Of a stretch of DNA of 59,268 bases, positions 1 through 59,268 are shown in pieces. The DNA comes from Bacteroidaceae bacterium (GTDB lineage Bacteria; Bacteroidota; Bacteroidia; Bacteroidales; Bacteroidaceae), in contig JAFZYE010000076.1 in assembly GCA_017616445.1 (NCBI GenBank), positions 1 to 59,268 of the forward strand, in the 5' to 3' direction. Each line of letters opens with the position of its first letter. Position 1 is the first letter of the stretch. The notes under the pieces are model-generated. The model was not told the DNA's origin and ran no database searches. It saw nothing but the letters and a program-made list of their open reading frames with translations. Position numbers and translations under genes: made by a program.

Positions 1-577
1 GGGCATTGCAGCTATCCGCAGCCGCAAGGAGGATGACGGATGGAAGGTGTCTGACGCAACCCTGAAGATGGGTACAGGTTATGTCGGTGCAACTGCAAAC
101 GACTTCGCTCGTGCATGCGCCACCTATCCTCACGGGGAAACCGGAGTGCTGCATGGTGGTAACAGCTCAACTCCTATCTCAGCAGAGGAGGAGAACAACG
201 GTTCAAGCGAGAACAATGGTTCAAGCGGTTCAAACTCTGGAACTAGCGGCAGCGGTGGAACTTCTGGAACTGGAGGCAACGACAACCAGGGTGGTTCAAG
301 CTCCAGCGTAACTGCTCCAACCATCAGCGGCACGACTCCGTTCGACGACTCCACTCAGGTAACCATCTCTGGTCCTGCAGGTTCAACCATCAAGTACACC
401 ACCAACGGAGTAGCCCCAACCGCTACGTACGGAAACGACTACGAGGAGCCTATCACCCTCAACGCATCCGCAACCGTCAAGGCAGTAGCCATCATCGATG
501 GCGTAGCCAGCGAAGTAGCTACGAAGGCATTCGTGAAGAACGGAAGCCAAGGTGGAAGTGGTGAAGAGGGAATGTAG
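1..577 (+). CDS. 3'-partial protein with Gly/Ser/Asn linker and chitobiase C-terminal-like domain
   Basis: The frame is open from the first base, so the true start lies outside the window; the GTG at 47 is only an internal codon. About 50 residues of an unrecognised domain (with YVGATANDFARACATYPHGE) are followed by a low-complexity linker of Gly, Ser and Asn, then about 85 residues of the Fn3-like fold seen at the C-terminus of chitobiases (IKYTTNGVAPTATYG, then TLNASATVKAVAIIDGVAS). This domain usually serves as a spacer or binding module. Its presence is visible; the function of the N-terminal part is not. In Prevotella, similar Gly/Ser tails occur on HU-related DNA-binding proteins, but I cannot confirm that here. 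Confidence 0.6.
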   Translation, partial: GIAAIRSRKEDDGWKVSDATLKMGTGYVGATANDFARACATYPHGETGVLHGGNSSTPISAEEENNGSSENNGSSGSNSGTSGSGGTSGTGGNDNQGGSSSSVTAPTISGTTPFDDSTQVTISGPAGSTIKYTTNGVAPTATYGNDYEEPITLNASATVKAVAIIDGVASEVATKAFVKNGSQGGSGEEGM

Positions 578-645
578 AAGACAGTTAGGAGTTAGGAGTT
601 AACAACTCCGCTCCTCTCCTGACTGGCGAAACAAAAATATTCAAA

Positions 646-737
646 ATAAAAACAGTGCAAATCGAATGCAGAAGTAAAACTTGTTTGAATTATGCTGAGA
701 TGCCGCCTGTTTTGCAGGAACTGAAAAATAAGAAAAA
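646..737. repeat. Long dispersed repeat, left copy
   Basis: About 91 bp here recur at 59177-59268 in the same orientation with one visible mismatch (A versus C near 676). The right copy runs off the window, so the full length is unknown. Small open frames across it look incidental. It lies in the 578-1005 gap, which holds no gene. Confidence 0.9.
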
Positions 738-772
738 GTGGGTGTTCACAAATAAAGACTTTAGACGAGAAC

Positions 773-853
773 GCAAGTTTTTTAATATTTTTGATGTTTT
801 TGTTTTTCTCCGGAGGCTTTTTTATTTATCACAACACAGGTTTTACCAGTGAG
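773..853. repeat. Inverted repeat arm of a MITE-like element (left copy)
   Basis: The reverse complement closely matches 58975-59056: both read CTCACTGGTAAAA, then CCTGTGTT, an A-rich stretch with a CGGAGAAAAA core, and end in ACTTGC. With the adjacent 646-737 repeat it forms a modular non-coding element of about 210 bp. No protein is encoded. Confidence 0.75.
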
Positions 854-962
854 CCACTTTTACTCAACTTTCGCAAGATCGTGATATGTCGCCTCGTTGA
901 GGCTTTCAGCTTCAATCCTTTACTTTTTCTGCAAAACATTTGGTGGTTTCAAATAAATACCT

Positions 963-970
963 TATCTTTG
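963..970 (+). promoter_or_regulatory. -7 box TATCTTTG upstream of the OmpH-like gene
   Basis: Exact match to the Bacteroidota TAnnTTTG consensus, 36 bp before the ATG at 1006. It shows that the longer open frame starting at 940 begins upstream of the probable transcript. Confidence 0.75.
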
Positions 971-1005
971 CCACCATATTATTAACAACCAAAACTAAAA
1001 CTGAT

Positions 1006-1500
1006 ATGAAACGGATTATTTTGACGATGATGCTTATCGTTCCTATGACAGTAATGGCTCAGAAATTTGGGCATGTTGATTCTGCGACTCTTCTTAAGGA
1101 ACTCCCTGAAATTGCAAAGATTGATGGTGAACTTCAGGCTTTGGCAGGACAGTATGAGAAGAAACTCAAGGATTTGCAGGATGAACTGAAGCGTAAATAT
1201 GATGAGTATGAAAAGACGAAGGCTACGATGAGTGCTGCCGCGCAGAAGGAGGCTGAAGCTTCTCTTCAGGAGTTGTCGCAGAAAGTTCAGCAGACGTATA
1301 ATGACAGTCAGCAAGACCTGGATAAGCAGAAGGCGGATAAGTTGGCTCCTGTGTACGATAAGGTCAGGAAGGCGATCGATAATGTGGGTAAGGCTGGTCA
1401 GTACACTTATATCTTCGAGGCAGCTAATGCTCTCTATGTGGGTGCAAACGCAAAGGATGTGTCGGCTGAGATAAAGGCGGAGCTGGAGAAGATGAAATAA
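1006..1500 (+). CDS. OmpH/Skp-family periplasmic chaperone-like protein
   Basis: 164 residues. A signal peptide (MKRIILTMMLIVPMTVMAQ, cleavage after the AQ region) precedes a protein rich in Lys, Glu and Gln with a long predicted coiled coil (about residues 45-120, KKLKDLQDELKRKYDEYEKT). This is the architecture of OmpH/Skp, a trimeric periplasmic holdase that binds unfolded outer-membrane proteins. The C-terminal part (YTYIFEAANALYVGANAKDVS) resembles the OmpH family end, where a TILF-like element is common. The start at 1006 is chosen because it follows the -7 box and gives an intact signal peptide. It is not next to bamA or lpxD as classic skp is, so it is likely one of several OmpH paralogues. 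Confidence 0.85.
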   Translation: MKRIILTMMLIVPMTVMAQKFGHVDSATLLKELPEIAKIDGELQALAGQYEKKLKDLQDELKRKYDEYEKTKATMSAAAQKEAEASLQELSQKVQQTYNDSQQDLDKQKADKLAPVYDKVRKAIDNVGKAGQYTYIFEAANALYVGANAKDVSAEIKAELEKMK

Positions 1501-1517
1501 GAGCATAATGCATAATA

Positions 1518-1546
1518 GACTTTAGACTCTAGACTCTAGACTTTAG
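1518..1546. repeat. Tandem TAGACTYTAGAC-type word repeat
   Basis: Roughly four copies of a heptamer like TAGACTT/TAGACTC in tandem, containing XbaI-like TCTAGA palindromes. The same word family occurs at 7418-7440, 28943-28955, 29127-29150 and 31925-31982, always between genes. Confidence 0.8.
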
Positions 1547-1601
1547 CAGAGGAGTGGCAGGAGTGGCAGGAGTTCAGACGATAGTGTGCTGGTGCTTACT
1601 A

Positions 1602-1799
1602 ACTTTAGAGCGAGAACGTCAGCTTTTTAAATATTTTTTCTTCAAGTGGTTCTTCGCTGAAAGCTTTGGATAAGCATCAGAGGATGTGAGTCAAGCTAGC
1701 TTGTAATCACAGACTAAGATGTTTAGACAAGAAGATGCGAATAGCATCTGAACCACGAAGAAGTATTTTTATTATTTTTTTATAAATTATCGACACAGG
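1602..1799. repeat. Degenerate third copy of the MITE-like element with structured insert
   Basis: The left flank (ACTTTAGAGCGAGAACGTCAG) matches 760-775 of the first element, and the right flank (TTATCGACACAGG) matches 817-840. Between them lies a segment bounded by complementary arms (CTTCAAGTGGTTC at 1640-1652 and GAACCACGAAGAAG at 1750-1763), which could fold into a long stem. The 1501-2070 gap has no gene; it holds this element, a promoter and one other repeat. Confidence 0.5.
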
Positions 1800-1874
1800 A
1801 AGATGCAGTTGTGCCCGAAAAAAGTCCAAAACTGCATGATTATTATTAATATTTGCAAACAAACGTGTGAGATA

Positions 1875-1896
1875 TAGGAATTTATTCCTAACTTTG
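1875..1896 (+). promoter_or_regulatory. Promoter with palindromic operator-like site upstream of nadA
   Basis: TAGGAATTTATTCCTA (7-bp arms, 2-bp centre) overlaps the -7 box TAACTTTG at 1889-1896. The same 16-bp palindrome plus -7 box occurs at 38809-38830 (minus) before the RND efflux operon, and both are preceded by AAACAAA at the same distance. It is the only consensus promoter before nadA, implying a leader of about 170 nt that contains the 1904-2040 repeat. Confidence 0.65.
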
Positions 1897-1903
1897 CAAA
1901 ATC

Positions 1904-2040
1904 GAAGACAAGGAGAAAAGAAGACATGAAGACAAGAAGACGAGGAGACAAGAAGACAAGACGATAGATATCAGGTGTATACCATCAGCAAAAGTAACGT
2001 CATGTATTCCAGTATTCCAGTATTCTTGTATTCCAAATTG
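1904..2040. repeat. About 125-bp leader repeat, copy 1
   Basis: Purine-rich GAAGACAAGAAGACAAG tandem units, a middle section ending CAGCAAAAGTAACGTCATG, then TATTCC/AGTATTCC tandem units. Copies at 5763-5900 and 40893-41036 share the order, orientation and position just upstream of a coding sequence. Confidence 0.85.
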
Positions 2041-2070
2041 AAAGATTGAACGAAGTTAAATCATAAATAG

Positions 2071-3012
2071 ATGACAAAGGAAGAACTGAAAAAAGAAATA
2101 CGCAGCATGTGCCGCGAGAAGAACGCGGTGATACTTGCACACTACTACACAGAGGGTGAGGTGCAGGATATAGCGGACTTCGTGGGCGACTCATTAGCAC
2201 TCGCACAGTCGGCAGCCAAGACAGAGGCCGACATCATCGTGATGTGTGGTGTACACTTCATGGGTGAGACGTGTAAGATACTGTGCCCGGAGAAGAAGGT
2301 GCTGATTCCTGACCTGAAGGCTGGCTGCTCATTGGCCGACAGCTGCAAGGCAGAGGATTTGAAGGCCTTCATGGACGAGCATCCGGACTATAAGGTAGTG
2401 AGCTACGTGAACACCACTGCTGCGGTGAAGGCGCTGAGCGATGTCGTGGTGACCAGCTCGAACGCCAGGAAGGTGGTGGACAGCTATCCGAAGGACGAGA
2501 AGCTGATATTCGGTCCTGACAAGAATCTGGGTGCATATATCAACAGCATCACAGGACGACAGATGTTGCTGTGGAACGGCGGCTGTCATGTACACGGACG
2601 GTTCTCGCTGGAGGCTATCCTGAAGCTGAAGGAGGAACATCCGGAGGCGAAGGTGTTGGTGCATCCAGAGTGTCCTGCTGCAATTCAGGCTGTGGCTGAC
2701 GAGATCGGCTCGACAGCTGGATTGCTCAACTACTCTATCAAGAGCGAGGCGCAGGAATTCATCGTAGCCACAGAGAGCGGCATCCTGCATAAGATGCAAG
2801 AGGCGTGCCCAGATAAGACCTTCTACCCAGCACCACCAGAGGTGACAGAGGGCATAGGGTGCAGCTGCAACGAATGTAGCTACATGCGACTGAACACGCT
2901 TGAGAAACTCTACAATGCGCTCAAAAACGAGCAACCTGAGATTTTCGTGGATGCGGAGTTGGCTGAGAAGGCAATTGTGCCAATCAATAAGATGCTGGAA
3001 CTAAGCAAATGA
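2071..3012 (+). CDS. nadA: Quinolinate synthase
   Basis: 313 residues, typical for NadA. It condenses iminoaspartate with dihydroxyacetone phosphate to quinolinate in de novo NAD synthesis and carries an oxygen-sensitive [4Fe-4S] cluster. Visible family motifs are NAVILAHYYTEGEVQDIADFVGDSL near the N-terminus, VMCGVHFMGETCKIL, a VSYVNTTAAVKA segment, GGCHVHGRF, VHPECP, and the C-terminal GCSCNECSYMRLN cysteine region. The start at 2071 follows an AT-rich stretch without a Shine-Dalgarno. No nadB or nadC is adjacent. Transcription probably begins at the palindrome-bearing promoter at 1875-1896. Confidence 0.96.
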   Translation: MTKEELKKEIRSMCREKNAVILAHYYTEGEVQDIADFVGDSLALAQSAAKTEADIIVMCGVHFMGETCKILCPEKKVLIPDLKAGCSLADSCKAEDLKAFMDEHPDYKVVSYVNTTAAVKALSDVVVTSSNARKVVDSYPKDEKLIFGPDKNLGAYINSITGRQMLLWNGGCHVHGRFSLEAILKLKEEHPEAKVLVHPECPAAIQAVADEIGSTAGLLNYSIKSEAQEFIVATESGILHKMQEACPDKTFYPAPPEVTEGIGCSCNECSYMRLNTLEKLYNALKNEQPEIFVDAELAEKAIVPINKMLELSK

Positions 3013-3040
3013 CCCCCCGACCCCCTTTAGGGGGAGGGAG
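3013..3040. repeat. GC-rich palindromic repeat after nadA
   Basis: CCCCCTTTAGGGGG hairpin preceded by a further C-run, directly after the nadA stop. A member of a family listed at 3105, 4329, 8907, 17367, 22743, 23701, 26348, 26833, 32626, 41826 and 46851; a hairpin here could act on the mRNA end. Confidence 0.85.
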
Positions 3041-3081
3041 TGAATAGTGAAAAGTGAAAAGTAAAGAAAAATACTGTGCTG

Positions 3082-4203
3082 ATGAATACATCCAATGGTA
3101 ATAGCTCTCCCCATAGAGGGGGAGCGGGGAGGGGGTCTGCCTCTGTTGCAGCCCTGGTTTCTGGAGGAGTTGATTCTGCTGTCAGTGTCTATATGCTGAA
3201 GGAGCAGGGGTATGACCCACACCTGTTCTATATCAAGATAGGACCTGACCGCGATACGGAGTGGAATTGCACTTCGGAGGAGGATGTGGAGATATGCCGT
3301 TGGTTGGCCAAGCGGTTCGGATGTCAGTTCGACGTGATCGACCTGCATCGTCAGTATTGGGATATGGTGGTTGGCTACACGATGGAGAAGGCGCGGATAG
3401 GTCTGACACCCAATCCGGATGTGATGTGCAACAAACTCATCAAGTTCGGATGCTTCGAGCAGGAGGCTGGCAAGGACTTCGACTTCACAGCTACAGGACA
3501 TTACGCTCAGACGGCTGTGGTGGACGGGAAGACGTGGTTGGCTACGAGTCCCGATCCCGTGAAGGACCAGACGGACTTCCTCTGTCAGATAGACTCGCTA
3601 CAGGTGTCGAAACTGATGTTCCCCATCGGACATCTGTGGAAACACGAGGTGAGGGCGATTGCCGAACGTGAACACCTGCTGAACGCACAAAGGAAGGACA
3701 GTCAGGGTATCTGCTTCTTAGGCGATATCGACTTCCGCGATTATATCAAGGCGCACCTGGGCGAGAACCCGGGTGATGTGCGTGAACTGGAAACCGGACA
3801 TAAAATAGGTACACACAAAGGACTGTGGTTTTACACCATCGGACAACGAAAGGGTCTCGGATTCGGAGGCGGACCGTGGTTCGTGGTGAAGAAGAACCTG
3901 AAACGCAATATTCTCTTCGTGTCGCATGGATACGACCCAGAGCGGGTGTATAAGGATCACATCCGGATGGACGACTTCCATTTCATCACAGAGAATCCGT
4001 GGGCAGTTCCACAGGAGACGCACCCCATCACCTTCAAGATACGTCATACGCCTGAGTACCTGAAAGGAACGATTCGTCAGGAGGACGACGGAACGTGGTT
4101 CCTCCAGGCAGACGAGAAAATTCATGGTGTGGCTCCGGGACAGTTCTGTGTGGTTTACGATGAGGAGCACAGGTTGTGCTATGGAAGCGGAGAAATCTCT
4201 TAA
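3082..4203 (+). CDS. mnmA: tRNA-specific 2-thiouridylase
   Basis: 373 residues. MnmA adds sulfur to U34 of Lys, Glu and Gln tRNAs. Motifs: PP-loop ATP site SGGVDSAVS (about residues 28-36), NPDVMCN with one catalytic Cys, TGHYA, KDQTDFLC, GICF with the second Cys, and the C-terminal beta-barrel (TIGQRKGLGFGGGPWFVV). The longer frame opens at a GTG at 3076; I prefer the ATG at 3082. No start codon exists between the repeat at 3105-3138 and the first conserved strand, so translation must pass through the repeat, giving an unusual N-terminal extension NSSPHRGGAGRGSAS before VAALVSGG. The gene follows nadA by 69 bp. Confidence 0.95.
   Translation: MNTSNGNSSPHRGGAGRGSASVAALVSGGVDSAVSVYMLKEQGYDPHLFYIKIGPDRDTEWNCTSEEDVEICRWLAKRFGCQFDVIDLHRQYWDMVVGYTMEKARIGLTPNPDVMCNKLIKFGCFEQEAGKDFDFTATGHYAQTAVVDGKTWLATSPDPVKDQTDFLCQIDSLQVSKLMFPIGHLWKHEVRAIAEREHLLNAQRKDSQGICFLGDIDFRDYIKAHLGENPGDVRELETGHKIGTHKGLWFYTIGQRKGLGFGGGPWFVVKKNLKRNILFVSHGYDPERVYKDHIRMDDFHFITENPWAVPQETHPITFKIRHTPEYLKGTIRQEDDGTWFLQADEKIHGVAPGQFCVVYDEEHRLCYGSGEIS
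3105..3138. repeat. GC-rich palindromic repeat inside the mnmA coding start
   Basis: CTCCCC, ATAG-centre, GGGGGAG and a terminal GGGGGTCT, read in frame as about residues 8-19 of MnmA. Confidence 0.85.
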
Positions 4204-4209
4204 TTATGC

Positions 4210-4320
4210 ATTGCATAATTGATGTAAAATGTAGAATGTAAAATGTAAAAGTGATGTAGAATGCATAATAAGATGTAAAATGTAGAATGTAAAATGTAAA
4301 AGTGATGTAGAATGTAAAAG
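4210..4320. repeat. Tandem AT-rich repeat (GTAAAATGTAGAATG words), two long copies
   Basis: A unit of about 50 bp built of GTAAAATG and GTAGAATG words is duplicated in tandem. The same words, or GCATAATGCATAAT, recur at 7354-7407, 14882-14910, 20153-20175, 22698-22738 and 37662-37700. It fills the mnmA-ABC gap; the minus-strand open frame across it is low complexity and unlikely to be a gene. Confidence 0.85.
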
Positions 4321-4328
4321 TTTTCAGT

Positions 4329-4371
4329 TCTCCCCATAGAGGGGGAGATGTCTGAAAGACAGAAGGGGTCT
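4329..4371. repeat. GC-rich palindromic repeat abutting the ABC protein start
   Basis: CTCCCCATAGAGGGGGAG followed by a small TGTCTGAAAGACA hairpin and GGGGTCT. The ATG at 4348 lies inside the repeat; the next in-frame ATG at 4372 is the first base after it. Confidence 0.8.
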
Positions 4372-5754
4372 ATGAAATACGTAATCGATATACACGAGGC
4401 TGTGGCGCGCAATCCTATCTACAGGATGGCGGAGCCGGTCGACTTCCAGCTGATGGAGGGCGAGCAACTGGCTATTGTGGGTGATAACGGTGCAGGGAAG
4501 AGTATGTTGATTGACCTCATCACAGGTGCCCATCCGATTCTGGACGATGGACGTGGCAGTTATCTGCGGTATGACTTCTCGCCCAGAGCATCGAAGATGG
4601 CGTATGATAACATCAAATACATCACCTTTCAGGATGCATACGACGGGACAGAAGGATACTATTTTTACCAAATACGCTATAACCACACGGAGTGGGACGA
4701 CAGCCAGCAGCTGTTCCTGCTGTCGAGTGGTGAACTGAGGAAATATCAGCTTAAGAAAGCGTTGGAGGGCAATCCGAGAGTGCTGATACTCGATAATCCG
4801 TTCATCGGACTGGATGTGGATGCCCGCCAATACTTGGCTGACACACTGAAGGAACTGACCCAGAAGACCGACCTGCAACTCATCATCGTGCTGTCGAAGA
4901 CAGACGATATGCCGGAAGTCATCACCCACGTGGTGGAAGTGAAGGACCGAAGGGTAGGGAAGAAACTGAAGAAGGAAGACTGGAAGTGTCTTGCGGTTCC
5001 CCCGCAGGTACTACCCACCGAAATGGAACAGGCCATCCTCTGCCTCCCATACGAGGACGAGGCGACCGCAGCTATCGAGCCTGGCACACAGCAGGTGGTG
5101 GACTTCAGGAAGGTGACCATACAATACGGTGAGCGGGTCATCCTGAACGCACTCGACTGGACCGTGATGAACGGTGAGCGATGGGCACTCACTGGACCGA
5201 ACGGATCGGGCAAGAGTACCTTGCTGAGTCTGGTATGTGCCGATAACCCACAAGCATACGCAAACGATATCGTGTTGTTCGGTCGTAAACGGGGGAGCGG
5301 AGAGTCGATATGGGACATCAAGCGCCATATCGGTTATGTGTCGCCTGAGATGCATCGTGCCTTCCTGCGCGACTATCCCGCCATCGATGTTGTGGCGAGC
5401 GGATTGCATGATACGGTGGGACTGTACAGACGACCGAAGCCAGAGGACGTGGACATCTGTATGTTCTGGATGGATGTGTTCGGAGTGGGACAGTACAGGG
5501 ATACCTCGATGCTGAAACTATCGAGTGGCGAACAGCGGCTGGTGTTGCTGGCGCGTGCCTTCGTGAAAGACCCTTCACTCATCATCCTCGACGAACCCCT
5601 GCATGGACTTGACCTGATGAACCGCCGACGGGTGAAGGATGTGATTGAGACCTTCTGCCGACGTAGGAACAAGACACTTATCATGGTGACGCATTATCAG
5701 GAGGAATTCCCGAAGTGTATTGAGAAAACGAAGACACTGAAAAGTGAAAAATGA
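4372..5754 (+). CDS. Tandem ABC ATPase, ModF-like
   Basis: 460 residues from the preferred ATG at 4372 (an ATG at 4348 would add eight repeat-encoded residues). It contains two complete ABC nucleotide-binding domains and no membrane segment. Domain 1: Walker A GDNGAGKS, signature LSSGELRK, Walker B VLILDNPFIGLD. Domain 2: Walker A GPNGSGKST, signature LSSGEQRLVL, Walker B LIILDEPLHGLD. Domain 1 has Asn (LILDNP) where the catalytic Glu of Walker B is usual, so it may hydrolyse ATP poorly. This layout matches ModF/PhrA-type soluble proteins, associated in E. coli with molybdate and photolyase loci, whose role is poorly defined. No transporter permease is nearby. Confidence 0.85.
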   Translation: MKYVIDIHEAVARNPIYRMAEPVDFQLMEGEQLAIVGDNGAGKSMLIDLITGAHPILDDGRGSYLRYDFSPRASKMAYDNIKYITFQDAYDGTEGYYFYQIRYNHTEWDDSQQLFLLSSGELRKYQLKKALEGNPRVLILDNPFIGLDVDARQYLADTLKELTQKTDLQLIIVLSKTDDMPEVITHVVEVKDRRVGKKLKKEDWKCLAVPPQVLPTEMEQAILCLPYEDEATAAIEPGTQQVVDFRKVTIQYGERVILNALDWTVMNGERWALTGPNGSGKSTLLSLVCADNPQAYANDIVLFGRKRGSGESIWDIKRHIGYVSPEMHRAFLRDYPAIDVVASGLHDTVGLYRRPKPEDVDICMFWMDVFGVGQYRDTSMLKLSSGEQRLVLLARAFVKDPSLIILDEPLHGLDLMNRRRVKDVIETFCRRRNKTLIMVTHYQEEFPKCIEKTKTLKSEK

Positions 5755-5762
5755 AAAGTGAA

Positions 5763-5900
5763 TAGTTTAATAGGTTAATAGGGAAAGGAGACAAGAAGAC
5801 ATGAAGACAAGAAGACAAGACTATAGATTTCAGGCGTATTCCATCAGCAAAAGTAACGTCATGTATTCTAGTATTCCTGTATTCTCGTATTCTAAATTTT
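5763..5900. repeat. About 125-bp leader repeat, copy 2
   Basis: Same structure as 1904-2040, with an added AGTTTAATAGGTTAAT lead that copy 3 also has. It lies upstream of the thioredoxin-fold gene at 5959. Confidence 0.85.
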
Positions 5901-5958
5901 AAAAACGAAAAGTGAATAGTGAAAAGTGAAAAATTAAAAAAATAGAAACAGATATATT

Positions 5959-7347
5959 ATGAAAAGATTTGTATTATCTATTACAACCATGTTGCTAACT
6001 TTAGCAGCATTCTCACAAAACCAGTTGCTGCCCAATCTGGTATATAGTAAAGAGCCGGCAGTCGTGAAAGGGGAAATCATCGGTATCCCTGCAAGCATGG
6101 AATCTGTCAATATCGTGATGACGCCTTCGTGGACAACAGACGAGATTGTTCAGACTGTTGCACTCGATAAGAACGGTAAGTTCGAGACGAAGTTTGATGC
6201 GTGCGTCACTTCGATGGTCTCCATACGCTTGGGTGCAAGAAACGAAAAGCGGTTCTACGTGACTCCAGGTCAGGAGGTGCGTGTGACAGTCGATATGTCG
6301 AACGATATGGTGACCTGCGAAGGTCCTTTGGCTGCACTCAACAACTCGCTGGCCAACTACTACGACGACTATCGCGAGCAGAACCTGAATGCTGAAATCA
6401 ACGGGCAGGGAATCGCAAAACTGAGAGGATTTACGGTCACACAGTATCGTGATAAGATGATGGAGCTTTACAACAAAGCCGTGAAACGACTGAACGACGA
6501 CAAGGAGCTCTCTCCTGAGTTCCGCGAATATATGATGCCACATTATCAGTTCCTCACGATTGCCCTCATGACAGGTTATGACAAGATACTGAAGTATGCG
6601 AACGGCGGTCAGGGAGAATTTAAGAAAACGGATGATTACTACGACCCTGTGAAGAATTGGAACTTCACAGCTCAGAACGGTTACCTGTACCAGAGTGCCG
6701 GTACGGTAGAAGGCATATCCGCTCAGGTGAGTCGTGAGACGGGAGCTATGCTCACCTATCCTGTGTCGGCACGTCAGGTGATAGCTGCAACGAAATACAT
6801 GAATAAGCTCGAAACCCTCAAGAGTTTTACGGACGACGAACTGAGAGGCGTGAAAGCTCAGTGTCCTGCCTTCGAGGAGATGTTGCTGGCGCAGAACGAG
6901 GCTACCAAAGCACGTGTGGCTGCAAACGAAGCGAACAACCTGTTTAACATCAAGGCAGTCGATGCATCGCTGAAAGGGGAGGACATCTTCAAGGCAATCA
7001 TCAAAGACTACAAGGGAAAGCCGCTGTTGGTGGACTTCTGGGCTACATGGTGCGGACCCTGTAAGGCTGCGATGAAGACCATCCTGCCTGTGAAGGAAGA
7101 GCTGTGGGGTAAGGCCAACTTCGTGTATGTGACGGGTGAGACAAGTCCGAAAGCCCTCTGGAACAAGATGATTCCAGACATTCACGGCGACCACTATTAT
7201 GTGACAGCAGCTCAGTGGGAAACCTTGCTGAAGCAGTTCGGAGCACAAGGCATCCCTGCCTATGTTGTGGTGGATAAGGATGGTAACGTGAAGAATAAAC
7301 ATATCGGCTATCCGGGAAATGAGGTGATAGAGGAAGAACTGAAGTAA
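5959..7347 (+). CDS. Secreted TlpA/thioredoxin-fold protein (tandem paralogue 1)
   Basis: 462 residues. The signal peptide (MKRFVLSITTMLLTLAAFSQ) places it in the periplasm or outer envelope. A beta-rich N-terminal region resembling DUF4369 (roughly residues 30-110) and a helical middle lead to a C-terminal thioredoxin domain with VDFWATWCGPCK (Cys365 and Cys368) and the cis-Pro segment GIPAYVV. Such proteins reduce or exchange disulfides in exported proteins; the substrate is unknown. The neighbour at 7458 is a diverged copy with the same order and nearly the same end (KHIGYPGNEVIEEELK), so the pair arose by tandem duplication. No clear promoter is seen directly upstream; the leader contains the 5763-5900 repeat. 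Confidence 0.85.
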   Translation: MKRFVLSITTMLLTLAAFSQNQLLPNLVYSKEPAVVKGEIIGIPASMESVNIVMTPSWTTDEIVQTVALDKNGKFETKFDACVTSMVSIRLGARNEKRFYVTPGQEVRVTVDMSNDMVTCEGPLAALNNSLANYYDDYREQNLNAEINGQGIAKLRGFTVTQYRDKMMELYNKAVKRLNDDKELSPEFREYMMPHYQFLTIALMTGYDKILKYANGGQGEFKKTDDYYDPVKNWNFTAQNGYLYQSAGTVEGISAQVSRETGAMLTYPVSARQVIAATKYMNKLETLKSFTDDELRGVKAQCPAFEEMLLAQNEATKARVAANEANNLFNIKAVDASLKGEDIFKAIIKDYKGKPLLVDFWATWCGPCKAAMKTILPVKEELWGKANFVYVTGETSPKALWNKMIPDIHGDHYYVTAAQWETLLKQFGAQGIPAYVVVDKDGNVKNKHIGYPGNEVIEEELK

Positions 7348-7353
7348 AGGGAA

Positions 7354-7442
7354 AATGCATAATGCATAATTCATAATGCATAATTAATGTAAAATGTGGA
7401 ATGTAAAATAAGGACTAACGTCTAGAGTCTAGCGTCTAAAGT
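7354..7442. repeat. Mixed intergenic word repeats
   Basis: GCATAAT words (7354-7390), GTAAAATG words (7388-7410), then TCTAGAGTCTAGCGTCTAAAG (7420-7440). Three repeat families are stacked between the two thioredoxin-fold paralogues. Confidence 0.75.
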
Positions 7443-7457
7443 CTGATAAAATTTTGT

Positions 7458-8906
7458 ATGAAGACGAAACTATTATTACTATTGATGCTGATGTGCTCCT
7501 TGAATATGGGAGCCAAGGAGCGTCTGAAAGAGTTGCCGGCTATCAAGTATGGTACGGCTCCAGCACGTATCAAGGGTCTGATCAAGAACTACACAACGAA
7601 GCACAAGGAGGTGATGCTGTGTACGTTTATGCCTTTCGGTACGGGCGATAACACAACAGTGAATTCGGTCATCTCGACCATGTATCCAAGTGAACCTTCG
7701 GACGGTACGTTCGAATTGGAAATTCCAGTCAAGTACACCGATCGCGTTACGCTGATGTTCCGCGAGAAGAACTATATCGTAGAGGTACAGCCTGGTGAGG
7801 AGGTGGGTGTGACCATCGATATGAAGCTGCTGGAGAACCCCAACCCGAAGAAGCCCGCTGTGGTGTTTACTGGTAGTTTGGCTGATTTCAACAACGACCT
7901 CTATCGATATGGAACCGAGTACGAATCCATCAAGATTCTCGCACCTATTCAGGATAGGGAAGGATTGGATAAACTACGTGGGTTGACGGTATCGCAGTAT
8001 CGTGACTTCGTGCTCAAGCTCTACGAGGATGCCAAGAAGAAGATGATGGCCGACAAGCGTCTCTGTGGAGCGTTCAAGCAATATGTGGATGCTACGTATA
8101 AGTATCAGACGATTATCAAGACATTGCTGTATAACACGACGCTCAACGTGGCCAACGAGACGGAAATCACCTACGAGCGTCCGAAGGACTATTACGACTA
8201 CCTGCAGACCATGCAGCCGTTCAAGGATGTGGCGTACTTCTACACCATGCAGACCTTGGCTTCGATGGCGATGGTGAACGTGGTGAAGAACTTCTCTGAT
8301 CAGACTCAGCTGCAGATTCATCCTTCGATTCAACCGCTCCAGACGGCTTACGGATACGTGAACTCGATTGCGGCGTTCAACGAACTGACACCTGAGGATA
8401 TCACGAAGCTGAAAGACGAATGTCCTGAGTTGTGTGATGCCGTTCTGGAACAGAACAACATGCTCCTGCAGAAGATAGAGGCCGCTAAATATAGCACAGC
8501 ATACAAGGTGGTGAACATCGACGAGAACCTCGAGGGTGAGGACATCTTCAAGGCACTCATCGCTCCCTATAAGGGAAAACCGCTGTTGGTCGACTTCTGG
8601 GCTACCTGGTGCGGACCGTGTAAGGCTGCCATGAAGACCATCGAACCTGTGAAGGAAGCGCTCGCAGGAAAGGTGAATTTCATCTATGTGACTGGACCTT
8701 CGAGTCCGAAGAAGACGTGGGAACTGACCATCCCCGACATCCACGGAGACCACTACTACGTGACGGAAAAGCAGTATTCTGCTTTGTTGGAGCAGTTCGA
8801 GAGTAACGGTATCCCTACCTACGTGATTGTCGATAAAGAAGGAAACGTGAAGAATAAGTATATCGGCTATCCAGGCAACGAAGTGATGGAGGAACAACTG
8901 AGGTAG
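7458..8906 (+). CDS. Secreted TlpA/thioredoxin-fold protein (tandem paralogue 2)
   Basis: 482 residues, same architecture as the preceding gene: signal peptide (MKTKLLLLLMLMCSLNMGA), N-terminal beta domain, helical middle with KLRGLTVSQYRD (shared with KLRGFTVTQYRD in paralogue 1), and a C-terminal thioredoxin domain with VDFWATWCGPCK (Cys385 and Cys388) and GIPTYVIV. The last 30 residues are almost identical between the copies, while the N-terminal halves have diverged. This suggests different binding partners with a conserved redox module. It ends just before a GC-rich palindrome at 8907-8930. Confidence 0.85.
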   Translation: MKTKLLLLLMLMCSLNMGAKERLKELPAIKYGTAPARIKGLIKNYTTKHKEVMLCTFMPFGTGDNTTVNSVISTMYPSEPSDGTFELEIPVKYTDRVTLMFREKNYIVEVQPGEEVGVTIDMKLLENPNPKKPAVVFTGSLADFNNDLYRYGTEYESIKILAPIQDREGLDKLRGLTVSQYRDFVLKLYEDAKKKMMADKRLCGAFKQYVDATYKYQTIIKTLLYNTTLNVANETEITYERPKDYYDYLQTMQPFKDVAYFYTMQTLASMAMVNVVKNFSDQTQLQIHPSIQPLQTAYGYVNSIAAFNELTPEDITKLKDECPELCDAVLEQNNMLLQKIEAAKYSTAYKVVNIDENLEGEDIFKALIAPYKGKPLLVDFWATWCGPCKAAMKTIEPVKEALAGKVNFIYVTGPSSPKKTWELTIPDIHGDHYYVTEKQYSALLEQFESNGIPTYVIVDKEGNVKNKYIGYPGNEVMEEQLR

Positions 8907-8930
8907 ACCCCCTAGCCCCCTTTAGGGGGA
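8907..8930. repeat. GC-rich palindromic repeat
   Basis: ACCCCCTAGCCCCCTTTAGG followed by GGGA; hairpin CCCCCTTTAGGGGG immediately after the stop codon. Confidence 0.85.
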
Positions 8931-8967
8931 ATAGACTTTAGACATTAGTAAAGTGAAAAATTGAAAT

Positions 8968-9543
8968 ATGAAGATATTATATTTTCACGGATTTGCGTCT
9001 TCGGGCGCTACGGGGACAGCTGAGACGCTACGGCGATTGCTGCCCGAGGTGGAGGTGATTTCACCTGATATTCCTGTTGACCCTACAGAGGCACTTCCAT
9101 ACTTGCGAAATCTGTGTGAGCAGGAGAAGCCCGACCTGATTATCGGTACTTCGATGGGTGCGATGTATGCCCAGCAGATGTTCGGCTATAAGAAGATATG
9201 TGTGAATCCTGCATTCAACATGTCAACCATGTCGAAGGTGTTCAAGACGGGTGAACATAAGTTCCTGAACGGAAGAAAAGACAACCAGAAGACGTTCAAG
9301 ATCACGAAGGAAATCATACAGAAGCATAACATGATGGAACGTCAGCAGTTCAAGGGTATCACTCCGTTCGACAAGGAGAACACCTACGGACTGTTTGGCA
9401 TTCACGATACGACAGTCAACACATACGACCTGTTCAAAAAGTATTACAAGAACGCTCAGCGGTTCGACGGGGAGCATCACCTCAATGAGAAAGCATTGAA
9501 GACAGCCGTCGTTCCGTTGGTAAAACAAATATTAGGTATATGA
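8968..9543 (+). CDS. YqiA/YcfP-type alpha/beta-hydrolase (small esterase)
   Basis: 191 residues, no signal peptide, cytoplasmic. It starts with the oxyanion-hole segment LYFHGFASSG, carries the nucleophile elbow GTSMGAM (Ser about residue 69), has an Asp-bearing GIHDTTVN strand and ends with DGEHHLNE supplying the catalytic His. This is the UPF0227/YqiA pattern of small esterases active on short acyl esters; the natural substrate is unknown. Its stop overlaps the uridine kinase start (ATGA at 9540-9543), so the two are co-translated. Confidence 0.85.
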   Translation: MKILYFHGFASSGATGTAETLRRLLPEVEVISPDIPVDPTEALPYLRNLCEQEKPDLIIGTSMGAMYAQQMFGYKKICVNPAFNMSTMSKVFKTGEHKFLNGRKDNQKTFKITKEIIQKHNMMERQQFKGITPFDKENTYGLFGIHDTTVNTYDLFKKYYKNAQRFDGEHHLNEKALKTAVVPLVKQILGI

Positions 9544-10184
9544 TGATTATTGGAATCGCAGGTGGTACAGGAAGTGGGAAGACCACCGTAGTCAACAAAA
9601 TCGTAGAAGCCCTTCCGGAGGGTAGTGTGGCAGTCATTCCACAGGACTCATACTACAATGATCAGAGCAATCTGCCGCTCGAGATACGCAAACAGACCAA
9701 TTTCGACCATCCTAATGCGTTCGATTGGGCACTCTTCTCACATCAGATAGAAGAGTTGAAGGCAGGCAGGGCAATTGAGCAACCTACCTATTCGTATATC
9801 ACGTGTACACGCCTCAGTGAGACCGTACATGTGGAGCCAAAGGATGTGATTATCGTGGAAGGAATCATGAGCCTGTACGACAAGAAACTGCGTGACCAGA
9901 TGGACCTCAAGATATTCGTTGATGCAGGAGCCGATGAACGCCTTCTACGCGTGATTGTGCGTGATATGGCCGAACGAGGACATCCGCTGGAGATGCTGGT
10001 CAACAAATACCGGAATGTGTTGAAACCCATGCACGATGAGTTTATCGAACCCACCAAGCAATATGCCGATATCATCATTCCCAACAGTTGGGGAAGCGAT
10101 CACAACGAACAAGCTATACAGATGCTCAGTAAGTTCATCCTTGGACAGCTACGGGAGCAAGAAGCATTAAAGCACGCCAAATAG
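9540..10184 (+). CDS. udk: Uridine kinase
   Basis: 214 residues. It phosphorylates uridine and cytidine with GTP or ATP in pyrimidine salvage. Walker A GGTGSGKTT is at residues 9-17; then come DSYYNDQ, NFDHPNAFDW (nucleoside binding), YSYITCTR, VIIVEGIMSLYD and RLLRVIVRDMAERG (lid). Length matches the family. Start ATG 9540 overlaps the upstream stop by four bases; a second ATG at 9543 would give one residue less. The stop lies in a hairpin terminator. Confidence 0.96.
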   Translation: MMIIGIAGGTGSGKTTVVNKIVEALPEGSVAVIPQDSYYNDQSNLPLEIRKQTNFDHPNAFDWALFSHQIEELKAGRAIEQPTYSYITCTRLSETVHVEPKDVIIVEGIMSLYDKKLRDQMDLKIFVDAGADERLLRVIVRDMAERGHPLEMLVNKYRNVLKPMHDEFIEPTKQYADIIIPNSWGSDHNEQAIQMLSKFILGQLREQEALKHAK

Positions 10185-10192
10185 CGTGCTTT
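10169..10192 (+). terminator. Hairpin terminator between udk and the convergent GTPase gene
   Basis: Stem AAAGCACGC / GCGTGCTTT with loop CAAATA, then TTTAATTCTT. It overlaps the udk stop codon and may serve both strands. Confidence 0.8.
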
Positions 10193-10212
10193 TAATTCTT
10201 AATTCTTAAAAC

Positions 10213-11358
10213 TTAAAACTTCACCTTCTTCAGTTCTTTCTTGAAGTCCTCTGCAACCGATTGCGCATCCGTCGCACCAGTCTCGATGGCTGTCTTCACT
10301 GCATTATAGTAGGCATATCCCATTCCTGTCGTGAGGAGAGATGCCGTAACGGCACTAATGGTGCCTCCGATAACAGAACCCGCACCAGGGATACATTTGA
10401 TGAGACCACGAACCACTGCACGTCCTGTGATGGTTGCACCCAGCACACCTGCAGCACTTGATACGAGCGTAGTGAGGAATGCGCGGTCGGCGTCAATCTT
10501 CATGACCTTTGTAATGCTGGCCATCATACCGATTTGAACAGGCGCCAGAAGAACCGCATCACTGAAGGGAATGGGCGTAGCACCAACTGCCGCAGCACTA
10601 CTCGCTGCAACCGCGATAATTTTATCGACAGCTTTCTTCGTGATACGCTCATTCACTTTCTGTGAAGCTGCAAGTGCAGCTTTTGCGATATCAGGAACGA
10701 TTTCGTAAGTGTGTTCAATCAGCTCTTCGAGTCCGAAAGCTGGAATAGTACCGATTGGGGTTTCGTAGGGTAAAGCAAGCACACGAATCACATTCGTGGC
10801 ATTCTGACACTCATCCTTCACGATGTTGTAGAACTCCAACGACGTGTCGAGTGTCTTGGTGAGTACAACGACAACGGGGATGTCTTTTGCCAAGTCGTTG
10901 ATGAATTCAATCTCGGCTTTCTCTACGCGTTTTCCGTCGTTGCTGATACAGAACCACGCAAGGTGAATCTGTTTCTTCGTGTCGTCTGACTTCTTGCGCT
11001 TTTCGATTTCCGACTTGAGTTCCTGACGGATGGTGAGAGCATTGCCCAACTCGAATCCTTTCGTGTCGAATATGTGGACAGGCTCTCCTTCTTTCGAATA
11101 CTCTTTCATGGTCTGAGTGACAGGCTTGCCGACACCTGTCTCAGCCAGATTGCCTTTGAACACAGCGTTGACGAGTGTACTTTTACCCACACCCGTCTTA
11201 CCGGCGATGATGATGTTGACCTGGCCAATCTTCTCGATCGCTTCATCGATGATTTTCTTGATGTTGAGTGCTTTGGCATTATCGGCCATTTCCTCAATAT
11301 TCTGGGCTTGCTCCTGAATCACTTTGGGGCCTTTGATGATGTCTGTAATCTTGCTCAT
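10213..11358 (-). CDS. Dynamin/Era-like GTPase with C-terminal DUF697-type hydrophobic domain
   Basis: 381 residues. The N-terminal G domain has Walker A IIIAGKTGVGKSTL (G1, about residues 50-63), a G3 FDTKG and G4 VVVLTKT. The C-terminal third is Ala/Gly-rich and hydrophobic (AVAASSAAAVGATPIPFSDAVLLAP, then GLIKCIPGAGSVIGG), which is the DUF697 pattern of membrane-associated GTPases such as YcjF-related proteins. It probably acts at the inner membrane; the process is unknown. It starts 11 bp after the antiporter gene and is likely its operon partner. Confidence 0.8.
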   Translation of the reverse strand: MSKITDIIKGPKVIQEQAQNIEEMADNAKALNIKKIIDEAIEKIGQVNIIIAGKTGVGKSTLVNAVFKGNLAETGVGKPVTQTMKEYSKEGEPVHIFDTKGFELGNALTIRQELKSEIEKRKKSDDTKKQIHLAWFCISNDGKRVEKAEIEFINDLAKDIPVVVVLTKTLDTSLEFYNIVKDECQNATNVIRVLALPYETPIGTIPAFGLEELIEHTYEIVPDIAKAALAASQKVNERITKKAVDKIIAVAASSAAAVGATPIPFSDAVLLAPVQIGMMASITKVMKIDADRAFLTTLVSSAAGVLGATITGRAVVRGLIKCIPGAGSVIGGTISAVTASLLTTGMGYAYYNAVKTAIETGATDAQSVAEDFKKELKKVKF

Positions 11359-11369
11359 GTTATTGGTAT

Positions 11370-13640
11370 TTATGGGTTAAACGAATTAATGAATTGTTTC
11401 AGCCGTTCGGTCTCACCTGCTACGATGACCACATCCTCTTGCTCGAAGACAACTTGAGGTTCGGGGTTCATGATGTAGTCGGTTCCACGTTTGATGCCCA
11501 TCACGATACATCTCGCCTTCTCTCGGATGTTTGAATCGAAGATGGTGCTTCCGATGAGCGGGTTCCCTTCTTCAAGCGTGAAGTGCTCAAGGGTGACATA
11601 AGTTCGGGTGATGTCGGGTTGTTCGGGTAACACGCTGTTATCGATCATCTGTTTGAACTTGTCGATCTGCTCGTCTGAGCCTGCTACCACAATCTGGTCG
11701 CCAGGATAGACATGCTTGCCTCCACCTGGGATGTTGGTAAACACACCTCCGCGTATGATGCGGACGATGCTCACACCAGAATGCTTCCGGACATTCAACT
11801 GACTGAGGGTCTTACCGCTGAATGTAGACTCTTGAGGTAGGGTGAACGTCGATATGTGAATATCGTAAGGAAGTAATGAACTCTCGAATACTTTTGTTAC
11901 AGGACGGCGTTTGGCTGCCGATACTTCACGTGCGGTGAGATTTTTACTGAACTGCTCTTCCATTCTTCGTGAACGGCTCTTGACACTTTGGGACATTACG
12001 ATGATGAGGACGAGCAGTAGCGAGATGCCGATAAGCAAACCGGAAGTAAGAGTGAAGATGCGAACGATAGCGTATGAAATCACTCCGACTCCGATGAGCA
12101 TGCGAAGCAGCAGCAAGCCCACCAACCATGCTTTCTGACTGTTGCTAGAACTCCATAAGGCCCGAGCCTCTTTGGTGTTTCGGTGACGTGCTGCAATATT
12201 ATAAATAAAAGGTGATGAACCTCCGATGATAATAATAAGTGCGATGATCTTCATGACCAGGCTGGCCGTATCGGGCTTGAGGAACGACTCGAGCCATGTG
12301 GACTTCGAGAGGATGAACGGGCAGATGGTCTGGAAATATATGAGATAGAGGAAGGCTGTGATAATGCCCGATATGAACATGGTAATCACCACCTTACGCA
12401 GATATGTCTTCCAAAGGCTGTCGGACGAGACTGTATTCTTGCGTTGGGAGTAGTTCTCGATGAAGAGTTTGATTCCCGGGCTGAGGTGATTATTCAGGTA
12501 CTTCTCCGCTGGTCCTGACAGGCGCATGATGAATGGCGTGAGGAAGGTCGTGATGACCGATACCGCAACTACGATAGGGTAGAGGCTCGATTCTGTTACA
12601 CCTGCCGTCTGCCCGAAATTGGCGATGATGAAAGCAAACTCACCTATCTGCACCAAGGTGAAACCTGTCTGCAAGCTCACTTTGAGCGACTGACCCGATA
12701 GTAGTGTTCCGATTGAAGCAAACGTGATTTGTCCGAGGATGACGGTGAGGGTGATGATGACGATAGGTAGCCAATACTGCAATAGCAACTCTGGATTGAT
12801 CATCATACCTACCGAAACAAAGAAAATAGCGCCAAAGACATTCTTGATGGGCAAAACAAGGTGTTCGATGCGTTCGGCCTCAACCGTTTCGGCTAATACC
12901 GAACCCATTACGAAAGCACCAAGAGCCGAACTGAAGCCTGCTCCGAGAGCAAGTAACACCATACCGAGACACATGCCGATTGCGAAGATGGTGAGCGTCT
13001 CGTCGTTCAGGTGTTTGCGGAATTTCTTCAGGAAAGTAGGGATGATGGAGATGCCGACCACGAACCAAAGAACGAGGTAGGCAATCAACTTGCCGATTTC
13101 CATCAACAGTTGGGCACCTGCGAATTGCTTTTTCACCGCGATGGATGACAGAAGTACCATCAGGATGACTGCAAACAAGTCTTCAACAACCAGAATTCCG
13201 AATGCAACCTTCGCAAACTTATGACTGCCGAGATTCATGTCCTCGATGGCTTTGAACACAATCGTGGTGGACGACATACAGAGCATACCTCCAAGGAAGA
13301 GCGAGTTGGTTTCGTCCCATCCCAGGATTCGCCCCAAAAGGAAACCGACTGACATCATGCCCACTACTACCGTTCCTGCTGCGATAAGAGCCGTACTGCC
13401 AACCTGTAGCAGCTTCTTGAAACTGAATTCCAGTCCCATCGCAAACAAAAGGAACAGCACGCCGATCTCGCCCCACATGTCGACACTCTTTTCGTCACCT
13501 ATCCATGATTGACCGAACATATATGGACCTGCAATCATTCCGGTAACAATATATCCAAGCACAACCGGCTGCTTAAAGAACTTAAACAGCAAACTGGTGA
13601 TACCAGCTGTCAGCATGATGATACAGAGGTCGTGAATCAT
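11370..13640 (-). CDS. CPA2-family cation:proton antiporter with two RCK-C domains
   Basis: 756 residues. About 12 hydrophobic segments span residues 1-400 (opening MIHDLCIIMLTAGITSLLFK, with GYIVTGMIAGP typical of Kef/Nha-type CPA2 exchangers), followed by further hydrophobic segments around 420-560. Two C-terminal RCK-C/TrkA-C modules follow (YPGDQIVVAGSDEQIDKFK and FEQEDVVIVAGETERLKQF), a cytoplasmic ligand-gating unit. It likely exchanges K+ or Na+ for protons at the inner membrane. There is no RCK-N Rossmann domain, so it differs from KefB/KefC. It sits between a lipoprotein gene 35 bp upstream and the GTPase 11 bp downstream. Confidence 0.9.
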   Translation of the reverse strand: MIHDLCIIMLTAGITSLLFKFFKQPVVLGYIVTGMIAGPYMFGQSWIGDEKSVDMWGEIGVLFLLFAMGLEFSFKKLLQVGSTALIAAGTVVVGMMSVGFLLGRILGWDETNSLFLGGMLCMSSTTIVFKAIEDMNLGSHKFAKVAFGILVVEDLFAVILMVLLSSIAVKKQFAGAQLLMEIGKLIAYLVLWFVVGISIIPTFLKKFRKHLNDETLTIFAIGMCLGMVLLALGAGFSSALGAFVMGSVLAETVEAERIEHLVLPIKNVFGAIFFVSVGMMINPELLLQYWLPIVIITLTVILGQITFASIGTLLSGQSLKVSLQTGFTLVQIGEFAFIIANFGQTAGVTESSLYPIVVAVSVITTFLTPFIMRLSGPAEKYLNNHLSPGIKLFIENYSQRKNTVSSDSLWKTYLRKVVITMFISGIITAFLYLIYFQTICPFILSKSTWLESFLKPDTASLVMKIIALIIIIGGSSPFIYNIAARHRNTKEARALWSSSNSQKAWLVGLLLLRMLIGVGVISYAIVRIFTLTSGLLIGISLLLVLIIVMSQSVKSRSRRMEEQFSKNLTAREVSAAKRRPVTKVFESSLLPYDIHISTFTLPQESTFSGKTLSQLNVRKHSGVSIVRIIRGGVFTNIPGGGKHVYPGDQIVVAGSDEQIDKFKQMIDNSVLPEQPDITRTYVTLEHFTLEEGNPLIGSTIFDSNIREKARCIVMGIKRGTDYIMNPEPQVVFEQEDVVIVAGETERLKQFINSFNP

Positions 13641-13675
13641 AAGCGTGAGGTTTTATTGTCGGGAAGATGTTAGTT

Positions 13676-14839
13676 TTATTTCAACAACTGCTGAATCTCT
13701 TCTTCCAACGATGTGGTCACTTGATCGCTTCGCTTCACCAGTTCGTTTTCGCGATTGATCAAGAAGTAGGTAGGCAGATTCACCACTCCATAGATCTTCA
13801 TGGCTGAACCATCTGTCTCATGAACACATATCCAAGGTAATTTCTCACATGAGAGTTTCCAGAAATGGATATCATCATCGAGTGCTACCTGATAGATCTC
13901 GAATCCACGAGCGTGATATTGTTCGTAGAGCTGGCGCATCTTTCTGGTGCGTTCGGGCGATTCGGAGGCTCCGTAAAGTGTGAAGTCGAGCATCACCACC
14001 TTTCCCTTTAAGTCTGTGAGGCGGCGAATGGTGCTGGTGATGTCAGGCAGAGCGATGTCGATAATACCCACCTCACTGATTTTTGACTCGTCGATATTAA
14101 TCACCTTCTGAGTGGGTGGGGCTGTGAGGTTCATACCCTGAATGGCCAGATTACAAATCTGCTCTGTACGTTTGGCATCAGGATAGAGCCCGTCCCAAGC
14201 TGTTGCGATGGTTGCATAGCACTTCACATCATCACGATTCGAGAGCGGATTGAAGAGCTGATAGGTTGTATGCAGATCGGTGATTGACTGACACACAGCA
14301 TAGTAGGCGTATGCCATCTGCGGGTCTTGGAAGATATAGTTGGCCTTGATATGCTCTTTGTAGTTCTTAACTAACGTGTTGATGCTGTCAGAGATGTCAC
14401 CAGGATACATAGATGTGTTCTGCTCGAGGGCGATAACCTGACTTTGAAGTTGTGATTGCAGTTGTGCTATCTCCTTGATTTTCTGACAGTTCAACGAACC
14501 CTCAACCGTGTAGCTGCTACTGAATGTAGGACGTTGTGCAGTGAAAGTGACTGTTTCTGTTGAGTCGATCGAGAAGTTGATTCGCTCCTCGCCCAGACGG
14601 AGCGCATAGAACTCAGGGTTAGACGGAGCGTCTGCCGTGAATCGGAACTGTCCGTCGTCCTTCAGTTTGACAGAGTCGATGCATTGTATGCCATCAAGGG
14701 TCATCGCTTCCAAATACAGCGTTTCCCCTTTGGCTTCTTCAATGGTTCCTTCGACACAGAACTGTGGATTCTTGTTGCATGATGTGAGCGCTACCACTCC
14801 TGTCATGCTGATAATACCTATAAATGTCTTGATTTTCAT
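13676..14839 (-). CDS. TlpA-like lipoprotein lacking the catalytic cysteines
   Basis: 387 residues. Lipobox VALTSC with Cys21. A DUF4369-like beta domain (about 27-110), a helical region and a C-terminal thioredoxin fold follow. Where the CxxC should be, after VVMLDF, the sequence reads TLYGASESPERT: the two Cys positions are Ala291 and Ser294. The rest of the fold, including VNLPTYFLI, is intact, so this looks like a redox-inactive binding or scaffold version, not a decayed gene. First gene of a minus-strand run with the antiporter and GTPase, with a consensus promoter at 14869-14876. Confidence 0.85.
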   Translation of the reverse strand: MKIKTFIGIISMTGVVALTSCNKNPQFCVEGTIEEAKGETLYLEAMTLDGIQCIDSVKLKDDGQFRFTADAPSNPEFYALRLGEERINFSIDSTETVTFTAQRPTFSSSYTVEGSLNCQKIKEIAQLQSQLQSQVIALEQNTSMYPGDISDSINTLVKNYKEHIKANYIFQDPQMAYAYYAVCQSITDLHTTYQLFNPLSNRDDVKCYATIATAWDGLYPDAKRTEQICNLAIQGMNLTAPPTQKVINIDESKISEVGIIDIALPDITSTIRRLTDLKGKVVMLDFTLYGASESPERTRKMRQLYEQYHARGFEIYQVALDDDIHFWKLSCEKLPWICVHETDGSAMKIYGVVNLPTYFLINRENELVKRSDQVTTSLEEEIQQLLK

Positions 14840-14868
14840 TATATTTTAACTCGTTGCTTTTGTGAGCG

Positions 14869-14876
14869 CAAAATTA
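14869..14876 (-). promoter_or_regulatory. -7 box TAATTTTG for the lipoprotein-antiporter-GTPase run
   Basis: On the minus strand TAATTTTGCGC, 30 bp before the ATG at 14839. It diverges from the pnp promoter. Confidence 0.75.
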
Positions 14877-14961
14877 GTAAAAAAGATGTAAAACGTAGAA
14901 TGTAAAATGGAAAAAATGAAGAAAATTCATAACTCTTAACTCTTAATTCTTAACTTTTTTG

Positions 14962-14969
14962 TATCTTTG
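14962..14969 (+). promoter_or_regulatory. -7 box TATCTTTG for pnp
   Basis: TATCTTTGCAC, 43 bp before the pnp ATG. Upstream are TTCTTAA tandem words. Confidence 0.8.
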
Positions 14970-15011
14970 CACGATTTTTTATGTTATAACACATATATTT
15001 AAGATTTTAAG

Positions 15012-17342
15012 ATGAATGTAATTACGAAGAAAGTCTCATTGCCTGACGGACGTGAAATCAGCATTGAGACAGGAAAGTTGGCAAAACAAGCCGATGGTTC
15101 TGTGATGCTCCGTATGGGTAACACTATGCTCCTGGCCACTGTTTGTGCCGCAAAAGATGCCGTACCAGGAACAGATTTTATGCCACTCCAGGTAGAGTAT
15201 CGTGAGAAGTATGCCGCTAACGGCCGATTCCCTGGAGGTTTTACAAGACGTGAAGGCAAGCCATCAGATGAGGAAATCCTCACATGCCGACTTGTTGACC
15301 GCGCACTCCGTCCTCTGTTCCCATCAAACTATCACGCAGAGGTGTATGTAAATGTGATTCTTTTCTCTGCTGACGGAGTTGATATGCCAGACGCACTCGC
15401 AGGATTTGCTGCATCAGCTGCTTTGGCATGTTCAGACATCCCATTCGAAGGTCCTATCTCAGAAGTACGTGTAGCGCGTATCAACGGTGAGTTTGTCATC
15501 AACCCAACGTTCGACCAGTTGAAAGAAGCTGATATGGACTTGATGGTGGGTGCAACAGAAGAGAATATTATGATGGTTGAGGGTGAGATGAAGGAAGTGA
15601 GCGAGCTTGACCTGCTTGAAGCATTGAAGGCTGCTCATGCTGCAATCAAACCTCAATGTCAGATACAGAAGGAACTCATGAAGGAACTCGGCACCGATGT
15701 GAAGCGCGAGTATTGTCATGAGGTGAACGATGAAGAACTTCGTGAGGCTGTTAAGAACGAATGCTATCAGAAGGCTTACGATGTAACTAAGCAGGGACTT
15801 GAAAAACACCAGCGTGCAGATGCTTTCGAGGCTATCCGTGAAGAATTCAAGGAGGCTTATGCAGCTGCTCATGCTGACCTCTCAGAGGAAGAGCTTGAGG
15901 AGAAGAACACTTTGGTTGACAGATATTATGCAGACGTAGAGCGTGATGCAATGCGTCGTTGTATCCTCGATGAGGGTATCCGTCTCGATGGTCGTAAGAC
16001 TACCGATATCCGTCCAATCTGGTGTGAGGTAAGCCCACTCCCAGGACCTCATGGTTCAGCTATCTTCACTCGTGGTGAAACTCAGGCACTTGCAACAGCT
16101 ACACTCGGAACGAAGCTTGACGAGAAACTCGTGGATGGCGCACTCGAGCGTTACAACATGAAATTCTTACTCCACTATAACTTCCCTCCATTCTCAACAG
16201 GTGAGGCAAAAGCTCAGCGTAGCACTGGACGTCGTGAGATTGGTCACGGCCACCTCGCTTGGCGTGGTATCAAGGGTCAGCTTCCTGATGACTTCCCTTA
16301 CACGGTTCGCGTAGTGAGTGATGTACTCGAGTCAAACGGCTCTTCATCAATGGCTACGACATGTGCCGGAACCCTTGCATTGATGGATGCAGGTGTGCCA
16401 ATCAAGAATCCTGTAGCAGGTATCGCTATGGGTCTGATCAAGAATCCAGGTGAAGAGAAGTATGCTATCCTCAGCGATATCCTCGGTGATGAGGACCACC
16501 TCGGCGATATGGACTTCAAGACTACAGGTACAGTCAACGGTATCACAGCAACTCAGATGGATATCAAGTGTGACGGTCTTTCATATGAAATCCTTGAGAA
16601 GGCCCTCATGCAGGCAAAGGCTGGTCGTGAGCATATTATGGGTGAGATGATGAAGACCATTTCTGAACCACGTCCAGACTTCAAGCCTCATGTACCACGT
16701 ATTGAACAGCTTATCATTCCTAAGGAATTCATCGGTGCAGTGATTGGTCCTGGTGGTAAGATTATTCAGGCTATGCAGGAAGAGACTCAGACAGTCATCA
16801 CGATTGACGAGGAAGACGGTGTAGGTAAGGTTCAGGTTTCTGCACCTAACAAGGATGCTATCCAGCTTGCTCTTGCAAAGATCAAGGCAATCGTTGCTGT
16901 TCCTGAGGTGGGTACTGTATATAAGAGCAAGGTGAAATCAATCATGCCTTACGGCTGTTTCGTTGAATTCCTGCCTGGTAAGGAAGGTCTGCTTCATATC
17001 TCAGAGATTGACTGGAAGCGTTTCGAGACAATGGAAGAGACAGGCATCAAAGAAGATGACGAACTTGAAGTGAAGTTGCTTGATATCGATCCTAAGACAG
17101 GTAAGTTCAAACTCTCACGTCGTGCTTTGCTCGAGAAGCCAGAAGGCTATGTAGAGCGTCCTGAGCGCCCAGCTCGTGGAGAGAAGGGTGGACGTGGTGA
17201 GCGTGGTGATCGTGGCGATCGTCGTGAGCGCCGTGGACACGGTGACCGTCCTCGTCGTCATGATGATGCACCAAAAGCCGCACCAGCAGATACAGAGTCA
17301 TCTAACATCGGCATGAAGAGTGCGCTCGACGATTTGTTGTAA
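15012..17342 (+). CDS. pnp: Polyribonucleotide nucleotidyltransferase (PNPase)
   Basis: 776 residues. A 3'-5' phosphorolytic exonuclease of mRNA decay. Two RNase PH domains (first: [20 protein letters not shown]; second: [26 protein letters not shown], with the phosphate-binding [13 protein letters not shown] and [15 protein letters not shown]), a KH domain ([18 protein letters not shown]), an S1 domain ([33 protein letters not shown]) and a 60-residue tail rich in Arg and Gly ([21 protein letters not shown]). The tail is basic, probably RNA-binding, and longer than in E. coli PNPase. It is transcribed alone from the 14962 promoter. Confidence 0.98.
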
Positions 17343-17366
17343 GACGAACAATAATTCATCAATAAT

Positions 17367-17404
17367 GCCCCTCCCATCTCTCCCCTTGGGGGGATGAGGG
17401 GGGA
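17367..17404. repeat. GC-rich palindromic repeat after pnp
   Basis: GCCCCTCCCATCTCTCCCCT followed by TGGGGGGATGAGGGGGG; can form a strong hairpin. Confidence 0.8.
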
Positions 17405-17427
17405 TATCTTTTCAATTTAAAGCATAT

Positions 17428-18258
17428 ATGAAGAAAATTCTTTTTCCAATCGTAGGCTTACTTACCGCAACCTTTATGGTTTCATGTGGTTTGGTGCCTG
17501 AAGGAACGTCTCAGAACGATTCCGATTCGTTGGTACTCGATTCTATCGCTTTGGGCGATATGGAGTTCAAGACAGAAACCAAAGAGTATACCGACAGTCT
17601 TGAGCAGAACGATGTAGAAATCAGCTACACAGTCAGTCTCGAAGTTCCTGTTTCAGGTAATCCTGTATTGGTCGATTCTGTTAAGAAGTGGATACATGCT
17701 CTGTTAGGCAGATCATACGAAGGTGAAGTCAACTTTGACGAAGAGATGCTGAAACACTATGCAACTGAGTACTTCCAGCAATGTGATGAAGATGGTCTTT
17801 TCGACGGTCTTGGTGCTTATCAGGAACTCACAGTGTCGTTGGAAGCTGATAGCGCTAATTTCATTTCTTATGTAGTGAACGCTTACGACTACACAGGTGG
17901 CGCACACGGAATGCCTTGCTACTATGGGGTGACATTCGATAAAGAGACTGGTGCTATGGCAGGTTGGGATATCTTTGCTGACACCACTCAGTTAGCTCCG
18001 ATTGTCAAGGAAGGTATCGAAGGCTATTTCGATGAAGTAGCAGACGGCTTTACTGATGATTGCCTGTTCGATGGTGTGTACGACAACTTCCCATTGCCAT
18101 ATTGCGAACCTTGGCTCACGGCTGATGGTGTGAAGTTCGTCTATACTGCCTACGAGATAGCTCCTTTTGCAGCGGGAATGCCAGATTGTACCATTCCATA
18201 TAAGAAAGTGGAAAAGTACCTCTCTGAAAAGACAAAGAAATTACTTCAGCAGAAATAG
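17428..18258 (+). CDS. DUF3298 (RsiV C-terminal-like) lipoprotein
   Basis: 276 residues. Signal with lipobox TFMVSC (Cys20), then an acidic Ser/Asp linker. The body matches the DUF3298/DUF4163 pattern: YVVNAYDYTGGAHGMPCYYGVTFD (the TGGAHG motif is characteristic) and a C-terminal VKFVYTAYEIAPFAAG followed by IPYKKVEKYL. In RsiV this fold is an anti-sigma factor ectodomain that binds lysozyme; here there is no N-terminal cytoplasmic anti-sigma part, so it is a surface or periplasmic lipoprotein of unknown ligand. It converges with and overlaps glycerate kinase by 18 bp. Confidence 0.85.
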   Translation: MKKILFPIVGLLTATFMVSCGLVPEGTSQNDSDSLVLDSIALGDMEFKTETKEYTDSLEQNDVEISYTVSLEVPVSGNPVLVDSVKKWIHALLGRSYEGEVNFDEEMLKHYATEYFQQCDEDGLFDGLGAYQELTVSLEADSANFISYVVNAYDYTGGAHGMPCYYGVTFDKETGAMAGWDIFADTTQLAPIVKEGIEGYFDEVADGFTDDCLFDGVYDNFPLPYCEPWLTADGVKFVYTAYEIAPFAAGMPDCTIPYKKVEKYLSEKTKKLLQQK

Positions 18259-19278
18259 TGAGGATATCGCCTTTTCGATATTCCTTCTTGCAATTTCAGG
18301 TCTCATCGCTTCGACTAATGGTTGGTCGGGTGGTGAGACCTGAATGATTTTATCCCAGGGCATAACACCTTCAACTTCTTCTTCAACCTTTCCACATATT
18401 GCGATACATGGAACTCCCATCTCTTTGGCCATCAACGCAATGCCGTAAGGAGCCTTTCCTTGTAGCGTCTGGCGGTCTATCTTCCCTTCGCCTGTGATGA
18501 CCAGGGAAGTGTCTTTTAAGAGTGTCTTGAAGTTGTATAGGTCAAGTAACCAATCAATACCCTGTACCGTCTTATAATGCTTCATGGTCATCAGTGCAGC
18601 CCCGATTCCGCCTGCTGCTCCTGAGCCTGGCTGGTCGATGATTGACTTGCCGGTCTTTTGCTCCAGTTCCTTTCCGAATGCGAGGTTACGAGCTTCCAAC
18701 TGGGGCAGCATCGCTTCCGTTGCTCCTTTCTGACGGGCAAAAAGATAGGTGGCTCCTTTGGGACCACAGAGTGGGGAAGAGACGTCAGAAGCAATGATGA
18801 ATTCGCAGTCGTCCAGATGAGGAGTTTCTTTCAGGGCCTCCAACATACCACGTCCGCAGTCGTTGGTGGATGAACCTCCCAGACCGATGATCATTTTTCG
18901 GATGCCTTCATGAATAATAAGGTGTATCATCTCACCAACACCATAGCTACTGGTGATGAGCGGATTACGTTCGGCTGGAGTCAATAATGTCAATCCTATT
19001 GTTGAGGCTACATCCATCACGCCACAGTTTCCGTTGATTACTCCATAATGTGTGCGTATAGGTCGCATCAAGGCATCGTGACCATCTGTCTTTATCAGTT
19101 CGCCCCCCATCGCATGGGTTACCGTCTCAGCAAATCCTTCACCTCCATCCGAGATTCCAAGCACCTTCGTCGGAACCGATGGGCTGTTGGAACGAATAGC
19201 CGAACAGATAGCTTCTGCTACTTCGAGGCTGGTCAGCGATCCCTTAAACGAGTCCGTTGCTATTAAAATATGTTTCAC
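18241..19278 (-). CDS. Glycerate kinase (GarK/GlxK type)
   Basis: 345 residues, near the 380 of the family. It phosphorylates D-glycerate to a phosphoglycerate. Motifs: ILIATDSFKGSLTS at the N-terminus, GISDGGEGFAE, GVMDVASTIGL, NPLITSSYGVGEMI, IGLGGSSTNDCGRGML (active-site loop), PGSGAAGGIGAAL and TGEGKIDRQTLQGKAP. It overlaps the K+ channel gene by 35 bp on the same strand in another frame, so the two may be translationally coupled. The stop region overlaps the convergent DUF3298 gene. Confidence 0.93.
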   Translation of the reverse strand: MKHILIATDSFKGSLTSLEVAEAICSAIRSNSPSVPTKVLGISDGGEGFAETVTHAMGGELIKTDGHDALMRPIRTHYGVINGNCGVMDVASTIGLTLLTPAERNPLITSSYGVGEMIHLIIHEGIRKMIIGLGGSSTNDCGRGMLEALKETPHLDDCEFIIASDVSSPLCGPKGATYLFARQKGATEAMLPQLEARNLAFGKELEQKTGKSIIDQPGSGAAGGIGAALMTMKHYKTVQGIDWLLDLYNFKTLLKDTSLVITGEGKIDRQTLQGKAPYGIALMAKEMGVPCIAICGKVEEEVEGVMPWDKIIQVSPPDQPLVEAMRPEIARRNIEKAISSLFLLK

Positions 19279-20038
19279 TCTCGGATTTGTGTTCTTTGGA
19301 CTCTGACTTTTCTTCCTTGTGTCTCAACTCATTCAGGTATCCTGCTGTCATGATACCTGATGGTAGGGCAATGATGGCTATACCTACAATTGACGAGATG
19401 ATACTGATAATACGTCCTGTGTCCGATACTGGGTAGATGTCGCCGTAACCTACTGTGGTGAGGGTACAGGCTGACCAATAGAACGCATCGAAGAAATCAT
19501 TGAACAGCTCTTCGCCGGTCTCTGGGTGTACTGCCTCTTCTGCATTGAACATAATCAATGCGGTGATGAAGATATAGAAGAGTGCTAACGAGAATACCGT
19601 TAACAATATCTTGCTTTGTTTCTTGATAACTGCCAGAATAATCTCCAGAGGTTCGTAATACCGGATGACCTTTATCAGTCTCAGCACCTTCAGCAGACGT
19701 GACACTCTCGCAATCTTGAAGGTCTGAGAGAGCAAACTCAGGGTTGGCAATATGGACAGAAGGTCGATGATGGCCATCGGGGTGAACGGGTAGATGACAT
19801 AGGGAAGCCAACCCTTCCTTTTGGAACGGACTCCTGCTGTTATCCATCGGAGAATGTAGTCAATCACATAGCATATACACGAGATGATATCGAAGTACAA
19901 GAATACCTGATGTTGCGTGCGGAACATCAAGGGAATGATACCCATTACGATGGCTATCAGCATGATGGCATCGTATAAACGTGAAATACGTGTACCGATT
20001 CTTGGTTCGATGATATTGTAGATTCGTCTTCTTATCAT
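19244..20038 (-). CDS. Voltage-gated potassium channel-like protein
   Basis: 264 residues. Six transmembrane segments; the fourth is Arg/Lys-rich at three-residue spacing (KIARVSRLLKVLRLIKVIR), a voltage-sensor S4. The pore has the selectivity filter TTVGYGD, followed by S6 with an ALPSG gate region. A short charged C-terminal tail (EEKSESKEHKSESETY) replaces any RCK domain. It conducts K+ across the inner membrane. The minus-strand -7 box is at 20064-20071. Confidence 0.93.
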   Translation of the reverse strand: MIRRRIYNIIEPRIGTRISRLYDAIMLIAIVMGIIPLMFRTQHQVFLYFDIISCICYVIDYILRWITAGVRSKRKGWLPYVIYPFTPMAIIDLLSILPTLSLLSQTFKIARVSRLLKVLRLIKVIRYYEPLEIILAVIKKQSKILLTVFSLALFYIFITALIMFNAEEAVHPETGEELFNDFFDAFYWSACTLTTVGYGDIYPVSDTGRIISIISSIVGIAIIALPSGIMTAGYLNELRHKEEKSESKEHKSESETYFNSNGLV

Positions 20039-20063
20039 AGGTTTTGAACGATGGTTTCGCCTG

Positions 20064-20071
20064 CAAAGATA
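20064..20071 (-). promoter_or_regulatory. -7 box TATCTTTG for the K+ channel and glycerate kinase
   Basis: Minus-strand TATCTTTGCAGG, 26 bp before the ATG at 20038. Confidence 0.75.
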
Positions 20072-20188
20072 GCTAAATCCAAGTCAATTACAAAAGAATT
20101 CCGTGTTTTCTATGTCTTTTTTTATAAAAAAGCTACAGATTTCGCCAAAATTTTATGCATTATGCATTATGCATTACAAATTATTATA

Positions 20189-20196
20189 TATCTTTG
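20189..20196 (+). promoter_or_regulatory. -7 box TATCTTTG for the GH95 gene
   Basis: TATCTTTGCAGG after GCATTAT tandem words. It lies between the longer frame's start (20155) and the ATG at 20260, supporting the later start. Confidence 0.75.
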
Positions 20197-20259
20197 CAGG
20201 TGAATAATCAAACTATCGCAAATCAAATCGAATATCAATTTACCAAAACAAATAAGGAT

Positions 20260-22668
20260 ATGAAACGTTTCTATATCATATTGGTGGGCCTCATTGTTCA
20301 CCAATCTTTTCTGCTTGCTCAATCGCTCACGCTCCACTACGACCGTCCAGCGCAGTTCTTCGAAGAGGCACTCGTCATCGGTAACGGTTCGCTTGGCGCA
20401 ACCGTCTATGGAGGGTATGATACCGATAAGATAAGTCTGAACGACATCACTCTCTGGACAGGTGAGCCCGATACGCAAGTCTATTCGCCTGAGGCTTGGC
20501 GCAATCTGGCTGATATCCGTGCGGCACTCGACAAAGAGGATTATCGTCTGGCCGACCGCCTGCAGCGAAAGGTACAGGGACACTACTCTGAGAACTATCA
20601 GCCGCTCGGAACGCTCACCATTCGCTACCAAAACGATGATGGGCACACGCCTATCATCACGGATTACCGTCGTGAACTCGACATATCCCGTGCGATAGTA
20701 ACTGTCTCCTATAAGCGTGACGGGGTGCCTTTCACAGCCGAATACTTCTGTTCGGCTCCTGATAGCACTATTTTTATTCGTCTCAAGTCCGACAAACCAT
20801 TCAGCGCTGTGGTCCGACTGGATTCACAACTCCCTCATACAACCTTTATTGAGGATGTTAATATCATTTCCGACGGGTATGTGGCCTATCACTCACGGCC
20901 CAACTACACAGACGGGAAGTTCTTCTACGACGAGCAACGTGGTATGCGCTATCGCACGATGGTGATGGTCGAAGCAGATCGTGTTGAAGGTCCAATGGAA
21001 GGCGACTCAGTAACCATCATCAATTCTGACGAAGCTATCATAGCTATCTCTAACGTTACCAGTTTCAACGGATTCGACAAGAATCCTGCAACTCAGGGAC
21101 GTGACTACAAATCGTTGGTTGCGCAACGCTTCGTCAATGCCGAAGAATATGATTTCGATGATTTTCGCAAGCGTCACATCGATGACTATCAACGTTTGTT
21201 CAATCGGGTGAGTCTCGACTTAGGAAAGACTGCCCCGTCTATCTCAGCTCTGCCTACCGATCGTCAGCTCTACAACTACACAGAGCAGCATCAACGCAAT
21301 CCAGAGTTGGAGGCGCTCTACTTCCAATACGGTCGCTATCTGCTCATCTCCTGTTCGCGAACGATGGGTGTACCTGCCAACCTGCAGGGACTTTGGAACG
21401 AGAAGATGTTGCCGCCTTGGTCGTGCAACTACACCTCGAATATCAACCTCGAAGAAAACTACTGGGCAGCTGAAACAGCCAACCTTAGCGAACTCCACAT
21501 GCCCATGCTCTCGTTCTTGAAGCATACAGCCAAGACGGGTGAAATCACAGCTCGCGAGTACTACAACGTCCATCGTGGTTGGTGTCTCGCCCACAATACC
21601 GACATCTGGGCCCAGACTAATCCCGTAGGTGAACACGATGGTGGACCTCAGTGGGCCAACTGGAACATGGGTGGCGCTTGGACTTCGACCCACATCTGGG
21701 AGCACTACATGTTCACACAGGATCGTAACTTCCTCAAGGAGTACTATCCCGTACTTCGAGGCGCAGCTGAGTTCTGTCTCGATTGGCTCATCGAGAAGGA
21801 CGGCTACCTCATGACCTCTCCAAGTACTTCGCCTGAGAACGAATACCTCACGCCTGATGGCTATCGCGGCTATACCGTCTATGGTGGTTCGGCCGATATT
21901 GCGATGATTCGAGAATGTCTCAACGATGCGCTCGCAGCTGCTCAGGTGCTGAAGACCGATAAGAAGCTATGTGACGAAATCACGCGAACACTTCCGCGAC
22001 TCCTTCCATATAAGATAGGTAAGAACGGAAACCTGCAGGAGTGGTATCACGACTGGAACGATGCCGACCCTCAGCATCGCCATCAGTCCCACCTCTTCGG
22101 CCTCTATCCAGGCCATCAGATAGAGGTGTCGGACAAGTTCCGCTTGTCCGATATTGCTCGTGCTTGCGCTAAAACACTTGAAATCAAAGGCGACAACACG
22201 ACCGGTTGGAGCACAGGATGGCGTGTGAACCTCTATGCACGTCTCCACGATGCCAAGAATGCGTACCACATCTATCGTCGTCTGCTGAAGTACGTCAGCC
22301 CTGACAACTATCGGGGTGAAGACTATCGAGGGGGTGGGGGAACCTATCCCAATCTGCTTGATGCACACTCTCCCTTCCAGATTGACGGAAACTTCGGAGG
22401 ATGTGCAGGAGTCGTAGAGATGTTGATGCAGTCGTCCGAAAACACCATCACACTCCTACCTGCCTTACCCGATGAGTGGGCAACAGGTGAAGTGCGAGGC
22501 ATCTGTGCACGAGGCGGATTCGAAATCGATATGCGTTGGCAGCAAGGTAAAATCGTCAGCCTCACCATCCGTTCAAAGAAAGGTGGAACCACCACAGTTT
22601 CATATAATGGTACCAGCCAAACCGTCAAACTGAAAGCAGGAGGCCAGAAAGCCCTTACATTTTTTTGA
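20260..22668 (+). CDS. GH95 alpha-L-fucosidase (secreted)
   Basis: 802 residues from the ATG at 20260, chosen because it follows the promoter and begins a signal peptide (MKRFYIILVGLIVHQSFLLA). GH95 enzymes remove alpha-1,2-linked L-fucose (some galactose) by inversion. Order: N-terminal beta domain (WTGEPDTQVYSPEAW), linker, (alpha/alpha)6 barrel with GVPANLQGLWNEKMLPPWSCNY, the catalytic Asn region NINLEENYWAAE, the general-acid Glu in STSPENEYLTPDG, and the Asp region DAHSPFQIDGNFGG near the C-terminus. Likely acts in the periplasm on host or plant fucosylated glycans. No SusC/SusD pair is nearby, so it is not in a classic polysaccharide utilisation locus. Confidence 0.94.
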   Translation: MKRFYIILVGLIVHQSFLLAQSLTLHYDRPAQFFEEALVIGNGSLGATVYGGYDTDKISLNDITLWTGEPDTQVYSPEAWRNLADIRAALDKEDYRLADRLQRKVQGHYSENYQPLGTLTIRYQNDDGHTPIITDYRRELDISRAIVTVSYKRDGVPFTAEYFCSAPDSTIFIRLKSDKPFSAVVRLDSQLPHTTFIEDVNIISDGYVAYHSRPNYTDGKFFYDEQRGMRYRTMVMVEADRVEGPMEGDSVTIINSDEAIIAISNVTSFNGFDKNPATQGRDYKSLVAQRFVNAEEYDFDDFRKRHIDDYQRLFNRVSLDLGKTAPSISALPTDRQLYNYTEQHQRNPELEALYFQYGRYLLISCSRTMGVPANLQGLWNEKMLPPWSCNYTSNINLEENYWAAETANLSELHMPMLSFLKHTAKTGEITAREYYNVHRGWCLAHNTDIWAQTNPVGEHDGGPQWANWNMGGAWTSTHIWEHYMFTQDRNFLKEYYPVLRGAAEFCLDWLIEKDGYLMTSPSTSPENEYLTPDGYRGYTVYGGSADIAMIRECLNDALAAAQVLKTDKKLCDEITRTLPRLLPYKIGKNGNLQEWYHDWNDADPQHRHQSHLFGLYPGHQIEVSDKFRLSDIARACAKTLEIKGDNTTGWSTGWRVNLYARLHDAKNAYHIYRRLLKYVSPDNYRGEDYRGGGGTYPNLLDAHSPFQIDGNFGGCAGVVEMLMQSSENTITLLPALPDEWATGEVRGICARGGFEIDMRWQQGKIVSLTIRSKKGGTTTVSYNGTSQTVKLKAGGQKALTFF

Positions 22669-22697
22669 GGTAAGAGGTAAGGAGTAAGAGGTATGAG

Positions 22698-22738
22698 AAT
22701 GCATAATGCATAATGTAGGATGTAAAATGTAGAATGTT
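22698..22738. repeat. GCATAAT/GTAAAATG word repeat
   Basis: ATGCATAATGCATAATG and GTAAAATGTAGAATG words, preceded by AAGAGGTAAGGAGTAAGAGG words at 22668-22692. Confidence 0.75.
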
Positions 22739-22742
22739 AACA

Positions 22743-22774
22743 CTCCCCCTTGGGGGAGTAGGGAGGGGGCTCCC
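22743..22774. repeat. GC-rich palindromic repeat
   Basis: CTCCCCCTTGGGGGAG hairpin followed by GGGAGGGGGCTCCC, in the convergent gap after the GH95 gene; could end transcription from both sides. Confidence 0.8.
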
Positions 22775-22804
22775 ACTCACCTCTCACCACTCACCTCAAA
22801 ATCC

Positions 22805-23965
22805 TCAGAAGGGGGCTATCGGTTTATAATACTTCAGTTGATAATCAGGCAACAAGTCTGGATGGAACATGCGGATCATGTCCTTCAGATGCCGCTCAGG
22901 ATGAAAGGGTAGGTCGTTGTAGAAATGTACATAGCTGAGGTTGCAGCCATATACATGTTGTTCCTTGAATGCTTTCATCTGCGCATAGAGGGGCGATTCT
23001 TTCGCCAGTTCTTGATAGGTCATATCTGCTGCGGCATTGGTGTATTTCATGAACCACACATCGGCATCCTGACTCTCATCGAACACCGTCTCAGGTGCAA
23101 GAGCCAGTGAGCCGCTCTCCGAACGATTGCGGAAGATGTAGTTACCTCCTGCATCTGCTATGAGACGTCCCGATGTGCTATTCCCACCAGGAACATACCA
23201 GGTAGAACCCGTAATCAAGTCGCATATCACACGAGGCGAATCTTCACTAACCGTTAATCGCTCAACGCTTTCCTTCAATTCGTTATAGGCCGTCTCCACC
23301 TTATTGAACAGGCTGTCGGCCTCCTCTGCTTTCCCATACAGCAACCCATAGAACTTCATCCATTCGGCTCGTCCCAAAGGCGAAGTCTCCATGTAGTCGG
23401 CACATTCCACAATCGGGATGTCTGTCGTCTCTATCAGTCCGTAGCCCCCGCTGTTCTCGAAAGGCGAGAGCAGGATGGCATCAGGATGGATGTCGACCAG
23501 CATCTCTATATTTGGGGCAAGGCTATTACCCAGATTTGCCACCTTCCCATCACGATATGCCTGAAGGATATGTTCGTTGGTGAAGTAATCAATCTCGCAA
23601 ACCGCACGAATCTGGTCAGCAGCCCCCAGCTCATCGATGATGCTACCATGCACACCCGAATACACAGCCGAGTGAGTCAAAGGAACTTGGATAATGGAAC
23701 AGACCCCTTCCATACCTCTCCCCATAGAGGGGGAGTCAGAGGGGGTCTGGTTTGTTAGAATATAGGTGTGCAATATCGCCCCCTTCTTCCAAGGATTGGC
23801 AAGCACCACTTTCGTGTACCCCTCATATTTCACGATGCAGATGTTCTCTGCATAGCGCATCTCTACCGTATCGCCTTCAGGTGCGTTATTCGATATCTTC
23901 GCCTGATGGCACGAAACGACTGCCAGCACGACCATTAAAAGAAGAAACGTTCTAAATCTCATCAT
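22805..23965 (-). CDS. Periplasmic metal-chelate/cobalamin binding lipoprotein (FecB/BtuF fold)
   Basis: 386 residues. Lipobox region VVSC near residue 19. The class III binding fold is recognisable: VPLTHSAVYSGVHGSIIDELGAADQIRAVC, then PNIEMLVDIHPDAILLSPFEN, the long linking helix (GKAEEADSLFNKVETAYNELKE), and the C-terminal lobe ending with HPERHLKDMIRMFHPDLLPD. It binds iron-siderophore, haem or cobalamin for an ABC importer; none is adjacent. Residues encoded by 23701-23748 (TPSDSPSMGRGMEGVC) are an in-frame GC-rich palindromic repeat between two N-terminal strands, without frame disruption. The first codons are ATG ATG; either may be used. Confidence 0.88.
   Translation of the reverse strand: MMRFRTFLLLMVVLAVVSCHQAKISNNAPEGDTVEMRYAENICIVKYEGYTKVVLANPWKKGAILHTYILTNQTPSDSPSMGRGMEGVCSIIQVPLTHSAVYSGVHGSIIDELGAADQIRAVCEIDYFTNEHILQAYRDGKVANLGNSLAPNIEMLVDIHPDAILLSPFENSGGYGLIETTDIPIVECADYMETSPLGRAEWMKFYGLLYGKAEEADSLFNKVETAYNELKESVERLTVSEDSPRVICDLITGSTWYVPGGNSTSGRLIADAGGNYIFRNRSESGSLALAPETVFDESQDADVWFMKYTNAAADMTYQELAKESPLYAQMKAFKEQHVYGCNLSYVHFYNDLPFHPERHLKDMIRMFHPDLLPDYQLKYYKPIAPF
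23701..23748. repeat. Complete 48-bp GC-rich palindromic repeat inside a coding sequence
   Basis: Begins AGACCCC and ends GGGGTCT as terminal inverted repeats, with an inner CTCCCCATAGAGGGGGAG palindrome. Its 48 bp equals 16 codons, so the host reading frame is kept. Confidence 0.85.
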
Positions 23966-23985
23966 TCTAAACTTAAAAACTACTG

Positions 23986-23993
23986 CAAAGATA
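23986..23993 (-). promoter_or_regulatory. -7 box TATCTTTG for the binding lipoprotein
   Basis: Minus-strand TATCTTTGCAG, 21 bp before the start at 23965; diverges from 24077-24084. Confidence 0.7.
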
Positions 23994-24076
23994 TGAAAAA
24001 ATGAAGAATTGAAGAATTGAAAAGTTGAAAAAATGAAATAATCAGGAATTATGAATTACGAATTATGAATTATTCG

Positions 24077-24084
24077 TAAATTTG
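24077..24084 (+). promoter_or_regulatory. -7 box TAAATTTG for the CotH gene
   Basis: TAAATTTGCACC, 20 bp before the ATG at 24104, following AATTATGAATTA words. Confidence 0.7.
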
Positions 24085-24103
24085 CACCTTAAAGAATTAA
24101 GGT

Positions 24104-27028
24104 ATGAGAAGACATTCGCTATTTGTCATGTATAGCCTGTTGATTATGCTGTTTACTGCTCCCTTCCGTCTTTTCTCGCAGGAGGGAGGACTTCTCATTA
24201 ATGAGATACAGGTGGCGAATGTCGATATGTTCATCGACCCATCGTTCAATTACGGTGCATGGGTAGAGATCTACAATCCCACTTCCGATACGATTCCTCT
24301 GACCAATATGATGCTTCGGCATACCGATGCAGAGGGTACGATGAAGCTACAGCGGCTCACGGCCCTTCATGGTACGCTCTATCCGCAAGGCTATTGCTGC
24401 CTTTGGTTTGACCACAACAAGAAGGACGGCTACTATGGAAAGACAGCAGGTGAGCAGATCCCATTCAAACTCGATTTTGAGGGCGGAGTCGTTGAACTGG
24501 TGGATTCCCGGGGAAACATCCTCGATGCAGTGGCCTATCCGGCTGGCATCCCGCGCTGTTCGTTTGCCCGTCTTACCGATGGGGGCATTGATTGGAAGTG
24601 GACCTCTACGCCTACGCCTTCGCAGTCGAATGTTGGTAGTCTGTTTGCCGACAAACGCCTTGCTGCTCCTGTTACCGATACCAAGGGTGGGGTGTTCTCC
24701 GATTCTCTGATGTTTCAGGTATCCATCCCCTCTGGTACAATCTTACATTACACCACCGATGGTTCCACACCCATACCAGGGAAATCACATGTTTCCGTTA
24801 CAGGTCTCTTCTCCGTATCCGAGACATCCGTCTTTCGCTTCATGCTGACAGCTGAGTGCTATCTCAACAGTCCGGTTGTTTCCCGTTCCTTCATCCGCCG
24901 TAGTCGCGACTATTACCTCCCCATTGTGAGTGTGACCACTCATCCCGATCACTTCTTCGACGATTCCATCGGCCTGTATGTGGGAGGTGTGAATGGACGT
25001 GTCGACAACCATCAGTCGAAACCGATGAACCAGAATATGGATTGGGAGCGACCTGTGAATGTGGAGTACTTCGTTCCCGATACCCTCACAGGGATTTGGT
25101 ATGAGACCCTCAATCAGGAGGCCACCTTCTCCATCTTTGGTGGATGGACTCGTTTCAACGAAGGTGACAGCATCTTCCAATTCAAGCCATCCTTCAAGTT
25201 GAAAGCCGAGTCGATGTACGAGGGTCTGAACTACTATCCTTATCCTGTTTTCTCAGCCAAACCTTATATCAAGAATAAGACCCTCATGGTGCGAAACGGT
25301 GGTCAGGATCAGCATGGGCGCATCTGGGATGCTGTCATTCAGCACCTCATCCATACGAGTGGCATCTATCTCGATTGTCAGGCCACCCAACCTGCGCACA
25401 TCTTCCTCAACGTCCTCTATCTCGGTATGTTCAACCTGCGTGAGGCTAGCAACCGCAACTTCGCCTATAGCAACTACGGTATCTACAGCGATGAAGTTGA
25501 CCAGTGGGAGAATGAGTTCGAGGTCAAGGCAGGGACAGGCACCATCTATTCCACCTGGTACAGTGAGAGTCAGAAACTGGCTAACAATCCTACGAGTACT
25601 TCCCTTTGGGAATCCATCTGCAATATCGTCGATGTTGATGAGTATTGCAATTATATGGCCGCAGAGATTTACATGGGCAACCTCGACTGGTTGCGTGGCG
25701 GTTTCAAGAACATCAAGGGATTCCGATGCAATAAGGACGACGGCAAGATTCACGTTGTGCTCTTCGACCTCGACGGCTGCTTTGGCGATACCGACATGAT
25801 TGTAAAGGTGTTCTCTGAAGGAAAAGGCCGACAGGTGGAAATCTTCAAAAATATGTTGCAGTACAAGCCGTTCCGTCAGCAGTTCATCGATGCCTATTGC
25901 CTCATGGGTGGTAGTGTGTTCCTGCCCGAACGCTGTCTGCCCATCATCCGCAATATGGAAGCTGAGCGGACTGCTGCGTTGGAATGGGAGGGTAAAGAAC
26001 CTCACACCAAGGCCGATAAGCTCTGCGGCATCCTTTCCGATAGGGAAAAACAGCACCAACTGCGTATCAACAACCTGAAGAAGCAACTTCGGCTGAATGA
26101 TGAACTGCAGGTAGATATCGCAGCCTCCACACCCCTTGCTGGCATCCTGCTCAACGGACACGAGATACCTACATCCCGTTTCTCAGGTTCCCTCTTTGGA
26201 AAGACTGAACTGACCGCCGTCATACCTGCTGGTCATCAGTTCGTTGGCTGGCAGGTGGACGATGTGATGGTATCTGCCGATACCGTCCTCGACCTCCGTT
26301 CCCTTGAGTTAGGCTCCCGTTCTTCCGTTGTGGCATTATTCGAATCTTTCCCTCTCGGGGGAGTTGGAGGGGGGCTGCCCATCCGCATCAACGAAGTCTC
26401 TGCTGCTAACGATATCTACATCAGCGACTACCAGAAGAAGAGCGACTGGATAGAACTCTACAACACCACCGATTCCCTCATCGACCTCGCAGGCATGTAT
26501 CTGAGTGACAATCCTGCGAAACCTCAGAAGTATCAGATACCTGCAGACGGAAATACTCTCATCGCTCCCCATGGCTACCGTATTGTGTGGTGCGACAAAC
26601 GTGAACCCCTTGAGCAACTTCATGCCGGGTTCAAACTCGAGAATGCCGATAGCGCCTTTGTTAGCATCCAGGCCCTCGATGGTTCATGGACTGATAGCCT
26701 CCGCTATCAGGCACAAGGCCGTTGGCAATCTTTCGGACGATTCCCCGACGGAACCGACTGTGTGGCTTTGCTTGATCGCATCACCATAGACCAGCCCAAC
26801 CATATCCTCACCCAAACCCAGCTCATTCAGAACCTCTCCCCAACCCTCTCCCAAGGAGATGTGGTCAAATCCTCTCCCTTTGGGGGAGATAAGGGAGGGG
26901 TTATTATCCAATACTATAACCTCAACGGACAGCGTCTCAGCCATCCCGAAGATGCTCCTATTGTCATTCGCCGCATCATCTATAGCGACGGCACCACAGA
27001 AAGTAAGAAGATCATCCGCAAGCCTTGA
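24104..27028 (+). CDS. Secreted CotH-type protein with two lamin-tail domains
   Basis: 974 residues. Order: signal peptide (residues 1-25), lamin-tail domain (LINEIQVANVDMF, WVEIYNPTSDTIPL), chitobiase-like Fn3 domain (ILHYTTDGSTPIPG), CotH kinase-like domain (RNGGQDQHGRIWD, YLGMFNLREASNRNF, then VLFDLDGCFGD), a short beta region (STPLAGILLNGHEIP), second lamin-tail domain (IRINEVSAANDIYI, WIELYNTTDSLIDLAG), and a short C-terminal tail (YYNLNGQRLSHPEDA) like the terminal modules of other secreted proteins here. CotH proteins are atypical protein kinases; in Bacteroidota they are surface proteins of unclear target. Two GC-rich repeats lie in frame, one before the second lamin-tail domain and one before the tail. 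Repeat-encoded segments thus fall at domain boundaries. Confidence 0.88.
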   Translation: MRRHSLFVMYSLLIMLFTAPFRLFSQEGGLLINEIQVANVDMFIDPSFNYGAWVEIYNPTSDTIPLTNMMLRHTDAEGTMKLQRLTALHGTLYPQGYCCLWFDHNKKDGYYGKTAGEQIPFKLDFEGGVVELVDSRGNILDAVAYPAGIPRCSFARLTDGGIDWKWTSTPTPSQSNVGSLFADKRLAAPVTDTKGGVFSDSLMFQVSIPSGTILHYTTDGSTPIPGKSHVSVTGLFSVSETSVFRFMLTAECYLNSPVVSRSFIRRSRDYYLPIVSVTTHPDHFFDDSIGLYVGGVNGRVDNHQSKPMNQNMDWERPVNVEYFVPDTLTGIWYETLNQEATFSIFGGWTRFNEGDSIFQFKPSFKLKAESMYEGLNYYPYPVFSAKPYIKNKTLMVRNGGQDQHGRIWDAVIQHLIHTSGIYLDCQATQPAHIFLNVLYLGMFNLREASNRNFAYSNYGIYSDEVDQWENEFEVKAGTGTIYSTWYSESQKLANNPTSTSLWESICNIVDVDEYCNYMAAEIYMGNLDWLRGGFKNIKGFRCNKDDGKIHVVLFDLDGCFGDTDMIVKVFSEGKGRQVEIFKNMLQYKPFRQQFIDAYCLMGGSVFLPERCLPIIRNMEAERTAALEWEGKEPHTKADKLCGILSDREKQHQLRINNLKKQLRLNDELQVDIAASTPLAGILLNGHEIPTSRFSGSLFGKTELTAVIPAGHQFVGWQVDDVMVSADTVLDLRSLELGSRSSVVALFESFPLGGVGGGLPIRINEVSAANDIYISDYQKKSDWIELYNTTDSLIDLAGMYLSDNPAKPQKYQIPADGNTLIAPHGYRIVWCDKREPLEQLHAGFKLENADSAFVSIQALDGSWTDSLRYQAQGRWQSFGRFPDGTDCVALLDRITIDQPNHILTQTQLIQNLSPTLSQGDVVKSSPFGGDKGGVIIQYYNLNGQRLSHPEDAPIVIRRIIYSDGTTESKKIIRKP
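26348..26379. repeat. GC-rich palindromic repeat in the CotH gene (inter-domain)
   Basis: CCCTCTCGGGGGAG then GGAGGGGGGC, translated as FPLGGVGGGLP immediately before the second lamin-tail domain. Confidence 0.8.
26833..26901. repeat. GC-rich palindromic repeat in the CotH gene (before the tail)
   Basis: Starts AACCTCTCCC and ends GGGAGGGGTT; about 69 bp, 23 codons, translated as a segment running from LSPTLSQGD to FGGDKGGV. Two half-elements look fused. Confidence 0.8.
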
Positions 27029-27057
27029 TAAGACTGAAGAATCACAATGTCCAATAG

Positions 27058-27086
27058 TCTGACAAAATTATCGTGATTTTGTCAGA
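27058..27086. promoter_or_regulatory. Perfect 11-bp inverted repeat between the CotH gene and hsp20
   Basis: TCTGACAAAAT, 7-nt loop, ATTTTGTCAGA. It could be a terminator for the CotH gene (a T-rich stretch follows) or an operator for hsp20. It is not the CIRCE heat-shock element. Confidence 0.5.
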
Positions 27087-27221
27087 TTGTCATCATTTTT
27101 CCCCTTGGCACACCATTTTGCGTTATCCATTAATGAAAGCCGAAGTGAAAACAGAGGCAATCAAAAAAATATTATCAATTATAAATTATTAATTATAAAT
27201 TACAAACGGGAGGTATTAATT

Positions 27222-27647
27222 ATGTTACCAGTAATGTTTCAGAACAGTTGGTTTCCAACAGTATTTGACGATTTCATGAACACTGATTTTATGCCTCGTG
27301 CCAACAGTACAGCACCTGCAGTCAATGTGAAAGAGGACGAAAAAGCCTACACGATGGAACTTGCAGCTCCAGGAATCAAGAAAGAATTCTGTCGAGTCAG
27401 CATTAACGACGAAGGCAATCTGAGCATCGCCATTGAGAACAAGACAGAACATAAGGAAAGTGACCACAAGCACCACTACCTGCGTCGTGAGTTCTCATAT
27501 TCAAACTATGAGCAGGCCTATACGCTTCCAGACGATGTCATCAAAGACAAGATCTCTGCCAAAGTTGAGAATGGCATCCTGACCGTCGTCATGCCAAAAG
27601 CAACGAAGGAAGAAAAGAAAACCACAAAGAACATCACCGTCTCGTAA
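27222..27647 (+). CDS. Small heat shock protein, Hsp20/alpha-crystallin family
   Basis: 141 residues. A cytoplasmic ATP-independent holdase forming large oligomers. The alpha-crystallin domain runs from about residue 30 (APAVNVKEDEKAYTMELAAPGIKKEF) to GILTVVMPK, whose GILTV matches the conserved GxLxx motif; LRREFSYSNYEQAYTLPDDV is the central strand. The ATG at 27222 is preceded by GGGAGGT, one of the few clear Shine-Dalgarno-like sites in the window, fitting a strongly translated stress gene. The longer upstream frame (from 27087) is not conserved in character and is rejected. A hairpin terminator follows at 27671. Confidence 0.95.
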   Translation: MLPVMFQNSWFPTVFDDFMNTDFMPRANSTAPAVNVKEDEKAYTMELAAPGIKKEFCRVSINDEGNLSIAIENKTEHKESDHKHHYLRREFSYSNYEQAYTLPDDVIKDKISAKVENGILTVVMPKATKEEKKTTKNITVS

Positions 27648-27670
27648 CGAGTTGATGTCCTAACAAGCAA

Positions 27671-27697
27671 AGCCGTCCTTTTCAGGGCGGCTTTTTT
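27671..27697 (+). terminator. Hairpin terminator after hsp20
   Basis: AGCCGTCC / GGGCGGCT stem with loop TTTTCA, then TTTTTT. On the minus strand it has only a weak T-run. Confidence 0.85.
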
Positions 27698-27705
27698 AGG
27701 CTCGC

Positions 27706-28189
27706 CTGCATATTCCTGTGTCGAATTAAGCCTGAATTCGAAGTGTATGCAGGCTTGATACATTCTGTATGTAGGCTTAATACTCCTGCTTTTCGGATAC
27801 GAAAACAACGCCGTTGTTTTGCCATTTGCACGCCGTTGTTTTGACGAAACATCGGTGTAGTTTTGAGCTTCCTACGCCGTACCCTTTTTGCGCCCTCGTG
27901 AGGCTGCACGTGTTCCCTCGCGTGTCTGCACGTGTAGCCTCGCGTAGCTGCAAGTTTTCCCTCGCGTACCGTCTTCGTTGTTCTCGGGGGTTACAGGTGT
28001 TGCAATCCCTGATTACACGAGCTGTGTTCCTTGAATACAGATAGCGGATTCATTGATTACAAATCACAATCCGAGTCACGCCCGAGAGGTGTTTTTGTAA
28101 ACCTTAGGGTTTGCACTTGTTAACCCTAGGCCTTGCAATTGCTAACCTTAGGGTTCGCAAATCTAACCCCTTAGCCCTGCCTTCATCAT
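27706..28189. repeat. 22-bp-period degenerate array, about 22 units with changing word
   Basis: Cutting the DNA every 22 bp from 27706 lines up related words at every junction. Block 1 (27728-27772): GTATGCAGGCTTGATAC type. Block 2 (27816-27882): ACGCCGTTGTTTTG. Block 3 (27904-27970): TCGCGTGTCTGCACGTG. Block 4 (27992-28058): TTGATTACA. Block 5 (28102-28168): TTAACCTTAGGGTT with trailing TTGCA. Each block has about four units. Words are 9-17 bp, separated by 5-13 variable bases. The period is not a multiple of three and stops occur, so it is not coding. It is unlike CRISPR: there is no constant repeat. It fills most of the 27648-28497 gap. Confidence 0.85.
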
Positions 28190-28205
28190 CTCTTCATTTG
28201 CATTG

Positions 28206-28213
28206 CAAAGTTA
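28206..28213 (-). promoter_or_regulatory. Minus-strand -7 box TAACTTTG facing into the 22-bp array
   Basis: Minus-strand TATAACTTTGCAATG is a full consensus; a start about 7 bases further would put the 5' end within about 10-20 bp of the array edge. A -33 TTTG is not obvious. No protein gene lies downstream on that strand for over 1 kb. Confidence 0.55.
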
Positions 28214-28430
28214 TAAAAACACTTCATAGACGTTTGTCTGTAAGCGGACTTCAGTGATTAGGGATTGCACCATATATATAAGTGCAATCCCTGAATCCCT
28301 GTCCTCCATACGCATTTCAGAGGGGCAATAGCAAAAGTGACGAATTGACGGGTTATGTTTTATATACAAAAACACTGGTTCAAAGAACAAAAAGAGCTGA
28401 AAGTGTGGTGCTTTCAGCCTTTTTTTGCAA
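28214..28430 (+). ncRNA. Candidate non-coding transcript ending at an orphan terminator
   Basis: No open frame of note. It contains a perfect hairpin at 28260-28292 (AGGGATTGCAC / GTGCAATCCCT, loop of 11) and ends at a strong terminator with no gene to terminate. The 12-mer TGCAATCCCTGA at 28283-28294 is identical to 28001-28012 in the 22-bp array. The plus-strand promoter is not clear. Confidence 0.35.
28395..28427 (+). terminator. Orphan Rho-independent terminator
   Basis: Stem GCTGAAAG / CTTTCAGC with loop TGTGGTG, followed by CTTTTTTTGC. The closest upstream plus-strand gene is hsp20, which already has its own terminator. Confidence 0.8.
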
Positions 28431-28470
28431 TTATTAGTAAATAGTAAATGGTTAAATGGTAAATTATTAT

Positions 28471-28478
28471 TACTTTTG
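28471..28478 (+). promoter_or_regulatory. -7 box TACTTTTG for the acidic hypothetical gene
   Basis: TACTTTTGCAT, 20 bp before the ATG at 28498; excludes the longer frame from 28456. Confidence 0.75.
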
Positions 28479-28497
28479 CATACCTAATTGTGCAATT

Positions 28498-28944
28498 ATG
28501 ACCATCAGTAACGCTTCAACATCAAATCTCCGCTCGGCTATTGAGCAGGCTGTTCATCATTTCACTCAGGATGATGACTTCTTGGTTATCACCGATTTTC
28601 ATCTGCATCTCGATGCTGATACGGGTGAGGTGAGTATCGCAGACGATACAGATGTAGCAATTGCTTCAACTGTTGTCGAGGAATGGATTGACCTCGATGG
28701 CGATGATGAGGTTGAGGGAATGGCTGGCGTGCTGACAGCGTTACTTCAGCAAATGTCGAATGAACATGTGTTCGACAATGTGAATGTGTCCAAACCTTTC
28801 TCGTTTGTTCTTGAGGACGACAATCAGGAGTCGATTCAAGAGCTCTTCTATGTGGATGAGGACATCATCGTGCTCAACAACGATTTGCTGAAGGATATGG
28901 ATAAGGATCTCGATGATTTCTTCGAGAAACTAATGAAAGAGTAG
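28498..28944 (+). CDS. Small acidic protein of unknown function
   Basis: 148 residues, not recognised. Strongly acidic (DDD, DGDDEVEG, DKDLDDFFEK), no signal peptide, no membrane segment, no cysteine, so probably cytoplasmic. The first 25 residues look helical (SNLRSAIEQAVHHF), followed by short strands (FLVITDFHLHLDADTGEVSI) as in a compact alpha/beta fold. It is preceded by a good promoter and followed by repeat-filled DNA, so it is monocistronic. The middle pattern (LDADTGEVSIADD) is also seen in proteins with a beta-hairpin, but I draw no function from it. Confidence 0.75.
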   Translation: MTISNASTSNLRSAIEQAVHHFTQDDDFLVITDFHLHLDADTGEVSIADDTDVAIASTVVEEWIDLDGDDEVEGMAGVLTALLQQMSNEHVFDNVNVSKPFSFVLEDDNQESIQELFYVDEDIIVLNNDLLKDMDKDLDDFFEKLMKE

Positions 28945-28974
28945 ACTCTAGACTTCAATTTTTCAATTTTTTTT

Positions 28975-29053
28975 AGAAGTTAACGCTTCGCTAGGAGTTA
29001 TCGCTTCGCTGGAAGTTAACGGTCTTCGACCTAGAAGTTAACACTTCGTTAGA
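28975..29053. repeat. Tandem GAAGTTAACGCTTCGCTAG-type repeat, four units
   Basis: Units AGAAGTTAACGCTTCGCT, AGGAGTTATCGCTTCGCT, GGAAGTTAACGGTCTTCGAC(CT) and AGAAGTTAACACTTCGTT. A single unit occurs at 37630-37648. Flanked by TCTAGAC words at 28943 and 29127. Confidence 0.8.
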
Positions 29054-29152
29054 CGATACCTTAGCTTGTTTACACCAGCAGTCATTTATCTGCCACTCCA
29101 GAACTCCTGACACTCCTGTCACTCCTATGCTAGAGTCTAGCGTCTAACTTTC

Positions 29153-30016
29153 TCAGCTGAAAATGATGGTTTTGTTTTTGTAGGTGAGGATTTTTCGCTC
29201 TACGTGTTTTTGTACTGCTCTTGAGAGGACAATCTTCTCGAGGTCTTTGCCTTTGAGTACAAGGGTCTCAGGTGTGTCCTTGTGGGTGATGCGTACCACA
29301 TCCTGTTCAATGATTGGTCCTGCATCGAGGTCGGCTGTCACGTAGTGGCTGGTGGCTCCGATAATCTTCACGCCTCGCTGATAGGCCTGATGATAGGGCT
29401 TTGCTCCGATGAATGCAGGGAGGAACGAGTGGTGGATGTTGATGATTTTGTGTGGATAGGCCTTGATCATCTCATCGGAGATAATCTGCATGTAGCGTGC
29501 GAGTACGATGAAGGTGACTTTCTTCTCTTTCAGCAACGCTAACTCGGCTTGCTCAACCTCACGTTTGTTCGACCAGTCTTTCTCTATCTGCCATACATAA
29601 TAAGGTATGCCGAACTGCTCTGCTACAGGACGCAGGTCTTCATGGTTGGATATGATACATGGGATGTCGACATTGAGTTCGCCTGCCTGATAGCGTGCGA
29701 GCAGGTCGTAGAGACAATGGTTCATCTTCGACACGAAGAGGGCCATGCGTGGCTTCACGTTGCCGAAGTAGAGGCTGAACTGCATGTCGTAACGCTGTGC
29801 GTAGAGGGTGCGGATGTACTCTTCGAGTTTGTCGGCTGGTACGAGGAATTTCTCGAGTGTCCATTCGACACGCATGAAGAAATGCTCCTCGACATGATCT
29901 ACATATTGGTCGAGATAGATGATGTTACCGTTGTTATCGGTGATGAACTTTGTGATTTCTGTAATGATGCCCTGCTTATCGGGGCAGTGAAGGAGTAAAA
30001 TTGCTGTCTGTTTCAT
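29153..30016 (-). CDS. purU: Formyltetrahydrofolate deformylase
   Basis: 287 residues, standard length. It hydrolyses 10-formyl-THF to formate and THF, balancing the one-carbon pool and feeding PurT with formate. N-terminal ACT-like domain (ILLLHCPDKQGIITEITKFI, residues 5-90) and C-terminal formyltransferase domain with SNHEDLRPV, the catalytic motif NIHHSFLPAFIGAKPYHQAY (Asn-His) and the Asp in TADLDAGPIIEQD. No consensus promoter is visible in the short upstream region, which instead carries a hairpin at 30077-30118 and AAGGGAAGTTA words. Confidence 0.96.
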   Translation of the reverse strand: MKQTAILLLHCPDKQGIITEITKFITDNNGNIIYLDQYVDHVEEHFFMRVEWTLEKFLVPADKLEEYIRTLYAQRYDMQFSLYFGNVKPRMALFVSKMNHCLYDLLARYQAGELNVDIPCIISNHEDLRPVAEQFGIPYYVWQIEKDWSNKREVEQAELALLKEKKVTFIVLARYMQIISDEMIKAYPHKIINIHHSFLPAFIGAKPYHQAYQRGVKIIGATSHYVTADLDAGPIIEQDVVRITHKDTPETLVLKGKDLEKIVLSRAVQKHVERKILTYKNKTIIFS

Positions 30017-30076
30017 TGTCTGTTATGTATTATTATTGAATTGAAGGGCTTAGAAGGGAAGTTAAAGGGAAGTTAA

Positions 30077-30118
30077 AGGGACGAATGTTTAGAAAACATC
30101 CAACGAGTAACGTCCCTT
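30077..30118. other. Hairpin in the gap between the TPR gene and purU
   Basis: AAGGGACG at 30077-30084 pairs with CGTCCCTT at 30111-30118; an inner ATGTTTAGAAAACAT can also pair. It is either the end of the TPR transcript or part of the purU leader. No known riboswitch was recognised. Confidence 0.45.
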
Positions 30119-30162
30119 CATAGCCTTTTAACTTCTTTTCCATTCCTTTTAACATCCTGTCC

Positions 30163-31917
30163 TTATTTCTTCCTGCTTTGTTTAATGATGCTATATGCTT
30201 GATAAACGCCCAGTTCGCCTGCCTTGCTCAGGTCACTCTCGGCTGCCGGTTGGTTCTCGGTATAGATATGGAGGATGCCCCGATTGTAATAGGCAAGTGC
30301 GAAGTTGGCCTTCTTGCTGATTGCGATGGTGAGGTTGTCGATTGCCTCTTTGTATTTGCCTTGCATTGCGAGGGTACATGCATAGTTGTAGTAGGCTTCC
30401 GCAAATTGTGGAGCCTCGGTGGTACACCGCCTGAATGAGTCGGCTGCCAGATTGATGAGGCCTTCGCTTCCTTTCTTCGTCTCTGGCCGTTCTTTTGTGT
30501 TCGCTGTCTGCAACCGCTCTTCGTCAGCTTGCATGCATAGCTCGATTCCTCGCTGAAACTCATCTATGGTGTGTTTCGAAATTCTGTATGCTTCGATGGT
30601 GTAGTCGTTGAGCACACTCTCGTTGGCTGTGTTCTCATCGTTGTTGAGTACGATAATCGGCAGCAGTTTCGTCTCGAAGGCTTTGTTCTGAATCTTTCCG
30701 CGGTATTCGTCCTCATATTCTTTTGTGTTTTCTTCCTCAACCAGTTGCTGGAAGTCGTTCGGGTCGATCTGTGATTTCTTTCGTGTGCGGTTCTTCTGTC
30801 GGCTGGTTGGGGTAGAGTAGCCGTAGCGATGAGCCACATTCTCACGCAGGATATGTTCCTCATCCTTCATGGCTCCTCGTGTATCGCCAATCTTTCGTCG
30901 TGCCTCTGCACGCAGCTGGTAGCCATAGAGGAATTTCGGGAACTCCTCAATCACCTTGGTGTAGTCGCGTATAGCTGCCTGATAGTCGCCTGTCTGGTCG
31001 TAGAGTCGTGCACGATTGAAGAGGGTCATGATGTCATCAGGGTCGCGTTCGAGGATGAAGTCGAAGTCCTCAATGGCTTTGTTGTCTTCGCCTACTGACG
31101 CACGCAACAGACCTCGGTTGTAGTGTCCCACGAAGTTGGTGGGGTCGATATCGAGTGCCATATCGTAGTCGGACATCGCTCCACGATAGTTGTTCTGTTG
31201 GAACCGGCACATAGCACGATTGATGATGCTATGTACATTTTTCGGCTGCAGACGAATGGCTTCGTTGAGATTTGCCTCAGCATCTGCAAACTCCTCGCGT
31301 TTCATCAGCATAGCTGCCTTGAACGATAGGGCTTGTGGGTTGAATTTCTCAACCTCCAACGCTTTGTCGGCATATTGCTCGGCTGCAATCGTGTCACCTT
31401 CCTTCAGCTGTGTCTCTGCTTTCAGCAGGTAACCGTCGGCATACTTGGGCCATTTCGCGATGAAGCGTACCAAGGCTGAGTCGGCTTTGTTCAGACTGTC
31501 TATTTCGAGATAACACAACACTAAGTTGTGCCAGATAGAGCGTTTGCTGTCATCGATATTGATTGCCTCTTCATAGTCCATCGCTGCACCAGCATAGTCT
31601 TTCAGGTTGATGCGCGAAAGGCCTCGTACCTCGTATGAGTTGGCGTAGTAGGGATTGAGCAGGATGGCTTTGCCGCAGTCGACCTCTGCTCCTGTGTAGT
31701 CTTCCAAGTAGAACTTAGCCAGTCCTCGGAAGAAATACGGCTCATAGAGATGGGGCTTGGCAGAGATGACCTGACTGAAATACTGAATGGAGAGTGCATA
31801 ATCGTCGTACGACAGTGCATTACGGCCAATAATCATCATGCGCTCAGCATTGATCTGTGCTGAGAGCATAAGCGAACTGCATAAGCAGATGATCGTGATG
31901 ATCGAACGCAACCTCAT
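30163..31917 (-). CDS. Secreted tetratricopeptide-repeat protein
   Basis: 584 residues. Signal peptide (MRLRSIITIICLCSSLMLSA). About 10 TPR units between residues 30 and 360, recognised by repeated Y-Y-RG-A---D---AI pattern (AVDCGKAILLNPYYANSYEVRG, AMSDYDMALDIDPTNFVGHYNRG, AIEDFDFILERDPDDIMTLFNRA), a Lys/Glu-rich charged linker (about 365-470) and two more TPRs at the C-terminus. It is a periplasmic protein-protein interaction scaffold; the partner is unknown. It follows def by 102 bp of TCTAGAC-word repeats and may be the last gene of the ruvX-def transcript. Confidence 0.88.
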   Translation of the reverse strand: MRLRSIITIICLCSSLMLSAQINAERMMIIGRNALSYDDYALSIQYFSQVISAKPHLYEPYFFRGLAKFYLEDYTGAEVDCGKAILLNPYYANSYEVRGLSRINLKDYAGAAMDYEEAINIDDSKRSIWHNLVLCYLEIDSLNKADSALVRFIAKWPKYADGYLLKAETQLKEGDTIAAEQYADKALEVEKFNPQALSFKAAMLMKREEFADAEANLNEAIRLQPKNVHSIINRAMCRFQQNNYRGAMSDYDMALDIDPTNFVGHYNRGLLRASVGEDNKAIEDFDFILERDPDDIMTLFNRARLYDQTGDYQAAIRDYTKVIEEFPKFLYGYQLRAEARRKIGDTRGAMKDEEHILRENVAHRYGYSTPTSRQKNRTRKKSQIDPNDFQQLVEEENTKEYEDEYRGKIQNKAFETKLLPIIVLNNDENTANESVLNDYTIEAYRISKHTIDEFQRGIELCMQADEERLQTANTKERPETKKGSEGLINLAADSFRRCTTEAPQFAEAYYNYACTLAMQGKYKEAIDNLTIAISKKANFALAYYNRGILHIYTENQPAAESDLSKAGELGVYQAYSIIKQSRKK

Positions 31918-31924
31918 ATCCTAA

Positions 31925-31982
31925 AAATAGACTCTAGACGCTAGACCTTAGACTTTAGACTCTAGACTTTAGACGCTAGCTC
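31925..31982. repeat. Longest TCTAGAC/TTTAGAC tandem word repeat
   Basis: Seven or eight consecutive 7-9 bp words (TAGACTC, TAGACGC, TAGACCT, TAGACTT) followed by CTTACCTCTAACTTCTTAC words, between def and the TPR gene. Confidence 0.85.
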
Positions 31983-32019
31983 TCTTACCTCTAACTTCTT
32001 ACTTCTTACCTCTTAATTC

Positions 32020-32571
32020 TTAATTCCTTTTTACCTTATACGCACAATTGATATTCCCTTTCGACATCGCAAGCAGTTTCTTCTTGATGAGTTGCTTGCG
32101 CAACGAAGAGATGTGGTCGATGAAGAGTTTACCTTCGAGGTGGTCGTACTCGTGTTGGAACACACGGGCAGCGAATCCTTCCAGCCACTCGTCGTGGGCC
32201 TGCAGGTTCTCATCAATATAGGTGACATGTACCGATTTTGGACGGCGTACACTCTCATGAACGCCTGGCACACTAAGACATCCTTCCTCTATAACCTCTG
32301 TCTCTTCACTCTCTTCGAGTATCTGTGGATTGATATATGCATGCAGGAATCCTTCGTATTCAGGATAGTCTTCTTTCAGCACATCGAGATCGACGACGAA
32401 CAGACGGATAGAGAGACCTATCTGTGGGGCAGCAAGTCCAACTCCGTCAGCTTTCTGCATCGTTTCGAACATGTTTTGTATCAATTCCTGCAACTGTGGG
32501 TAGTCCAGCGTGATTTCTTCTGTCTCTTTTCTTAGCACAGACTGCCCGAATATGTACATTGGTAAGACCAT
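32020..32571 (-). CDS. def: Peptide deformylase
   Basis: 183 residues. It removes the N-formyl group from nascent proteins using a Fe2+ site. Motifs in order: GVGLAAPQIG, EEGCLSVPG (Cys ligand) and HEYDHLEGKLF (two His ligands and the catalytic Glu). Start may be the first (MVLPMYIFG) or second Met four residues on. It lies 64 bp after ruvX in the same direction, separated by a GC-rich repeat that overlaps the ruvX end. Confidence 0.97.
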   Translation of the reverse strand: MVLPMYIFGQSVLRKETEEITLDYPQLQELIQNMFETMQKADGVGLAAPQIGLSIRLFVVDLDVLKEDYPEYEGFLHAYINPQILEESEETEVIEEGCLSVPGVHESVRRPKSVHVTYIDENLQAHDEWLEGFAARVFQHEYDHLEGKLFIDHISSLRKQLIKKKLLAMSKGNINCAYKVKRN

Positions 32572-32625
32572 ATATTTATTTACTATTGACTATTTATTTC
32601 TTATTGAACTATTTACATTTTTTCA

Positions 32626-32660
32626 GCTCTCGCCCTAAAGGGAGAGCGGGGAGAGGGTCT
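32626..32660. repeat. GC-rich palindromic repeat forming the ruvX 3' end
   Basis: GCTCTCGCCCTAAAGGGAGA followed by GCGGGGAGAGGGTCT; the ruvX stop codon (32635) lies inside it, so the last residues TLSPLSL are repeat-encoded. Confidence 0.8.
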
Positions 32661-33069
32661 TCTTGCGTTCTAAGTAGTCCTGCAGGATGATGGTTGCGCT
32701 GATTTTATCGACCAGCGCTTTGTCCTGACGGGCTTTCTTGCTGATGCCGCTCTCGATGATGGCGCGATGAGCGAGTACCGAGGTGAATCGTTCGTCGTAG
32801 AGTTCCACCGTAATCTGAGGATAGAGCTTACGCAGACGGTTCACGAACGGAGTGATACGTTTCATGTTTTCTGAATCTTCCCCATTCGTCTGTTTTGGAT
32901 ATCCCACCACAATCCGTTCGACTGACTCTTTCGCGAGGTAGTCGGCCATGAAGTCAAAGAGTTGTACGGTATCTACAGTCGTCAATCCGTTTGCGATCAT
33001 CTGCAATGGATCGGTCACAGCTATACCTGTACGCTTCTTACCGTAGTCAATCGACATGATTCGTGCCAT
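32635..33069 (-). CDS. ruvX: Holliday junction resolvase-like / pre-16S rRNA nuclease
   Basis: 144 residues. YqgF/RuvX RNase H fold: MSIDYGKKRTGIAVTD at the N-terminus (first Asp), IVVGYPKQTNGEDSE, and LYDERFTSVLAHRAI with VDKISATIILQDYL at the end (second and third acidic residues). In E. coli YqgF trims the 16S rRNA 5' end. The final segment is encoded by a repeat, which changes the C-terminus from the usual short tail. The start overlaps the TolC gene stop (TGATG), so it is coupled to the efflux operon. Confidence 0.93.
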   Translation of the reverse strand: MARIMSIDYGKKRTGIAVTDPLQMIANGLTTVDTVQLFDFMADYLAKESVERIVVGYPKQTNGEDSENMKRITPFVNRLRKLYPQITVELYDERFTSVLAHRAIIESGISKKARQDKALVDKISATIILQDYLERKKTLSPLSL

Positions 33070-34475
33070 CAGAGTCTGAGTTCTCCTTTTGATTTCTGAT
33101 ACTTAATCCATGCTAAGTTATATTGGCAGATGGCATCCACTTTCGATGCATAGCTGTTTTGCCATAAGGCTTGAGCCTCAAGGTAGTCGGAGAGCGTTTC
33201 TGTTCCCACATCGTATTGCTGCTTAGACAGACGCATATTTTCTTCGGCCTGACTGAGGGCAGAGGTAGTGAACGTCACAATCTTTTCTGCTTCCTCCAGA
33301 TTGTTGAGTGCCTGTTGCTGTTCGAGCATCATCTTCTCGTTCAGGTCTTCCTGCTCCAGTCGTGCGATAATCTGCTTCGACTTGGCCGAGCGCACCTTGC
33401 TGGTGTTTTCTCCAAAGCTGAAGAGCGGAATCTTGACACCTATTGCTATAGAAGCCGAAGTGCCGTCAATCAGTCTCTTGCCAGCCAGTTCTGCTCCATT
33501 TGAATAGCTCACTCCTCCCATCAGTACCACGTTGGGCAGGTAGTCGCTCTTAGTGAGCGCAATCTGTTTTTCTGCCATTTCCACTTTCTTGTTGAGCAGT
33601 TCGTATTCCTTGCGGTTGGTGATATTGATTTCTCTCGATGGGTTCTTGTAGAAGGTCTCTGAGGTGAAGTCCTTGCTTTCTACATCGATGTCCGATGAGA
33701 GCGAACGTCCGATATAGTGGCACAGATTCATACAGGCCAATCGATAGGCGTTCTCTGCCTTGGTGAGGTTGAGGTCGGCTTCGTTGAGTTTCACCTGTAC
33801 CTTCATCTTGTCGTTTCGGGTCTTCAGTCCGTGCTTCACTGCGTTGTCCACATTACGGCTCAGTTCCTCAAGCAGACTCTTGTATTTCTTCGCTACGTCA
33901 ATCATCTCTTTTGCCTTGACTGCAAGGAAGTATGCTTCGCCTGTCTTCACGAGAATTTCGTCCTGTGTGAGTGCTACGTTAAGGTGGGCCATATCGCGTC
34001 CGATGAGCGACATGTTGTAAGCCGTTGTGATTTTACCACCCATGTAGATGGGTTGGGTGACTGATACTCCTCCCATGAAGATGTTCTTGAGTTTGAATTC
34101 CATCTTCTGGTCAGGGAAGTCAGCATATTGGTTCAGCGTGTAGCTTCCATCTGCATTCACTGTTACGTTGGGGACATACTGTCCTGCTGCAGCCACGTAG
34201 TTGTAGATGGGCAGGTGACCTCCTTCGATGGTGAACTCGCCTTTTGCTGTCGAATACAGGTCTATCGCCATCAGGTTGATACGCGGATAGAAGTTCGACT
34301 TGTACGACTTGATATCGTATCCCAATTGTTCTTCCTGCATCTTCGCTTTTTCAATCTCTTTGTTGTGGCCCAATGCCATTTCGTAGCACTGCTCGAGTGA
34401 GAGTGTTTCCGATTGTGCGACACATAGGGTAGGGGTTAGCGTCAGCAGTATGGTGTATATGATGTTACGTTTCAT
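33069..34475 (-). CDS. TolC-family outer membrane efflux protein
   Basis: 468 residues. Signal peptide (MKRNIIYTILLTLTPTLCVA), then the TolC architecture: two long-helix repeats with LSLEQCYEMALGHNKEIEKAK opening each half (second near KKVEMAEKQIALTKSDYLPNV), and the C-terminal QQYDVGTETLSDYLEAQALWQNS motif typical of OEP domains. It forms the outer-membrane channel for the RND pump encoded upstream. It overlaps the pump gene by four bases and ruvX by one. Confidence 0.95.
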   Translation of the reverse strand: MKRNIIYTILLTLTPTLCVAQSETLSLEQCYEMALGHNKEIEKAKMQEEQLGYDIKSYKSNFYPRINLMAIDLYSTAKGEFTIEGGHLPIYNYVAAAGQYVPNVTVNADGSYTLNQYADFPDQKMEFKLKNIFMGGVSVTQPIYMGGKITTAYNMSLIGRDMAHLNVALTQDEILVKTGEAYFLAVKAKEMIDVAKKYKSLLEELSRNVDNAVKHGLKTRNDKMKVQVKLNEADLNLTKAENAYRLACMNLCHYIGRSLSSDIDVESKDFTSETFYKNPSREINITNRKEYELLNKKVEMAEKQIALTKSDYLPNVVLMGGVSYSNGAELAGKRLIDGTSASIAIGVKIPLFSFGENTSKVRSAKSKQIIARLEQEDLNEKMMLEQQQALNNLEEAEKIVTFTTSALSQAEENMRLSKQQYDVGTETLSDYLEAQALWQNSYASKVDAICQYNLAWIKYQKSKGELRL

Positions 34476-37400
34476 GCTTTTACTTTAAAGAATAATGAAT
34501 AGAGTACAGGTATGAAAATCAAGGTGATGAGGGTTCCCATGAACAGTCCACCCATGATGGTGACAGATAGCGAACCGAACATTGCATCGGGTACGAGTGG
34601 AATCATACCGAGGATGGTGGTGAGCGAGGCCATCATCACTGGACGCAGACGACTCTTCGAACTGTTGATCAGAGCATCGCGTGGGTCAACTCCGCTACTG
34701 ATTTGCAGATTGATTTCGTCCATCAGCACAATTCCGTTCTTGATCATCATACCAATCAATCCAAGCACACCCACGATGGCTACGAATCCGAACGTCTTTC
34801 CTGAAATCAGTACTGAAGGGATAACACCTGTAAGGATGAGCGGTATGCAGCAGAAGATGATTGCTGGCTTCTTGTAGTCTTTGAACAGCATGATGAGGAT
34901 ACCAATCATGAGGATGATAGCCAATGGGAAGTTGGCAAACAAATATTTCATCGAGTCATCGCTTGCTTTCTTCTCTCCTTGCCATGTGAGGTCATAGCCT
35001 TCAGGCAGTTTTATCTTCGACAGTTCTTCCTCCAACGAAGCACGTGCCTCTTCTGTTCCCACTCCTGGGCGTGGACTGCATTGCAGACGTTGTGAGCGTT
35101 GACCGTTGTAGCGCATCACAACAGGGTCTTCCCATCCTACATGAATGTCCGACACAATCTGTCGCAATTGGGTGGTGCTGGTCAGTTCTTCGATGAGGTC
35201 TTCTTTCTTCACCACTCCTGTGAGTATCTTTGTCAGGTATTCCTTGTTTGCAACACGTGAGATGTTGGGCAACATGCCGAATACTTCCACGTTTTTCAGG
35301 TTGTCGATATTCTCACCTTCCTCGTCCACACATTTCACATAGATCTTCTTGGGGTCGATACCGTCGTAGAAGGTGGCGATAGGGATTCCGCCTGTGTAGG
35401 CAAGAATTGAAGTTCCCACTTCGCTACGTGACAACCCGCTGTTGCGTGCAGCCGATTGGTTGTAGTCAACCACGAGACCTGGGCAGCGTGGCTCCCAGTC
35501 GGTCGTAGGGAGATACACCATATTGCTGCGGCGTACGATGTTCATCGCAGAGTCGGTCAGCTGATGCAGCACTTCTGGATCGGGACCTGAGAACATGGCC
35601 TCAATCGGGTATTTCTTGTACATCAGGTTATAGCGTTTCAGCTTGATGTATGCACTCGGGTAGCGTTTGTTCAGTTCGGCCTGAATCTCGTCAATATTCT
35701 TCACCAGCGTTGATGGTGAAGTGAAGTCTATGATGAGTTCTCCGTAAGCCAACGATGGGGTAGCGATGCTTCGTACCAGGTTGTAACGGCTTGGAGTTCC
35801 ACCGATAGAGGTCGTGATGTGGGTGATTTCCTCACGTGTCTTTAGGTATTCGCTGATTTCATTCAAGTCCTTCTCTACCTGGGTCGAATTGTTGCCTTCT
35901 GGCAGTTTGTATTCCATATACAGCTGGTCGTATTCCATATCGGGGAAGAACGCCTGGTCGAGGAACTTATAGCAGTACACGCTGATAAGGAACAGGGCAA
36001 TCGCACCTATCACGAAAGTGATGCGGTGGTTCAATCCGAATTTCAGGATGCCTTCAAGGATAGCATACGACTTCCCTTTGTAGAGCTCCTCCTGTTTTTC
36101 CGACTCCGTATTTCTGGCAAGGAACGAGGCTCTCATTTCTTTCTTTGTGTAGAGCAACCGTTTGCACATGATGGGCACATGGGTGAGGGCCAACACCCAA
36201 CTGAGCAACAGCGATACGGCAATCACGATAAAGAGGTCGCGTACATAGATGCCCGCTGTGTCAGGACTCAGGAAGATAGGCAGGAATGCCAGGATGGCAA
36301 TCATGGTGGCACCCAGAAGTGGCATAGCTGTCTTCTTGCCGATATTGGTGAGCGCCTCCACATGTGGTTTCCCTTTCTTCTTGTCAACCAGGATACCGTC
36401 GACCACTACGATGGCATTATCCACCAGCATACCCATCGCAAGGATGAACGAAGCAAGACTCACACGTTGCAGCGTTCCGTCGAATCCGTTGAGTACCAAG
36501 AACGAGCCGAACACAATCGTTACAAGGCTCATACCGATAATAAATCCGCTCTTCAGACCCATCGTGAAGATGAGTACCACCACAACAATCAGCACAGACT
36601 CCAACAGGTTGATGAGGAATGTGTTGAGGGCGTTCGACACACGCTCAGGTTGGAAAAACACCTTGTGGTATTCCACACCTGCAGGCAGGCGACCCTCTAC
36701 TGCTGCGAGTTTTTCTTCTACCAGCTTGCCTATTTTTGTCACATCCTTATCAGCCAGACAGGCCACAGAGATACCGATTGCACGTTCACCATCGTACTTC
36801 AGCGCATTACGTGTCGGACTTTCGTAGGCCTCCACCACTTGCGCGATGTCTTTGATGCGTAGCTGCTTGTCGTCGTGTCCCTGAATCAGCATGTTGCCGA
36901 TATCTTCCGTGTTGTTGAATCGGTCGCACACACTCACACGGATGCGGTTGTTACCGTTATCATAATAGCCCGAATAGACCGTTTTGTTCTGGCCGTTGAG
37001 GGTCGAAATCACCTCCATAGGCATCACGCCCATATTAGCCATCTTGTCTTGCTGCAACTCTATGTTGATACACTGACTGCGCTTTCCGTAGATGTCCACA
37101 CGGCACACACCGTCAATCTCCATCAACTCACGTTTCATTAACTCAGCATAGTCGCCCAACTCGTTGTCCTTCAGTCCGTCTCCCGTGAGTGCATAGAACA
37201 TACCGTACACGTCACCGAAGTCGTCACGAACAATTGGAACATTTGCTCCTTCTGGGAACGAACTCTGTGCGTTCATCACCTTCCGGCGTACCAGGTCCCA
37301 CTGCTGTTCGATGTCCTTTGTTGTGGTGAGCAGTTCCACCGTGATGATGCTCAGATCGTTCATCGACTGGCTCTGCACATTATCTACACTCGCAACCTCA

Positions 37401-37615
37401 CGGATTGCTTTTTCAAGCTTGTCAGTCACTTCCAACTCAACCTCATGTGCCGAAGCACCAGGGTAGGTCGTCACAATCATTGCTTGACGTACCTTGATGG
37501 CTGGGTCCTCGAGTTTCGACATCTGTTGATAACTCAAGAATCCACCTACGATAAACACAGCAATGAAGAAGCTGACCAGTTTCGTATTATTTAATGCCCA
37601 TTTACCAAAATCCAT
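34472..37615 (-). CDS. RND efflux permease (AcrB/HAE-type)
   Basis: 1047 residues, full length. 12 transmembrane segments in two halves with two large periplasmic loops. The opening (MDFGKWALNNTKLVSFFIAV) is typical of RND permeases. The proton relay segment GMLVDNAIVVVDGILVDKKKG in TM4 carries the Asp. Second-half segments (FGFVAIVGVLGLIGMMIKNGIVLMDEI) match the family. It expels drugs, bile acids or dyes by proton exchange; specificity cannot be read from the sequence. It is central in an adaptor-permease-channel operon. Confidence 0.96.
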   Translation of the reverse strand: MDFGKWALNNTKLVSFFIAVFIVGGFLSYQQMSKLEDPAIKVRQAMIVTTYPGASAHEVELEVTDKLEKAIREVASVDNVQSQSMNDLSIITVELLTTTKDIEQQWDLVRRKVMNAQSSFPEGANVPIVRDDFGDVYGMFYALTGDGLKDNELGDYAELMKRELMEIDGVCRVDIYGKRSQCINIELQQDKMANMGVMPMEVISTLNGQNKTVYSGYYDNGNNRIRVSVCDRFNNTEDIGNMLIQGHDDKQLRIKDIAQVVEAYESPTRNALKYDGERAIGISVACLADKDVTKIGKLVEEKLAAVEGRLPAGVEYHKVFFQPERVSNALNTFLINLLESVLIVVVVLIFTMGLKSGFIIGMSLVTIVFGSFLVLNGFDGTLQRVSLASFILAMGMLVDNAIVVVDGILVDKKKGKPHVEALTNIGKKTAMPLLGATMIAILAFLPIFLSPDTAGIYVRDLFIVIAVSLLLSWVLALTHVPIMCKRLLYTKKEMRASFLARNTESEKQEELYKGKSYAILEGILKFGLNHRITFVIGAIALFLISVYCYKFLDQAFFPDMEYDQLYMEYKLPEGNNSTQVEKDLNEISEYLKTREEITHITTSIGGTPSRYNLVRSIATPSLAYGELIIDFTSPSTLVKNIDEIQAELNKRYPSAYIKLKRYNLMYKKYPIEAMFSGPDPEVLHQLTDSAMNIVRRSNMVYLPTTDWEPRCPGLVVDYNQSAARNSGLSRSEVGTSILAYTGGIPIATFYDGIDPKKIYVKCVDEEGENIDNLKNVEVFGMLPNISRVANKEYLTKILTGVVKKEDLIEELTSTTQLRQIVSDIHVGWEDPVVMRYNGQRSQRLQCSPRPGVGTEEARASLEEELSKIKLPEGYDLTWQGEKKASDDSMKYLFANFPLAIILMIGILIMLFKDYKKPAIIFCCIPLILTGVIPSVLISGKTFGFVAIVGVLGLIGMMIKNGIVLMDEINLQISSGVDPRDALINSSKSRLRPVMMASLTTILGMIPLVPDAMFGSLSVTIMGGLFMGTLITLIFIPVLYSLFFKVKA

Positions 37616-37699
37616 TTCTTCTTTTTTTTAGGGAGTTACCGCTTCGCTAACCCATTAACCTCTATTATACATTATACATTTTACGTTATGCATTATGCA

Positions 37700-38773
37700 T
37701 TACAGCAGTCCTCCAATATTCGATTTCGAACTCTTTGGCATCGGAGTCACCTTCTGCCCATCCGTGATGTGATGCACACCAGCCACCACGATGGTCTCTC
37801 CGTCTGTGATACCATCCGACACCTCTGCCGTACCGTCACGATGCAAACGTCTCACGGTGATGTTGCGGCTCTTCACCGTCTGGCTCTTTGTATCATAGAC
37901 AAATACTTTAGAGTGACCGTCAGCCTCGAACACAGCTGTCGAAGGAATCGAGATATGGGTGCTGGTGCTGTCCTGATCGAAGCTCACATACACCATTGTT
38001 GTCATGCCAGGAGTGATCTTCGTACGGTCGTAAGGTCCTGTGAAGCGCATACGGACTGTGTACAGTTGATTCGAGTTCGCTTCTGCACTGATGCTCGACA
38101 CCTTCAGGGGGAATATCTCGTCAGGCAGCAGGTCGAATTTGCAATACACCGTATTCATACGGTCGCGGTTCGCATAGTCGAACGCAGCCACATTGATTTC
38201 TACCTCCAACGTACCGCTACCGAACATCGAGATGATAGGCATACCAGCCGAAACTGTCTCGCCTCCCTCATGCAGCACTTCCTGCACATATCCGTCGATA
38301 GGGGAGTAGAGCTTGGTGTCAGCCAGTTGGTTGCGGTGATTGGTCAGCTTCTGAGTAATCTGTTCCAATCCGTAGCGAGCTTTGTCATAGTTGCTTGCTG
38401 TCGTACTTTCTTCGTTATACATGGCGATGACACGATCAGCATCAGCCTTGATGCTCTCGTACTCGGCCTGTGTAGCCTTCAACTGTGTCTGATAGTCACG
38501 AGGATCCATTGCAGCCAGCAACTGACCTTTACGCACATGGTCGCCTGCCTTCACATACACCTTCAAGATTGGACCGCTCACACGGAACGACACATTGATA
38601 TCATCAGCCGACTTCGTCTTACCCGGGAAAGTCAGGTTGTTCACTCCCGTAGCACAGCTTGCCACCTCAGTCTTCACGTACTGAGTGTCCACTTTGTCAG
38701 CCTTCTTCTCGGAGCATCCACACAACACAAGTGCAGACGCTAACGTCAAAATTAGTTTATATCTCATATTCAT
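37700..38773 (-). CDS. RND periplasmic adaptor lipoprotein
   Basis: 357 residues. Lipobox LCGC (Cys20 counted from the first Met; MNMRYKL may start at either Met). Barrel-sandwich hybrid halves (VYVKAGDHVRKGQLLAAMD and TKLYSPIDGYVQEVLHEGGETVSAGMPI) flank a helical hairpin, followed by beta-barrel and membrane-proximal domains (VFVYDTKSQTVKSRNITV). It links the permease to TolC. First gene of the operon; its promoter carries the palindrome also found before nadA. Confidence 0.95.
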   Translation of the reverse strand: MNMRYKLILTLASALVLCGCSEKKADKVDTQYVKTEVASCATGVNNLTFPGKTKSADDINVSFRVSGPILKVYVKAGDHVRKGQLLAAMDPRDYQTQLKATQAEYESIKADADRVIAMYNEESTTASNYDKARYGLEQITQKLTNHRNQLADTKLYSPIDGYVQEVLHEGGETVSAGMPIISMFGSGTLEVEINVAAFDYANRDRMNTVYCKFDLLPDEIFPLKVSSISAEANSNQLYTVRMRFTGPYDRTKITPGMTTMVYVSFDQDSTSTHISIPSTAVFEADGHSKVFVYDTKSQTVKSRNITVRRLHRDGTAEVSDGITDGETIVVAGVHHITDGQKVTPMPKSSKSNIGGLL

Positions 38774-38808
38774 AGATTAATTATGTTCTATTTTGATTTT
38801 ATGAGGTA

Positions 38809-38830
38809 CAAAGTTAGGAATAAATTCCTA
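38809..38830 (-). promoter_or_regulatory. Promoter with palindromic operator-like site for the RND operon
   Basis: Minus strand: TAGGAATTTATTCCTA then AACTTTG, identical to 1875-1896. AAACAAA lies 11 bp upstream of the palindrome in both. The overlap with the -7 box suggests repression by a dimeric regulator; none is encoded nearby. Confidence 0.65.
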
Positions 38831-38970
38831 AATGGGACGCATTTGTTTACAATTATTTTTAATTATCATGCTGTTTTGAGACTTTTTTCTTCATTGTTTG
38901 GTCGTTTTTTTAATTATTTGGTCATTTTTTCCTCTAAGGAATCAAGGAACTTAGGATTATTTGGTGATTA

Positions 38971-39005
38971 AGAAAAAGAAGCAGAGACTCTGGGCCTCTG
39001 CTTCT
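38971..39005 (-). terminator. Hairpin terminator for the CE6-like gene
   Basis: Stem AGAAGCAGAG / CTCTGCTTCT with a T-run on the minus strand (TTTTTCT), 24 bp after the stop at 39029. The remaining gap up to 38773 is AT-rich and holds the efflux promoter. Confidence 0.85.
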
Positions 39006-39028
39006 TATGACTGATGCTGTGCGAAATC

Positions 39029-40693
39029 TTACTTCACCATAATCTTCTGTCCATCAACAATGTTGATGCCTCGCTGCAAACCATTGACACGCTGGCCGTT
39101 GAGGTTGTAAAATCTATTGGTTTTAGGTTCGTTCATTTTTACAATATCCTCGATTCCTGTTATTGGGGTCACTCCATCGTTGCTGAAGAAGATCTCTGAC
39201 AGATACACGGAGGCCGTTCCTGATGTACTGAATCCAATCATCTGCACTTTCTTCAGATTGAGTGTCTTGCCTCCCTTGGTCTTGAGGTCGCTGAGTTCAA
39301 TGACTGCTTCTTTGTTGCGCTGCATGGCGTATTCATAGTAGTCGCCTGCGGCATCTGTGGTGTTGTAAATACGAACTGTCGGCTTTGCCGATGATGGGAG
39401 CCTCAGACGTACGACGAGATACTTATAGCTTGAGATGTCGATGCTGTTGGTGTACTTCCAACCTCCGAAGCCGTCCTTCGTGGTGGTGAGTGCCTTCGTG
39501 TTTCCGTTGTAGGTGCCAGAACCTGAGATGGATGGGTCGAATCCGTTTTCAGTGAGTGGGAAGAGCGAAATGGCTACTTTGATATCTGTCGTGACTACAT
39601 TACCACTCTGGTCGGTGTAGGTCACATGTACGGTGGTCTCTCCGTCAGTTCCCTTGGCTACCATCTGAATGCCGTTTACGACTGCCACACTGGGGTCTTC
39701 TGGCTCAAACGTACACTTGCGGGTTACATTGTATTGTTTTCCGTTCGCATCCTTGGCATAGATGGCAAAGATGCTGTTTGAACCTGGCGTCAGAACCATC
39801 TCGTTCAGGCTTGGTGCAATCGATACTGCATCGAATTGTGCATTTTCGTCGCTCTTCTCTAAGAAGTCAAGCATGGCTTCAGCATAACGGCGACCGATGA
39901 TACGATAGCCTTCTGCGGTAAAGTGGAGTCCGTCGCCACGTTGTGGACAACCCTTTGATGAAATGATATAACAGTTTTTGACGTAGTTTGGCATTTTGGC
40001 GATACATGCGGAATTATGTCCGGAGCATGATCCTTTTTCTGCTTCACCTACGAGCTCACCCACGAGCAATGGTACTTCGTCGGCACTGAGACCGAGGTCG
40101 TTGAGCATACGGTTGTAGATGGTCTTCACCTTCTCTGGCCAGTCGGCCTGCATATTGTTTGAACATCCTTGATGTAACAGGATACCCTTGATGACTCCGT
40201 CTTTCTGAGCAATCTTGGCCATATCGATGAGTCGCTTGTAGGGGTCGTTGTCGTATGCCTTGAAATAGTTAATCAGCCAAGACTCTGATGATGGATTCAT
40301 GGATGCGATATAGCTTGCTACCTTGTCTTGCATGAATCCTTCAATCTTTGTTCCTCCGATAGCAACATTGATGATTCCGACGGTGATGTTCTCAGGGAGT
40401 TTCTCGCACAGGGTGCGTCCGAAATAGTCGCAAGGGGTGAGTCCGGTTCCTTCGCGGCAGAGTGGGGGAACGGCTGTGTACCACTTACCCTTGGTACGTG
40501 CAGGATTGCTGAAGTTGACGGCTGCCATCATCTTGAATCGTGCAGGTACGTTAGCCTTGTCTTGTGCTTCAGGAGTTGCGTTTCCTTCCATGTTCGACTG
40601 TCCGAAAGCCAAGTAGACGTGGAAGTTGGGATCTTGAGCGAATGATGTCATGCAGAGCATCATCAGTACTAATACAGATGTTAATCGTTTCAT
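39029..40693 (-). CDS. Secreted SGNH carbohydrate acetylesterase (CE6/SASA-like) with accessory domains
   Basis: 554 residues. Signal peptide (MKRLTSVLVLMMLCMTSFA). The esterase domain (residues 22-275) has the SGNH nucleophile block AFGQSNMEGN, INVAIGGTKIEGF, LLHQGCSNN and the Asp/His block GDGLHFTAEGYRIIGRRYA. It probably removes acetyl groups from xylan or other glycans. Then come an Ig-like bacterial domain (PGSNSIFAIYAKDANGKQYNV), a beta-sandwich resembling a carbohydrate-binding module (about 375-510) and a C-terminal tail (NRFYNLNGQRVNGLQRGINI) of the kind that ends several secreted proteins in this genome and may be an export or anchoring signal. Confidence 0.88.
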   Translation of the reverse strand: MKRLTSVLVLMMLCMTSFAQDPNFHVYLAFGQSNMEGNATPEAQDKANVPARFKMMAAVNFSNPARTKGKWYTAVPPLCREGTGLTPCDYFGRTLCEKLPENITVGIINVAIGGTKIEGFMQDKVASYIASMNPSSESWLINYFKAYDNDPYKRLIDMAKIAQKDGVIKGILLHQGCSNNMQADWPEKVKTIYNRMLNDLGLSADEVPLLVGELVGEAEKGSCSGHNSACIAKMPNYVKNCYIISSKGCPQRGDGLHFTAEGYRIIGRRYAEAMLDFLEKSDENAQFDAVSIAPSLNEMVLTPGSNSIFAIYAKDANGKQYNVTRKCTFEPEDPSVAVVNGIQMVAKGTDGETTVHVTYTDQSGNVVTTDIKVAISLFPLTENGFDPSISGSGTYNGNTKALTTTKDGFGGWKYTNSIDISSYKYLVVRLRLPSSAKPTVRIYNTTDAAGDYYEYAMQRNKEAVIELSDLKTKGGKTLNLKKVQMIGFSTSGTASVYLSEIFFSNDGVTPITGIEDIVKMNEPKTNRFYNLNGQRVNGLQRGINIVDGQKIMVK

Positions 40694-40728
40694 GTTTCAG
40701 TATTTTTTGTTGTTGATAAAATTGCATG

Positions 40729-40736
40729 CAAAAGTA
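40729..40736 (-). promoter_or_regulatory. -7 box TACTTTTG for the CE6-like gene
   Basis: Minus-strand TACTTTTGCATGC, 36 bp before the ATG at 40693. Diverges from 40821-40828. Confidence 0.75.
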
Positions 40737-40820
40737 CGAAATAATATATAATGTACAATGTATTAAGTACAATTATTTTATTTTTTCTTTACTCTTCATT
40801 CTAAACTCTTAACTTTTTTG

Positions 40821-40828
40821 TAATTTTG
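40821..40828 (+). promoter_or_regulatory. -7 box TAATTTTG for the thioesterase gene
   Basis: TAATTTTGCAGG, 220 bp before the coding start; the leader holds the third copy of the 125-bp repeat. Confidence 0.7.
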
Positions 40829-40892
40829 CAGGCAAAATGTGGTAAAGTGTATAGTTTAGAGTTTATAGTTTATAGTCAGTTGAATAAGTGTA

Positions 40893-41036
40893 GAGTTTAA
40901 TAGGTTAATTGGGAAAAGGAGACAAGAAGACATGAATACAAGGAGACAAGACAATAGATTGCAGGAACAAACCATCAGCAACAGGACTAACGTCATGTAT
41001 TCCAGTATTCCTGTATTCTCGTATTCTAAATTCGAA
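40893..41036. repeat. About 125-bp leader repeat, copy 3
   Basis: Same order of purine-rich GAGACAAGAAGAC units, central ACGTCATGTATTCC and TATTCC tandem units as at 1904 and 5763. It ends 15 bp before the thioesterase ATG. The 40694-41051 gap holds only promoters and repeats. Confidence 0.85.
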
Positions 41037-41051
41037 TAAGATAAATTGTAA

Positions 41052-41825
41052 ATGTTAAATAGTCAAATAGTGAATAAGATAGAGACTTTGCATTTCCGTT
41101 CGGATGCATTCAGCTGCGATTTCAAGCGTGAGCTGTCGTATGATGTATTGGGTCGTGACATATTGAACTGTGCTGAGAATCATGCTTCGAAGCGTGGATT
41201 CGGTTTCAGCGACCTGTTGAAGGCCAATCACTCATGGGTGCTCTCGCGCCTCTCGATTGAGATGCAGCAGATGCCAGCCATCTATAGCAACTATCATATC
41301 GATACATGGATTGAGAGTGTCTACAGGATGTTTACGAACCGTAATTTCTGTATCAAGAACGATGCCGGCGAGGTGTTCGGTTATGCTCGCTCCATCTGGG
41401 CCATGATTGATAACAATACACGTCAACCACTCGACCTCATGTCGGTCTATGGCGAGGAGTTCCAACAATGGTTGGGACCAGAGATTCCTTGCGAGATGGA
41501 CTCTCACAGCCGTCTGCGACCTCTGGTGGATGTGGAGCCCGTATCGACCATTGAGGCAAAATACAGCGACCTCGACTGCAACGGTCATTTCAACAGCATC
41601 AAATACATCTCACATATTCTCGACCTCTTCTCGAAGGACTTCTATACCCAGCATCGCATCCGTCGTGCCGAGATTGCTTACGTGGCTGAAGCTTACTATG
41701 GTGACGAACTCTCGTTCTTCATCAAGGAACAGGAGCCGCTCCACTATCAGGTGGAAATTCGCAAGCACTTCAGTCTGGATAACAAGGGTGAGACCATCGC
41801 CCGATGCTTGGTGGTGTTTGAATAA
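41052..41825 (+). CDS. Acyl-ACP thioesterase (FatA/FatB-like)
   Basis: 257 residues, cytoplasmic. Double hot-dog fold: first half VLGRDILNCAENHASKRGFGFSDL and WVLSRLSIEMQQMP, second half with the catalytic-type motif SDLDCNGHFNSIKYISHIL (Asp-x-Asn-x-His region). It releases free fatty acids from acyl-ACP. A long leader carries the 125-bp repeat, and a GC-rich repeat with an AT-rich insert follows the stop. Confidence 0.92.
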   Translation: MLNSQIVNKIETLHFRSDAFSCDFKRELSYDVLGRDILNCAENHASKRGFGFSDLLKANHSWVLSRLSIEMQQMPAIYSNYHIDTWIESVYRMFTNRNFCIKNDAGEVFGYARSIWAMIDNNTRQPLDLMSVYGEEFQQWLGPEIPCEMDSHSRLRPLVDVEPVSTIEAKYSDLDCNGHFNSIKYISHILDLFSKDFYTQHRIRRAEIAYVAEAYYGDELSFFIKEQEPLHYQVEIRKHFSLDNKGETIARCLVVFE

Positions 41826-41886
41826 GCCCCCTAACCCCCTGAATGAAAATGTAAAAAATTAAAAAATATAAGTACTTTAGGGGGAA
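41826..41886. repeat. GC-rich palindrome split by an AT-rich insert
   Basis: CCCCCTAACCCCCT and TTTAGGGGGAA are the two arms seen fused at 8907-8930, but here they are separated by about 35 bp of A-rich GAATGAAAATGTAAAAAATT-type sequence; a repeat nested in a repeat. Confidence 0.7.
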
Positions 41887-41904
41887 CAAGTTAAGAGTTA
41901 AGCG

Positions 41905-43962
41905 TTAAGGAAGATAAATCTTTTCTGTCACAATCTTATTTCCTTTTTTCACTCGCACGATATTGATACCCTGCTGAGGTTCTGCGATACGGATGCCGTT
42001 AGGTGTGTAATACTCCGTAACGGTGTGTCCTGTCATTTCTGATTCCAGATTACGGATGGCATCATTCGTCCCTTCTCTGAGACGTAGCCCATTGAAGGCA
42101 TCGAGCACCAACGATGGTTTGCGTGTACGAGGATTCCATGCCCCCAGATGATAGTCCTCGCTCAGTTCAGGTTCCCAGTAGTAGAGACCTGCTGCTCCTG
42201 CTTCAATCAGTTTCGTGAGGAAGTCAGCCATCCACTGATTGCCCTCCAGCTGGCGGTCGTTATAATAACCCGTCTCCACAATCAGCACAGGTTTGCCGTA
42301 ACGCTCCTTCAACACAGTCACATTCTCAATCACCTTCTCTGCCAGTCGGGTAGGGGTCATCGTGGTGCCCTTTACATGAACCGACAGACCGATTGCATCG
42401 AACTGCGCACCATGTACTTGAAGCGTGTCGAAGTAGTCGGTCAGCCATTGTGTGTTCGCACATTCCGACACATGAATCACTGTTTGCACATCGGGGTTGA
42501 TTTCCTTCACGGTTTCGTGAGCAGTGTTGATGAACTGTACGAAGTTGGCTGTGTTCTTTCCTGCGTTCCACAGTAGTCCGTTATCGACCTCGTTGCCTAT
42601 CTGCACCCATTTCAGCACTCTCGTCAGGTTCATGCTTCTGACGGTTGCCGATGTGTGACCCTTCATGGCTGTAGTCAGCTTGTCGATGTCGTAGCTGGCC
42701 CAAGCAGCAGGTGTTACGTTGTCGCCCCACCAGTCACAATAATGCAGGTCAAGCATCACGTTCAGCTTGTTCGTCCTGGCTGTATTCGCCAGATTCTTCG
42801 CATACGTAAGGTTGTAGTTGTCGCCTGTAGGGTTGAGCAGCACACGCACACGGATGCTGTTGATACCCATCTCCTTCAAGATAGGAATCACCGTCTTTCT
42901 CTGGCCGGCATTGTTGTAGAACAGCCGTCCCTTATTTGTCTCAGTGGTCAGCATGCTGACATCCGCACCGAAGTCAAACGACTCCTCTAGGGCAGCACGG
43001 TCGAACACCGTATCGGCAATAGTTTCTATCTCTTCAAACGGTGCGTCGTAAGCCATATCGACCGCCTTGAAGTTACGAGCACTGATTTTCCAGTTGCTTG
43101 AGAACCCTTTCAGGTCGGGCATGAGGAAAGTACGCGCATTCTGCTTCATGCCTTTCAACTGCCAATCCATCCATCTGACGGCAAGTCGGCCGTATTCGCC
43201 ACCTTGGCGGTCACCGTAAGTACCTCCGTGACCCACAGGCAGATCAGCCCACACTACCTTCACCTTCACACGGCTGTAGTCAGTCTTGGCATTCTCGTAA
43301 GCTACATCGTCCGGTCCACCCGAGATGTAGATGAGCGGGCAGTGTAGGGAGTTCAACGTCTGAGGATTCGCACCACCCATCGACACACCTGTACCCATCC
43401 CCGAGTTCATGATCATCAAAGTCTTCACACGGCTGTTCGCACAGTTGGCAATAGCTTGGGCACCACCACAAGAGTGGCCCGCAAGGGCGATGTTCTTCAG
43501 GTCCACAGCCTTATAGTAGTCGCTTGATTTCAGTCTTTCTTGTTTTATCAGCCAGTTGATGGCATCATTAGCCTGAGTCCAGTCAGAGCCGTCATCACCA
43601 CCGTCGCTCTCCTTCACCCTGAAAGCACCGGCACCGATTACTATGTAACCATGAGAGGCAATCTCGTTCAGCATACGCTCGTAGCCCGTGTTCGAACCCG
43701 AGCAGGCACCGTTGAACCAGATGAGAACGGGTAGGGGACCTTCGCGACGAGTAGCATACTTGATGTTACGAGGACGATAGACCGTGAGGTGAGGAATGTC
43801 GATCTCGCTCACTACGATGGAACGATAGATGCCTGAGCCACCTTCGTCCACCTCCTTCTGGTTGACTACCTGACTGTTGATGGTGTTTGAGTTCTGTGCC
43901 GCAACTGTAGCAGGCAGCAGGCACAGCATACTGATAGAAAAGATTGTAAACAAGCGCTTCAT
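41905..43962 (-). CDS. Two-enzyme fusion: alpha/beta-hydrolase esterase plus GH53 endo-beta-1,4-galactanase
   Basis: 685 residues. Signal peptide (1-23). Residues about 40-280 form a cutinase/feruloyl-esterase-like hydrolase with LPVLIWFNGACSGS (oxyanion), nucleophile GHSCGGAQ, and DLPVGHGG carrying the likely His. Residues about 310-640 are GH53: FDFGADVSMLTTETNKG, LLNPTGDNYNL, LDLHYCDWWGDN, acid/base WVQIGNEVDNGLLW, nucleophile VLIVETGYY and GLYYWEPE. The C-terminal tail resembles that of the CE6-like protein (TEYYTPNGIRIAEPQQGINI). GH53 cuts beta-1,4-galactan side chains of pectin; the esterase probably removes acyl or feruloyl groups from the same polymer. Confidence 0.9.
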   Translation of the reverse strand: MKRLFTIFSISMLCLLPATVAAQNSNTINSQVVNQKEVDEGGSGIYRSIVVSEIDIPHLTVYRPRNIKYATRREGPLPVLIWFNGACSGSNTGYERMLNEIASHGYIVIGAGAFRVKESDGGDDGSDWTQANDAINWLIKQERLKSSDYYKAVDLKNIALAGHSCGGAQAIANCANSRVKTLMIMNSGMGTGVSMGGANPQTLNSLHCPLIYISGGPDDVAYENAKTDYSRVKVKVVWADLPVGHGGTYGDRQGGEYGRLAVRWMDWQLKGMKQNARTFLMPDLKGFSSNWKISARNFKAVDMAYDAPFEEIETIADTVFDRAALEESFDFGADVSMLTTETNKGRLFYNNAGQRKTVIPILKEMGINSIRVRVLLNPTGDNYNLTYAKNLANTARTNKLNVMLDLHYCDWWGDNVTPAAWASYDIDKLTTAMKGHTSATVRSMNLTRVLKWVQIGNEVDNGLLWNAGKNTANFVQFINTAHETVKEINPDVQTVIHVSECANTQWLTDYFDTLQVHGAQFDAIGLSVHVKGTTMTPTRLAEKVIENVTVLKERYGKPVLIVETGYYNDRQLEGNQWMADFLTKLIEAGAAGLYYWEPELSEDYHLGAWNPRTRKPSLVLDAFNGLRLREGTNDAIRNLESEMTGHTVTEYYTPNGIRIAEPQQGINIVRVKKGNKIVTEKIYLP

Positions 43963-44003
43963 AACTATATTGATTACAGGATTTAATTGTTATTTCTGGA
44001 CTG

Positions 44004-44011
44004 CAAAGATA
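44004..44011 (-). promoter_or_regulatory. -7 box TATCTTTG for the esterase-GH53 gene
   Basis: Minus-strand TATCTTTGCAG, 42 bp before the ATG at 43962. Confidence 0.75.
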
Positions 44012-44052
44012 GTAAAAATTTTTTAATGGTTAATCGTTTAATCATGAAAAAG

Positions 44053-44086
44053 TAAAAAAATAAGGAGAACACATGATGTCCTCCTT
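44053..44086 (-). terminator. Hairpin terminator after fructose-bisphosphate aldolase
   Basis: Minus strand AAGGAGGACA / TGTTCTCCTT with loop TCATG, then ATTTTTTT. Confidence 0.85.
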
Positions 44087-44110
44087 AATTAATTATAAAT
44101 TCCTTAAGAA

Positions 44111-45109
44111 TTATTCAGCAAGTTTTCCGTCTGAACCGAGTACGTTCACAATCTTGTGGATGTACATCTTCTTCATGTTCTCACGAGCTGGCTTCAGATA
44201 CTGACGTGGGTCGAAGTCTCCAGGATGCTCAGCGAGGTGCTTGCGGATTGCAGCAGTCATAGCGAGACGTGAGTCTGAGTCGATGTTGATCTTGCAGACT
44301 GCACTCTTAGCTGCCTTGCGAAGCTGCTCCTCTGGAATACCGATTGCTGCCTCGAGCTTGCCACCATACTGGTTGATGGTGTTCACCTCGTCCATAGGAA
44401 CTGAAGATGATCCGTGGAGTACGATTGGGAATCCAGGAAGCTTCTTCTCGATCTCTGCGAGGATGTCGAATGCCAATGGTGGTGGAACAAGTACGCCGTT
44501 CACGAGTGTGCACTGCTCTGGAGTGAACTTATGTGCTCCGTGGCTGGTACCGATTGAGATAGCGAGTGAGTCGCAACCTGTACGGGTAGCGAAGTCGATT
44601 ACTTCCTCTGGCTTTGTGTAGTGTGACTCTGCTGCTGATACTTCGTCCTCAACACCTGCAAGTACGCCAAGCTCTGCCTCGACAGTTACGTCGAACTGGT
44701 GAGCATAGTCAACAACCTTCTTTGCAAGTGCGATGTTCTCTTCGTATGGGAGGTGTGAACCGTCGATCATCACTGAAGAGAAGCCCATGTCGATACAGTC
44801 CTTACAGAGTTCGAAGCTGTCTCCGTGGTCGAGGTGAAGCACGATCTCAGGATGAGCGCATCCGAGTTCCTTTGCGTATGCAACAGCTCCCTCTGCCATG
44901 TAGCGGAGAATCTGAGCGTTTGCATAGTTGCGTGCACCCTTGCTGACCTGCATGATGACAGGTGACTTGGTTTCAACAGCAGCCATTACGATGGCCTGCA
45001 TCTGTTCCATTGTGTTGAAGTTGAATGCAGGGATAGCATAGCCGCCTGCAACAGCTCTCTTAAACATCTCGCGTGTGTTAACGAGACCAAGATCTTTGTA
45101 ATTTACCAT
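44111..45109 (-). CDS. fba: Fructose-bisphosphate aldolase, class II
   Basis: 332 residues from the ATG at 45109 (MVNYKDLGLVNTREMF). A longer frame begins at 45190, inside the -7 box region, and is rejected. Zn-dependent aldolase of glycolysis and gluconeogenesis. Motifs: GGYAIPAFNFNTMEQMQAI, VILHLDHGDSFELC (Zn ligand and catalytic Asp), GFSSVMIDGSHLPYEEN, TVEAELGVLAGVEDE, IGTSHGAHK and VLHGSSSVP (Zn ligands). The codon choice is more biased than in neighbours, fitting high expression. It has its own promoter and terminator. Confidence 0.97.
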   Translation of the reverse strand: MVNYKDLGLVNTREMFKRAVAGGYAIPAFNFNTMEQMQAIVMAAVETKSPVIMQVSKGARNYANAQILRYMAEGAVAYAKELGCAHPEIVLHLDHGDSFELCKDCIDMGFSSVMIDGSHLPYEENIALAKKVVDYAHQFDVTVEAELGVLAGVEDEVSAAESHYTKPEEVIDFATRTGCDSLAISIGTSHGAHKFTPEQCTLVNGVLVPPPLAFDILAEIEKKLPGFPIVLHGSSSVPMDEVNTINQYGGKLEAAIGIPEEQLRKAAKSAVCKINIDSDSRLAMTAAIRKHLAEHPGDFDPRQYLKPARENMKKMYIHKIVNVLGSDGKLAE

Positions 45110-45187
45110 AAATAATAATTTATAATTTAGAATGTATAATTTATAATTCTCAATGCATTGTTTGGAGAGGATTTCTAAAAACGGGTG

Positions 45188-45195
45188 CAAAGTTA
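45188..45195 (-). promoter_or_regulatory. -7 box TAACTTTG for fba
   Basis: Minus-strand TAACTTTGCACCCG, 78 bp before the ATG, followed by AT-rich ATTATAAATT words in the leader. Confidence 0.75.
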
Positions 45196-45239
45196 CGAAA
45201 TAATTTACAATTTATAATTTATAATTCATAATTATTTTG

Positions 45240-45247
45240 TAATTTTG
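45240..45247 (+). promoter_or_regulatory. -7 box TAATTTTG for the 5'-nucleotidase gene
   Basis: TAATTTTGCATC, 59 bp before the ATG at 45307, divergent from the fba promoter. Confidence 0.75.
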
Positions 45248-45306
45248 CATCAGAAAACAACCGAAACTATTATTTCTGCTTACTGGATTAAGCATTTAAT
45301 TATTGC

Positions 45307-46848
45307 ATGATGAAAAATAAGTATTTAGGATTACTGATAATCGTCGGTATGGCTGTTATGGGTTGTCGTACGATGAACGACAAGCCGACGGTCGTTTTGT
45401 TTGATAACGATGTGCATTGCGGCATCGAGGGGTATGCGAAGATGGCTGCGCTACGTGATTTGATGTCGGATACGGCTTATACGTGTTTGGTGTCGGATGG
45501 TGACTACCTGCAGGGTGGTCCTGCAGGAGCGTTGTCGAAGGGGCAGCATGTCATCGACATCATGAACCAGATGCGTTTCACTGCTGTGACGCTGGGTAAT
45601 CACGAGTTCGACTATAAGACTCCTCGTATGCTGGAGCTGTTCAGCGGGTTCAATGCTCCTGTGCTGTGTGTGAACTTGGTTGATGCTGCAACGGGTAAGC
45701 GTCTGTTTGCCGAGAGTGCCATCAGGAAGGTGGGAAAGAAGAAGATAGGGTTTGTGGGTGTGGCAACTCCGACGAGTCTCTACACGGAGGAATATGCGTT
45801 CTTTGACGAGGCTGGTACGAAGTTGTACGACCTGTGTGAGGCGAACACCTACGAGTTGGTTCAGAAGGCAGTGAACCGGATTCGCAAGAAGGTGGATTAT
45901 GTGGTTGTGATTTCGCATCTGGGTGAAGACCCGAATGAGACGAATGTGGACTCGCATGGTCTGATACAGGCAACTACGGGCATCGATGCGGTGCTCGACG
46001 GACATACGCACAATGTGATTCCTCAGGAGACGGTGATGAACAAAGAGGGTAAGCCTGTGCTGATAGCCCAGACGGGTACGAAATTTGTAAACGCAGGTAA
46101 GTTGGTGATAGGGCGTGATGGCAGGATGTGGACCGAACTCGTCAACCTGGAGAAGTATCCATATCGCGACCAGAAGGTCAGAATCACTACGGATAGCGTG
46201 GTGAATGTGTTGAATGCTCAGACGAGTCGTGTCATCTGTCAGAGTGATGTGGAACTGAAGATATTGGATGCCGAAGAGAAGCAGCAGGTGCGTTACGCAG
46301 AGACCAACGCAGGCGACCTCGTGGCCGATGCTTACCGTATCGTGACAGGTGCTGAATTTGCGATGACGAACGGTGGTGGATTGCGTGTGGACCTTCCGAA
46401 AGGACAACTCACGTATGGCGACCTTGTGACGATGTTACCGTTCGATAACAGTGTATGTATTGTGGACATCACGGGTGCTCAGCTGAAAGACCTGCTCGAA
46501 GCCTGCACGAAACACACACCGATTGAGTTCGGCGATTTTCCACAGGTGTCGGGCATTCAATTCACGATTGACAAGCAGCGGCCAGTGGATGACCGTATCA
46601 CCGATTTGGTCATTCTCAATAAGTCGGGTGCTTACGAACCCGTACAGATGGATCGGACGTATAGCATGGCGACGATTGACTATTGTGTGACGGGTGGTGG
46701 ATTTGTTGGTAAACTGAAGCAGAACAGAATCACGAAGCCTGCTATCATCCTCTACAACGAGTGTTTGATAAAGTATGTGACGGAGAATCTCGGCGGACAT
46801 ATCGGTAAGGAGTATGAGGAGCCGCAGGGGAGGATTAGAATTAAATAA
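45307..46848 (+). CDS. 5'-nucleotidase / UDP-sugar hydrolase-like lipoprotein
   Basis: 513 residues. Lipobox AVMGC (Cys20). The metallophosphatase domain shows the usual metal ligands: LFDNDVHCG (Asp and His), LVSDGDYLQGG, TLGNHEFDYK, VVISHLGED and DGHTHN. The C-terminal 5'-nucleotidase substrate domain follows: NAGDLVADAYRIVTGAEFAMTNGGGLRVDL and the nucleobase-stacking region toward GGGFVGKL. It dephosphorylates extracellular nucleotides at the cell envelope for nucleoside salvage. The second Met (45310) is an alternative start. Confidence 0.92.
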   Translation: MMKNKYLGLLIIVGMAVMGCRTMNDKPTVVLFDNDVHCGIEGYAKMAALRDLMSDTAYTCLVSDGDYLQGGPAGALSKGQHVIDIMNQMRFTAVTLGNHEFDYKTPRMLELFSGFNAPVLCVNLVDAATGKRLFAESAIRKVGKKKIGFVGVATPTSLYTEEYAFFDEAGTKLYDLCEANTYELVQKAVNRIRKKVDYVVVISHLGEDPNETNVDSHGLIQATTGIDAVLDGHTHNVIPQETVMNKEGKPVLIAQTGTKFVNAGKLVIGRDGRMWTELVNLEKYPYRDQKVRITTDSVVNVLNAQTSRVICQSDVELKILDAEEKQQVRYAETNAGDLVADAYRIVTGAEFAMTNGGGLRVDLPKGQLTYGDLVTMLPFDNSVCIVDITGAQLKDLLEACTKHTPIEFGDFPQVSGIQFTIDKQRPVDDRITDLVILNKSGAYEPVQMDRTYSMATIDYCVTGGGFVGKLKQNRITKPAIILYNECLIKYVTENLGGHIGKEYEEPQGRIRIK

Positions 46849-46850
46849 AA

Positions 46851-46888
46851 GCCCCTCTCCCTGAACCCCTCCCTTTAGGGCGGGGAGT
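46851..46888. repeat. GC-rich palindromic repeat after the 5'-nucleotidase gene
   Basis: GCCCCTCTCCCTGAACCCCT followed by CCCTTTAGGGCGGGGAG, then GTGAAAAGTGAA tandem words up to about 46975. Confidence 0.8.
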
Positions 46889-47007
46889 GAAAAGTGAAGA
46901 GTAAAAAACGAAGAGTGAAAAGTGAAAAGGGGATAGAAATAGATGAAAAAATGAATGAAAAGTGAAATAATTCACTATTCGTTGTTCACTATTCACTATT
47001 TTTTTAC

Positions 47008-47015
47008 TAACTTTG
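47008..47015 (+). promoter_or_regulatory. -7 box TAACTTTG for the L31 gene
   Basis: TAACTTTGCACCCC, about 97 bp before the L31 homology. Any start codon upstream of about 47022 would lie outside the transcript. Confidence 0.8.
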
Positions 47016-47111
47016 CACCCCGATTGCGGACAGCCGTGGTCACTAGAGATTATTTTATTGTTCACCAGAACAAAAATTGAACTGTATAAAAACAATAAAA
47101 AAGAAAAGAAA

Positions 47112-47366
47112 CTGAAAAAAGGTATTCATCCAGAGACTTATCGTCCAGTAGTATTCAAGGACATGAGCAACGGCGATATGTTCCTCTCTCAGTCTTGTGC
47201 TAAGTCAAACGAGACTATCGAATTTGAAGGTAAGGAGTATCCGCTGATCAAGCTTGAAATCTCTTCTACTTCACACCCATTCTACACAGGTAAGGCTAAG
47301 CTTGTTGACACCGCAGGTCGCGTTGATAAGTTCATGAGCCGTTACGCAGTGATGAAGAAGAAGTAA
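47112..47366 (+). CDS. rpmE2: 50S ribosomal protein L31 type B, apparent CTG start
   Basis: 84 residues if started at 47112. The conserved family start, Met-KKGIHPE, is here encoded CTG AAA AAA GGT ATT CAT CCA: the initiator position is CTG. Downstream conservation is complete: [59 protein letters not shown]. It is a type B L31 without the zinc-binding Cys pairs of type A. No in-frame ATG, GTG or TTG lies between the promoter (47008-47015) and this point; ATT codons exist. Either translation starts at CTG, or at ATT with an N-terminal extension rich in Lys. Confidence 0.88.
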
Positions 47367-47389
47367 TTCTTTGGAACACACAAATAAGA

Positions 47390-47418
47390 AGCACTCACAG
47401 TTGTGGGTGCTTTTTTTA
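47390..47418 (+). terminator. Bidirectional hairpin terminator between rpmE2 and the flippase gene
   Basis: AGCACTCAC / GTGGGTGCT (one G-T pair) followed by TTTTTTT. It overlaps the stop of the convergent gene at 47416. Confidence 0.85.
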
Positions 47419-48960
47419 GTTCGTAAGATGGACGATGTGCTTGATTTTGTTGACCACAAACACGCGTTGTTCCTTGTCCAATCCGATGTAGTAGATGGTC
47501 GGAATGGTTGAGAGGAGACAGATGGAGGTGTTGATGATAATCTTGGTGAGTGGGTGCGCAATCATCACGTCTGAGAGGTGAGCGATGACTGGTATGATGC
47601 TGCCGATGATGACAACGATGATGCAACGAAGCAGCACTTCCTTGATGTAACGCCATACAGGCAGGTTGATGGCCGGACAGACGATGAGCATCCGGGCAAT
47701 CTGGGTGACGATGAACACCACCAGTTGGACGATGAATACGGAGACAGGTGAGCACCCTTTCCACAGACAGAACCATGCAATCGGGACGATGAGGAGCAGT
47801 AGGTTGGCCTCGATCATCTGGAACTTAGCGATGCGTCCTGTGGCATGAATGGACATACACATAACGGCTCCGAGCGTGTGAACCATCATACACATGACCG
47901 ACATGCGGACAAACCACACCGTGTATTCGGGCACTTCGCCCAGATAGATGAAGAGGATGTAGCTGGTGTTGAGCAATACGGGCAGTGATAGGAGGTAGAG
48001 TAGGAGGAAGGCGAACTTCGACGAGGTAATCACCAGGGTGTGCAGGTATTGGAAGTCGCCTGCTGCATAGCTCTTCACAATCTGTGGCTGGACAGCCGTC
48101 AGCACGTTCTCTGCAAACAGATAGAGTTTGCTCTGAACGAGATTGGCCACTCCGTAGGCGGTATTCATGACGGTGTTGTAGAAGAAGTTGAGCAGGAGGT
48201 TGATACCTTGTGTGTAGCCGATAGATGCCAAGGTTCCGTTGAACGACCACCCTCCGAATTTCAGCATCCGGATGAACAGCTGCTTGTCGAACACCCATCG
48301 TCCACGTGTCTCAGGGAAGAAACGGTTGCAATACCAGCCGTAGATGAGTCGCATGCTGACCTGTATCATCATGATGAGTGCAGCATAGAGGATGAGTTTA
48401 TCCGTATTGGTGTACTTGACCAGAAAGACGATGATGAGGTTGATGAGCACGTTGTAGATGCCGATAGAGGCAAACACTCCCATCTTCTCGTGGGCTACGA
48501 TGAGTGCGTCGTAGGGGGCGCTCATGATGCCAATCAAGGACGTGATGATGGAGAACTGATAGATGATGATGGTGGCTGTGAGTCGGTCGGGAGGGATGAC
48601 CAGATAGTTGCAGACGTAATAGAGTCCGACGGTCTCAGCCAACAGGAACACCAATGCAGCGATGGTGAGATGAACCAGCCGTGCTGTGCTGAAGATGGTG
48701 TGCAGCTCCTCCACGCTTTTCCCTTCGCCTTGGGCGTAAGTGATGAAACGCATGGTGGCAGAAACGAGTGAGTTGAGCACGATGAACACACTCATCACAC
48801 CACCCACAACGGTGAAGATTCCGTAGTCCACTTCTCCCAGGGTCAGGATGACCACGCGAGCTGTGAACAGACTTACGACAAGCTGTACCAGCATCTGTCC
48901 GTAAAGGTATAATGTGTTACGTGCGATGCGGCTGCTACGGTTCTCGTTCTCGTTTTCCAT
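47416..48960 (-). CDS. Polysaccharide flippase (Wzx/MATE-like, MOP superfamily)
   Basis: 514 residues from ATG 48960 (MENENENRSSRIARNTLYLYGQML); the longer frame starts inside the -7 box at 48985-48992. About 14 transmembrane segments in an even pattern, with an Arg-rich cytoplasmic N-terminus. It most resembles O-antigen or oligosaccharide flippases of the MOP superfamily, which move lipid-linked glycans across the inner membrane. The two GT2 genes nearby (49126 and 50112) support a surface glycan role, though there is no full glycan cluster. Confidence 0.87.
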   Translation of the reverse strand: MENENENRSSRIARNTLYLYGQMLVQLVVSLFTARVVILTLGEVDYGIFTVVGGVMSVFIVLNSLVSATMRFITYAQGEGKSVEELHTIFSTARLVHLTIAALVFLLAETVGLYYVCNYLVIPPDRLTATIIIYQFSIITSLIGIMSAPYDALIVAHEKMGVFASIGIYNVLINLIIVFLVKYTNTDKLILYAALIMMIQVSMRLIYGWYCNRFFPETRGRWVFDKQLFIRMLKFGGWSFNGTLASIGYTQGINLLLNFFYNTVMNTAYGVANLVQSKLYLFAENVLTAVQPQIVKSYAAGDFQYLHTLVITSSKFAFLLLYLLSLPVLLNTSYILFIYLGEVPEYTVWFVRMSVMCMMVHTLGAVMCMSIHATGRIAKFQMIEANLLLLIVPIAWFCLWKGCSPVSVFIVQLVVFIVTQIARMLIVCPAINLPVWRYIKEVLLRCIIVVIIGSIIPVIAHLSDVMIAHPLTKIIINTSICLLSTIPTIYYIGLDKEQRVFVVNKIKHIVHLTN

Positions 48961-48984
48961 CTGTTTTTTGTTGTCTTTGCGCGA

Positions 48985-48992
48985 CAAAATTA
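48985..48992 (-). promoter_or_regulatory. -7 box TAATTTTG for the flippase gene
   Basis: Minus-strand TAATTTTGTCGCGC, 25 bp before the ATG. Divergent from 49089-49096; the gap between them has GTTAGGA and ACTATTAA tandem words. Confidence 0.7.
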
Positions 48993-49001
48993 CAAAAAAG
49001 T

Positions 49002-49032
49002 TAGGAGTTAGGAGTTAGGAGTTAGGAGTTTT
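49002..49032. repeat. GTTAGGA tandem repeat
   Basis: Four heptamers GTTAGGA in a row, followed by TTAAACTA words. A shorter GTTAGGA run lies at 583-603. Confidence 0.9.
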
Positions 49033-49088
49033 CTTCAATTTTTCTCATTTAAACTATTAAACTATTAAACAATTCAACTATTTTTTCG

Positions 49089-49096
49089 TATCTTTG
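49089..49096 (+). promoter_or_regulatory. -7 box TATCTTTG for the GT2 gene
   Basis: TATCTTTGCATC, 30 bp before the ATG at 49126. Confidence 0.75.
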
Positions 49097-49125
49097 CATC
49101 AAAATAACGAAAGATTGATTGTCGT

Positions 49126-50115
49126 ATGGCTAAAGTAAGTGTAATCGTGGCGGTCTATAATATGAAGGAACATCTGCGCCAGTGTGTGGAATCAGTATTG
49201 GCTCAGACGCTGAAGGATGTGGAGGTCGTGTGTGTGGATGATGTGTCGACTGACGGTTCGCTCGACTTGATGCATACGCTGGCTCAGGAGGACTCGCGCG
49301 TGAAGGTGGTGGAACAGCAGGTGAACGGTGGAGCTCAGTTGGCCCGTAATGCCGGAATACTGGCTTCGAGTGGTGAGTTCATCACAGTGCTTGATGATGA
49401 CGACTGGCTGGCTCCCGATGCGCTGGAGTTGGCTGTGAAGGAGTTTGAAGGGCGTGATGATGTGGAGTGTGTGCTGCTCCGAGAGATGCGTGTTCGGCCT
49501 GATGGCAGCATCTTCTATCCTGATGGCCGTTGGGAGTTCCGTGAAGCGTCAGGCGAGATGGTCTTCTATCACAGTATGCCTTGGCACGTTTCCGGACGTT
49601 ATGTGGTTCGTCGTCCGCTTCAACTGCGTATCCTCTACGATAATGCCGACCGTGTGTATGGTGAGGACAATACAGCCTTGCTGCATTTCCTTGAGTCGCC
49701 CCGTATCATCCAGAGCGAGGGCATCTATTACTACCGCTTGCTGGACGATTCGCTCTCGCATGCGATGAATATGGCCATCTTCGGTGGTCTGAAATCTCAT
49801 GTAGCCATGTCGTGTCATCTGCTCAAGGGCGGCTATTCACTTGCCGTACGAAGTGCGCATGAACGGTTTCGCTGGCTGATGGTGGTGAATGCCATCCGAC
49901 ATCTGTATCTGTATGGTCGCAAATATTATTCGGTTGCCCAACGCAGTGAAGCGTGGCAACTGATACGTGACGACTATGATTGTATTGATTGGGAGCTGAT
50001 ACCCAAGGAGCAGTTACGAAAATTCGGCTACATGCCCTTGCGTTCGTCGTGGACTCTCTTCCGAATGCAAGAGTGGTTATATTTCACCCTGAAGCAGTTA
50101 ACAGGGCGCATCTAA
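49126..50115 (+). CDS. Family 2 glycosyltransferase
   Basis: 329 residues, no signal. GT-A fold: VSVIVAVYNMKEHLRQCVESVLAQT at the N-terminus, EVVCVDDVSTDGSLDL, NGGAQLARNAGI, and the nucleotide-sugar metal site in VLDDDDWLAPDA. The C-terminal third is specific to the acceptor and not recognised. It likely adds a sugar to a surface glycan, with the adjacent flippase. Ends in a 4-bp overlap with the convergent GT2 gene. Confidence 0.9.
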   Translation: MAKVSVIVAVYNMKEHLRQCVESVLAQTLKDVEVVCVDDVSTDGSLDLMHTLAQEDSRVKVVEQQVNGGAQLARNAGILASSGEFITVLDDDDWLAPDALELAVKEFEGRDDVECVLLREMRVRPDGSIFYPDGRWEFREASGEMVFYHSMPWHVSGRYVVRRPLQLRILYDNADRVYGEDNTALLHFLESPRIIQSEGIYYYRLLDDSLSHAMNMAIFGGLKSHVAMSCHLLKGGYSLAVRSAHERFRWLMVVNAIRHLYLYGRKYYSVAQRSEAWQLIRDDYDCIDWELIPKEQLRKFGYMPLRSSWTLFRMQEWLYFTLKQLTGRI

Positions 50116-51239
50116 AGTAAGTTGGACGCAAGGAGATAGTGCGTGAAATCTTTGTTTTTCAATGCTTCATCGATTGCTGCAAGTGCCTGATGGGACTTGT
50201 CGGCAGACGTGATTGTGAGGGTGGGGAAGTGACGGCTGGCCAGTTCGCACATCGCTGCAAAGTAGGCCATGCAGGTTGCCCGGTCCAGACTCATCATGCG
50301 GTTTCCCGATAGTTTCATTCCTGTGAGGAACGCCTCGTAGACCAGATTGTGGCGCTCTGCTGGGACGTACTCAGTGGCGGTTCCTATCAGCTGACGAACC
50401 ACCCAGTAGGCATCGAGGATGGCGTAGTTGCCTTGTTCGCCAGAGGTGAAGCTGGAGTCGTGCTGGCGATAGAGATAAGTGGTGGGGCTGATGGTTGCCA
50501 TGTTGTGAGCCATGGGGTAGAGGAGGAATGACAGGATGGTGTCTTCGTAGCGATAGCCCTCAGGGAATCCGATATGTTCGAACAGTCGGGCTGCAAACAC
50601 CTTGCTGCACACATAGCCTGTCAGGTTGTGGGCATCGTTGCTGTCTGTGTGCTGTATGAGCAGCTTTTCCGTGGTGCCGTCTGTGGTTGCAATCGATCCT
50701 TCGACCACATCCGCATTCTGTTCGTAAGCTTCCTCCATGAGGTTATTGATGGCATCCTGGGGCAGGAGGTCGTCAGCATCCACAAACATCACATAGCGTG
50801 CGTTGATATGTGCCAGTGCTTGATTGCGTGCGGCTGATACCCCACGATTGGACTGTGTGAGGACGGTGATGTGCGCATCGTGTTCATGTTGTTTCAGGAT
50901 GTCGGCACTTCGGTCTGTACTTCCGTCGTTGATGAAGGTCGTATGAAAGCGGAAATTGGTCGCCTGCGAGGTGATGGATGCGATACATGCTTCCAGATAC
51001 TCAGCTGCATTGTAAACTGGCACGATGATTTCCAGATCGTATTCGGGTTGGGCCTCAATCGTGTTCTGCTTCACACATGTCGTTCCTTGGTCGGCATAGT
51101 GCTGAGCCATGATGTGTTCGGCTTCCTCGATGGTCATGTTTGCCTGCTGATGTGGCAGAACGACACGCAGCAGATGGTACCACACCTTGCAAGTGTGGGT
51201 TGCTTTGCCGAATAGTCGTATGTTGTTGAGCCACTTCAT
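50112..51239 (-). CDS. Family 2 glycosyltransferase with N-terminal extension
   Basis: 375 residues. About 65 residues of unrecognised, helical N-terminus (NIRLFGKATHTCKVWYHLLR) precede the GT-A domain: LEIIVPVYNAAEYLEACIASI, TTFINDGSTDRSADILKQH, NRGVSAARNQALAH, and the metal site MFVDADDLLPQDA. The rest (YRYEDTILSFLLYPMA) resembles other Bacteroidota GT2 proteins. It lies 12 bp after the DUF3256 gene and is probably co-transcribed with it. Confidence 0.9.
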   Translation of the reverse strand: MKWLNNIRLFGKATHTCKVWYHLLRVVLPHQQANMTIEEAEHIMAQHYADQGTTCVKQNTIEAQPEYDLEIIVPVYNAAEYLEACIASITSQATNFRFHTTFINDGSTDRSADILKQHEHDAHITVLTQSNRGVSAARNQALAHINARYVMFVDADDLLPQDAINNLMEEAYEQNADVVEGSIATTDGTTEKLLIQHTDSNDAHNLTGYVCSKVFAARLFEHIGFPEGYRYEDTILSFLLYPMAHNMATISPTTYLYRQHDSSFTSGEQGNYAILDAYWVVRQLIGTATEYVPAERHNLVYEAFLTGMKLSGNRMMSLDRATCMAYFAAMCELASRHFPTLTITSADKSHQALAAIDEALKNKDFTHYLLASNLL

Positions 51240-51251
51240 GTTGCAACCGTT

Positions 51252-51821
51252 CTATGGCATATTCTCGCTTTTCACGAACCGTGCCTGATCTTTGTTCCAC
51301 TTGATTTCCACAGTACCACCTTCATGCAGGAAAATCTTTCCTTCTCCGTTTCGAAGATCCGAAACCGTTGTGGCGAGGGTGGTGTCATCCGTGAAGTTGT
51401 AGTAGTAGAACGTCATGAGCATTTTGCCCATACTACCGGTTGACAGTTTATAGGTTGCAGGTGTCCAGTCGGGGTTGTAGAACTTGGTGGTGCTGTCCCA
51501 TGCGTCTGCCTTCACGGAGTGAATCATGCAGATGAGGTAGCTGTCGGGGGTAGGGAGCTTACACAGTTGTACTTCGACCAACTCCGAGAGCTGTATCTTG
51601 GCCAGATTGTCTGTCAGCTTTGTGAGCCGCGATTTGCCCTTGAGACGGTTCGTCACCTCGTTCTGCATGTTGTTCTCGATAAGGTCCACCATATCCAGAC
51701 GGTCGTTCTTGCTGAGCGTAGGCAGGATGGTGTCGGGCATGTTCGTGAACAGCTGCTTCATGGTTTGCGCCTTTCCCGTTATCGAGACAGCGAGTAATAT
51801 CAGTATCGTTAATAATTTCAT
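51252..51821 (-). CDS. DUF3256 family secreted protein
   Basis: 189 residues from ATG 51821; the frame opens at a TTG at 51833. Signal peptide (MKLLTILILLAVSITGKA), then the DUF3256 pattern: MKQLFTNMPDTILPTLSKNDRLDMVDL, KLTDNLAKIQLSELVEVQL, and a C-terminal part with WDSTTKFYNPDWTPA. The family is common in Bacteroidales and has no known role; a periplasmic location is expected. Promoter at 51841-51848. Confidence 0.88.
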   Translation of the reverse strand: MKLLTILILLAVSITGKAQTMKQLFTNMPDTILPTLSKNDRLDMVDLIENNMQNEVTNRLKGKSRLTKLTDNLAKIQLSELVEVQLCKLPTPDSYLICMIHSVKADAWDSTTKFYNPDWTPATYKLSTGSMGKMLMTFYYYNFTDDTTLATTVSDLRNGEGKIFLHEGGTVEIKWNKDQARFVKSENMP

Positions 51822-51840
51822 ATCTTCAAACAATTTGGCG

Positions 51841-51848
51841 CAAAATTA
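51841..51848 (-). promoter_or_regulatory. -7 box TAATTTTG for the DUF3256 gene
   Basis: Minus-strand TAATTTTGCGCC, 20 bp before the ATG at 51821; divergent from 51892-51899. Confidence 0.75.
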
Positions 51849-51891
51849 CAAAATTATTATGAATTATAAATTATAAATTATTAATTATTTG

Positions 51892-51899
51892 TACCTTTG
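51892..51899 (+). promoter_or_regulatory. -7 box TACCTTTG for the MATE-PAP2 gene
   Basis: TACCTTTGCATC, 21 bp before the ATG at 51920. Confidence 0.75.
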
Positions 51900-51919
51900 C
51901 ATCAAATTACGAGCGATTG

Positions 51920-54499
51920 ATGAACAGAGAGATACTGCGACTTTCCATTCCGAGCATTTTTGCGAATATCACGGTTCCCATTGTGGGTATCGTGGATGTG
52001 GCGATTGCGGGGCATATTTCGAATGCGTCTGCAATTGGCGGTATCGCTATCGGTTCGATGCTGTTCGACCTGCTCTACTGGAATTTCGGATTCCTGCGTG
52101 TGGGTACAGGTGGAATGACCGCTCAGGCCTTCGGACGTAAGGACCATCAGGGTATGATGGACATCTTCACCCAGAGTCTTTCGATTGCGCTGATGGGTGC
52201 TTTGTTTGTGTTTTCCATCGGATGGCTGTTTGTCGATTTGGTGATGTGGTGTGTGCCTTGTTCGCCCGAGGTGGAGTCGTTTGCCCGTCAGTATTTCTGG
52301 ATTCGCATCTGGGCAGCTCCCGCCACCTTGTCGCTCATGGCCTTCAAGGGATGGTTCATCGGCACCCAGAACACGGTTAACCCGATGATATGCGACATCG
52401 TGGTCAACGTGGTGAATATGGCGGCAAGTTTCTATCTGGCAGTCTATACCCCGCTGGGAGCTATCGGAGTGGCCTACGGAACCGTGATTGCACAATACAC
52501 AGGTCTGCTGACAGCCATCACACTCCTTGTACTCGGCTATCGCAAGTATTTCAGGTATATCGGCGTGAAAGCCAGCATCGGATGGGAGAAAATCCGTCAT
52601 CTGGCTGCGCTGAACGGCAATCTCGTCCTGCGTTCGTTGGGATTCATGGTGGTGTATGTGGGCTTCACGGCACTCACCTCGAACTATGGTGATGCAGCGT
52701 TGGCTGTCGGGACCATCATGATGAAGCTGTTCATGGTGTTCAGCTATTTCGTCGATGGGTTTGCATACGCAGGCGAAGCGTTGGTGGGACGATTCATCGG
52801 AGCACAGGACCGTCCGCAGGTCGTTCGTGCTGTCCGACTGTTGTTTGCCTGGACGTTAGGCGTGGGACTCATCTTCACCTTATTATATTTTATAGGAGGC
52901 CAGCAGATGGTGGGTCTCATGACGAAGGACCATGATGTGATTGCTGAGGCTCAGCCGTTCCTCTTCTGGCTTGTCCTGATGCCGCTCATCAGCTGTGCTG
53001 CGTTCATGTGGGATGGGGTCTATATCGGGGCAACCGCAGGTCGTCAGGTACGCGACTGTATGTTGTTTGCCGCCCTTGGGTTTGTGCTTGCCTATGCGGG
53101 TCTGTTCCGCTTCATCGGCGTTCAGGCTGTGTATGTGGGCTATTTCGTCCACCTCATCGTCCGCACATTCTACCTCTCAATCCGTTGGAAGAAAGTTCTC
53201 CAGCGCGCCATCCCTTCCGACTCTAAAGTTTCAGGTTTCAAGGTTCAAGTTCCAATTTTCATTTTTTTATTTTTCAGTTTTTCTTTAACCGTCCAAGCTC
53301 AGACCGACTCGATTGCCTACGAGGATATCGACACGGCATTCTGGGCACGTCTGGAGCAACAGATGGACGAGGCCTTGAAGCGTCAGGAGGCGGTACGGGC
53401 TGTGATTGACGACTATAACGATAAGATGACACGCCGAGAACTGTCGTTGCAGCTCGATGGTGCCGGCAATTTGGTTGGAGGGTTGCTCAGTCTGAGGAAG
53501 GACAACCGTTTTCGTCATCAGCTCACGCAGCCGATGAAACGTCATGATGCCGATAAACTCGACTACGGAATTGCGTTCTCGCCCCTTGTTGCTACCTGGG
53601 GCTTGAAAGCGTTGGGCGTGGAGTCGCGCAGCACCACACGACGTATGCTGATTGCCAATGCGCTGACCTTCGGTTTGGCTGTCGGCATCACGGAGAGCGT
53701 CAAGGGCATCGGCGAACTGCGCCCCAACTGGGACGATAAGAAGAGCATGCCTTCTGGACATACTGCTATGGCCTTTGCCAGCGCTACCATCCTGCATCGT
53801 GAGTACGGACACATCAGTCCTTGGATCAGCGTGGGCGGTTATGCAACAGCGACTGCCACCCAGCTGCTTCGCATCCGCCGTAACGAACACTGGCTGGCCG
53901 ATACCTATGTGGGAGCAGGTATAGGTGCCCTCTCTGCCAATCTCGCTTATTTCCTCACCGACCTGGTGATGGGCGAGGAGGGTATTGTGCGTCCGAAAAT
54001 GCGGGTGAAGGATGTCACACGCAATGTTGAATATTGTGTCGACCCCACGTCGTTCACCTTATTCTCTGGATTCGAGGCAGGCTCGGAAGACAAAGTGTGT
54101 AGCACTACCACCTTCACTACCGGTGTGGAATACAACCATTTCTTCGGCTCCACATGGGGTGTGGAAGCGATGGCGAGGATGGCTACGTGCAGCATTCAGC
54201 GTGGAGGAGATGCCGACAACCTCGACATCTATCACCTCAATGCAGGAGCTGTCTGCTCCGTGCTGTTCAACGGTTCGTCGCGCATGTCGCTACGGGTCTA
54301 TGGTGGTGGACGATATATCGATAACAAACTGTTACAATTGCATAAAGAGTGGCGCCCTGAGGTGGGAGCAGGTATGCACATGGATTTTCTGCAAAACCGT
54401 TCGTACATCGTGGGAATGGGGGTTGATTACAACCACACCTTCTCCGACTGGTTCTCCAACCGCTGGGTGCTCAACATGGAATGGAAGATACTGCTATGA
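51920..54499 (+). CDS. Apparent fusion of a MATE-family exporter and a PAP2 phosphatase with beta-barrel domain
   Basis: 859 residues from ATG 51920 (the frame opens at TTG 51917). Residues 1-433 are a complete MATE transporter with 12 membrane segments (LRLSIPSIFANITVPIVGIVDVAIAGH, then GTGGMTAQAFGRKD). At 53224 the sequence passes through intergenic-like TTTCAGGTTTCAAGGTTCAA and then a signal-peptide-like stretch (FIFLFFSFSLTVQAQTDS). From about 470 it is a PAP2 phosphatase (KGIGELRPNWDDK, MPSGHTAMAF, RIRRNEHWLADTYVGAG), followed by about 170 residues with outer-membrane barrel character ending in KILL. There is no stop and no ATG, GTG or TTG start at the junction. It may be cleaved there by signal peptidase. 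Confidence 0.8.
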   Translation: MNREILRLSIPSIFANITVPIVGIVDVAIAGHISNASAIGGIAIGSMLFDLLYWNFGFLRVGTGGMTAQAFGRKDHQGMMDIFTQSLSIALMGALFVFSIGWLFVDLVMWCVPCSPEVESFARQYFWIRIWAAPATLSLMAFKGWFIGTQNTVNPMICDIVVNVVNMAASFYLAVYTPLGAIGVAYGTVIAQYTGLLTAITLLVLGYRKYFRYIGVKASIGWEKIRHLAALNGNLVLRSLGFMVVYVGFTALTSNYGDAALAVGTIMMKLFMVFSYFVDGFAYAGEALVGRFIGAQDRPQVVRAVRLLFAWTLGVGLIFTLLYFIGGQQMVGLMTKDHDVIAEAQPFLFWLVLMPLISCAAFMWDGVYIGATAGRQVRDCMLFAALGFVLAYAGLFRFIGVQAVYVGYFVHLIVRTFYLSIRWKKVLQRAIPSDSKVSGFKVQVPIFIFLFFSFSLTVQAQTDSIAYEDIDTAFWARLEQQMDEALKRQEAVRAVIDDYNDKMTRRELSLQLDGAGNLVGGLLSLRKDNRFRHQLTQPMKRHDADKLDYGIAFSPLVATWGLKALGVESRSTTRRMLIANALTFGLAVGITESVKGIGELRPNWDDKKSMPSGHTAMAFASATILHREYGHISPWISVGGYATATATQLLRIRRNEHWLADTYVGAGIGALSANLAYFLTDLVMGEEGIVRPKMRVKDVTRNVEYCVDPTSFTLFSGFEAGSEDKVCSTTTFTTGVEYNHFFGSTWGVEAMARMATCSIQRGGDADNLDIYHLNAGAVCSVLFNGSSRMSLRVYGGGRYIDNKLLQLHKEWRPEVGAGMHMDFLQNRSYIVGMGVDYNHTFSDWFSNRWVLNMEWKILL
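53224..53280. repeat. Intergenic-type word repeat inside the MATE-PAP2 junction
   Basis: TTTCAGGTTTCAAGGTTCAA (words of 7-8 bp) then an AT-rich run. It resembles the tandem-word style of gaps elsewhere in the window and sits exactly where a stop and a start should be. Confidence 0.55.
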
Positions 54500-55413
54500 T
54501 GTGGTTGATGTTAGCTTTTCTCTCAGCCGTTCTGCTGGGATTCTACGATGTGTTCAAGAAGAAATCGCTGCGTGCCAATGCGGTGATACCTGTGCTGTTG
54601 CTCAACACCCTCTTCTCCAGCCTCATATTCCTGCCGTTCATCGTTTCTTCGGCTCAGGGATGGCTTTCCGAAGACAGCCTGTTCTATACCCACAGCTACG
54701 GATGGGCTGAACATCGTTACATCCTGCTCAAGTCGGTCATCGTGCTCTGCTCGTGGCTCTGCGGCTATTTCGGCATGAAGAACCTGCCCATCACCATCGT
54801 GGGGCCTATCAACGCCACCCGTCCTGTGATGGTGCTTATCGGAGCCCTCACGTTCCTGGGCGAGCAACTCAATCTGTGGCAGTGGGTGGGTGTCACCATC
54901 GCTATTGTCTCGTTCTATCTCATGAGTCGCAGCGGAAAGAAGGAGGGCATCGACTTCCGTCACAACAAATGGATTGCCCTTGTGGTCTTGGCCAATGTGT
55001 TCGGAGCCGTCAGCGGACTCTACGACCGCTATCTCATGGCTCCTGCGCCCACAGGTGTGGGGCTCGACAAGATGGCCGTGCAGTCGTGGTACAACATCTA
55101 TCAGTTCTTCATGATGCTCATCATGCTGCTGGTGTTGTGGTATCCTCATCGCAAGAAGACCACCCCGTTCCATTGGGATTGGTGCATCATCCTGATATCC
55201 GTGTTCCTCTCTGCTGCCGATTTCGTCTATTTCTATGCGCTCAGTCAGGACGAGGCGATGATCAGCATCGTCAGCATGATCCGACGGGGCAGCGTGGTGG
55301 TGTCGTTCCTCTTCGGAGCCATGCTCTTCCACGAGAGGAACCTGCGAGCCAAGTTGTTCGACCTTGCCCTTGTACTCCTCTCCATGTTCTTCCTCTTTAT
55401 AGGATCGAGATAG
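54496..55413 (+). CDS. EamA/DMT-family transporter
   Basis: 305 residues from ATG 54496, which overlaps the upstream stop (ATGA). Ten membrane segments in two EamA repeats: MMWLMLAFLSAVLLGFYDVFKKKSL at the start, MKNLPITIVGPINATRPVMVLIGALTFLGEQL at the end of the first half, and SIVSMIRRGSVVVSFLFGAMLFHERNL in the second. It exports or imports a small metabolite at the inner membrane; the substrate cannot be told. Co-transcribed with the MATE-PAP2 gene and the C10 protease gene, which begins 11 bp later. Confidence 0.9.
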   Translation: MMWLMLAFLSAVLLGFYDVFKKKSLRANAVIPVLLLNTLFSSLIFLPFIVSSAQGWLSEDSLFYTHSYGWAEHRYILLKSVIVLCSWLCGYFGMKNLPITIVGPINATRPVMVLIGALTFLGEQLNLWQWVGVTIAIVSFYLMSRSGKKEGIDFRHNKWIALVVLANVFGAVSGLYDRYLMAPAPTGVGLDKMAVQSWYNIYQFFMMLIMLLVLWYPHRKKTTPFHWDWCIILISVFLSAADFVYFYALSQDEAMISIVSMIRRGSVVVSFLFGAMLFHERNLRAKLFDLALVLLSMFFLFIGSR

Positions 55414-55424
55414 AAAGATTGGCC

Positions 55425-57512
55425 ATGAACTGCGTACGAATCATATTCCTCTTGTGTTGCTTGAGCATCCATGCCCATGCAAGGGTGACGGATGCCGTCG
55501 AAGGATTCGTGACGTTGGCTCCCGATACCGTTACGCAAGGCGAACTGTTCTTGGTCACCTATCAGCTGACGGCCAATTCGTGGAAGGGAGGCGAACGTCC
55601 TCGTTCCGGAAACGGTTTCATGCTGCGTAACTACAATTTCCAAACCGTCCGAACCGAGTCCTACAAGCAGCTCCTGACGAAAGCCACCTATTGCACATCG
55701 CAGGTCGGAGTCGTACAGTTGCCCACCATGCGCATGCCTGTAGGCGATTCCGTCTTCGAGTCGCAACCCAAGACCGTCTATGTGAAACCGAACAGTGATT
55801 ACGGGCGTGAGATGGCCTTTGCCCATAATTGGTTGCTGTCGCATGGTCAGGCGGACGATGCGCTTTGTCTGTCGTACGTCGTAGCGAACAAGTACCTCAT
55901 TGGGTTTGAAGACGCTATGCACAATTGTTTCTGTATCGTGGCAAGAGCCGCCAAATGGTCTGCCCTGAAACATCCCGTGCTGGCCTACAGCACAGAGGCA
56001 GCACTTCGTTTGGGTGACAATCGTGAGGTGTTTTCCATCATGACACGTTCATACATCGACCAGATGCAGGCGATGGAGCGGAAGACGGCTGCAAAGACCA
56101 CACGTCCCGACCTGCTCTATCAGCGCCGCCAAAAGCATGTAGGCCCGTTGTTGGGACGGATAGAGTGGGGGCAGCAGACACCCTACAACCGTGCTTCGCC
56201 TGTCCTCAACGGACGTAAGGCGGTAGTCGGCTGTGTGCCTTTGGCCACGCTGATGATTGCCAATTACCATCAGTGGCCATTGCGCGGACGGTCGCATGTC
56301 TATTACAAGGCAACAGATGATGAACTCTATTTGGTCGACTTCTCCCAGCTGACACCCTCATGGAGTTCCTATCAGCCAAGCTACGAGGCGGACGCCCAGT
56401 CGCAGAGTCTCATCAATCTCTCAGAGACCCTCATCAGCATCGGTCTGGCCATCGATGCCAACTTCAGCAACGACACGACATCGGCCTCCTTAGGGCGCAT
56501 CAAGCAGACACTTTGCAACAATCTGAACTATGCGGGCACGATAGCCTATTACCCCAAACTCAATGAGCCACAGATGGAGTCGCTCATCGGGCGCGAGCTC
56601 GACCACCAGCGTCCATGCATCGTAGGAAACGGGCGGCATGCGTTCGTGTGCGACGGCTATGACGACGACTTCCTCCACTTCAACCTGGGGTGGTACGGAG
56701 CGTTCAACGGCTATTATCGCATCCGCATCTGCGACTACCCATACCGTCCCGATGTCAACATCCTCCCCATCCAAGCCATCGTGTGCGGCATTCACCCCCA
56801 GCGGCAGACACAGCGACGCGAAGTGACACTCTCCCAGGCAGGTACACTCGCATCGATGCTCAGCGAGCAAGAGCGTGAATCGTTGACCAGCCTTGTCGTC
56901 AGCGGTCCAGTCAATGGTGCCGACATTGCCCTCCTGCGCAAGATGGCAGGTGCCGTAGCTGCGCCCGAATTCAGCAGCTGGCAAGGTGGCTCGTTGCGTC
57001 ATCTCGACCTCTCGGATGCCGTCATCGTGGCCGACAGCATCCCCTACATGAGCTGTCCTTCGCAGAAGACTTGGACCTACACCCGAACCACCAACAACCA
57101 GAAACAGACCTACTCCTACGATTTCAAGAAGATGAACGAGCAGCAATGGAACGACTTCTGCAACCGTATCGGAGCTCAGCAGCCAGGGGTCATCTATACA
57201 CGGAACGCCGACAACACCTATTGGGCCAACTATCAGAGTCAGGACAGCATCATCGGCGAACGGATGTTCATCGACTGCACCTCGCTACAGAGCCTCCTGC
57301 TGCCCAACTCCACCAAACGCATCGACAACTATGCCTTCAGCAACTGTGCACTGTTACAACAGATCCAACTGCCCGACGCAGTAGAGAAAATCGGCCGCAC
57401 CCCCTTCTTCGGCTGCTCATCGCTGGAAAAAATCACTCTTCCCGCAGCAGCAAAGACCGACGGACCCCTCTACGAGAAGTGTTCCCCCGCCCTGCAACTC
57501 GACACCCGCTAA
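55425..57512 (+). CDS. Secreted C10-family cysteine protease with BatD-like N-terminal and leucine-rich C-terminal region
   Basis: 695 residues from ATG 55425. The frame continues upstream into the EamA gene, but only this start gives a signal peptide (MNCVRIIFLLCCLSIHAHA). Residues 25-125 resemble the BatD N-terminal beta domain (LAPDTVTQGELFLVTYQL). The C10 (streptopain/SpeB) core has AVVGCVPLATLMIANYHQWP with catalytic Cys270 and GRHAFVCDGYDDDFLHFNLGWYGAFNGYY with His405. The last 90 residues carry BspA-type LRR_5 repeats (TSLQSLLLPNSTKRIDNYAFSNC, LLQQIQLPDAVEKIG). Such proteases degrade host proteins in oral and gut Bacteroidota. The usual SpeB propeptide is not evident. Confidence 0.9.
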   Translation: MNCVRIIFLLCCLSIHAHARVTDAVEGFVTLAPDTVTQGELFLVTYQLTANSWKGGERPRSGNGFMLRNYNFQTVRTESYKQLLTKATYCTSQVGVVQLPTMRMPVGDSVFESQPKTVYVKPNSDYGREMAFAHNWLLSHGQADDALCLSYVVANKYLIGFEDAMHNCFCIVARAAKWSALKHPVLAYSTEAALRLGDNREVFSIMTRSYIDQMQAMERKTAAKTTRPDLLYQRRQKHVGPLLGRIEWGQQTPYNRASPVLNGRKAVVGCVPLATLMIANYHQWPLRGRSHVYYKATDDELYLVDFSQLTPSWSSYQPSYEADAQSQSLINLSETLISIGLAIDANFSNDTTSASLGRIKQTLCNNLNYAGTIAYYPKLNEPQMESLIGRELDHQRPCIVGNGRHAFVCDGYDDDFLHFNLGWYGAFNGYYRIRICDYPYRPDVNILPIQAIVCGIHPQRQTQRREVTLSQAGTLASMLSEQERESLTSLVVSGPVNGADIALLRKMAGAVAAPEFSSWQGGSLRHLDLSDAVIVADSIPYMSCPSQKTWTYTRTTNNQKQTYSYDFKKMNEQQWNDFCNRIGAQQPGVIYTRNADNTYWANYQSQDSIIGERMFIDCTSLQSLLLPNSTKRIDNYAFSNCALLQQIQLPDAVEKIGRTPFFGCSSLEKITLPAAAKTDGPLYEKCSPALQLDTR

Positions 57513-57640
57513 GTACTTATACGAAAAGGAGAGCCGTAGTAAAAGTTGGAAAAATAACAAAAAGCTGGTGTTTTCTTCTAAAGTCGGGTAAAATAAGTGA
57601 AATTTTTACAGAAAAGCTTGCTTTGTTAAATTTTAATTTA

Positions 57641-57648
57641 TAATTTTG
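57641..57648 (+). promoter_or_regulatory. -7 box TAATTTTG for the ATPase gene
   Basis: TAATTTTGCAGTG, 49 bp before the ATG at 57697, after AATTTTAATTTA words. Confidence 0.75.
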
Positions 57649-57696
57649 CAGTGATTTATTAAGTGTGGTTTTATAAAATTGAACTTTTTTTGACAA

Positions 57697-58974
57697 ATGA
57701 GAATAGCAAGAAATACGTTGAAGCAGGTGATGCTCGACAACCAGAAGGATGTGGAACTGTACGACATTTTTCCTCGTCATTACGACTTGGATAGTTTTCC
57801 GCTGATGATATTCGTGGGAGTCAGACGTTCAGGAAAGTCTTTCCTCCTCTTCCAGAAGATGCGGCAGTTGCTGGCAGATGGCAAGGGGTGGGACGAAATG
57901 CTCTATCTGGACTTTGAGGATACCCGTCTGGAGGGATTTACGGCTGATGACTTCAACCTGATACTGGAGTGCCATCAGGAGATGTACGGAAAACGCCCTA
58001 TGCTGTTTCTCGACGAAATCCAGAATGTGGATGGTTGGCAGAAGTTCGCACGCAACCTGGCAGACAAGAAATACAGCGTGTTTATAACGGGGTCGAATGC
58101 CAAGATGCTGTCGAAGGAGATCATGGCTGCATTAGGTGGACGCTACCTGCCTGTAGAAGTCTATCCATTCAGTTTCAAGGAATACTTGTCTTATACTGGT
58201 GTGGCTTACGACGAATTGGCCCTGACGGCTACAGAATCAAAGGCCAGGTTTATGAAGGCATACGGTGAGTACTTTACTTGGGGAGGCCTGCCAGAGTCTA
58301 TCAAACTACCGGTGAAGCGAAGCTATCTGTCGAGTGTATTCCAAAAGATATACCTTGGTGACATTATACAACGTAATGGAATCTCCAATCCACGTCTGCT
58401 TCAGTTGATGATTAAGAAGATGGCAGAAAGCGTGATGCAGCCTGTTTCGTACAATCGCATATCGAAGATCCTCTCAAGTGTGTCGGGCAAGATTAGCGTT
58501 CCTACGGTATCAAACTATATTGCTTATTCCGAGGATGCGTGGTTGCTTCTTCGCCTGAGGAATATTGCGTCATCATTTAGCGACAAGGAAAGCATCTGCA
58601 AATACTACTTCATTGACAATGGTCTGCTGTCATTACAATTGTTGGGTGTAGACACCATCCTGCTTGAAAACATAGTGGCCCTGTCTCTGTTCCGCAAGTA
58701 TGGACACGATGAGGACAATGAGCGAGTATTCTTCTATAATGCCAGTGTTGAGGTAGATTTCTATGTCCCAGAGGACGAACTTGCCATACAAGTCTCGTAT
58801 TCAATAGCTGATCCTGAAACAGAAAAACGAGAAAAAGAACCACTGGAGAAACTTCCAAATGTGCATCCTTGCCGTAGGCGCATCATCGTCACCTACGACG
58901 AAGAAGGCACACTGACCGATAAACATGGCACCATAGAGGTGATTCCATGTTGGAAATGGTTGCTGGAAATATGA
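57697..58974 (+). CDS. AAA_14/DUF4143 ATPase
   Basis: 425 residues, cytoplasmic. N-terminal AAA domain with Walker A GVRRSGKSFLL (about residues 41-51), Walker B MLFLDEIQNVDGW and sensor FITGSNAKML; DUF4143 C-terminal domain (KYYFIDNGLLSLQLLG, then NASVEVDFYVPEDELAIQVSY) with the Asp-x-Glu-type nuclease-like strands of PD-(D/E)XK folds. The family is very common in Bacteroidales and is often found next to repeats; its role is unknown. The inverted repeat arm of the MITE-like element begins at the first base after the stop. Confidence 0.92.
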   Translation: MRIARNTLKQVMLDNQKDVELYDIFPRHYDLDSFPLMIFVGVRRSGKSFLLFQKMRQLLADGKGWDEMLYLDFEDTRLEGFTADDFNLILECHQEMYGKRPMLFLDEIQNVDGWQKFARNLADKKYSVFITGSNAKMLSKEIMAALGGRYLPVEVYPFSFKEYLSYTGVAYDELALTATESKARFMKAYGEYFTWGGLPESIKLPVKRSYLSSVFQKIYLGDIIQRNGISNPRLLQLMIKKMAESVMQPVSYNRISKILSSVSGKISVPTVSNYIAYSEDAWLLLRLRNIASSFSDKESICKYYFIDNGLLSLQLLGVDTILLENIVALSLFRKYGHDEDNERVFFYNASVEVDFYVPEDELAIQVSYSIADPETEKREKEPLEKLPNVHPCRRRIIVTYDEEGTLTDKHGTIEVIPCWKWLLEI

Positions 58975-59056
58975 CTCACTGGTAAAAACCTGTGTTTAGT
59001 TTAATGATAAAAAAGTCCTTCGGAGAAAAAGAGACAAAAATATCAAAAATACTTGC
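58975..59056. repeat. Inverted repeat arm of a MITE-like element (right copy)
   Basis: Matches the reverse complement of 773-853 over its length with scattered differences. Starts right after the ATPase stop codon. Confidence 0.75.
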
Positions 59057-59176
59057 CTGTGATGCATGCTCATCGAGCATCAGTCCGAAGTCATCGTTCC
59101 AAGTTCTGTCTAAGCGAGCTTAACAGCCCTTTGCCCGATACCTACGAACAGCCTACGGCCTCGCATCACAGTCAAG
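59052..59176. other. Variable stem-bounded insert in the right MITE-like element
   Basis: CTTGCCTGTGATGC (59052-59065) pairs with GCATCACAGTCAAG (59163-59176), 13 of 14 positions, enclosing about 97 nt with an ATGCTCATCGAGCAT hairpin and an AAGCGAGCTT hairpin. The left copy lacks this insert. No ORF. Confidence 0.55.
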
Positions 59177-59268
59177 ATAAAAACAGTGCAAATCGAATGC
59201 AGAAGTCAAACTTGTTTGAATTATGCTGAGATGCCGCCTGTTTTGCAGGAACTGAAAAATAAGAAAAA
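59177..59268. repeat. Long dispersed repeat, right copy, cut by the window end
   Basis: Same strand and nearly identical to 646-737; continues past the window. Confidence 0.9.

Follow-up and report, generated by a model that had tools for sequence, protein, structure and literature searches.

A 22-bp array with changing words in the intergenic DNA of a Bacteroidaceae bacterium, a possible lattice of protein-binding sites within dispersed repeats

Dispersed palindromic units standing in tandem between genes are known from the REP/BIME arrays that go with RAYT transposases, and plasmid iterons and the end-binding sites of Tn7 and Mu are short tandem series of sites, each about 22 bp long. In the order Bacteroidales, to which Porphyromonas gingivalis belongs, the nearest published element that we found for the array described here is BrickBuilt, an intergenic, dispersed element of that species with 19 copies in ATCC 33277 (PMC4596501). 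According to the parts of that paper used here, each element carries 1 to 22.8 tandem repeats of a 23-nt unit, with 0-6% indels, plus a leader and a tail, and direct repeats of 41, 23 and 22 nt had been reported earlier in strain W83. The parts used of a second paper deal with a class of heptanucleotide intergenic repeats, for which slippage has been proposed (PMC4679880).

The array and its locus

The array occupies positions 27706-28189 of a window that comprises the whole stretch of DNA analysed (59,268 bp, contig C38 of a draft genome of 2.38 Mb that is 69.97% complete). The initial annotation had presented it as non-coding, with a rigid 22-bp period and a word replaced by an unrelated one after about four units. 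Autocorrelation bears this out, since the self-match at lag 22 was 0.504 (z 12.5 against 500 dinucleotide shuffles) and that at lag 44 was 0.441 (z 9.6, same shuffles), while none of the remaining lags from 5 to 69 exceeded all 500 shuffles. Lag 66 (0.278, z 1.1) was among the latter, which is what a change of word about every four units would give. In 22-bp cuts, the unit starts that had been quoted were present at 27808, 27830, 27852 (as ATCGGT) and 27874, as were the TCG starts at 27896, 27918, 27940, 27962 and 27984, and the array resolved into a mosaic of five blocks, each of about four units with its own word.

On the forward strand, the cuts delimited block 1 (27720-27789, word GTATGCAGGCTTGATAC), common to loci L027, L029, L030, L034, L035 and L039 of the same genome; block 2 (27800-27892, CAAAACAACGCCGTTGTTTTG), common to L027, L028, L029 and L033; and block 4 (27998-28076, TGCAATCCCTGATTACA), common to L025, L026, L027 and L028. 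Block 3 (27893-27985, CCTCGCGNGNCTGCACGTG) and block 5 (28095-28173, TTGTTAACCCTAGGGTTTGCAA) rest on a TRF period of 22 and on two-unit patterns found elsewhere in the genome; TRF reported only these two most regular blocks, at 27893-27967 and 28095-28160. A non-periodic tail follows (28174-28337, forward strand), shared with L025 up to 28337 and with L030 up to 28318. It contains a palindrome, GGGATTGCACCATATATATAAGTGCAATCCC (about 28259-28289), also present in L030 and, in an altered form, in L025.

An alignment without indels over most of the region had also been described, and a single register over all blocks held only in part. The palindrome axes, measured by hand on the window sequence, lie near 27753, 27811, 27920.5, 28009 and 28105.5; blocks 2, 3 and 4 keep one common 22-bp register within 0.5 bp, but blocks 1 and 5 are off it (axis distances 58 and 96.5), and at only five of the nine block junctions considered in all was the axis displaced by a multiple of 11 to within 1 bp. 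In G024, another array-bearing genome of the family, the axis stayed on the lattice at all three block changes.

The array is flanked by two forward-strand genes. The upstream one (27222-27647, start codon placed by eye in ORF 27087-27647) encodes what we take from its sequence to be a small heat-shock (Hsp20-like) protein, and the downstream one (28498-28944, start placed by eye in ORF 28456-28944), to which no function was assigned, has relatives in 23 of 41 genomes, its own included. Relatives of the two genes adjoin each other in G003, G001 and G011, where the gap measures 123, 148 and 63 bp, respectively, and has no array, against 808 bp here. Since the alignment to G001 matches only 27625-27697 and 28368-28488, about 670 bases (27698-28367) are extra, a lineage-specific block lying between two terminator-like hairpins. 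A gain at this locus would be simpler than three losses at the orthologous sites of G001, G003 and G011.

Dispersal and distribution of 22-bp arrays

The occurrence of related arrays elsewhere in the genome had escaped the initial annotation. BLAST of 27700-28200 against its own genome gave 25 rows (the window itself included) with block sets differing between rows, which places it in a dispersed family of intergenic repeats. At the loci compared, whichever blocks occur follow one another in the order 1-2-3-4-5: in L030 and L034 block 5 comes after block 1, and in L036, L037, L038 and L041 the match is confined to block 3. The window also holds other dispersed repeats, at 307-477 (L038, 93%), 1612-1779 (L033, 87.5%) and 58976-59182 (L042, 86%). 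Among 61 genomes searched, the window array matched seven, namely its own and six of 16 relatives of the same genus, and none of the 44 outside the genus. RUG14251 (an uncultured Bacteroidales bacterium) was the sole named genome to match the two-unit pattern of block 3, in a search that may leave out records of the window's own genome.

Gaps with arrays were divergent in six of 26 cases, against 28% of intergenic bases, and convergent in eight of 26, against 14%, so that convergent gaps were somewhat over-represented. As the arrays are not concentrated in divergent gaps, we rejected the possibility that they are promoter-linked operators. No common neighbour gene was seen by eye at 12 array gaps. 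A plasmid or phage origin was likewise set aside, because 27700-28340 had no blastn match in the plasmid and phage collections; one exact two-unit word of G024 had no match in viral contigs.

To survey other genomes, reading frames of at least 90 codons were masked and lag-matched segments were counted in the remaining pieces at lags 5-79. The window's own genome (459 kb scanned) yielded 18 segments at lag 22, two of them really period-11 arrays, with 57 at lag 7, ten at lag 8, and others at multiples of these lags and at a few further lags. Within the 140 kb scanned of each, G006 had six segments at lag 22, three of which were period-11 arrays, and G011 had one, with eight at lag 7, four at lag 8 and few others. 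The period-11 arrays of G006 (L073 8736-8799, L075 2339-2508 and L076 8257-8304) did not test as palindromic. Lag 22 also appeared in G021, of another genus (320 kb; four segments, plus one at lag 44 and no other lag), G025 (320 kb; one segment, no other lag), G024 (160 kb; nine, with three at lag 7 and multiples) and G018 (160 kb; three, with one each at lags 21 and 18 and some at higher lags). As for other families of the order, G059 had one segment at lag 22, G060 none at that lag (nine at 7, and others), G044 none at that lag and G057 none at any lag scanned. G054 had two segments at lag 23, which are period-23 arrays (L113 8231-8298 and 9647-9751, word CTCACAAGTTTGTCAGTTTTTAC), 23 being the period of BrickBuilt. 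No segment was found in 100 kb of E. coli K-12, and ten shuffles each of the pieces of the window's own genome, G021 and G024 produced none at lag 22; the corresponding coding-sequence control gave four, zero and three.

The same 22-bp pitch thus occurs with unrelated words in G021, G024, G025, G018, G006, G059 and G182. The proposal that spacing is conserved without conserved sequence therefore not only stands but extends further: other genera of the family carry 22-bp intergenic arrays with unrelated words, a new observation. The words themselves are narrowly distributed. The G024 pattern gave any match in 24 of 151 genomes of the family, with zero or one match in each of the seven other genomes of genus g9 in that set (G075, G096, G114, G130, G144, G157 and G170), so that within the set the word is nearly exclusive to G024. 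Samples of the g9 relatives that are too small for a judgement (20 kb from G114, 0.6 kb from G075) showed no 22-bp array. In G182 there were ten matches to this pattern, with another word; the pitch was 22 in four of them and 44 in six. A different word marks the dispersed family of G021, which is of the same genus as G182, and hence words differ between species of one genus.

Constancy of the pitch and its possible explanations

Intergenic repeats of similar divergence were aligned with blastn scoring, counting as lattice those with the lattice in either copy. In the window's own genome, gap openings per substitution came to 4/310 in the 22-bp lattice against 75/585 in other intergenic repeats (p 2e-9), and in G021 to 21/710 against 298/2425 (p 1e-13), that is, about 10-fold and 4-fold lower, with the qualification that the compared pairs are not independent and that a lattice defined by periodicity selects somewhat against indels. 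In G024 the figures were 12/633 against 5/109 (p 0.16), and of three ways of counting only that by subject made the depletion significant (p 0.0037; the others gave p 0.2 and 0.16). Counting by subject copy gave a similar picture overall.

Patterns with free spacing pointed the same way. In the window's own genome, 17 of 18 rows with the two-unit pattern of block 3, and all four distinct places with that of block 5, were at pitch 22. G021 has a dispersed family at 11 places (20 rows), and in nine of its copies the array aligned without an internal gap. Across the whole of G024, there were 224 pairs of AAAC-N6-GTTT cores lying 1-30 bases apart; with distances of 15-44 allowed, 98 of the 100 pairs listed were at pitch 22, one at 23 and one at 44. 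The 8-nt spacers of 78 listed pairs comprised 69 distinct sequences, and core positions 6 and 9 changed together (of 156 cores, 86 have A-T and 50 have C-G there). These spacers were less self-complementary than column-shuffled ones (162/432 versus 202.7), with the core usually continued on one side only, as if each gap were directional.

The palindromic character of the units had escaped the initial annotation. Compared with column-permuted units, 15 of 27 arrays were palindromic at p<0.05 (combined p 1e-13, an optimistic value because the set includes several copies of the same block) and 12 were not. Two blocks of the window were not significant when tested alone (p 0.38 and 0.12), and none of five period-11 arrays reached p<0.05. 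Array units thus tend to be palindromic, and dyad symmetry is present in many arrays. This tendency is also new, as are the lower gap rate of the arrays, the prevalence of 22-bp spacing among the listed G024 pairs and the narrow distribution of the G024 word.

We give an even chance to the view that these arrays are helically phased lattices of putative dimer-binding sites, carried in dispersed and probably mobile repeats and subject to fast turnover of the word. Dyad-symmetric sites spaced at two helical turns (22 bp) would form the lattice, a dimeric DNA-binding protein would most likely occupy them side by side, neighbouring bound molecules would contact each other, and the lattice would travel inside repeats that insert between genes. 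A protein that reads dyads and contacts its neighbours would explain a constant pitch alongside changing words and spacers; exact pitch, free spacers and a dyad per unit are what cooperative binding of dimers on one helix face predicts. The phased protein array put forward at the outset gains indirect support from the dyads in many arrays, the indel depletion in two of three genomes and the varied spacers at pitch 22 in G024, with the protein and its binding being what we infer. Such a lattice may serve chromosome organisation, the insulation of transcripts or a mobile element.

The same repeats might instead be MITE-like, non-autonomous transposable elements with an internal minisatellite, as in BrickBuilt, the arrays being passive cargo and their pitch functionless. 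In both the window's own genome and G024, dispersed copies have part of their flanks in common. This, the right end common to nine G021 copies and the insertion-like difference from G001 at the window locus are all consistent with this idea, and part of it, mobility, belongs to the lattice reading too. We consider passive cargo unlikely, however, given that other intergenic repeats of comparable divergence contain more indels than the lattice and that G024 combines paired core changes with an exact pitch; nor were clear ends, inverted terminal repeats or duplicated target sites recognised. That palindromic units act as hairpins in RNA or DNA, singly or as one long stem, seems improbable. RNA folding was stronger than in shuffles in five of six pieces (z -5.25, -3.17, -6.73, -6.83 and -5.79; -1.64 in the sixth), but strong folding is automatic for tandem palindromes, many cores pass through the centre without a loop, and a hairpin does not require an exact linker length. 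In 18 arrays of G024, complementarity of the first and third spacers was 67/144 against 74.2 in shuffles (p 0.92), which does not support a long hairpin under selection. A known RNA was rejected, as 27000-29000 had no Rfam match at a family gathering score (ten weaker ones were found).

The initial annotation had offered as an alternative a copying process of fixed step. Slippage during replication, or a switch of template, with a favoured step and leaving arrays with no selected function, would fit a genome also rich in period-7 and period-8 arrays (in the window they have varied words, for example at 1904-1961, 5785-5820, 31928-31983 and 48999-49030). Yet those arrays gather gaps freely (87/675), unlike the 22-bp lattice (4/310), and slippage alone predicts spacers that are alike, contrary to the variety seen in G024. 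Copying may have given rise to the arrays, but alone it does not explain a pitch kept while letters change, and as the whole explanation we think it quite improbable.

If the lattice of bound dimers is real, this bacterial family has an unrecognised, fast-changing part of the chromosome. A wider and more tentative suggestion, which we think possible but would not presume, is that of a bacterial counterpart of rapidly evolving, satellite-like arrays, in which species-specific palindromic words would stand on an invariant 22-bp helical lattice at hundreds of intergenic sites, word and predicted binding protein changing together under a constant architecture. A helical pitch that stays fixed while the sequence changes is unusual for the intergenic DNA of bacteria. 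If it marks an occupied lattice, the 224 site pairs of G024 offer a bait with which the protein could readily be sought.

Comparison with known systems

In searches of an open-access collection (most subscription papers lie outside it), we recognised no account of palindrome lattices with word turnover. The difference from CRISPR noted initially is borne out: instead of near-identical repeats with unique spacers of about repeat length, the whole unit measures 22 bp, the word changes about every four units and the spacers of G024 have 8 nt. The difference from REP that had also been proposed is incomplete, as the arrays share with REP/BIME the dispersed, palindromic, intergenic units; they depart from it in having several words per genome and an exact 22-bp pitch. 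Y1_Tnp (RAYT) genes numbered one in the window's own genome, one in G011 and none in the array-bearing G024, G021, G006 and G018, and REP arrays driven by RAYT were set aside because of these four. By eye, the sole Y1_Tnp (RAYT-like) gene of the window's own genome (L043, about 1486-1942; G000:C65) has palindromes of the GCCCCAAAGGGGC type on both sides, which are a repeat family separate from the 22-bp arrays. Iterons and the Tn7 and Mu ends resemble the arrays in site length (about 22 bp) and tandem arrangement, and differ in that here there are many genomic copies. Whereas an initiator gene adjoins iterons, the neighbours in the window are the Hsp20-like gene and the gene of unassigned function, and no replication or transposition gene was recognised by eye beside the arrays in 12 gaps. 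The heptanucleotide repeats, as far as the parts used of PMC4679880 describe them, are also intergenic, tandem and of preferred period, but this period is 7, and the arrays of period 7 or 8 studied here gather indels.

The closest likeness is to BrickBuilt, which, in the parts of PMC4596501 used here, is intergenic, dispersed and tandem, with a leader, a tail and a unit of nearly equal length (23 nt). The repeats described here have a shared tail and shared flanks. The passages of PMC4596501 considered make no mention of palindromic units, and the arrays here are often palindromic; and while BrickBuilt has a period of 23 and one repeat family, the period here is 22.
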